Shown here: positions 1-28,308 of the stretch, piece after piece | Layout of the letters: each line of letters opens with the position of its first letter | Numbering within the stretch: the stretch's first letter is position 1 | IMG/VR virus record: IMGVR_UViG_3300039310_000008 | Coordinates: 1-28,308 of that record | DNA length: 28,308 nucleotides | Origin: a virus | Reading direction: 5' to 3' (one strand) | The notes under the pieces: generated by a model | Database searches by the model: none | What the model saw: only the letters and a program-made list of their open reading frames with translations | Told to the model about the DNA's origin: nothing | Program-made: the position numbers and the translations under genes

Positions 1-1
1 C

Positions 2-874
2 GCCCGATGGTGCGACGGCGTTGGCCTATGTCCGCTGCCAGCGGCGCCGACGACTCTCGCTACTTACCTCGCGCAGCTTGCCGACGCCGGGAAAAAAGTC
101 TCGACGATCAGGCGGCGCCTGGCTGCGGTAGCGTATGCTCACAAACTCAAAGGCTTAGTCCCGCCCAGCGATGCTGAGACGGTCCGCGCGGTGCTCTCGG
201 GCATCCGCCGCAAGATCGGTGTCGCCGTGACGCGCAAGGCGCCGGCGACGGCGCAGAGCCTTTCGCGGATGCTTGCGCCGCGGCGATCTCGTATTCCTAA
301 ATCACTGATTTCGGAATCATCATCAGCTGATCAACCGGCGCCGGACCTTCGCGCTCTCCGCGATCGGGCGCTGCTGTTGCTCGGTTTCGCAGCCGCGTTG
401 CGTCGAAGCGAGCTGGTCGCGCTCGACGTCGCCGATCTCGAATTCGTCGAGCGCGGCGTCATCGTGCACGTGCGCGTCTCGAAGACCGACCAAGAAGGCG
501 CCGGCGCCCAGATCGCCATACCGAACGGCAAGAAGCTTAAGCCCGTCGCGGCGCTGAAGGAATGGCTCGAGGCCGCAGCGATCGCCGAGGGCCCGGTTTT
601 CCGCTCAATCGACAAAGGCAATCGAATCGGTGGCCGGCTCACCGACCGCTCGGTGGCGACCATCGTCAAGCATTACGCGGCGGCCGCCGGATTTGATGAT
701 GCAATCTATTCCGGACATTCGATGCGCGCGGGGTTTGTTACCTCGGCGCTCGAGCGCGGCGCCGACTTCTTCTCGGTGATGCGTGTCACGCGGCATCGCG
801 ACGTCGACACGCTGCGCGCCTACGACCGTCGCGCCGGGCTGTTCAAGGATCACGCCGGGAAGGATTTTCTATGA
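2..874 (+). CDS. Tyrosine recombinase (phage integrase), 5' end cut by window edge
   Basis: Site-specific integrase that would recombine attP with a host attB site. The frame is open from base 2, so the start lies outside the window; an internal GTG at 191 is not the real start because the upstream residues form the end of an alpha-helical core-binding (SAM-like) domain. The catalytic domain follows, with residues counted from the GTG at 191: Arg71 in LRRSEL, Lys98 in VSKTD, H176-x-x-R179 in GHSMR, His202 and the nucleophile Tyr211 in LRAYDRR. All expected catalytic residues are present, so the protein looks functional. About 15 extra residues (PRRSRIPKSLISESS region) sit in the linker between the two domains and coincide with an A+T-rich quasi-palindrome. 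The stop overlaps the next start as ATGA. Family assignment is secure; the integration site is not visible. Confidence 0.93.
   Translation, partial: ARWCDGVGLCPLPAAPTTLATYLAQLADAGKKVSTIRRRLAAVAYAHKLKGLVPPSDAETVRAVLSGIRRKIGVAVTRKAPATAQSLSRMLAPRRSRIPKSLISESSSADQPAPDLRALRDRALLLLGFAAALRRSELVALDVADLEFVERGVIVHVRVSKTDQEGAGAQIAIPNGKKLKPVAALKEWLEAAAIAEGPVFRSIDKGNRIGGRLTDRSVATIVKHYAAAAGFDDAIYSGHSMRAGFVTSALERGADFFSVMRVTRHRDVDTLRAYDRRAGLFKDHAGKDFL
293..317. repeat. 25-nt quasi-palindrome inside integrase linker
   Basis: Two 12-nt arms (293-304 and 306-317) flank one central base, and 11 of 12 arm positions pair; ATTCC at the left end matches GGAAT at the right. It lies in a local A+T-rich island of an otherwise G+C-rich gene and encodes the unusual integrase linker. 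It could be an operator, a recombination-associated site or simply a chance insertion. No function can be assigned from sequence alone. Confidence 0.5.
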
Positions 875-975
875 GCAGCAAACAACCGCGGCCATCGGCG
901 ACCTATCGTGCGGCGCGGCGCAGCATCCAAAAAGGCGTGAAAAAGATTCACGAACTGCTGATTTCGCCGCGCTGA
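871..975 (+). CDS. Small basic hypothetical protein (34 aa)
   Basis: A short ORF starts with ATG inside the integrase stop (ATGA overlap), a typical translational-coupling arrangement in this window. The product begins MSSKQPRPSATYRAARRS and ends HELLISPR. It is strongly basic (many Lys and Arg) with a possible C-terminal amphipathic helix. I do not recognise a family. Support comes only from the stop/start overlap and the tight packing before the next ribosome binding site, so it could be a non-coding tail of the integrase cistron. Confidence 0.45.
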   Translation: MSSKQPRPSATYRAARRSIQKGVKKIHELLISPR

Positions 976-980
976 AATCG

Positions 981-989
981 TGCTATATA
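981..989 (+). promoter_or_regulatory. Possible extended -10 promoter element
   Basis: The string TGCTATATA contains CTATAT, which matches the -10 form common for housekeeping promoters in rhizobia, preceded by a TG dinucleotide as in extended -10 promoters. No convincing -35 element lies 16-18 bases upstream. It sits just before the AAGGAGG ribosome binding site of the signal-peptide gene. It may give that gene transcription independent of the integrase, but this is weakly supported. Confidence 0.3.
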
Positions 990-1012
990 CCCTCCACGAA
1001 AAGGAGGAGCTG

Positions 1013-1255
1013 ATGATCGCGCGCCGAAAATTCATACAATCACTATTGCCCGGGGCTGCCGCACTTGTTGCAGCGGCTGCCATTGCTCGCCTTCCAGCCT
1101 CGCCGGAAACCGAATGGATGACTCACGCGAAAGCGAGAGCTGAATTGGGCATTACCGATCCTGACTACACGCACACCATCATCGATCCGTGCCATCAACA
1201 CCCATGGGCCTTCTCTATCGACACCCAATCGGCCTTCTCTAAAGGAATTGCCTGA
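1013..1255 (+). CDS. Small protein with Tat-type signal sequence (80 aa)
   Basis: The ATG at 1013 is preferred over the in-frame GTG at 980 because a strong AAGGAGG (1001-1007) stands 5 bases before it. The N-terminus reads MIARRKFIQSLL followed by an Ala/Leu/Val-rich stretch (about residues 13-28) and a possible AxA cleavage site (AIA). This is the layout of a twin-arginine signal: a twin Arg, a Phe two residues after it, then a hydrophobic core. The mature part would be only about 50 residues, hydrophilic, with one Cys and several His (DPCHQHPW). It has no domain I recognise. It would be exported or membrane-anchored in the host rather than form part of the virion core. Its stop overlaps the next start. 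A non-Tat, Sec-type signal or a simple membrane anchor is the main alternative. Confidence 0.7.
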   Translation: MIARRKFIQSLLPGAAALVAAAAIARLPASPETEWMTHAKARAELGITDPDYTHTIIDPCHQHPWAFSIDTQSAFSKGIA

Positions 1256-1449
1256 TGGGCTGCGGCTGCGCCGAGCGCAAACAGGCGATCGTCATCGCCG
1301 CCGGCGCCGCATTCCGCGGCGACGTCGAAACGCTCAAGCGCGAAGTCGCGTTTGTCGGCCGATCGGCGCTGGAAGACGCGCGCGCGATCGCGCAGCGAGC
1401 GCAGCTCGCACGCGTAGCGCTGGCGCACAGGATGACGGCGCGGCGGTGA
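1255..1449 (+). CDS. Hypothetical phage protein, MGCGC N-terminus (64 aa)
   Basis: The ATG overlaps the stop of the signal-peptide gene, and the end overlaps the GTG of the gpZ-like gene, so it is held between two coupled genes. The product begins MGCGCAERKQ, with two Cys close together, and continues as a mostly helical, Ala/Arg-rich chain ending HRMTARR. Small proteins of this kind are common next to phage head/tail genes, but I know of no assigned role. The paired Cys could bind a metal or be incidental. Coding status is well supported by coupling on both sides; function is unknown. Confidence 0.7.
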   Translation: MGCGCAERKQAIVIAAGAAFRGDVETLKREVAFVGRSALEDARAIAQRAQLARVALAHRMTARR

Positions 1450-2027
1450 AAGCTTCTCATGATTTCGGACTGTTCACGCTCGACATTCGCGCCGACTTCG
1501 AGGAGATGGCGCAGCGGCTGCGCACAGTCGGCAATCAGGCGCCGCACATCATGCGCCGCGCCATCAATCGCGTCGGCGACAAGGCGCGCACCAAAGTCGT
1601 GCGCGCGCTGGTCAAGCAAACCGGCGCGAAGTATGGCACGGTGCGCCGCGCGCTGAAGATCAGGCGCGCCAATTATGGCGAGCTCGCCTACCGCATCGTC
1701 GGCTTCGGCGGCTTCCTGCCGCTCTCGGCATTTTCGGCGCGCCAGCGCAAGGATGGCGTCTCGGCGGCGCCGTGGGGCACGCGACGCGTGTTTGCGCACG
1801 CGTTTATAGGGACTACCCTCGGCGGCCATGTCTTCGTCCGTGAAGTGCACGGAGGGTCGCGTGTCGGCCGATTGCCGATCAGAGAGCTATTCGGGCCGGC
1901 CATTCCGCGCGAGCTGCTCAAGGATGATGTGAAGACGACCTTCGAGTCGACCGTCGCCGCCGAGTTGCCGATCGCGGCCGAGCGCGAGCTCGGCGCATTG
2001 CTCTCAGGTTTCGCTCCGCGTGGCTGA
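1446..2027 (+). CDS. Minor tail protein Z-like (tail completion) protein
   Basis: The most plausible start is the GTG at 1446, which overlaps the preceding stop; the frame remains open upstream only as a shadow of the previous gene. The 193-residue product has the pattern of lambda gpZ-type minor tail proteins: an early helical region RRAINRVGDKARTKVVRALV, then KQTGAKYGTVRRAL, a middle strand-rich part with GGFLPL and APWGTRRVF, and near the end GRLPIRELFGPAIPREL. In the family these proteins act at the head-proximal end of the tail. Its position before the terminase genes is unusual, because gpZ-like genes normally lie between head-connector and tail genes. Family call is fairly confident; the role in a contractile tail is inferred. 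Confidence 0.75.
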   Translation: MKASHDFGLFTLDIRADFEEMAQRLRTVGNQAPHIMRRAINRVGDKARTKVVRALVKQTGAKYGTVRRALKIRRANYGELAYRIVGFGGFLPLSAFSARQRKDGVSAAPWGTRRVFAHAFIGTTLGGHVFVREVHGGSRVGRLPIRELFGPAIPRELLKDDVKTTFESTVAAELPIAAERELGALLSGFAPRG

Positions 2028-2063
2028 TCCGCGCTACCGGAACCACATCCGCGGCAGGATGGT

Positions 2064-2126
2064 CGCCCCAGGTGATGTCTCAGTCATCAAAAGTCATATT
2101 TAAACCATCAAAAGTGATGTCTGAAC
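2064..2126. repeat. Three degenerate 21-bp tandem repeats upstream of terS
   Basis: Two clear units start at 2085 and 2106, each beginning CATCAAAAGT and ending with AAC; a weaker unit at 2064-2084 shares 13 of 21 bases with the unit at 2106. GTGATGTCT occurs at 2072 and 2114. CATCA and TGATG also form an inverted repeat at 2106-2119. The block is A+T-rich against a G+C-rich background. A period of 21 bases places equivalent sites on the same helix face, as in binding arrays for a terminase or regulator. Confidence 0.6.
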
Positions 2127-2224
2127 CATCCGGCGGCGCAACCGGCCGAGGGCGGCGGGTCCTTCCTGGCGGGGTACCCCCCGCGCTTGCGCGGCAGCTC
2201 GAAAAAGCCCTAGCTGATCTCTAA
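2117..2224 (+). CDS. Possible 35-aa ORF before terS
   Basis: An ATG inside the second clear 21-bp repeat opens a frame that ends at TAA 2222-2224. The product starts MSEPSGGATGRGRRVLPGG and ends with a helix-like PALARQLEKALADL. There is no good ribosome binding site, and the frame crosses the hairpin region. The helical end looks protein-like, but there is no family match I recognise. It could be a relic of a longer gene or not translated at all. Confidence 0.25.
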   Translation: MSEPSGGATGRGRRVLPGGVPPALARQLEKALADL

Positions 2225-2234
2225 AAATCCTGGG

Positions 2235-2257
2235 TCAACGGTCAACGGTGTCAACGG
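2235..2257 (+). repeat. Three TCAACGG direct repeats at terS start
   Basis: TCAACGG occurs at 2235, 2242 and 2251, with start-to-start spacings of 7 and 9 bases, spanning the proposed GTG start of the small terminase (2248). The repeats may be part of a packaging or autoregulatory site, or replication slippage at the gene start. No usual Shine-Dalgarno sequence is obvious just before 2248, so the repeat lies where translation initiation would be set. Confidence 0.4.
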
Positions 2258-2949
2258 TGACAGTCGCTGGACCGGCGACGGCCGCCGCTGCGCCGCAGCT
2301 CTTGTCGCTGTCGGAATTGGCGCGGACGCGGAAACGCGACAAGGCGCTGATCTCGCGCCAGGTCAAAAAGCTGGTCGCCGCCGGCAAGCTCGAGACGCGT
2401 GAAGGCGAGCGCGGCGAGAAGCTGATCGACCCGGCCGCGTTCGCCCGCGCGCTCGGCGAGATCGCCGACCCGGTGAAGGTGCAGGCGGCCGCCACCGCGC
2501 GCCACTTCCGCGCGCCGGAGTCGCCCGCGGGCGCAACAAAGCCGCAGCCCGGCGCAACGGCGGCGCCGTCCGGCGCCGAGCCGACGCTCAGTGGCGCGCA
2601 GCTGCAGAAAATCCATTACGAGGCCGAGCTGAAGAAGCTCGACCTCGCCGAGCGCCGCGGCCTGATCGTGCCGATCGCCGATGTCATCGCCGCCTTGCGC
2701 GCCGCGGGCGACGCGGCGGTGCAGCTAATCGACCGGTTGCCGCTGCGCTCCGCGGATCTGACGGAAGCCGTCGGCGCCAACGGCGAAGCCGGCGCCCGCG
2801 CACTGCTCAAGACAATCGCCTTCGAATTGCGCACCGGCCTGGCCGAGGCCTTCGCCAAGCTCGAGACACAGGGCAAAGCCGAGGAAGCCGCCGGACCGCT
2901 CGCCGCGGATCTGCCGGACGAGGCGGACCAGGCCGACCAGGCGCCATGA
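2248..2949 (+). CDS. Terminase small subunit, Nu1-like DNA-packaging protein
   Basis: DNA-recognition subunit of the packaging motor. The first 70 residues after an Ala-rich leader form a winged-helix/HTH-type domain (LSLSELARTRKRDKALISRQ, then KKLVAAGKLETREG and LIDPAAFARAL). A Pro/Ala-rich linker (about residues 85-120) leads to a helical C-terminal part with LQKIHYEAELKKLDLAERRG and an acidic tail DEADQADQAP, as expected for a Nu1-type protein that oligomerises and touches the large subunit. The 233-residue length fits the family's range. GTG 2248 is the furthest practical start, though a later start before LLSLSEL cannot be excluded. The stop overlaps the large-subunit ATG, which strongly supports the call. 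Confidence 0.8.
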   Translation: MSTVTVAGPATAAAAPQLLSLSELARTRKRDKALISRQVKKLVAAGKLETREGERGEKLIDPAAFARALGEIADPVKVQAAATARHFRAPESPAGATKPQPGATAAPSGAEPTLSGAQLQKIHYEAELKKLDLAERRGLIVPIADVIAALRAAGDAAVQLIDRLPLRSADLTEAVGANGEAGARALLKTIAFELRTGLAEAFAKLETQGKAEEAAGPLAADLPDEADQADQAP

Positions 2950-4898
2950 GGCTCGAATACATCCACTCGGCGCGCGCCATCGTCGGCGGCACGCTCGCCG
3001 CCCACTTCGCGCCGGCGGCGCCGATCGCGCCATCGGCCTGGGCGGCCGAATTTGCGGTGCTGCCGGACGGCGAATATGCCGGCGAGAAGATCGACCTGCG
3101 CCGCACGCCGCACATTGTCGAGCCGCTGGACATGCTCGGGCCGGACGCGCCGGTCAACGAAATCGCGGTGATGAAGTCGGGACAGACCGCCTTCACCACC
3201 ATGCTCTTATGCGCCATTGGCCATTCGATCGACCGCGACCCTTGCGACATGGTGGTGGTGCAGCCCACCGACGTGGCGCTGCGCAAGTTCAATTCGATCA
3301 AGCTCGGCCGCATGATCGAACTGACCGCGCCGCTCCGCGACAAGGTCTATCCGCAGTCGTCGCGCTCGGCCGCCGGCTCGACCACCTACGAAAAGAGATT
3401 TCCGCGCGGCTCGTTGTCGCTGCTGCTCGCCTCCTCGCCGGCAAACCTGCGCATGCTGACGGCGAAGAAGGCGCTGTGCGACGAGGTCGACGAATACGAG
3501 GATGACCTCGACGGCCAGGGCGATCCGCTCTCGCTGGTCGCCCGCGGGCAAAAATCGTTCAAGGCCTCGGGCACCTGGAAACGCGCCTACGTCTCGACGC
3601 CGGTCATCCAGGACGCCTCGAAGATCGAGGAAAAACACGCCGCCGGCGACCAGCGCCGCTGGCACGTCGACTGCCCGCACTGCAAAGAGCGCATCGTGCT
3701 GGAGTGGAATGCGCCTTATGATCCGACGACGCACGGGCTCAAATTCAAGAAGACCTTCCCGCACCAGGCCTATTACGTCGCGCGATGCTGCGGCGGCGTC
3801 ATCGAGAGCGCGCAGAAGGTCGCCGTCTACCGCACCGGCCGATGGGTTGCGACCGCGCCGGGCCCGGGCAAATATCCGTCCTATCACTTCGATGAGCTCT
3901 CGGCGCCGTTCTCCACCTGGGACGGCATCGCCGCGGATTACGTCGCCGCCGGCAACGACCCGGCCAAGCTGAAGACCTTCTGGAATCTCACGCTGGGCTT
4001 ACCCTTCAACGTCGCCGTCGATGCACCGGACTACGAGCTGCTGATGCAGCGGCGCGAGGATTATCCGCCCGAGGTGATTCCGCCCGGTGCGCTCCTCGTC
4101 AACGTCTCGGCCGACGTGCAGATGCGCGGCATCTATGTCGAGGTGGTGGCGTTCGCACCCGATCAGCAGAGCTGGACCATCTTCGCCGATTATCTCGACG
4201 GCTCGACCACCGAAGTCGACGCCGGCGCCTTCGCCGAGCTCACAAAGCTCTACGAGCGCGAGTGGCCCGACACCAACGGCCGCAAATTCCGCGCCGACGA
4301 GTTCCTGATCGACTCCGGCTATCGCACCGACGTCGTCTACGAGTGGACGCGGCGGCATCCCGGCACCAGGGCGACCAAGGGCGACGACGGCTGGTCGAAA
4401 GTGCCGCTCGGGATCGCCACCGACCAGGACATCGATTACCGCGGCCGCAAGATCAAAGGCGGCGCCAAGCTCCGCCTGATGGGCACCTGGCCGCTGAAGT
4501 CGAAATTCTATACCTATGCGGCGCTGATGCCGATCGCCGACGGCGCCGGCCTCACGTTCCCACCGGGCTTCTGCCACTTCGGCCGCTTCCTCGACGAGAA
4601 CTACTTCAAGCAGATCACCTCGGAATATCTCGAGGACGGTGCGTTCCGCGGCCGCAAGCGCAAGACTTGGAAGCAGCGGCCGCACCGCGACAATCACTTC
4701 CTCGACTGCCGCGTCGGCAACATCGCCGGCGCGCACGCCTATTTCACGAGCTTCAAGGCCGACGATTGGGCTGCGCGCGCGATCGCGCGGGGCGTGAGCG
4801 CCGAGGAGCTGCCGGTGGAGGCGCCGGCGCCGGCGGCAAACGCGGGCGAACAAAAAAGCTATTTCGAGCAGCTCGCGTCATTGAACAAGGGGCTGTGA
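2946..4898 (+). CDS. terL: Terminase large subunit, lambda gpA family
   Basis: ATP-driven packaging motor and nuclease that cuts concatemeric DNA and pumps it through the portal. The 650-residue protein shows a gpA-type ATPase: an adenine/P-loop-like segment NEIAVMKSGQTAFTT (about 71-85), a Walker B-like ALCDEVDEYEDD (177-187) and a Cys pair region CPHC (243-246) with a later CC (281-282), resembling the zinc-binding insert of this family. The C-terminal nuclease domain has acidic residues in the usual places: VSADVQ (Asp390), LIDSGYR (Asp456) and DNHFLDC (Asp587). The P-loop deviates from the textbook GxxxxGKT, which is normal for gpA relatives. It starts by ATGA overlap with the small subunit. 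The gpA type suggests lambda-like cos packaging, but that is inference. Confidence 0.95.
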   Translation: MRLEYIHSARAIVGGTLAAHFAPAAPIAPSAWAAEFAVLPDGEYAGEKIDLRRTPHIVEPLDMLGPDAPVNEIAVMKSGQTAFTTMLLCAIGHSIDRDPCDMVVVQPTDVALRKFNSIKLGRMIELTAPLRDKVYPQSSRSAAGSTTYEKRFPRGSLSLLLASSPANLRMLTAKKALCDEVDEYEDDLDGQGDPLSLVARGQKSFKASGTWKRAYVSTPVIQDASKIEEKHAAGDQRRWHVDCPHCKERIVLEWNAPYDPTTHGLKFKKTFPHQAYYVARCCGGVIESAQKVAVYRTGRWVATAPGPGKYPSYHFDELSAPFSTWDGIAADYVAAGNDPAKLKTFWNLTLGLPFNVAVDAPDYELLMQRREDYPPEVIPPGALLVNVSADVQMRGIYVEVVAFAPDQQSWTIFADYLDGSTTEVDAGAFAELTKLYEREWPDTNGRKFRADEFLIDSGYRTDVVYEWTRRHPGTRATKGDDGWSKVPLGIATDQDIDYRGRKIKGGAKLRLMGTWPLKSKFYTYAALMPIADGAGLTFPPGFCHFGRFLDENYFKQITSEYLEDGAFRGRKRKTWKQRPHRDNHFLDCRVGNIAGAHAYFTSFKADDWAARAIARGVSAEELPVEAPAPAANAGEQKSYFEQLASLNKGL

Positions 4899-4901
4899 GC
4901 G

Positions 4902-5123
4902 ATGACGTTCACTCCGGAGATCGTCGAGCGCCTGCGCCAGGCCGAGAACGCACTGCACCGGCTGCAGATCGGCGAGGCGTTCGTCAGCGTGCGCTTGAGC
5001 GACGGGTCATCGACCGAGTTTACCCCGCCGAAGATCAACGAGCTGCGCGCTTACGTCGATCTGCTGCGCGACCAGCTTCACGGCCGCGACCGGCGCCGCG
5101 GCGCGATCAACGTGGTGTTTTGA
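4902..5123 (+). CDS. gpW-like head-tail joining protein
   Basis: The 73-residue product sits between large terminase and portal, the position of lambda W. Its pattern fits the gpW fold of two helices and a beta-hairpin: an N-terminal helix ERLRQAENALHRLQIG, a hairpin AFVSVRLSDGSSTEFTP, then a helix INELRAYVDLLRDQLHG. In lambda, gpW binds the filled head below the portal and allows the next connector to attach. ATG 4902 follows the terminase stop by three bases, with AAGGGG upstream. It is short but well supported by fold pattern and synteny. Confidence 0.82.
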   Translation: MTFTPEIVERLRQAENALHRLQIGEAFVSVRLSDGSSTEFTPPKINELRAYVDLLRDQLHGRDRRRGAINVVF

Positions 5124-5124
5124 A

Positions 5125-5328
5125 ATGACGCGCAAAGAACGGCGTGCGCTCGCGCGCGGCGCAAAAGCATCGCTGGAAATCGTGCCGCTCGCCCAAGCGT
5201 TCGGCACGCCGGCCGCGCAGCTCGCCGCGGATCTGGCGAAAGTGGATTACGCGTCGCCGGCGCGCGCAGGTCTCGCCGTCGTCAGCCGCAGTTACGACGA
5301 GCATGGCGAACTGGTCAGCGGGAGTTAG
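5125..5328 (+). CDS. Small hypothetical protein between gpW and portal (67 aa)
   Basis: It starts one base after the gpW-like stop and ends six bases before the portal GTG, so it is a real member of the head operon by spacing. The product begins with basic residues MTRKERRALARGAK, has a central Leu/Ala-rich helix LAQAFGTPAAQLAADLAKVD and ends SYDEHGELVSGS. I do not recognise a family. A role in head assembly is suggested only by location. Confidence 0.6.
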   Translation: MTRKERRALARGAKASLEIVPLAQAFGTPAAQLAADLAKVDYASPARAGLAVVSRSYDEHGELVSGS

Positions 5329-5334
5329 AGACCG

Positions 5335-7014
5335 GTGAGTGCTTCGCCTGCTCCGATCCAGCCCTCGGGCCTGAGTTTTTGGGCGCGGGCACGCGCGCGC
5401 ATCGACACGCTGTGGGGCCCCACCGAGACCACCGAGCGCCCCGAGGGTGCCTTCCCCGCGGTCTACAAGGGCGCCAGCCTCGATTATCAGGAAACCTACG
5501 CCTGGCGGCCGCCGCTCACCTCGGCCGAGAGCGCGACCCTCTATGACCGCGTCTGGGCCAACAGTCGCGCCGACGATCTCGCGCGCAACAATCCGCATGC
5601 CGCCGCCGGCATCATGCGGCTGGTCGACATGCTGGTCGGCGCCGGCATCCGGCTGGCGCCGCGGCCCGATGCCCACGCGCTCGGCGTCGATACCGCAAAC
5701 CGCTCCGGCCGCGACATCATCAAAAAACTCGCCGCCTCGCTCAAGAGCGAGTGGGCGCTGTTCGCCAACGATCCGCGGCGCTTCGCCGACGCACAGCGGC
5801 GCTATTCGCTCAACACGCTGTTCCGCCTGCAGGCGCGTACGACGGTGCGCCGCGGCGAGTCGACCGCTTACCTGACCTGGAAACCGCATCCGGCAGCACG
5901 CTATGCCACCTGCCTGCGCGTGATCGATCCCGACCGGCTCAGCAATCCGCTCGGCCAGGCCGACACGCTCTGGCTGCGCGGCGGCATTTCCTATGACGAC
6001 GACGGCGTCCCGACCGCCTATCACGTCCGCAACGGTCATCCCTCCGACTGGTTCCGCTTCGCCCAGCTCCTGAAGTGGACCACCATCCCGCGCACCACCG
6101 AGGATGGCCGCCCGGTTTTCATCCACGCCATGGAGCCGGACCGCGAGGATCAGTCGCGCGCCATCACGCCGTTCGCGGCGCTGATGACCGGCTTGCGCAT
6201 GATCGGCAAGTTTGCCGAGACCGAGATTGCCACTGCGACGACGAATGCGCTGTTCGCCGCCTTCGTACATTCCAACCTGCCGGTCGCCGACGCGACGCAG
6301 GCGTTCACGCCACAGGCCACCACCTTCGCCGACAAGCGGCACCTTTACTGGCGGCAGAATCCGGCGCGGCTCAACGGCGTTCGCATCCCGGTGTTGCCGA
6401 TCGGCGACGAGATCAAGCTCAATACCGCGCCGCGCCAGACTACCGCTTTTGCCGCCTTCGAGACGGCATTCCTGCGCGCCATCGCTTCCGCGCTCGGCCT
6501 GTCCTACGAGCAGCTGGCGATGGACTGGACCAAGACGAATTATTCGTCCGCGCGCGCGGCGCTCAATGAGGTCTGGCGCCACATCGAATCGCTGTTCTCA
6601 TCGTTCGTCGAGCAGGTCGTGGCGCCGGTCTATTACGCGGTGATCGAAGAGGCCTTCGACAAGCGCTACATCACCGCGCCCGCCGGCGCGCCGGATTTCT
6701 GGGATGTGCCCGGCGCCTATCTGTGCGCCCGCTGGATCGGCCCGTCGCGCGGCTACGTCGATCCGGTCAAGGAGGCGCAGGCCGCCGGCATCCGCATGGA
6801 TCAGCTCACGTCCACGCTCGAGGCGGAATGCGCGCTCGCCGGCGAGGACTGGCTCGACGTGCTCGACCAGGCGGCGATCGAGAAAGACGAGCTCGCCGCG
6901 CGCGGCCTGATGCGCGCCATCTCCGCCCCCGGCCGCATCGCCACCGATCCGAGCGACGATCCCGAGGGAACGCCGGCGCCGGAAGACGTCACCAATGAGA
7001 AGCAAGCGGCATGA
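5335..7014 (+). CDS. Portal protein, lambda gpB family
   Basis: Forms the dodecameric ring at one capsid vertex through which DNA enters and leaves. The 559-residue length and several signature segments match lambda-type portals: SRADDLARNNPHAAAGI near residues 75-91, VIDPDRLSNPLGQ near 197-209, a segment with FIHAMEPDREDQSR, and the hallmark LGLSYEQLAMDWTKTNYSSARAA near 390. GTG 5335 is preceded by a purine-rich GGGAG near 5320. The C-terminus is acidic and Pro-rich (SDDPEGTPAPEDVTNE). In lambda some portal subunits are cleaved during maturation, and the downstream protease gene overlaps this one by four bases. The assignment is secure. Confidence 0.95.
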   Translation: MSASPAPIQPSGLSFWARARARIDTLWGPTETTERPEGAFPAVYKGASLDYQETYAWRPPLTSAESATLYDRVWANSRADDLARNNPHAAAGIMRLVDMLVGAGIRLAPRPDAHALGVDTANRSGRDIIKKLAASLKSEWALFANDPRRFADAQRRYSLNTLFRLQARTTVRRGESTAYLTWKPHPAARYATCLRVIDPDRLSNPLGQADTLWLRGGISYDDDGVPTAYHVRNGHPSDWFRFAQLLKWTTIPRTTEDGRPVFIHAMEPDREDQSRAITPFAALMTGLRMIGKFAETEIATATTNALFAAFVHSNLPVADATQAFTPQATTFADKRHLYWRQNPARLNGVRIPVLPIGDEIKLNTAPRQTTAFAAFETAFLRAIASALGLSYEQLAMDWTKTNYSSARAALNEVWRHIESLFSSFVEQVVAPVYYAVIEEAFDKRYITAPAGAPDFWDVPGAYLCARWIGPSRGYVDPVKEAQAAGIRMDQLTSTLEAECALAGEDWLDVLDQAAIEKDELAARGLMRAISAPGRIATDPSDDPEGTPAPEDVTNEKQAA

Positions 7015-7937
7015 ACCTGCGTCATCCCCGCATCGCCGCGCGCATCTTCAACACGCCGCTGATGGTCGACGCCGGCAAGGCGGTGGCCATCGTTGCCGGC
7101 ATGGGCGGCCGGCTCATTGATGGCCAGCTCGTCATCGACGGCCCGGCCGCAATCGACCACGTCGCCTTCTCAGGCGGGCGTCCTTCGGAAAAGATGGGCC
7201 GGCTCGGCGATCCGATGGGAACGACGATCGAGGCGAGGGGCTACGGCGACAACATTCTGACCCGCTTCGGTCCGGTCGCGGTCATCGCGATCGAGGGCAC
7301 GCTGGTACACAAGGGCGCCTGGCTCGACAGCAATTCCGGCGAGACCTCCTACGAGGGCATCCAGACGCAAGTGCTGCGCGCGGCGCGCGACGAGCGCGTA
7401 CGCGGCGTCGTCTTCGAGGTCGATTCCTTCGGCGGCGAGGCCGCCGGCGCCTTCGATACCGCGGACATGATCGCCGAGCTCTCGGCGGTCAAGCCGACGG
7501 TCGCCATTCTCACCGATTTCGCGCACTCCGGCGGCTATCTGCTCGCCGCCGCGGCGCGGCAGATCGTGCTGCCGGAGAACGGCTATGCCGGCTCCATCGG
7601 CGTCGTCGCCATGCATGTCGATTTTTCCCGCGCGATCGAGAATGACGGCGTGCGCGTGACCGTGTTGACGTCCGGCGCGCGCAAAGACGACGGCTCGCCG
7701 TTCAAGCCGCTCGGCGCCGATGTCGCCGCGCGCTGGCAGGCGGATCTCGACGAGGGCCGCGAACAGTTCGCAACGGCGGTCGCCAGATATCGCGGCCGCC
7801 GGCTGTCGAAGAGCGCTGCGCTCGCCACGGAGGCCGGCGTCTTCCGCGGCGAGGACGCCGTCGAGGCCGGACTTGCCGACGGCGTGGTGCGGCCGAGCAT
7901 GGCCTTTGCCGAATTCGTCCAGCGCGTGAATCGCTGA
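7011..7937 (+). CDS. Head maturation protease, S49 (SppA/SohB, lambda gpC-like)
   Basis: Serine protease that trims the scaffold and portal during prohead maturation. The 308-residue protein has the S49 layout: a strand-rich start to the fold with VAVIAIEGTL (about 89-98), oxyanion motif DSFGG (138-142), nucleophile Ser173 in FAHSGGYLLA, and Lys225 in SGARKDDGSPF, which matches the general base of phage SppA-like enzymes. It begins by ATGA overlap with the portal gene. In lambda the scaffold Nu3 is encoded in frame inside the end of C. Here a UGA at 7935-7937 separates the protease from the scaffold, yet both share one frame with no other stop between them, so limited readthrough could make a C-like fusion. 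Confidence 0.93.
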   Translation: MNLRHPRIAARIFNTPLMVDAGKAVAIVAGMGGRLIDGQLVIDGPAAIDHVAFSGGRPSEKMGRLGDPMGTTIEARGYGDNILTRFGPVAVIAIEGTLVHKGAWLDSNSGETSYEGIQTQVLRAARDERVRGVVFEVDSFGGEAAGAFDTADMIAELSAVKPTVAILTDFAHSGGYLLAAAARQIVLPENGYAGSIGVVAMHVDFSRAIENDGVRVTVLTSGARKDDGSPFKPLGADVAARWQADLDEGREQFATAVARYRGRRLSKSAALATEAGVFRGEDAVEAGLADGVVRPSMAFAEFVQRVNR

Positions 7938-7970
7938 AGCTTTTTCTCTTCTCAAAACCTGGAGAACATC

Positions 7971-8468
7971 ATGGACGCGAATTCCCGCGGCCTCGCCGCG
8001 ATTGCTGCTGCTGCCGAGCCCGATGGCTCGCGTGAATCCGGGACCGCAACGGTGCGCATCGGGGCCGGCACGCTCAAGATCGGCCTCAGCCAGGAGGAGC
8101 ATGCCGCCGCGCTGCTCGAGGCGAAAACCGAGGGCAAGAAGGAAGGCACCGTCGCCGCGGCGACCGGCGAGCGAGCGCGCATTGCCGCGATCGTCAACGC
8201 GCCGGAAGCCAAGGGCCGCGAGGGCCTGGCCAACCATCTGGCCTTCAGCACCGAGCTCGCCCCGGCCGCGGCGATCGAGATGCTCAAGGCCGCGCCCGTC
8301 GCGGCGCCGGAGAAGACGTCGCGGCTCGACGGCAAGGTGCCGGCGCCGAAGGTCGACGCCGTCGAAAGCGGCGCCCAGCGCGATCGCGCTGCCGGCCTGT
8401 CGGCCGCCGTCGCCCACCAGCTCGAGAAGATCGGCAAGAAGCCAAAGCTCGCCGCCGCGGGCAGATAA
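7971..8468 (+). CDS. Head scaffold protein, Nu3-like
   Basis: The 165-residue product contains a segment characteristic of the C-terminal scaffold part of phage S49 proteases: TGERARIAAIVNAPEAKG followed by LANHLAFSTELAPAAAIEML, then a low-complexity Ala/Lys/Pro stretch and a final helix LSAAVAHQLEKIGKK. Such proteins are helical, line the inside of the prohead and are removed by the protease. ATG 7971 has a GGAG seven bases upstream. It lies 33 bases after the protease stop and in the same reading frame, mirroring the C/Nu3 relationship in lambda but with a stop codon between. The function is inferred from this context and the sequence pattern. Confidence 0.78.
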   Translation: MDANSRGLAAIAAAAEPDGSRESGTATVRIGAGTLKIGLSQEEHAAALLEAKTEGKKEGTVAAATGERARIAAIVNAPEAKGREGLANHLAFSTELAPAAAIEMLKAAPVAAPEKTSRLDGKVPAPKVDAVESGAQRDRAAGLSAAVAHQLEKIGKKPKLAAAGR

Positions 8469-8540
8469 CGCAACTCGCCGGCCCGCGCACGCGCGTGCCG
8501 CCCACCAACCCGCCCGCTCGCGGGCTCATTGGAGCCAGCC
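8469..8540 (+). promoter_or_regulatory. GC-hairpin leader upstream of decoration protein
   Basis: The gap holds a 12-nt palindrome GCACGCGCGTGC (8487-8498) and a hairpin GCCCG-CTCG-CGGGC (8512-8525) just before the TGGAG ribosome binding site. The string CCGCCCACCA followed by AACCCG is shared with the leader before the capsid gene, and a CCGC...GCGG hairpin also precedes the tail-tube gene. It lacks a T-run and is therefore not an evident terminator. mRNA stabilisation or processing is a reasonable inference. Confidence 0.5.
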
Positions 8541-9509
8541 ATGACGCTGTTCACCGAGACCAAATTCCGCCAAACGCTGCAGACGGCGTTCCTCAAGTGG
8601 TTTGCCGCCGAGGAAATCTCCTTCGAGCAGGAGACGGCGGCGCCGAACTGCGCGGCCAATCAGGGCAGCGCGTCGACCAGCTCGCCAAATCCGCAGATTG
8701 GCGGCCTACTCGATATTGGCACCGTCATGGGCCGCATTATCATCGGCGGCGGCACGCCGGCGGCTGCGGTCGCCAATGGCGGCAATACCGGCAACGGCAC
8801 CGTCGGCACGGTGACGGCGCAGACCGGCGAGCAGGTCGGCACTTACACCGTCAGCTTTACCGCCGCGACCGCGTTCAATGTCTACGATCCGAAGGGTGCG
8901 CTGGTCGGCTCCGGCGCGACCGGCACCGCCTTCGCCAATCAGCTCGGCTTCACCATCACCGCCGGTGGCACCGCCTTTGTCGCCGGCGACAGCTTCACCA
9001 TCGCGGTGCCGCCCGGCAGCTATGCCGCCAATGGCGGCAATACCGGCAACGGCACCTGCGGCGCGGTCACCGCCAAAGCCGGCTGCCAAGCCGGCACCTA
9101 TACCGGCGAGTTCTACGCGGCCACCAAGTTCAGCCTTTACAATCCTTCCGGCGGGTTTGTCGGCGAGGGCACGACTGGCACCGCCTTCTCCAACCAGATC
9201 GGCTTCACCATCACCGCCGGTGGCACCGCCTTCGTCCTCGGCGATGGCTTCTCCATCGCGGTGCAGGCCGGTTCCGGCAATGTGACGCCGCTCAATCCGT
9301 CCGCCGTCGATGGCTCCGCGGTCGCCGTCGGCATCGTCGTCAGGCCGCAGACCGTGCCGGCGGCCGCAACCGCCGCCGTGGTGCTCGCCGAGCGGCTCGT
9401 CGTCGGCCTCCTCGATTATCTGATCTGGCCCGCCGGCATTACATCGCCTCAGCAGGCCGCGGCGCTCGCGCAGCTCGCCGCCAATTACGTCATCTGCCGG
9501 CCTTCTTAA
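8541..9509 (+). CDS. Head decoration protein D with two inserted repeat domains
   Basis: Capsid-stabilising protein that binds the outside of the expanded head. The 322-residue product is far longer than lambda gpD (about 110). The gpD-type core is split: an N-terminal part (1-77) with AEEISFEQETAAPNC and GTVMGRI, and a C-terminal part (about 245-322) with NPSAVDGSAVAVGI, VVLAERLVVG and LDYLIWPAGITSP. Between them lie two tandem repeats of about 80 residues (78-156 and 163-241), each beginning ANGGNTGNGT and ending GDxFxIAV, rich in beta-strand residues and resembling Ig-like surface domains. ATG 8541 is chosen because TGGAG stands six bases upstream. The repeats would project from the capsid surface, by inference for host or surface adhesion. 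Confidence 0.82.
   Translation: MTLFTETKFRQTLQTAFLKWFAAEEISFEQETAAPNCAANQGSASTSSPNPQIGGLLDIGTVMGRIIIGGGTPAAAVANGGNTGNGTVGTVTAQTGEQVGTYTVSFTAATAFNVYDPKGALVGSGATGTAFANQLGFTITAGGTAFVAGDSFTIAVPPGSYAANGGNTGNGTCGAVTAKAGCQAGTYTGEFYAATKFSLYNPSGGFVGEGTTGTAFSNQIGFTITAGGTAFVLGDGFSIAVQAGSGNVTPLNPSAVDGSAVAVGIVVRPQTVPAAATAAVVLAERLVVGLLDYLIWPAGITSPQQAAALAQLAANYVICRPS
8772..9263 (+). repeat. Tandem 255-bp repeat in decoration gene
   Basis: Two copies (8772-9026 and 9027-9263, the second counted to the end of its matching part) encode the inserted beta-rich domains with an 85-residue period. Stretches are identical at DNA level: the copy starts share GCCAATGGCGGCAATACC, and a run of more than 30 bases around 8945 recurs around 9200. 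The mix of identical and diverged stretches suggests recent exchange between copies on top of an older duplication. Confidence 0.85.
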
Positions 9510-9594
9510 AGCGCCCCGCGCGCTCGCGCCGCCCACCACCAACCCGCTCGCGCGCGGCTGATTGCAGCGAGCTGCTCCAACAACGGAGAGTCCC
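9510..9594 (+). promoter_or_regulatory. GC-hairpin leader upstream of major capsid gene
   Basis: After the decoration stop, a GC-rich segment contains CCGCCCACCACCAACCCG, shared (with one CCA more) with the leader before the decoration gene, and a hairpin CCGC-TCGCGC-GCGG at 9544-9557. CGGAG at 9584-9588 provides the ribosome binding site for GTG 9595. Conservation of the string between two neighbouring leaders argues for function or duplication. Confidence 0.5.
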
Positions 9595-10650
9595 GTGGAA
9601 GACCTCAGTCTGATTTTTCCTTACACCCATACGCAGCTCACCGAGCAGGTCGAAGTCATTCCGCCGCTTTACGGGCTCCTCTCCGAGCTCGACCTGTTTC
9701 CGAGCGAGGGCTCAATCTCGCGCATCGTCGAAATGCGCTACGAGGAGCACGTCCTGCGCGTGCTGCCGGCCAAGGAACGCGGCGCGCCCTCCACGCCGGC
9801 GCTGCCGCGCTCGAGCAAGACGATCTTCGTCGAGGTGCCGCACTTCCCCGAGCTCGACCTGATCACGCCTCAGGACATCCAGGACATCCTGATCCAGATG
9901 CAGGACGTGAAGCGCCTCACCACGGTGGAAGAAGAAGTCGCCAAGCGGCTGATGGACATCAAGTTCAATCACGACATCACCCGCGAATGGCTGCGTTGCC
10001 AGGCCCTGCAGGGCAACCTGATCGACGGCAATTCGCAGAACCTGCTCAATCTCTACACCGTGTTCGGCGTCTCGCCGACGCAGGTCGATTTTGTGCTCGG
10101 CACCACCACAACCGACATGAACGCCAAGTGCGCGGCGGTCTGGCAAGCGATCACCACCAACTTGCGCGGCGAGGTGATGACCGGCATCGAAGCGATTGTC
10201 GATCCGACCTTCTTCGAGCGCTTCGTCACTCATACGAACGTGCTGCAATACTACCTGAACGCCGAGCAGGCGATCATGCTGGCGATGCTGGTGCGCAAGG
10301 AGAGCCAGGGCAATATGTGGGGCCGCGAATTCCAGTTCGGTCGCATCCTGTTCCGCGAATATTACGGCACCGCGCCGATAAAGACCTCGCCGTCGGCGAC
10401 GACGCTGACCAATCAGGCGTTCTGGGCGGCCAACACCGGCACCGCGTATCCGCGCGGCACGCGCAAGATGTTCCGCACCTACAACGCGCCGGCGCACGAT
10501 CTGCGCTTCGTCAACACCAAGGGCAACGAGATCTACGTTTCGCCTCACATCAAGGATCACGGCGAGGGCATCGAGCTCAAGTCGGAGTCGAACCCGCTGC
10601 CGATCTGCCGCCGCCCCGAGGCTCTCGTTCAGATCATCAGCTCAAACTGA
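9595..10650 (+). CDS. Major capsid protein, gpE family
   Basis: Builds the icosahedral shell (HK97 fold). I choose GTG 9595, giving VEDLSLIFPYTHTQLT, because CGGAG lies seven bases upstream; an upstream TTG at 9562 has no such site. The 351-residue product is close to lambda gpE (341). Typical gpE-family features are the early IFPYT, then a P-domain region with EVPHFPELDLITPQDIQ (about 80-96), a long helix LMDIKFNHDITREWLRCQAL, the segment VLQYYLNAEQAIML and a C-terminus with DLRFVNTKGNEIYVSP and EGIELKSESNPLPICRRPE. It lies directly after the decoration gene as in lambda. Assignment is secure. Confidence 0.94.
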   Translation: MEDLSLIFPYTHTQLTEQVEVIPPLYGLLSELDLFPSEGSISRIVEMRYEEHVLRVLPAKERGAPSTPALPRSSKTIFVEVPHFPELDLITPQDIQDILIQMQDVKRLTTVEEEVAKRLMDIKFNHDITREWLRCQALQGNLIDGNSQNLLNLYTVFGVSPTQVDFVLGTTTTDMNAKCAAVWQAITTNLRGEVMTGIEAIVDPTFFERFVTHTNVLQYYLNAEQAIMLAMLVRKESQGNMWGREFQFGRILFREYYGTAPIKTSPSATTLTNQAFWAANTGTAYPRGTRKMFRTYNAPAHDLRFVNTKGNEIYVSPHIKDHGEGIELKSESNPLPICRRPEALVQIISSN

Positions 10651-10654
10651 TCAC

Positions 10655-10834
10655 ATGGCCGAACGCACGGTCCGCCAGATCGTCGGCGACGCGGAGATCT
10701 TCGGCAAGCTACGCGAGGATGCGATGGCGCGCGGCTATCTGCTCGCCGCGTTTACTTACGGGCTGTCGGCGATGCGTCTCTATGCGGACGCGCTCGAGCT
10801 CGCCGCCGCCAATGCGAAAGCGGCTCGCACATGA
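10655..10834 (+). CDS. Small helical protein after capsid gene (59 aa)
   Basis: ATG 10655 lies four bases after the capsid stop, and its own stop overlaps the next ATG (ATGA), so coupling supports translation. The product begins MAERTVRQIVGDAEIFGKLR and is predicted fully helical, ending in an Ala-rich segment. No family is recognised. By place it corresponds to small head-completion genes such as lambda FI, but without sequence support for that role. Confidence 0.6.
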   Translation: MAERTVRQIVGDAEIFGKLREDAMARGYLLAAFTYGLSAMRLYADALELAAANAKAART

Positions 10835-11238
10835 CCGTGTACGAGGATGCGCTCGCGGCTCATTCTCGCTCCGTCGACGCCGTCTATGCGGAGCGGTGGA
10901 CGTATCTACCCTGGGCGTCGGCAAACGATGACGTCAACGCCCGCGGCGCTCCCGATCCGGGTCGTGTGCTGAAGGAAATCGTCGGCGCCTATCTGAAGCC
11001 CTACGCGCGCGCGTTTTCGGCCGAGGCGCGCCGCCAGGGCGTCAAGCCCGAGCTTCCCGGCCACGCCTCGGCGCGGCCGCAGATCGACTTCGATATGGAC
11101 CAGCTGCCCTACCGGCCACAGCAGGGCGACCGCCTGCGCCGGCATAGGACGGACGAGCTCTTCCATATCGCCGAGCCGAAATTTCCTTCCGCCGGCACCC
11201 GCCTGCAGGTCGACCTCAATCTATTGAGCCCGCAGTAA
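10831..11238 (+). CDS. Probable head-tail connector (FII-like position)
   Basis: The 135-residue protein has a variable N-terminus and a C-terminal beta-rich part, QQGDRLRRHRTDELFHIAEP followed by GTRLQVDLNLL. This resembles the small beta-barrel of head-closure and adaptor proteins, where a similar gD.l.r...G..f.I......G...l.L.. layout recurs. It lies after capsid and before tail genes, where lambda FII (head-tail attachment) is found. ATG overlaps the preceding stop. The role is inferred from place and pattern; I would not name a specific family. Confidence 0.55.
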   Translation: MTVYEDALAAHSRSVDAVYAERWTYLPWASANDDVNARGAPDPGRVLKEIVGAYLKPYARAFSAEARRQGVKPELPGHASARPQIDFDMDQLPYRPQQGDRLRRHRTDELFHIAEPKFPSAGTRLQVDLNLLSPQ

Positions 11239-11251
11239 AAGGACCAAAAAT

Positions 11252-11545
11252 ATGTCTGTTCTCGACACGCTGCAAAGCGAGCGCCAGCGGTTGCTCGATT
11301 GGAAAGCCAAGCAGCTGGCGATCCATGAGAAGAATTTGCAGGCAGCGGGCGATCACGTCGCCGCGAGGAAGGCTGCACTCGCCGCCGAGCTCGAGCACCT
11401 TTCGAAGTGGCATGACGAACGCACTGCCGCACATGACGCCGGCGTAAAGACCGTCAACGATCACATCGACCGCGAAGTCGCCGCGCTCGACCAGCAGATC
11501 GACGCGGAGAAGCAGCCCGCGGGCGAGAAGAAAACCGCGGCCTGA
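11252..11545 (+). CDS. Coiled-coil hypothetical protein (97 aa)
   Basis: ATG 11252 is preceded by AAAAGGA. The product is almost wholly alpha-helical with heptad-like Leu/Ala spacing, highly charged (many Lys, Glu, Asp, His), starting MSVLDTLQSERQRLLDWKAK and ending in a Lys/Ala tail. It has no hydrophobic membrane segment. It sits between head-connector and tail-terminator candidates. A coiled coil here could be an assembly chaperone or a minor connector, but I cannot assign a function. Confidence 0.6.
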   Translation: MSVLDTLQSERQRLLDWKAKQLAIHEKNLQAAGDHVAARKAALAAELEHLSKWHDERTAAHDAGVKTVNDHIDREVAALDQQIDAEKQPAGEKKTAA

Positions 11546-11560
11546 TCGGCCGGAACAATC

Positions 11561-12355
11561 ATGCTGTCATCCCTGGCGCTGCGACTCGCCGCCATCGAAG
11601 GCTTAAGGCCGACGCCGGCGCTGCTCGCCGACGGTCCCTGGCCGACGCTGGCGAAGAAGCACATTTACGACAGCCGCATCGACCCACTCGAGGACCTGCA
11701 GGAGAAAGAAGAGCGGCCGATCATCGTCATCTATGCGGAAGACGACGACAGCCATGAGGCCGGCCAGAAACGCGGCGGGCCGCCTTATCTGCTATGCATC
11801 GACCTCATCTTCGAGTGCTCGGTGGTGGTAAAGGCCGCCGCCGATGCCGATCCCCAGATTTTCACGGTCGGATGGCCGGAGACCGATGCCGAGCTCGAGG
11901 CGGCACTCAATCTGATCAGCGCGCAAATCTATTTCACGCTGTTCTACGCGCCTTCGGGCCTGATCTTCCGCAAGGTGTGTGCCTCGCGCGTGACCAACAT
12001 CCGCTCGACCGTACATCGCACCTCGGAGGAAGGCCGGCGCCTGGCGCGACGCACCATCACCTGGAAGGTGCTGGTCAACGGCGACGATGCCTATGATCCG
12101 GCGCCGGCGCAACAGCTCACGGGTTTTGCTCTGTTGCCAGAGCCGCTCAAGACCGTCGCCTGCATGCTGCCGGAGAATTCCTATGGCCGCCGCGTGATCG
12201 ACGGCCTGATCCAGGAGCCGACCTTCCCGCAAATGCCCCTGCGCGTGCCGCTGGAGACTGTCGGGCTCAACGTCAAGGCGCATCTGCCCGGCGCCGCGAT
12301 TCCGGCGACGCCGAACATCGTCGGCGAAGTGGACGATCTTTACCCCTCTGATTGA
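11561..12355 (+). CDS. Tail terminator/completion candidate (Mu gp37 position)
   Basis: The 264-residue product starts MLSSLALRLAAIEGLRP and has an early segment RPIIVIYAEDD and later PPYLLCIDLIFECSVVV, alternating strands and helices as in tail-terminator proteins that cap the tube and sheath at the head end. In phage Mu the gene just before DUF2635 and sheath encodes gp37; this gene occupies the same slot. It is longer than typical terminators, with an extra C-terminal region (about residues 190-264). No motif is decisive, so the role rests largely on synteny. Confidence 0.5.
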   Translation: MLSSLALRLAAIEGLRPTPALLADGPWPTLAKKHIYDSRIDPLEDLQEKEERPIIVIYAEDDDSHEAGQKRGGPPYLLCIDLIFECSVVVKAAADADPQIFTVGWPETDAELEAALNLISAQIYFTLFYAPSGLIFRKVCASRVTNIRSTVHRTSEEGRRLARRTITWKVLVNGDDAYDPAPAQQLTGFALLPEPLKTVACMLPENSYGRRVIDGLIQEPTFPQMPLRVPLETVGLNVKAHLPGAAIPATPNIVGEVDDLYPSD

Positions 12356-12393
12356 GCGCAACTCGCTGCTGCGAGCACGAGAGACTCACCAAA

Positions 12394-12663
12394 ATGCAAA
12401 ACGTCTTCATCAAGCCGGCGCCGATGACGGACCCGGTCACCAAGGTGCCGATCGCGCGCGTCGTGCCGGACCCGCAGCAGGGCGGCCGGCCGCTCGCCGC
12501 CACCGGCGAATGGAAGCCGCTGAATTCCTATTGGGCGGCGCGGCTGCGCGACGATGACGTGGTCGAGATAAATCCGCCGCTCGAGCCCGCGCCGGCGCCG
12601 GTGCAACCGAAGCCTGATCCCAAGCCGTCGAAGTCGGCGGCAAAAGCCGAGGCCACGCGATGA
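12394..12663 (+). CDS. DUF2635 protein (Mu gp38-like)
   Basis: I choose ATG 12394 because the chain then begins MQNVFIKPAPMTDPVT, the family's usual start; an earlier TTG at 12352 only adds a Cys-rich unrelated leader. Residues VFIKPAP...LPxxG-like (here RPLAATGEWKPLNSYWAARLRDDDV) match DUF2635, a small protein found directly before Mu-type sheath genes. After about residue 60 an added Pro/Lys/Ala-rich tail follows. Function is unknown; the gene ends in an ATGA overlap with the sheath gene. Confidence 0.82.
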   Translation: MQNVFIKPAPMTDPVTKVPIARVVPDPQQGGRPLAATGEWKPLNSYWAARLRDDDVVEINPPLEPAPAPVQPKPDPKPSKSAAKAEATR

Positions 12664-14180
12664 CCACCGTTCCTTTCAATAATGTGCCGGGCAACACGCT
12701 CGTCCCCTTCGCCTCGTTCGAGTTCAATTCCGGCGGCACGCCCTATTCCGGCGAGACACAGGAGCTGCTGGTCGGGCAGATGACTTCGGCCGGAAACGCG
12801 ACGCCCGGCGTCCCCTATGGCCCGATTGCCAGCACGGCCGACGCGATCGCTCGCTTCGGCCTCGGTTCCATGCTGGTCGGCATGTACAACACTGCGCGGT
12901 TGCAGGCGCCGACCCAGGAAATCTGGGCGCTCCCACTATCCGATCCCGCCGGCGCCGCCGCGACCGGCAGCATTCTTTTCACCGCGCCTGGCGTCGCCGG
13001 CGCCGCGCTGATCGAGGTGATGGGACGGTTGGTCGCCTGGCAGGTGAACGCCTCCGACACCGCCCCCACAATCACAACCAACGGTGTCGCCGCGGTCAAT
13101 GCGCTCAATCTGCCGATCGTCGCCGCGGTCGATGGCTCGACCACCAACAAGATGAATTTGACGGCGCGCCATTTCGGCGCGCTCGGCAACAATATCGCCG
13201 TCGCGCTGGTCACCAATCAGCCGAATGTGCTGCAATCGGCCAACGCCACCGTCACGCCGATGTCCGGCGGCTCCGGCATTCCCACACTCACCACGCCGCT
13301 GGCCAATTGCGGCTCGATACCGTTCGACTGGATCGCGTCGCCGTATTCGGACTCGACCTCGCTCACCGCCATCCAGCAATTTCTCAGCGACGCGTCCGGC
13401 CGCTGGTCATCCTTCCAGCAGATCTACGGCCATCACACCTCGGTCGCGGCCGGCACGCTCTCGACCCAGACTACATTCGGCTCCGGACGTAACAATCAGC
13501 ACGAAACCGTCATGGGCGCGCAGGTGTTCCGCACCCCGCCCTGGGAATGGGCCGCCGCGCTCGGCGGCGCCGAGGTGCAGAACCTCGGCACCGCGCCGCA
13601 ATGCTCGGTGCCGATGCAGGGCATCGTGCTGCAAGGCGTGCTGCCGCCATTCGATCGCACCAAGTGGTGGCAGAATTCCGACCTGCAGGCGCTCTATAGC
13701 TACGGCATCGCCGGCTTCACGGTGAATTCGTCCGGTGAAGTGGTGATCAACCGCATGGTCACCACCTACAAGACCAATTCGGCCAACGCGCCCGATCAGA
13801 CGTTCATGGACACCGAGACCATGGCACAGGGCATGTTCGCGCTGCGCTATCTGCGCAGCGAGGTGCAGACCCAGCTCGGCCGCAAGGCGTTTGCGGCGGA
13901 AAATCCCTTCAACGTTGCGACCATCGTCACGCCCGCCGACGTCGCGGCCGTCGAAGTTCACGCCTACACCGATCTCGTCGCCGACGGCGTCACCCAGGAT
14001 GCGGCGAGTTTCGCCACATTTCTGGTCGTGGTGCAGAATGCCACCAACCCGAGCCGCTGCGATTCGTACCTGCCGCTCGAATTCGTCGCCGGGCTGCGCA
14101 TCTTCGCCGCCAACGTGACGGCGTTCCTGCAATACTACTCGCCGTCCGGCGCACCGCTGGCGGCCTTGGCAAATCCATAA
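12660..14180 (+). CDS. Tail sheath protein, Mu gpL-like
   Basis: Contractile sheath subunit that surrounds the tube and drives it through the host envelope. The 506-residue product fits Mu-type sheaths: N-terminal VPFNNVPGNTLVPFASFEF, an early strand-rich domain with LLVGQMTSAGNATPG, a helical segment ADAIARFGLGSMLVGMYNTAR (with the GxGS-like turn common to sheaths), and a C-terminal core TMAQGMFALRYLRSEVQTQLGRKAF that would form the inner, tube-facing layer. Next to it lie DUF2635 upstream and the tube gene downstream, the Mu order. This gene is what shows the phage to be a myovirus type. Highly confident. Confidence 0.92.
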   Translation: MTTVPFNNVPGNTLVPFASFEFNSGGTPYSGETQELLVGQMTSAGNATPGVPYGPIASTADAIARFGLGSMLVGMYNTARLQAPTQEIWALPLSDPAGAAATGSILFTAPGVAGAALIEVMGRLVAWQVNASDTAPTITTNGVAAVNALNLPIVAAVDGSTTNKMNLTARHFGALGNNIAVALVTNQPNVLQSANATVTPMSGGSGIPTLTTPLANCGSIPFDWIASPYSDSTSLTAIQQFLSDASGRWSSFQQIYGHHTSVAAGTLSTQTTFGSGRNNQHETVMGAQVFRTPPWEWAAALGGAEVQNLGTAPQCSVPMQGIVLQGVLPPFDRTKWWQNSDLQALYSYGIAGFTVNSSGEVVINRMVTTYKTNSANAPDQTFMDTETMAQGMFALRYLRSEVQTQLGRKAFAAENPFNVATIVTPADVAAVEVHAYTDLVADGVTQDAASFATFLVVVQNATNPSRCDSYLPLEFVAGLRIFAANVTAFLQYYSPSGAPLAALANP

Positions 14181-14283
14181 AGCTTTTTAGTACGCCCGCG
14201 CAGTCGCGCCGGCATCCGCGCGTTCACGCGCGTGAACGCGCTATCGCAACCCGCTCGCGCGCGGGCGAATTGGAGAAAGCTCC
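14181..14283 (+). promoter_or_regulatory. Leader with 24-nt perfect palindrome before tail-tube gene
   Basis: The gap between sheath and tube contains a perfect 24-nt palindrome at 14218-14241 (12-base arms, centre ACGCGCGT) and a hairpin CCCGC-TCGCGC-GCGGG at 14250-14265, followed by TTGGAG for the next gene. The second hairpin is close to those before the decoration and capsid genes. A T-run (CTTTTT, 14183-14188) lies upstream of the palindrome, not after it, so it is no standard terminator. It may stabilise or process the abundant tube mRNA. Confidence 0.55.
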
Positions 14284-14658
14284 ATGACTGCTGTTCCGAA
14301 CCAATTCGGCGGCCGCGTCACCTTCACCTTCAACGGCTGGTCGACGCCGATCGCCGACGCCGATGTGATGCTCGATCCCGCAATCTATACGGCCGAAGTC
14401 AAGACCAATCAGGACGGCAGTCCCGCCTATATGCTCAAGCCGAAACAGCCGGGTGCCGAGTTCAAGCTCCGGATATCGGCCAATATCAATTGGAAGGGGC
14501 TGCTGCTGCAGATCGGCAACTGCACGATCCGCGAGATCGACAACAACGTCACCCACCTGTTCACCAATACGCGGCTCACCGGCACGCCCAAGCACAACTT
14601 ATCCACCGGCGAGATCGACGGGCTGAAGATCGAGGGCGGCACTTATTCGACGCAATAG
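14284..14658 (+). CDS. Tail tube protein, Mu gpM-like
   Basis: Forms the hollow inner tail tube through which DNA passes. The 124-residue size and pattern fit Mu-type tubes: an N-terminal strand GRVTFTFNGWSTP, central IYTAEVKTNQDGSPAYMLKPKQPGAE and a C-terminal end with GEIDGLKIEGGTYS that mirrors gpM relatives. It lies right after the sheath, as in Mu, and has a TTGGAG upstream. The special hairpin leader and its own ribosome binding site suggest strong expression. Confident by sequence and synteny. Confidence 0.9.
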   Translation: MTAVPNQFGGRVTFTFNGWSTPIADADVMLDPAIYTAEVKTNQDGSPAYMLKPKQPGAEFKLRISANINWKGLLLQIGNCTIREIDNNVTHLFTNTRLTGTPKHNLSTGEIDGLKIEGGTYSTQ

Positions 14659-14703
14659 CGCGCGCTGGCTCTCTGCAATCGCGCGAGCGCGCACGAGGAG
14701 ACA

Positions 14704-15087
14704 ATGACCGAGAACAAGCCAGCCGGCCGGACCAAAACCATCAAGCTCGACAAGCCGATCGTCGGTCATGACGTGGTCACCAAAGTGGTCCTGCGCGAGC
14801 CGACCTATGCCGAATATATGGAGATCGGTGACCCATTCCTGGTCGGCGTCTCTCCGGGCTCGCGAATCCCCTTCATCATCGAAGACCAGGCCGTCATCAC
14901 CAAATATTGCGAAATCCTGCTGGTCGAGCCCGACGCGCTCATCGTTCAGGACGGCGGCATGGAGCTGGCGAGAGCGGTCCGCCAGGCGGTGAAAAGTTTT
15001 TTCCGGGACGGCGACGAGGTGGGCGAGGCCTCGGGGACCTCGCCGACGAGCTCGCCTTCGGCGCCGGGCAAGACTGTAGCGCCATAA
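14704..15087 (+). CDS. Tail assembly chaperone, short form (Mu gp41-like)
   Basis: The 127-residue unshifted product has the tail-chaperone pattern: TIKLDKPIVGHDVVTKVVLREPTYAEYMEIGD (early, residues about 13-44), a middle helix VITKYCEILLVEPDAL and RAVRQAVKSFF. In this family the chaperone coats the tape measure while the tube polymerises. A slippery run of six T lies at 14997-15002, after which a -1 shift yields a longer form. In the unshifted frame the tail becomes low-complexity (SGTSPTSSPSAPGK), typical of the short product. ATG 14704 has GAGGAG upstream. Its role is known for the family; the exact relation to gp41 is inferred from order. Confidence 0.85.
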   Translation: MTENKPAGRTKTIKLDKPIVGHDVVTKVVLREPTYAEYMEIGDPFLVGVSPGSRIPFIIEDQAVITKYCEILLVEPDALIVQDGGMELARAVRQAVKSFFRDGDEVGEASGTSPTSSPSAPGKTVAP

Positions 15088-15158
15088 GCGCACTGCCGAT
15101 CGGCCAGCTCCAGCGCTGGCACGCCCGCGCGGCGGCCTGGCATAGGCGGAAACGATAA
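14704..15158 (+). CDS. Tail assembly chaperone, predicted -1 frameshift fusion
   Basis: Predicted long form: unshifted frame from 14704 through 15003, then -1 shift and reading from 15003 to TAA 15156-15158, about 151 residues in all. The heptamer T-TTT-TTC (14997-15003) is in the right phase for a canonical X-XXY-YYZ slip. The shifted extension contains DLADELAFGAGQDC and PIGQLQRWHARAAAWH, which resembles the short helical GpE/gp42-type domain that follows tail chaperones. The stop overlaps the tape-measure ATG (TAATG), as expected for a genuinely translated end. Possible stimulatory stems downstream are 15022-15028 with 15038-15044, and 15015-15020 with 15037-15042. The mechanism is known for tailed phages; its use here is predicted. 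Confidence 0.75.
14997..15003 (+). other. Slippery heptamer T-TTT-TTC for -1 frameshift
   Basis: Six T followed by C, with zero-frame codons TTT TTC preceded by T, which fits the X-XXY-YYZ rule. A GC-rich segment that can form 6-7 bp stems begins 11-18 bases downstream. It is the only long T-run inside a gene of this module and lies at the point where the downstream frame becomes protein-like. Confidence 0.72.
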
Positions 15159-17131
15159 TGGCGCCGAAAGTCCTCGAGTCGCAGCTGGTCATCAGCGGCC
15201 GCGACAAGACCGGCGCGATGTTCGACGCCGTCGGAGGCAAATTCGACAAGCTCGCGGCCGCCGGCAAGCGCATGGACGGCGTCGGCCGCAATTTTCTCAA
15301 CGTCGGCTCGGCGATCGACCACGCCGGCACCAAGCTCGACATGCTGCACGGCAAGTTGCAGCGCATCGAACGGCTCTCGCAGGTCATCGGCCGGAACCTT
15401 GGACCGCTGATCGCCGGCGGAATGGCCGGCGCCACGGCCTACGAGGCGGCGCACGTTACCCATGAGCTGGCGGCAAAAACCGCGCATGCGGCAATAGCCG
15501 GCCAGCACGAGCGCGTGCGCATGGAAACCGCCGGCATGACGCCGGAGGAAATCGGCGAGGCCGAAACGGCGGCCGCGAGCGTCTCGGCCAGGCTGCCGGC
15601 ACTGTCGCAGACCACGCTGTTGCACATGCTGCGCAACGCGCGCTCGATCGTCGGCTCGTTCGAGGAGGCGCAAAAGGTCGTCGAGCCGATGGCGAAAATG
15701 CGCGTCGTCGCCATGGGTGCGCATCCCGAGCGTACCGAAGAGCTGGAAGCGGACTTCGATCAGCTCATCAAGGGCATGGAGATCAAGGGCGTTACCCAGA
15801 ACCTGCCGAAGTTCACTCACTACATGGACAATATGGCGAAGGCGCTCAACGTCTTCGGCGACACGCTCAAGCCCACCGATTATTACGCGATGTTCAAATA
15901 CGGTCGCGGCGCAACGCAGGCGCTGTCGGACCGGTTCCAGCTGATGACGGCGCCCACCTTCGCCCAGGAGATGGGCGGGTCCTCGGCCGGCAAGGCGTTG
16001 AGCACTTTCTATCAGACGCTCGTCGGCGGCCGGATGCAGGTGAAAGCGGCCAACGAATTGCTCGATCTTGGCCTGATCGGCGATAAATCGAAGGTCAAAA
16101 TCTCCAAGGCCGGCATCGTGACGTCGGTCAGGCCGGGTGCGGTCACCGGCTGGGAGCTCGCCGCCGCCGATCCCTATCGCTGGGTGAACGAGATTTTCCT
16201 GCCGGCGCTCGCCAAGAAGGGGATCACCGACAAGACAAAGATTCTCGGCGAGATCGCTACGGTCTTTCGCGATGCGACCGCTCAGCAATTGGTCAGCGTG
16301 CTCGCGACGCAGCAATCGCGCATCATGAAGGATTGGGGACTCATCGAGCACGCGGAGGGGCTGGAGGCCGCCGACACCTTCCTGGGTAAGGATGTCGGCA
16401 TGGGCGTTCATGCCGTCACCGAGCAGCTCACCAATTTGATGCAAGTTGCTGCCGGTCCGCTGGCGCAGCCGGCGGCGAGCTCGCTCAAGGCGATTGCGGA
16501 CAGCATCGCCTACCTCAATCAGGCCGCACACAAGCATCCGGCGGTGCAGAAGGCCACCGAGGCCGGCCTGGCGGCGACGATCGCCGGCGGCGCGCTGATC
16601 GCCTACGAGAGCGCGGTCGGAATGGCCGGCAAGTTCGGTGTGCTGAGCAAGGAATTTGCATCCACGCTGATGCGCGCGCCGCTGAAAGCGATCCGCTTCG
16701 GTCTCGGACCGGAAGTGCTGCCGTTCGAGATCGCGGCCGAGGCCTATAGCGGCTGGCTCGGCTCGATCATGAGCGATCCGAAGCGCGCCAAGGAGGTCAA
16801 CGCGCGCCTCGCGGAAACGCTGGGTCCCCAAGGCTGGGCCGGCATGGAAGGCGGCGGCGGATGGTTCGGCAAAGCCTCGCCGGCGCCGGTGGAACCGCCT
16901 GCCTGGCTGGCTTCGGTCGGCGCCGAGAAACAATGGCAGGCCGCAGTCGAGGCGCCGCAACAGGTCGAGATCAAAGGCGAGGCGACGCTCACGGTCAAGG
17001 TGGAGATCCCGGAGGGATTGGAAGCGGCGATCGAGCACGCCGGCGAAATCACCGGCATCAAGGTCCGCGGTTCGACCGGCAACCGCGGCGTCTCGTGGCC
17101 CGACGTCGGCGCCGGCAACATGCTGCCGTGA
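15158..17131 (+). CDS. Tail tape measure protein
   Basis: Sets tail length and lies inside the tube. The 657-residue product begins with a strand segment VLESQLVISGRDKTGAMFDAV, a start common to tape measures of Mu-like and related phages, followed by long helices and a small-residue hydrophobic stretch (AGGMAGATAYEAAHVTHELA, near residues 86-105) and another near 465-490 (GLAATIAGGALIAYESAVGMA), which may cross membranes during DNA delivery. At about 0.15 nm per residue it would give a tail of about 100 nm; this is an estimate. ATG overlaps the stop of the frameshifted chaperone. The C-terminal part is strand-rich (VEIKGEATLTVKVEIP), as in other Mu-type tape measures that contact the baseplate. 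Confidence 0.88.
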   Translation: MAPKVLESQLVISGRDKTGAMFDAVGGKFDKLAAAGKRMDGVGRNFLNVGSAIDHAGTKLDMLHGKLQRIERLSQVIGRNLGPLIAGGMAGATAYEAAHVTHELAAKTAHAAIAGQHERVRMETAGMTPEEIGEAETAAASVSARLPALSQTTLLHMLRNARSIVGSFEEAQKVVEPMAKMRVVAMGAHPERTEELEADFDQLIKGMEIKGVTQNLPKFTHYMDNMAKALNVFGDTLKPTDYYAMFKYGRGATQALSDRFQLMTAPTFAQEMGGSSAGKALSTFYQTLVGGRMQVKAANELLDLGLIGDKSKVKISKAGIVTSVRPGAVTGWELAAADPYRWVNEIFLPALAKKGITDKTKILGEIATVFRDATAQQLVSVLATQQSRIMKDWGLIEHAEGLEAADTFLGKDVGMGVHAVTEQLTNLMQVAAGPLAQPAASSLKAIADSIAYLNQAAHKHPAVQKATEAGLAATIAGGALIAYESAVGMAGKFGVLSKEFASTLMRAPLKAIRFGLGPEVLPFEIAAEAYSGWLGSIMSDPKRAKEVNARLAETLGPQGWAGMEGGGGWFGKASPAPVEPPAWLASVGAEKQWQAAVEAPQQVEIKGEATLTVKVEIPEGLEAAIEHAGEITGIKVRGSTGNRGVSWPDVGAGNMLP

Positions 17132-17137
17132 CCGCCC

Positions 17138-18556
17138 ATGGTTTATGCCCGCGACTGGATCAGCACGCTGTGGCCGGCGTCCTATATGGGCGTGCCGTTC
17201 TATTTCGAGCACGACGATTCCGAAGGCGGCCGCGACGCCGAAGTGCATGAATATTTCGGCGCCGAAAGCTGGGACGTCGAAGACACCGGCATCAAGGCGC
17301 GGAAATTCTCCGGTCTCGCCTACGTGGCGAGCGACGTCGCCGACCAGCAGGCGGTCGCGCTCGAGCAGATCTTCGAGAGCAAGGGCCCGGGCACGCTGGT
17401 CGTGCCGATCATGGGCCCGGTCAGTGTTCATTGCGAAGACTTCAAGCGCACCAGCGACAAAGACAAGCTCGGCTTCATCACCTTCCATCTGAAGTTTGTC
17501 TCCGCCGGGCCGGTGACGCCGGCGGCGCCGTTCGTTTCTGTGCCGCAGCTCGGCCAGACGGTCTTCGAACAGGCCGCCGCGCTGTGGCAGGCCGGCGCGG
17601 GGATGTTTCCCGACGCGCTGGTGCTCAACAATCCGGCCGATTACATCGTCGCCGGCGCAGTCGACGAGGTCGCGAACGTGGTCGCGGCGATCGAGACGGT
17701 GCGCTCTGTCAATCCGGTCGACGCCGATACCTCGGCAGCGGTCGCCGCCGCCGATGTCGCGATCGTCACCGCCGCGCCACTGCTGATCGCCTACGGCAAT
17801 CCGGCGGCCGCGCCGCTGAAGACGACGCCGGCGTCATCGCTGATCAATTCGCCGAACCCGGAGGTAGCGGCGGTCGCCTCGGCCATCGTCACCCTGCTTG
17901 ACAAGGCGCCGGCGATTTCGCCTTCGCTCACCGATCCGACCGCCATCCTCGCGGCGACAATCGGCGCCAATATCAGCCAGCTCGCCGATGGCCTCCAAGG
18001 CAATCCCGATGCCGGCGCCGGCGCGATGCTATCTCTCTATCAGGCGCTCGCGGCCGTCATACCGACACCGCTCGCGGTTGGTGCATCGCCGAATGCCGTT
18101 GCGGCCGCGGCGAACGCCGCCGCCATCCTGGCGTTCGCGCGGATCGCCGCGCTCGCCGCCTGGGGCGAAGCGCTCGAGCGGCAGACTTATCAAAGCCGGG
18201 CCGATGCGGTGGCCGCGCGCGCGCTGTTCGCCGAAATCGTCGGCGACGAGCTCGGCAGCTGGACCGGCGCCGCCGGCTTTCCGGTCTATGTCGCGCTGCA
18301 GGACCTGCAGGGCGCCGTGGTGCAATACCTGACGCAGCTGATGGCCAATCTGGCGCCGGTGGTGACGATCAGCTCGCCGCAATCGATGCCGGCCCTGTGG
18401 TGGGCGTGGCGGCTTTATCAGGACCCGACCCGCGCGGTCGACCTGGTGCTGCGCAACAACGTCGTGCACCCATCATTCATGCCGCTGTCGTTCGAGGCGC
18501 TGGCGCCGGGCTACGCGGCGCCGCCGAACATGCCGGTCAATTGGCCGAGTCCTTAA
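17138..18556 (+). CDS. Baseplate/tail protein, DNA-circularisation N family (Mu gp43)
   Basis: The N-terminal 120 residues match the family historically called DNA circularisation protein N: MVYARDWISTLWPASYMGVPFYFEHDD..., then HEYFGAESWDVEDTG and the conserved ARKFSGLAYVASDV...QQAVALEQIFESKGPGTLVVPIMG. Despite the name, members act at the tail-baseplate junction in Mu-type phages. The remaining 340 residues are Ala-rich and mostly helical. It follows the tape measure by six bases, as in Mu order. A ribosome binding site is weak, so translation may be coupled to the preceding gene. Confidence 0.85.
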   Translation: MVYARDWISTLWPASYMGVPFYFEHDDSEGGRDAEVHEYFGAESWDVEDTGIKARKFSGLAYVASDVADQQAVALEQIFESKGPGTLVVPIMGPVSVHCEDFKRTSDKDKLGFITFHLKFVSAGPVTPAAPFVSVPQLGQTVFEQAAALWQAGAGMFPDALVLNNPADYIVAGAVDEVANVVAAIETVRSVNPVDADTSAAVAAADVAIVTAAPLLIAYGNPAAAPLKTTPASSLINSPNPEVAAVASAIVTLLDKAPAISPSLTDPTAILAATIGANISQLADGLQGNPDAGAGAMLSLYQALAAVIPTPLAVGASPNAVAAAANAAAILAFARIAALAAWGEALERQTYQSRADAVAARALFAEIVGDELGSWTGAAGFPVYVALQDLQGAVVQYLTQLMANLAPVVTISSPQSMPALWWAWRLYQDPTRAVDLVLRNNVVHPSFMPLSFEALAPGYAAPPNMPVNWPSP

Positions 18557-18574
18557 CGCGCCGGAGCGAGCGCT

Positions 18575-19756
18575 GTGGCCGAAGTTATAACCGTGCTGGC
18601 GAACGGCCAGCCGTTCACGGGCACCTTCAAGAACTTCGAGGTCGACGCGGGCTATCATCATGCGGCGCATAGTTTCTCCTTCGAGGTCGCACCTTCGGCG
18701 CAGCGGCTGCAGATCTTCGCTCCCGGCACGCCGCTGCAGATCCAGTTCAACAACGACGTCGCTTTCACCGGCTATGTCGATCGGCTGCAACCGACCTTCA
18801 AGAAATTGACCATCAGCGGCCGGTCGAAATCGCAGGATTTCATCGACTGCGCCGCGATCGATCCCGGCGGCACCGGCAATTTTCAGAACCAGTCGCCGTT
18901 GGCGATCGCCCAGGCGCTGGCGCAGCCGTTCGGCGTCACGGTCGCGACCGATCAACAACTCGACGACGTCGAAAGCTATCAGCTCGTGCCCGGCGAGTCC
19001 GGATTTGCGGCCTGCGAAAAGCTGACGCGCGCGCAGGGGCTGACGCTCAGCGGCCAATACGACGGCTCGCTCAAGCTCACCAAACCGGGCAGCAAGCGCC
19101 ACGCCGGCGGTCTTTATCAGGGCCAGGCGCCGCTCAAGGATTTGGAAGGCGATCTGAACTGGGCGCATCGGCATTCGCCGATCATCGTGCGCGGGCAATC
19201 CGCCTCGGGCACCGACGCCGCCGCGCTGCAGGTCGAAGCGACCGCGCAGGATGCTTCGGTTTGGGGCGGCGGCGCCGCGCCGGTGCAGAGCGCACCTTCA
19301 TCGTCGGCGCCGGGTTTCACGACCGGCCGTTACCGGCCGCTGGTGCACGTCGAGGATTCCGACATCGACAGCGAAACGGCGCAATCGCTAGCCGACGCGC
19401 ACAGCCAGCGCGAGGCCGGCGAGGCGCTGAAAGCGCACGCAGTGACCTACGGCTTTCGCGATTCCGGCGGCACGCTGTGGACGCCAGGCTGGCTCGTCTG
19501 GGTCGAGAGCGAGCGGATCGGTCTCTGCCAGGCGCTGCTGATCAAGAAGATCAAGTTCACGCAGAAGCGCGGGGGCGCCGGCTCCGGCAAGCACGCGTCA
19601 AAGGGCGGCTCGACCGCGCACCTCGAGCTGGTCGATCCGCGTGCCTATGGCGGCACCGCGGCAAAAGGCTCTAGCCCGCCCGGCAGCACGGCCTCGAGCA
19701 TCTGGAACGTCGGTACGCCGCCGGTGCCGTTCGCGCCTGGCTCGGTGCCCGGATGA
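18575..19756 (+). CDS. Baseplate hub protein, Mu gp44 (P)-like / gpD-like
   Basis: The 393-residue product starts with GTG 18575 (CCGGAG upstream). It shows the hub layout shared with P2 gpD and Mu gp44: a strand-rich N-terminal barrel with PGTPLQIQFNNDVAFTGYVDRL (50-71), the conserved TISGRSKSQDFIDCAA (80-95), a helical insertion LAIAQALAQPFGVTV, and a second barrel with GESGFAACEKLTRAQGLTLS. A Gly/Ser-rich segment near residues 225-250 and a flexible tail of Gly/Ser/Pro follow. Such trimers form the hub through which the spike is attached. It ends in ATGA overlap with the spike gene. Confidence 0.87.
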   Translation: MAEVITVLANGQPFTGTFKNFEVDAGYHHAAHSFSFEVAPSAQRLQIFAPGTPLQIQFNNDVAFTGYVDRLQPTFKKLTISGRSKSQDFIDCAAIDPGGTGNFQNQSPLAIAQALAQPFGVTVATDQQLDDVESYQLVPGESGFAACEKLTRAQGLTLSGQYDGSLKLTKPGSKRHAGGLYQGQAPLKDLEGDLNWAHRHSPIIVRGQSASGTDAAALQVEATAQDASVWGGGAAPVQSAPSSSAPGFTTGRYRPLVHVEDSDIDSETAQSLADAHSQREAGEALKAHAVTYGFRDSGGTLWTPGWLVWVESERIGLCQALLIKKIKFTQKRGGAGSGKHASKGGSTAHLELVDPRAYGGTAAKGSSPPGSTASSIWNVGTPPVPFAPGSVPG

Positions 19757-20217
19757 CGCGGCATTCGTCCTATCTCACCGATCGCGACGCGCTGCGCACG
19801 ATGCTGCGGCGCGCGTCGGTGAAGGCGGTCAACGACCAGGGCAGCCAGCAGCTCGTCAATTTATCGGGGCTCGCTGGCGATCAGCCGGCCGATGTGCCGA
19901 CTGTCGCGCTGTTCGGCTTCAGCTCGAACCCGCCCGCCGGTGGCGTCGGCCTGATCGCGTGTCCCGGCGGCCGCAGCGACAAAGCGCTCTTTTTCGGCGG
20001 TGAATTAGCGAAGTTTCGGCCCAAAAATCAACCGGTCGGCGGCGTCACGGTCTACGACGCCTTCGGCCAGACGATCAGCTTCGTGCAGAATAATATTCGC
20101 ATCGTCGGCACCGGCGCGGTCACCATCACCGCGCCGAGCGGATGCACCATCAACGGCAACGTCACGGTGCAAGGCAACGTCGCTGCGAGCGGCGTTATCA
20201 GCGCGGCCGGGGCCTGA
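19753..20217 (+). CDS. Baseplate spike/assembly protein, Mu gp45 family
   Basis: The 154-residue chain fits the Mu gp45 group (membrane-piercing spike): an OB-like first part with VKAVNDQGSQQLVNLSGLAGD and VALFGFSSNPPAGGVGLIACPGGRSDKALFFGGE, then beta-helical repeats FVQNNIRIVGTGAVTITAPSGCTINGNVTVQGNVAASGV. In Mu, gp45 forms a trimer whose tip binds iron through His residues; here no HxH motif is visible near the end, so the tip may be capped differently or be shorter. It follows the hub gene by ATGA overlap. The unusual neighbour downstream is a fibre-like gene. Confidence 0.85.
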   Translation: MTRHSSYLTDRDALRTMLRRASVKAVNDQGSQQLVNLSGLAGDQPADVPTVALFGFSSNPPAGGVGLIACPGGRSDKALFFGGELAKFRPKNQPVGGVTVYDAFGQTISFVQNNIRIVGTGAVTITAPSGCTINGNVTVQGNVAASGVISAAGA

Positions 20218-20226
20218 GAGGCCGCG

Positions 20227-21024
20227 ATGACAGAGATATCGCAGATCCCGTTCACGCTGGGCGGCGATCTTTCCGGTGCCGGCGGCACACTCAGCAGCTC
20301 GTGGAGTACGGGCGACGCCAAGCTGACGTTCAAGCAAACAGCCGACCCGGGCTGGTTGCTGATGAACGACAGCACTATCGGCAGCGCCGCCTCCGGCGCG
20401 ACTTATGCCAACGCCGCCGCGCAGGCGCTGTTCACGCTGTTCTATGCGAGCCCGTTCACCGACGCGAACGTGCCACTCTTAACGAGTGCCGGCGCAGCGA
20501 CGACACGCGCGGCACAAGGCACTGCGGCAGCAGCCTGGGCGGCAAACTGCCGGATGACGTTGCCGCTGCAACTCGGCCGCTCGATCGCGATCGCCGGCTC
20601 CGGCGCCGGCTTGACGACCCGCACGCTCGGCGGCGCGGATGGAGTAGAGACACAGACCCTGACCACAAGTCAGTTGCCGGCGCATAACCACGGCGTTTCC
20701 GATCCCAGTCACACGCATGGAGTCAGCGATCCCAGCCACAGTCACGGTATTTCCGATCCTGGGCACACTCACGGTCCTCCGCTCGGTCTGGGGTTTTGGA
20801 TTTATGAAAGCAGCGGAGGAAACAACGGGCCATACTCCGGCGGTACTATGACCGGCCAAGGGCGGACGGGGTCCAGCGCCACCGGCATCGGCATCAACGG
20901 GGCCTATACCGGGATCAGCATCAACGGGGCCGACACCGGCATCACCACGACGAACACCGGCAGCGGCAGTCCGGTCAGCACCATGGACCCACGTTCTTAT
21001 TGGAACGTGATGATCAAGCTGTAA
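20227..21024 (+). CDS. Short tail fibre with His-rich HxH repeats (tail-collar-like)
   Basis: The 265-residue product begins MTEISQIPFTLGGDL and has a collar-like domain, DPGWLLMNDSTIGSAASGATYANAAAQALFTLFY (about 40-73) and CRMTLPLQLGRSIAIAGSG. Residues 153-182 hold repeated HNHG, HTHG, HSHG and HTHG units spaced by VSDPS-type links. Metal-binding HxH repeats of this sort are known in trimeric receptor-binding tips such as phage T4 gp12. The last part has TGIxING-type repeats and a conserved end SYWNVMIKL. It shares its plan with the longer fibre at 23818. Its location between gp45 and gp46 is not the Mu order. ATG follows a GAGAGG site. Confidence 0.78.
   Translation: MTEISQIPFTLGGDLSGAGGTLSSSWSTGDAKLTFKQTADPGWLLMNDSTIGSAASGATYANAAAQALFTLFYASPFTDANVPLLTSAGAATTRAAQGTAAAAWAANCRMTLPLQLGRSIAIAGSGAGLTTRTLGGADGVETQTLTTSQLPAHNHGVSDPSHTHGVSDPSHSHGISDPGHTHGPPLGLGFWIYESSGGNNGPYSGGTMTGQGRTGSSATGIGINGAYTGISINGADTGITTTNTGSGSPVSTMDPRSYWNVMIKL
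20683..20772 (+). repeat. HxH-encoding repeat of the short fibre
   Basis: Four HxH motifs, about nine codons apart, alternate with SDPS/SDPG linkers (residues 153-182 of the product). At DNA level the 27-base units are diverged but recognisable. This suggests metal coordination along a trimer axis, by comparison with known His-tipped fibres. Confidence 0.7.
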
Positions 21025-21039
21025 AACGGGCCGCTTGCC

Positions 21040-21585
21040 ATGGAAATCCTCATTCGGGCGAACGAGGCCTGTCAGCCCGATCCGTTCCTGCTTTGGGATT
21101 CAAACTGGAACGAGGCTGCCGCGGCCGCCGATTGGGCGCTCGCCGGCAATGCGCCGTTGAATTCCGGCGGTCTCGCCGCCAATGCCGCGCTGGCGACGGC
21201 AGTGACGCTGACGCTGTTCAGCGACGCCGCCATGCCGGCGAACCATCCGCTGGCGCAATATGTCCGCGACGGCGACCCGCGCGGCTGGTGGGGCGACGGC
21301 ATCGACGTGCGCACCGATCTCGGCGAAGGGCCGCTCGGCTCGCTATTGTGGGTGCTCTGGAATATGCCGCTGAATTTGGCGGCGCAATGGGCGGCTCCTC
21401 TTGCGGAGCAGGCGCTGGCGCCGCTGCAGACACAGGGCGCGGTGGTCGAGATCGATTGCTCGGCCGAGATCACGAGTCTCAACGGGCTGGCGCTCTCCGT
21501 CAATCTCTTCGGCGAGAAGGGCGCGCTCGTCTACAGCGGCAAGTTCAACCTGGTGTGGCAGCAGGTAGTGGCGGCCGCGGCCTGA
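21040..21585 (+). CDS. Baseplate wedge protein, Mu gp46 family
   Basis: The 181-residue product has the gp46 pattern: an N-terminal strand, an SDAAMPANHPLAQYVRDGDPRGWWGD segment with the family's characteristic DPRGWWGD (about residues 78-85), GSLLWVLWNMPL (about 104-115) and a C-terminal strand region with VEIDCSAEITSLNGLALSVNLFG. These proteins connect the hub to the wedge and sit next to the J-type protein. The Trp-rich region and place before gp47 agree. It is likely translated together with the upstream fibre; the upstream ribosome binding site is weak. Confidence 0.88.
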   Translation: MEILIRANEACQPDPFLLWDSNWNEAAAAADWALAGNAPLNSGGLAANAALATAVTLTLFSDAAMPANHPLAQYVRDGDPRGWWGDGIDVRTDLGEGPLGSLLWVLWNMPLNLAAQWAAPLAEQALAPLQTQGAVVEIDCSAEITSLNGLALSVNLFGEKGALVYSGKFNLVWQQVVAAAA

Positions 21586-21606
21586 AAATAGTCGCGCGAG
21601 CCATAA

Positions 21607-22974
21607 ATGTTTCCAATCCCGTCGCTCTATCAACTGGTGACGCGGGCGCGCAACGCGATCCGCGCCAATCTCCCGGGCACCGACGCCTGGCTGTGGCCGA
21701 ATAACGTCAACCCGACCGCCAAGGTGATCGGCGGCATGACGTCGGAGCTGTTCGGCTTCGCCGACGACATCCAGCGGCAAAAATTCGCGCTCACCGCCAA
21801 CGGTCCGGATCTCGACCTGCACGGCGCCGAGATCAATCTCTCGCGCTTTCAGCCGACGCGGTCGACCGGCAATATCTCGATCGTCGTCGCCGATTCCTAC
21901 GACGTCGCCTACGGCGCCATCTTCCAGCGCAGCGACGGCGTGCAGTTCGTCGCCTTGGCCGCCTTGTCGATCACCGGCTCGGGCACAATTACCGTGCCGG
22001 CGCAATCGGTCGGCACCGGATCAAACACGGTCACTCAGGCGGGCACGTCGCTTTCGATCTCATCGGGCACCACCGACGTAAACGGCGATGCCGCCGCGGT
22101 GGCGATGGTCGCGACCGGCGGCATGACCGGGGGCACCGACGTCGAACAGGACGGTGCCACTTTCAATCCGCCGCCGGGGACGTTCCGCTACCGCATCCTT
22201 TTCAAGAAACGAAATCCGCCGCAGGGAGGCGCGGCATCCGACTATGTGATCTGGACGCAGCAGGCCAACGGCAACGTCACCCGCGTGTTCGTCGAGCCGC
22301 TGTGGGCCGGCATCGGCACCGTGCGCGTGCTGCCGATGATGGACAACCTCTATGCGAACGGCATCCCGCAATCCGGCGATATCGCCGGGATCACCGCCTT
22401 CATACAAACCGTCCAGCCGTCCGCGGCCACCGTCACCGTCGTGGCGCCGACGCCGGTCGCCGTCAATGCCATCATCACCGGACTGACGCCGTCCAATCCG
22501 ACGACGCAGGCCGCCGTGATCGCCGAGCTGCAGGCGGCGTTCCTTCGGCTGTCGCAGGTCGCCGGCATCGCCACGCCGAACGCGTCGATGCCCTATCTCG
22601 CGATCCCGTTCACCTTCCTGCAGCAATGGCTCCAGCAGGCCGTCGACAACGCGCCGGGCGTCACCAGCGGCACCGTGAGCGTGGTGGCTGGCCTGATTAC
22701 GGCGGCCGGCGCGATCTCGACCTCGAGCGCCACCGTCACGATGCCGAACGTCTCGGGCTATCCCTGGGTTGTGCCCGGCATGAACGTCTACGACATTACT
22801 GCGGGAAAACAGATCGGCACGGTGCTGACCTATACCGGCACCACGTTGACGCTAACGGCCAATGCGGCCAACGCCGGCGCCGGCTCGACCGACTCCTTGG
22901 CGTTCTCGGCTTCCCCCGGCAACACCTCTTTGACCGCCGGACAGATCGCCGTGCTCGGGACCGTGACGTTCTGA
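21607..22974 (+). CDS. Baseplate J-like protein (Mu gp47) with inserted module
   Basis: Wedge protein of the baseplate. The 455-residue product shows the J family plan: N-terminal MFPIPSLYQLVTRARNAIRA, then PTAKVIGGMTSELFGFADDIQRQ, DLDLHGAEINLSRFQPT, a middle core with DYVIWTQQANGNVTRVFVEPLW and a conserved MPYLAIPFTFLQQWLQQAV...APGVTSG. The C-terminus of the family normally runs straight from the VTSG region to the strand ITAGQIAVLGTV. Here a 72-residue module (364-435) is inserted before SLTAGQIAVLGTVTF. The same module, 68 of 72 residues identical, occurs in the tail protein at 26099. ATG 21607; spacing to the previous gene is 21 bases. Confidence 0.9.
   Translation: MFPIPSLYQLVTRARNAIRANLPGTDAWLWPNNVNPTAKVIGGMTSELFGFADDIQRQKFALTANGPDLDLHGAEINLSRFQPTRSTGNISIVVADSYDVAYGAIFQRSDGVQFVALAALSITGSGTITVPAQSVGTGSNTVTQAGTSLSISSGTTDVNGDAAAVAMVATGGMTGGTDVEQDGATFNPPPGTFRYRILFKKRNPPQGGAASDYVIWTQQANGNVTRVFVEPLWAGIGTVRVLPMMDNLYANGIPQSGDIAGITAFIQTVQPSAATVTVVAPTPVAVNAIITGLTPSNPTTQAAVIAELQAAFLRLSQVAGIATPNASMPYLAIPFTFLQQWLQQAVDNAPGVTSGTVSVVAGLITAAGAISTSSATVTMPNVSGYPWVVPGMNVYDITAGKQIGTVLTYTGTTLTLTANAANAGAGSTDSLAFSASPGNTSLTAGQIAVLGTVTF
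22696..22911 (+). repeat. 72-residue shared module, copy in baseplate J gene
   Basis: Aligned without gaps to 26282-26497: my hand count gives 37 differing bases of 216, but only 4 of 72 residues change (V/I, P/A, A/G, A/S). Most changes are synonymous, which suggests selection on the protein. The encoded chain is rich in Thr, Ser, Gly and Val with a central YPWVV(P/A)GMNVYDITAGKQIGT segment and looks like a small beta domain. It sits at a loop of the J core. Confidence 0.88.
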
Positions 22975-22995
22975 GTTAGTGCCGGAGCGGAGCAG

Positions 22996-23781
22996 ATGAC
23001 CTCTTGCCCGTCCTCGGCGCGGCCGCCGTTCACCTGCCCCACGCTCGAGCAGAGCATTCAGGCGACCGCGGCGTTGCTGCCGCGCGGCAAAGCGTGGCCG
23101 GCGAACGATGGCGGCGGCACGATCGCCAATTTCCTGGCGTGGCTCGCGTCGCTCGGCAATCGCATTCCGGCGCCGGGCGATTGGCCAGCGGGCTACGTGC
23201 AGGCCGGCTTCGTCGCCGCGCTGGGCACCGTGCGCAACTGGATCGAGGGCCAGTTCTGCGCGCTCAAGGATGAATTTTTCTGCGCCTCCGCGACCACGAC
23301 TCTCGATCTCTGGAACGCGGAATACGGATTGCCCGATAACTGCGATCCGTATCCGAACCTCTGCGCCAAGGTCGGCTATTTCGGCTCGCCGCATTGTCCA
23401 TCGTGGGTCGCCTTGGCCGCGTCGCTCGGCTGGTCGATCGCTTGTTCGGATTTTGGCGGCGGCACTCAGGCCGGTTGCTGCCATGCCGGCAATGCTCTCG
23501 CCAATCCGGGCGCGCAGGCGACCATCGTCACCATCACGGTGTTTCTCGGTTCCAGCGGCGCCTATGGGATACCCATGTCGACGCCCTCGCGCGCCGGCAT
23601 CTTTCTTGCGGGGCAACAGCAACAATGCCAGCCCAATATCACGTCGCTTGAGTGCGCCTTCCAGCGCATTCTGCCGGCGCATCTGACGGTTAATTACGTC
23701 ACCGACAACTCTTCCGCCTTTGTCGCCCTGGTCGCCCGCGGCACGGCCGCAGCATCCGGCCGGGCGCGCATCAGCATCTAG
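22996..23781 (+). CDS. Mu gp48-like tail protein (DUF2313), Cys-rich variant
   Basis: The 261-residue chain has the DUF2313 pattern: an N-terminal ALLPRGKAWPAN (the LLPxGxAW motif), a helix GTVRNWIEGQFCALKDEFF, LDLWNAEYGLPDNCDPYPN, and a C-terminal end with LECAFQRILPAHLTVNYV. In Mu-like phages this is the protein that follows gp47 and links baseplate to fibres. Twelve Cys are present, mostly paired in pattern (FC, FFC, NC, LC, HC, AC, CCH, QC, EC), which is many for a virion protein. GGAGCGGAG lies shortly upstream of ATG 22996. Confidence 0.85.
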   Translation: MTSCPSSARPPFTCPTLEQSIQATAALLPRGKAWPANDGGGTIANFLAWLASLGNRIPAPGDWPAGYVQAGFVAALGTVRNWIEGQFCALKDEFFCASATTTLDLWNAEYGLPDNCDPYPNLCAKVGYFGSPHCPSWVALAASLGWSIACSDFGGGTQAGCCHAGNALANPGAQATIVTITVFLGSSGAYGIPMSTPSRAGIFLAGQQQQCQPNITSLECAFQRILPAHLTVNYVTDNSSAFVALVARGTAAASGRARISI

Positions 23782-23817
23782 CTGACTTTTTCCTTTTCCA
23801 CATCGCGGTAGCACTCC

Positions 23818-25137
23818 ATGACCGATCTCTTCGGCCCGGCCAATGCTGCAAACTCGGTCACCGCCATGCCCGCGGACTCGCGGGTGTTCGGGTCGAACAA
23901 CACCTTTTTCAAGGACTGCTCCTCGCCGACCGCGAATGATGGGACCGCCTACGGCGCTTCTTTTTTCAATTTTCTGCTGCAGATGCTCCGCGCCGCCGTC
24001 ACCGGCCAGAACATCCCGCAGGACAATACCAATGCGAACATGCTGCTGCAGGCCATCCAGGCCGCAGCGCCGCCCTATGCCGCCGATATCGGCGCGCAGA
24101 ATGCGCTGATCGTCAACGTCAATCAGCCGGGCTTCGCGCTCGGCGCCGGCTCCATCATCCGCACCAAGGTCGCCTATACCATCACCGGGGCGGCGACCAT
24201 CCAGGTCTATAACGGCACCAGCAATCTCGGCACTTTCAACCTCACGCGTTCCGACTTGAGCGCGCTCAATCCTTATGACCTGGTCGCGGGTCAGATGGCG
24301 GCGCTGACCTACGACGGCACCGAATTCCAGATCCCGCGCGGCGACGCCGGCGGCACCGGCGACCTGAAATGGAAACTCGCCGGCACGACGCTCACCGGTT
24401 GGGTGCCGCTCAACGGCCTGACCATCGGCAGCGCCTCCTCGGCGGCGACCGCCCGCGCCAACGCCGATTGCCAGCAGCTCTACTATCTGCTCTGGAACAA
24501 TTTCTCCAACACGCTCTGCCCGGTCACCGGCGGCCGCGGCGGCTCGGCCTCAGCGGACTGGACGGCGAATAAGCCGATCCAGCTGCCCGACTCGCAGTGC
24601 AAGTCGCTGATCGGCGTCGACGGCATGGGCGGCGCCGCGACGACGGGTCGCTTGAGCGGCGTGCCGATCACCGCCGGCGCCTCCAATATGTTCGGCTCGA
24701 CGCTCGGCGAGTCGCTGCACGCGCTGGCGACCGGCGAGCTCGCTTCGCACAATCACGGCGTCAACGACCCTGGTCATAGCCACGGCGTCAATGATCCGGG
24801 CCACGACCACTCGGTCAACGATCCGGGCCACGACCACTCGCATACCGATCCGGGGCACTCTCACACGGTCCCTGGTTATGCTTCCAATGCTGGGGTTTTT
24901 GGGACCAACATCGAGGCCAGCAACCAGAGCACTCCCTGGGTCAACGAACCCACAAGCAGCGCCACGACCGGCATCAACAACAACTCATCCGGCACCGGCG
25001 TGAGCAACAATTCATCGGGCACCGGCGTCGGCGTCGATACCGCCGACACCGGCATTTCGACCCAAGCCGCCGGCTCCGGCACCGCGCACAACAACACCCA
25101 GCTTTCGCTCACCGCGGTCCTGTTCGCGCGGCTCTGA
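23818..25137 (+). CDS. Long tail fibre with His-rich HxH repeats
   Basis: Likely receptor-binding fibre (439 residues). The N-terminus MTDLFGPANAANSVTAMPADS is a likely attachment domain. The middle (about 100-180) is a strand-rich domain with LIVNVNQPGFALGAGS and GTFNLTRSDL. A collar-like domain follows (GWVPLNGLTIGSASSAATARAN, with CPVTGGRGGSASADW). Residues 311-349 contain HNHG, HSHG, HDHS, HDHSH and HSH units, linked by VNDPG repeats, as in metal-binding tips. TGI/TGV-rich repeats (382-422) precede the end LTAVLFARL. The ribosome binding site is weak. The gene is followed tail-to-tail by the methyltransferase. Its relative is the short fibre at 20227. Confidence 0.82.
   Translation: MTDLFGPANAANSVTAMPADSRVFGSNNTFFKDCSSPTANDGTAYGASFFNFLLQMLRAAVTGQNIPQDNTNANMLLQAIQAAAPPYAADIGAQNALIVNVNQPGFALGAGSIIRTKVAYTITGAATIQVYNGTSNLGTFNLTRSDLSALNPYDLVAGQMAALTYDGTEFQIPRGDAGGTGDLKWKLAGTTLTGWVPLNGLTIGSASSAATARANADCQQLYYLLWNNFSNTLCPVTGGRGGSASADWTANKPIQLPDSQCKSLIGVDGMGGAATTGRLSGVPITAGASNMFGSTLGESLHALATGELASHNHGVNDPGHSHGVNDPGHDHSVNDPGHDHSHTDPGHSHTVPGYASNAGVFGTNIEASNQSTPWVNEPTSSATTGINNNSSGTGVSNNSSGTGVGVDTADTGISTQAAGSGTAHNNTQLSLTAVLFARL
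24748..24864 (+). repeat. His-rich tandem repeat of the long fibre
   Basis: Repeats of about nine codons (27 bases) encode HxH with NDPG linkers. Two successive units share an identical run of 21 bases, starting at 24793 and again at 24820. Shared links (NDPG here, SDPS in the short fibre) suggest both arose from one ancestor. Copy number may vary by slippage. Confidence 0.78.
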
Positions 25138-25171
25138 TCTTATCGACGCTGATCGACGAAACGACCGAGTT

Positions 25172-25999
25172 TTAGTTCGATGTGCGATGATGAACCATTT
25201 GCTCTAATGGAGGGATCGGAGCTCTTGGTCGCAGCAAAAGATCACTTACGCATTCGTGCCGCATCAAATTGACGTGCAGAAAAGTTTGCGGGTCATGCGG
25301 CAAGGGTTGCGCTCGCTCGCGATGAAAGACCTGCAGCACGTCGAAATTCGACCAGATCGACGTGGCGAAGGTCAGCGGATCGTAATGGTGCAGAAGCAAT
25401 GTCCAAGGGCAGAACTCCATAAAGACTAGGGGTTGCGCCTCTGCGATCAGTCGGCGCGCTCCGGCCAAAACATTTGGTTCAAAGCCCTCTACATCTATCT
25501 TGATGAAATTTGGCGCGCCGAGACCGAGATCGTCTAATCGGACAGCCTTGCAGGCTACGGTGCCGCGGTTGGCGACCGACCACGGCCCATTATCGCTGAA
25601 TGAGAGCGGGCCGGAGAAATCTGCTACCGCCGCGTCGATCACCTCAACATTGGTAATCGCATTCGCTGCGAGGTTTTGCCGGAGACACTCTTGCGCCATG
25701 GGCTGCGGCTCGAACGCCACGACGCGGCAATCAGGGCGCAGGACCGCAACTGTAATGGCGGTCAAACCGATATGGGCGCCAACGTCGAGGCATAACGATC
25801 CGCGAGAAAGCGTCATAGCCGCCGCTGCGATCGCGGTTTTATCTGCTCGCCAGGTCCGCAAACCGCGCCAGCGTCGCAGTCCGCGCATGTAGTTCGAATG
25901 AGTGCCGACGAGCCTTAGCCTTCGCGAGCCGACATAAATCGAGGCCTCGTTTTCGGCGGATCTCAAGAGCGTCGTCGACATTTGGCTGATCGCATCCAC
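25172..25999 (-). CDS. FkbM-family methyltransferase on the opposite strand
   Basis: SAM-dependent methyltransferase of the FkbM type. The 275-residue product has SAM motif I LDVGAHIGLTAITVA (71-85), motif II VVAFEPQPMAQECLRQNL (93-110), a segment NVEVIDAAVADFSGPLSF (117-134) and FIKIDVEGFEPNVLAGA (165-181), the family's diagnostic IDVEG. The start is GTG 25999 with GGAAGGA ten bases upstream; an internal ATG at codon 7 is possible. It is the only minus-strand gene here and has visibly lower G+C. It lies tail-to-tail with the fibre gene. Related enzymes O-methylate sugars, so it may alter host surface glycans as a lysogenic-conversion gene, or the fibre's target. The substrate cannot be read from sequence. 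Confidence 0.88.
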   Translation of the reverse strand: MDAISQMSTTLLRSAENEASIYVGSRRLRLVGTHSNYMRGLRRWRGLRTWRADKTAIAAAAMTLSRGSLCLDVGAHIGLTAITVAVLRPDCRVVAFEPQPMAQECLRQNLAANAITNVEVIDAAVADFSGPLSFSDNGPWSVANRGTVACKAVRLDDLGLGAPNFIKIDVEGFEPNVLAGARRLIAEAQPLVFMEFCPWTLLLHHYDPLTFATSIWSNFDVLQVFHRERAQPLPHDPQTFLHVNLMRHECVSDLLLRPRAPIPPLEQMVHHRTSN

Positions 26000-26098
26000 G
26001 CGGGCGGTTTCCTTCCGTAGCCAAGCTTAACAGCCGCAGGTTGTCGCTGGCAACCCGGCAAATTCCACCTACGCATCCCTATCAAGGAGAACGAGATC
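26000..26098. promoter_or_regulatory. Divergent region between methyltransferase and tail gene
   Basis: This 99-base gap separates divergent genes, so it must hold the methyltransferase's promoter if the gene has its own. On the minus strand TTGCCA, 17 bases, then TTAAGC gives a weak -35/-10-like pair. A short hairpin GGTTG/CAACC is at 26039-26055. The rightward gene has a strong AAGGAGA (26084-26090). No certain promoter is seen. Confidence 0.35.
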
Positions 26099-27211
26099 AT
26101 GAGCGGTCTATCCGACTATTCGGCCGAGAACGTGCTGAATTGGGAAACCGGCAACGCGCCGATGCCGGCGATGGCGTCGCGCTTCCTTACGCTGTTCGTC
26201 GCTCCACCGACGGCGGATGCCGTCACCGGCGGAGTCGAGATGGCCGGCGGAAATTATGCCCGCGTGCAGGTCGCGGGCGAGATCACGGCGGCTGGCGCGA
26301 TCTCGACCTCGAGCGCGACCATCACGATGCCGAATGTCAGCGGCTATCCCTGGGTGGTTGCAGGGATGAACGTCTACGACATCACCGCGGGCAAGCAGAT
26401 CGGCACGGTGCTGACCTACACCGGCACCACGCTGACGCTGACCGGCAACGCCGCGAATGCTGGTTCTGGATCCACGGACTCGCTGGCCTTCTCCGCTTGG
26501 CCGGCGGCATCGGCGTCTTCGGGGAATGAGCCGGCGACGGCTCCCGCCAACGTCACCAATTCCGGCGCAGTCGTTACCTTTCCGCAAGCCGCCGGGACCG
26601 AGCCATGGGGCGGCGCTCTTGCGGCTGGCGCCTCGTTCACGACCGCTTCGACCACGATCACGATGGGAGCCGCGGTCCCGAGCTGGGTCGTGGCTGGGGC
26701 TAACGTCTATGATGTGACGGCTTCGGCGCAGATCGGTACGGTGGCGAGCGTCGCCGGTTCGACCGTTACCCTCTCGGCTGCGGCGGCCCATGCATCGTCC
26801 GGTTCGACTGATTCGCTTTTGTTCAGCGCGCCCGCAGTGGCTTGGGGCCTGTTCGACGCTTTATCTGGCGGCAACCCGATCACCTGGGACTATCTCGGCA
26901 ACAACAAGTGGATTCCGTTCTCTTGCAGCTCGGCGTCGCCTGGCGTGCTGACCTGCGACAGCACGTCTGACGCACCGGCCAACGGCTCCTCGATCGTGGT
27001 GACGCAGAAGTACGGCGGCACGCTGCCGACAACCGGCGGCTCCTGGTCTGGTCTGTTGACCACGGCGAACCTGTCGGGCGCGACGTTCACCGCCGGCGTC
27101 AACACTACCGGGATCGGCGGCGGCCAGTTCCGCCAGCTCACCCAGCAGCCGATCTCGATCAACGTGACGGCGAGCTTCGCCACGTCGACCTTCACGCTGA
27201 TGCTGGCGTAA
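26099..27211 (+). CDS. Phage gp80-type tail fibre protein split by two modules
   Basis: The core resembles gp80-like tail proteins: MSGLSDYSAENVLNWETG, FLTLFVAPPTADAVTGGVEMAGGNYARVQV (29-58), then ATAPANVTNSGAVVTFPQA (146-164), AWGLFDALSGGNPITWDYL (248-266). The core is interrupted twice: a module at residues 62-133, 68/72 identical to that in the J protein, and a diverged second copy at about 173-244 (ALAAGASFTTASTTITM...SWVVAGANVYDVT). Both lie where loops of the core would be. A C-terminal strand-rich region with QFRQLTQQPISINV follows; it is not typical of the family. AAGGAGA lies eight bases before ATG 26099. It may decorate the fibre or baseplate surface. Confidence 0.78.
   Translation: MSGLSDYSAENVLNWETGNAPMPAMASRFLTLFVAPPTADAVTGGVEMAGGNYARVQVAGEITAAGAISTSSATITMPNVSGYPWVVAGMNVYDITAGKQIGTVLTYTGTTLTLTGNAANAGSGSTDSLAFSAWPAASASSGNEPATAPANVTNSGAVVTFPQAAGTEPWGGALAAGASFTTASTTITMGAAVPSWVVAGANVYDVTASAQIGTVASVAGSTVTLSAAAAHASSGSTDSLLFSAPAVAWGLFDALSGGNPITWDYLGNNKWIPFSCSSASPGVLTCDSTSDAPANGSSIVVTQKYGGTLPTTGGSWSGLLTTANLSGATFTAGVNTTGIGGGQFRQLTQQPISINVTASFATSTFTLMLA
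26282..26497 (+). repeat. 72-residue shared module, copy A in gp80-type gene
   Basis: Near-identical partner of the copy in the baseplate J gene (see 22696-22911). Most base differences are synonymous, so the protein sequence has been kept. The two flanks in the host proteins differ completely, which indicates precise insertion or exchange of this segment rather than duplication of a whole gene. Confidence 0.88.
26615..26830 (+). repeat. Diverged copy B of the 72-residue module
   Basis: Residues about 173-244 align to copy A over its length: ASFTTASTTITM to AISTSSATITM, SWVVAGANVYDVTASAQIGTV to PWVVAGMNVYDITAGKQIGTV, and SSGSTDSLLFSA to GSGSTDSLAFSA. Much less similar than copy A and the J copy are to each other, so this copy is older or came from another source. 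Confidence 0.78.
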
Positions 27212-27244
27212 GCGATATTTTGCTTTGACTCGCGGTGACCTGAA

Positions 27245-28054
27245 ATGTTGCTTCTCGCCGGCACAAGCGCACTGATCCAGGTGGTGACCAGCGCCGCGCA
27301 ATCCTTAATGGTGCATGCCTCGTTCGCGGACAACTCATCTGGCACCATTACGCCGAATACGCAAAATACGACGGTCTCCACCGCAACAACGACGACCGTT
27401 GTGTCGTCGCCAGGGTCTAGCGTCCAACGCAACATCAAGCATCTCAGCTTCTTCAACAATGGCTCGGCAGCGAACACGCTGACGGTTCAGCACACCGACG
27501 GCACGACGCTGGTAACGCTGCGAGGCGTGGCGTTGCCTGCCGGCTATTCGTTGACCTACGAAGAAGGCCAAGGTTGGTATGTTGAGACGGCTTCCGGCCA
27601 GATATTGCAGGCGGTCGCCAACGGTGCGGTCAGTCAGACGACATCGAGTTCTGCTCTTGTCCCGACATCAACCAGTTCGTTCGTCATGGGTGGTATGGGG
27701 GCACTCATAACCCCGGCAAAGTCCGGTAACATCCAGGCGACACTTGCCGGTTATCTTACTTCTTCAGTCACTACGGTTGACGAGGGCATCATTCTTCAAT
27801 TGGCCTACGCCTCCGGGGCCTCTGGACCGTCGTACCAAGCCGCCGCAACGGGTACGGTTATCGGCAAAGCCACCGAGTATTCCGTCCCAACAACTGCTGG
27901 TGCCGCGACGGACGTGCGTGTTCCGGTTTGTCAGCCTGCGCTGGTGACAGGCCTGCTAGTCGGCACGTCATATTGGTTTGACTTCCAGATGGAAGGCATC
28001 ACTGCCGAGGACGTGAGCCTTAACAACGCAGTCTTGATCCTCACAGAATACTAA
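27245..28054 (+). CDS. Hypothetical phage structural protein (269 aa)
   Basis: The product begins MLLLAGTSALIQVVTSAAQS, with a Thr/Ser-rich section (TITPNTQNTTVSTATTTTVV), then SSVQRNIKHLSFFNNGSAANTLTVQH and GVALPAGYSLTYEEGQGWYV (about 93-112), and a C-terminal beta-rich part ending WFDFQMEGITAEDVSLNNAVLILTEY. The plan resembles phage surface or tail accessory proteins seen near fibre genes, often without a known role. I recognise no named family. G+C is lower than in the head genes. The ribosome binding site is poor. It likely adds to the fibre/accessory set. Confidence 0.6.
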   Translation: MLLLAGTSALIQVVTSAAQSLMVHASFADNSSGTITPNTQNTTVSTATTTTVVSSPGSSVQRNIKHLSFFNNGSAANTLTVQHTDGTTLVTLRGVALPAGYSLTYEEGQGWYVETASGQILQAVANGAVSQTTSSSALVPTSTSSFVMGGMGALITPAKSGNIQATLAGYLTSSVTTVDEGIILQLAYASGASGPSYQAAATGTVIGKATEYSVPTTAGAATDVRVPVCQPALVTGLLVGTSYWFDFQMEGITAEDVSLNNAVLILTEY

Positions 28055-28067
28055 AGGGGGGCCAGCC

Positions 28068-28308
28068 GTGCCGACTCCCTCCTTAGTGCAGATGATTTCG
28101 TCTGACTCGAATTATTATGGCGCGGGTGTTCCTACGGCGGGGATAGGCGGCACAGGTGGACAAAACAATTTCAGGTACAAGGTCCCCAACAAGACGCAGG
28201 CGGGCAACTGTTATCTCGTTTCAGCGACGTGGCCTGACGGCAATACGCCCGTCCTGTCAGACAATCTGAACGGTGTTTGGCCTGCGCCAATTGGCACTGT
28301 CGGCGTGG
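28068..28308 (+). CDS. Partial ORF at the window edge, probable structural protein
   Basis: GTG 28068 is preceded by AGGGGGG and follows the previous stop by 13 bases; the frame stays open to the end of the window (80 codons seen). The visible part is MPTPSLVQMISSDSNYYGAG (GTG read as Met) followed by Gly-rich GGTGGQNNFRYKVPN and a strand-rich portion with CYLVSATWPDGNTPVLSDN. It reads like a secreted or virion surface protein, but I do not recognise a family, and the gene continues beyond the window. Confidence 0.55.
   Translation, partial: MPTPSLVQMISSDSNYYGAGVPTAGIGGTGGQNNFRYKVPNKTQAGNCYLVSATWPDGNTPVLSDNLNGVWPAPIGTVGV

Follow-up and report, generated by a model that had tools for sequence, protein, structure and literature searches.

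Small domains carried inside larger virion proteins form the background to this analysis. In the tailspike LKA1gp49, residues 284-370 form an insertion domain, a six-stranded barrel that resembles the I-domain of the P22 coat protein, to which a stabilising role at subunit contacts is ascribed (PMC5701251). The same kind of insertion domain is found in KP34gp57 (residues 103-203; PMC10653864), and the "rider" of the Klebsiella K1 lyase, also P22 coat I-domain-like, has a part in both polysaccharide binding and trimer stability (PMC8822698). Promiscuous Ig-like domains in phage structural proteins go back to Fraser et al. 2006, as cited in PMC10684548, and lactococcal siphophages have carbohydrate-binding modules in several virion proteins, the evolved Dit among them (PMC6669499). 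Domain mosaicism, in which otherwise unrelated proteins have fragments in common, is described by Smug et al. 2023 (PMC10684548) as frequent among tail proteins and receptor-binding proteins. That unrelated phage proteins have promiscuous domains in common is established; what is new here is a sequence family, its insertion into a baseplate J protein and its wide set of hosts.

The DNA that we analyse, referred to as the window, is a stretch of 28,308 nucleotides (28.3 kb) from the virus record IMGVR_UViG_3300039310_000008, and two of its genes concern us. The baseplate J protein (455 aa; 21607..22974, plus strand) is a wedge protein of the Mu gp47 / BW2-like kind, which matches PF04865 (Baseplate_J) over residues 66-315 with an E value of 1.5e-41 and has gp47 of phage Mu (PDB accession code: 9ki1) as its relative in the PDB. 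The gp80-like tail protein (370 aa; 26099..27211, plus strand) matches Gp80 (PF23140), known from podophage GP4 as its "fiber I" protein, with an E value of 2e-7 and 31.8 bits against a curated cut-off of 27. By their sequences the two belong to different Pfam families and are unrelated, as the preliminary description had it. A 53-kb contig (L042/L094) encodes both proteins with 100% identity. The neighbouring genes (sheath, GP46 and a Mu Gp44-like hub) mark the neighbourhood as that of a Mu-like contractile phage type.

Inside both proteins lies a module of about 75 residues. Searching the complete record in six frames recovers three copies, all in frame, at 22684-22920, 26270-26503 and 26612-26830. 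Copy 1 (22684..22917, plus strand) occupies residues 360-437 of the J protein, where it interrupts a loop of its C-terminal domain, with a profile match and a predicted barrel. Copy 2 (26270..26503, plus strand) fills loop A of the gp80-like protein, and its tblastn E value of 6e-42 excludes chance likeness. A third copy, overlooked in the preliminary description, lies in loop B of the same tail protein (26609..26836, plus strand); it is 53% identical to copy 1 (E value of 2e-17) and is lineage-specific. The tail protein also contains a third inserted domain (26894..27145, plus strand; model residues 266-349), with a predicted fold like the ubiquitin-E1 FCCH barrel and a VIA-align Z of about 8 to the FCCH regions of UBA1/UBA6.

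Over 22696-22911 and 26282-26497, copies 1 and 2 align without gaps, and our codon alignment returns exactly the counts first made by hand: 68 of 72 residues (94%) are identical and 37 of 216 bases differ. By the Nei-Gojobori method, 30.5 of these changes are synonymous and 6.5 are non-synonymous; most are silent and the protein is conserved, as stated earlier. The corresponding dN is 0.043 and the dS is 0.87, the latter a rough value, since the gene is GC-rich and offers just 59 synonymous sites; with a ratio of 0.05, the module is under purifying selection. About half of the synonymous sites have changed (pS 0.515). DNA identity is 82% between 22683-22912 and 26269-26498, and the similar stretch begins near 22684/26270 and stops abruptly after 22911/26497. 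The invariant residues of the module are largely glycines and hydrophobics, and a conserved sugar-binding patch is not obvious among them.

Does the module belong to the core folds of its hosts, or is it inserted into them? At the J site, 35 of 39 distinct homologs lack the module and read straight across (for example VVSP/ADVxLxAGQIxVLG, the slash marking the empty site), while the other four, with about 76 extra residues, form one lineage that includes L010. The module is therefore not a standard part of the PF04865 family. Relatives of the gp80-like protein were gathered with its C-terminal part alone, to avoid ascertainment by the module. Thirty of 41 distinct proteins carry it, 29 of them in loop A, and the 30 include the L125 fragment, which has a loop-B copy only. 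In the 11 relatives with an empty loop A, the loop is short (for example YARVATSG/ATWNA). In the empty relative L149, the PF23140 match is a single stretch of 88.3 bits, and its match to occupied relatives is split into two stretches around the module; both the solved gp80 of GP4 (8jou_a) and a bacterial gp80, that of L118, lack the module and can be aligned across loop A. Loop B is filled in the window's lineage only, with the other gp80-like relatives empty there (WG/TVxAWGLYDA). The preliminary description would have given way had J proteins and gp80-type proteins generally carried the segment as part of their core fold. The J homologs mostly lack it; most members of this gp80-like subfamily do carry it, but as an insert and not as a part of the Gp80 core fold. 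Together with the predicted compact barrel described below, the empty-site alignments and the split PF23140 matches identify the module as a genuine loop insert in two unrelated virion proteins, as first proposed.

In the AlphaFold2 models of the gp80-like protein and the J protein (mean pLDDT 77 and 82, respectively), the module copies have short strands in the same order, and the module is predicted to be a compact, self-contained small beta-barrel at the insert position in both proteins. Block pLDDT values are mostly 82-93 for the loop-A copy and 70-91 for the J copy, where isolated module rows served as seeds of the alignment, which biases the J model towards a separate domain. The prediction and the empty sites together place a predicted small beta-barrel between two parts of a host domain, which is the arrangement of an insertion barrel.

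We then compare this predicted barrel with the described systems. For the module in the gp80-like model, the best fold match lies in the tail tube protein of phage Mystique, an Acinetobacter phage (9n71_A), at residues 105-179, to which the loop-A copy (model 60-135) aligns with a Z of 9.5 and an rmsd of 1.8 over 70 aa (VIA-align 2); the same segment (about 105-180) is the best module-only match from the J model (361-437; Z 9.0, rmsd 2.3, 73 aa; VIA-align 2), and the J copy also aligns by VIA-align with the LKA1 tailspike at 284-372 (4ru4_B; Z 8.5) and with the Klebsiella K1 lyase at 137-230 (7w1c_B; Z 8.2), a segment that appears to be the rider, although barrels that have just a general arrangement in common can reach Z values of 8-9.5. 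The Mystique segment is 11-14% identical to the module and sits in another host protein. The tailspike barrels (LKA1gp49, KP34gp57 and the rider) are, as is predicted for the module, small beta-barrels inside another virion-protein fold, but they are carried on beta-helices and shape a sugar groove, whereas the module's hosts are a baseplate wedge protein and gp80-like proteins. The likeness to the LKA1 and K1-lyase barrels is one of predicted fold, and no sequence link was found: a search of PDB sequences with the module profile returned no insertion-barrel chain of the LKA1gp49 or rider type at E<=5, and gave nothing but ClpP and a repeat match to Tako8 in which no single stretch is significant. 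Like the phage Ig-like domains, the module is accessory, sporadic and scattered over unrelated virion proteins; unlike them, it is inserted in internal loops and has no Ig fold assigned, with no Ig entry among the fold matches listed and no Ig match in Pfam; an Ig fold may nonetheless lie beyond the matches listed. With the evolved Dit modules it has in common the position of an accessory domain on a conserved tail component, but those belong to siphophages of Gram-positive hosts, whereas the module belongs to a Mu-like contractile phage and any ligand of it is putative.

Searches with the module alone give no match in Pfam or PHROG apart from a chance-level Pfam match. With three module queries, tblastn found none in GenBank phages or PLSDB plasmids, and with the whole gp80-like protein L017 it found none in GenBank phages. 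Foldseek with the whole gp80-like model gave none in the PDB at E<=0.001, and in a viral library mainly uncharacterised proteins with long, poor alignments. The module is an instance of the mosaicism of Smug et al. 2023 (PMC10684548), yet as a sequence family it is new, absent from Pfam and from PHROGs and without a match in the GenBank phage collection.

The module is portable. A third host family, the podophage virion protein phrog_3287 (about 600 aa), has it at two different sites, after YGDGxYGxG in L016/L039/L034 and after a DPSQGxxG stretch in L015/L032, and each group is empty where the other carries the module. An additional copy in this family is found in L193, and a tail protein of 761 aa (L028) and two further proteins, of 752 aa (L033) and 626 aa (L195), have one copy each. 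Among genome contigs, a single-sequence query returned none and an alignment query three loci. By profile search there are nine copies in a protein of about 2700 aa from Bradyrhizobium manausense (L101) and five in a protein of about 3000 aa on a contig that bears the label Frankia sp. RB7 (L100), in part arranged in tandem, and L100 has only a few residues at the place that corresponds to the first copy of L101. Bradyrhizobium sp. Tv2a-2 (L099) has one prophage-type gp80-like protein with the module. Among 297 genomes of the family to which the B. manausense locus belongs, only 3 have the module, which makes it rare there. The few relatives with names suggest phages of soil bacteria, with Bradyrhizobium-like hosts, as the carriers.

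We turn to the history of the copies. In a tree of 53 module copies over 76 columns, which has many weak forks and no fixed root, the two J copies pair with support inside a supported clade (99/91) together with the loop-A copies of the window's lineage and of L013. The loop-B copies cluster with loop-A copies of other phages (81/89), apart from their own neighbour, and the phrog_3287 copies fall among the gp80 loop-A copies. The simplest reading of these groupings is that the J copy came from loop A of a gp80-like protein. The dS of the J core between the window and L010 is 0.15, far under the 0.87 between the J and loop-A copies, so the split is older than these phages and the transfer old and not a recent exchange. 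When the window is compared with L010, change is more frequent in the J module than in the J core (28/216 against 58/1077; Fisher p 2e-4). The earlier claim of a beta-type domain spread by exchange inside a virion thus stands in part: the domain is portable, and the J copy groups with the loop-A copies of its own lineage and L013, but spread inside this virion is not supported at such a silent divergence, and the loop-B copy groups with the gp80 copies of other phages. That grouping speaks against tandem duplication as the source of the loop-B copy, an idea that we drop.

Two other routes to the present copies deserve consideration. Recent gene conversion in this genome could keep the J and loop-A copies alike, and a protein identity of 94% inside one genome is what it would leave; conversion would homogenise the silent sites as well, though, and with a pS of 0.515 we give this route next to no credence. 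Rickettsia palindromic elements are believed to insert in frame into genes, and a DNA-level mobile element of this sort would explain why many unrelated genes contain copies in frame, one bacterial gene as many as nine. The module's DNA lacks the hairpin or palindromic character of such elements: its folding is not beyond chance (z -0.17), the terminal inverted repeats are imperfect and short, all copies within this record lie in open frames of one strand, and conservation is at the level of the protein and not of the DNA. We therefore hold a mobile element to be very unlikely.

The reading that we prefer, with a probability of about 0.7, is that of a portable small barrel, inserted in loops and moved by recombination, which probably serves as an accessory adhesion or packing domain on the tail. 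The module would be a beta-barrel of about 75 residues that settles in tail-protein loops of phages of soil bacteria, most commonly in loop A of the gp80-like protein. A relative of the lineage's loop-A copy would have passed by recombination into the loop in the C-terminal domain of J, and a relative of the gp80 modules of other phages into loop B, with the inserted copies kept afterwards by strong purifying selection. The likeliest role would be on the tail surface, where the J copy on the wedge protein may contribute weak contacts with polysaccharide of the cell surface or hold adjacent subunits together; the fold relatives, LKA1 and the K1-lyase rider, point to one or the other of these roles. 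Each Mu wedge has two J-type BW2 proteins, which reach the next wedge in a peripheral handshake (PMC11915804). On this analogy, each baseplate would contain 12 J copies of the module, and the C-terminal domain that bears it would lie at the handshake rim.

We favour an accessory surface role, and bracing is its main rival: the inserts may be structural braces between neighbouring tail subunits, similar to the P22 coat I-domain and without a host ligand. This is a real possibility, if a lesser one. The likeness of the LKA1 barrel to the P22 coat I-domain, with the stabilising role supposed for that domain (PMC5701251), the loss of thermal stability in mutants of the K1-lyase rider (PMC8822698) and the inter-wedge handshakes of J-type subunits at the baseplate rim (PMC11915804) all agree with it, whereas the presence or absence of the module among J and gp80 relatives makes it dispensable in many of them, and the bacterial giant proteins carry it without any virion contact. 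The patchy distribution across every host family would also suit near-neutral passengers, soluble barrels with adjacent ends that drift in and out by recombination with no specific job. We find this rather unlikely, since the dN/dS of 0.05 between J and loop A and the core residues conserved across hosts imply selection at least for folding. A bolder proposal is that the J and gp80 copies stay alike because they address the same host-surface partner, which would give the virion a weak-binding rim of 12 identical sites on top of those on its tail protein, and that the family is traded between phage tails and giant surface-type proteins of Bradyrhizobium. The ratio of replacements to silent changes is about 6.5:30.5 between J and loop A and about 25:31 between the loop-A copies of two phages (Fisher p about 0.01), and these fewer replacements, together with the giant-protein copies, point faintly in its direction; we consider it improbable.

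Whatever its role, the module offers a natural experiment in domain insertion, with one barrel, both empty and filled sites, several unrelated host folds (among them a core baseplate wedge protein and not a fibre) and traceable relationships between the copies. As the family is missing from Pfam and PHROGs, annotation could benefit immediately. If the module does bind glycans, one small insertion would make the wedge ring of a contractile baseplate adhesive.

We begin by considering the gp80-like tail protein, in which a further inserted barrel (residues 266-349, window 26894-27145) is recognized by a VIA-align fold match. In the predicted model, the fold of this segment resembles the FCCH domain of ubiquitin E1 (Z about 8). 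The FCCH-like domain is found in every gp80-like relative gathered with A5, a query taken from the C-terminal part of the protein, this set having been retrieved through that very part.

The module itself can occur in two tail proteins of one phage. In two other phages, L195 and L028, one copy lies in a gp80-like protein and another in a different tail protein; the copies within each of these phages are dissimilar, whereas the J and loop-A copies of the window are near-identical. The module is also repeated within giant repetitive proteins of the Bradyrhizobium type, with nine copies in that of B. manausense (L101:33-8132) and five in that of a contig labelled Frankia sp. RB7 (L100:72-9041). 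The two giant proteins share 42-49% identity, and the Frankia label may be wrong.

We turn our attention to other genes of the window. The head-decoration-type protein (8529-9509, PF02924) contains an internal tandem repeat with a unit of about 85 residues (8771-9016 and 9026-9271, 77% DNA identity). In two tail-collar-type proteins (20227-21024 and 23818-25137), HxH motifs are repeated in series (SDPSHTHG / NDPGHSHG), an arrangement similar to that of fibre tips that bind metal. An FkbM-family methyltransferase gene (25172-25999, minus strand, TIGR01444) is flanked by the tail fibre gene and the gp80-like gene, both on the opposite strand. Because this stretch has no match in the relatives L006 and L008, where the corresponding interval is shorter, the gene looks, from sequence comparison, like added cargo.
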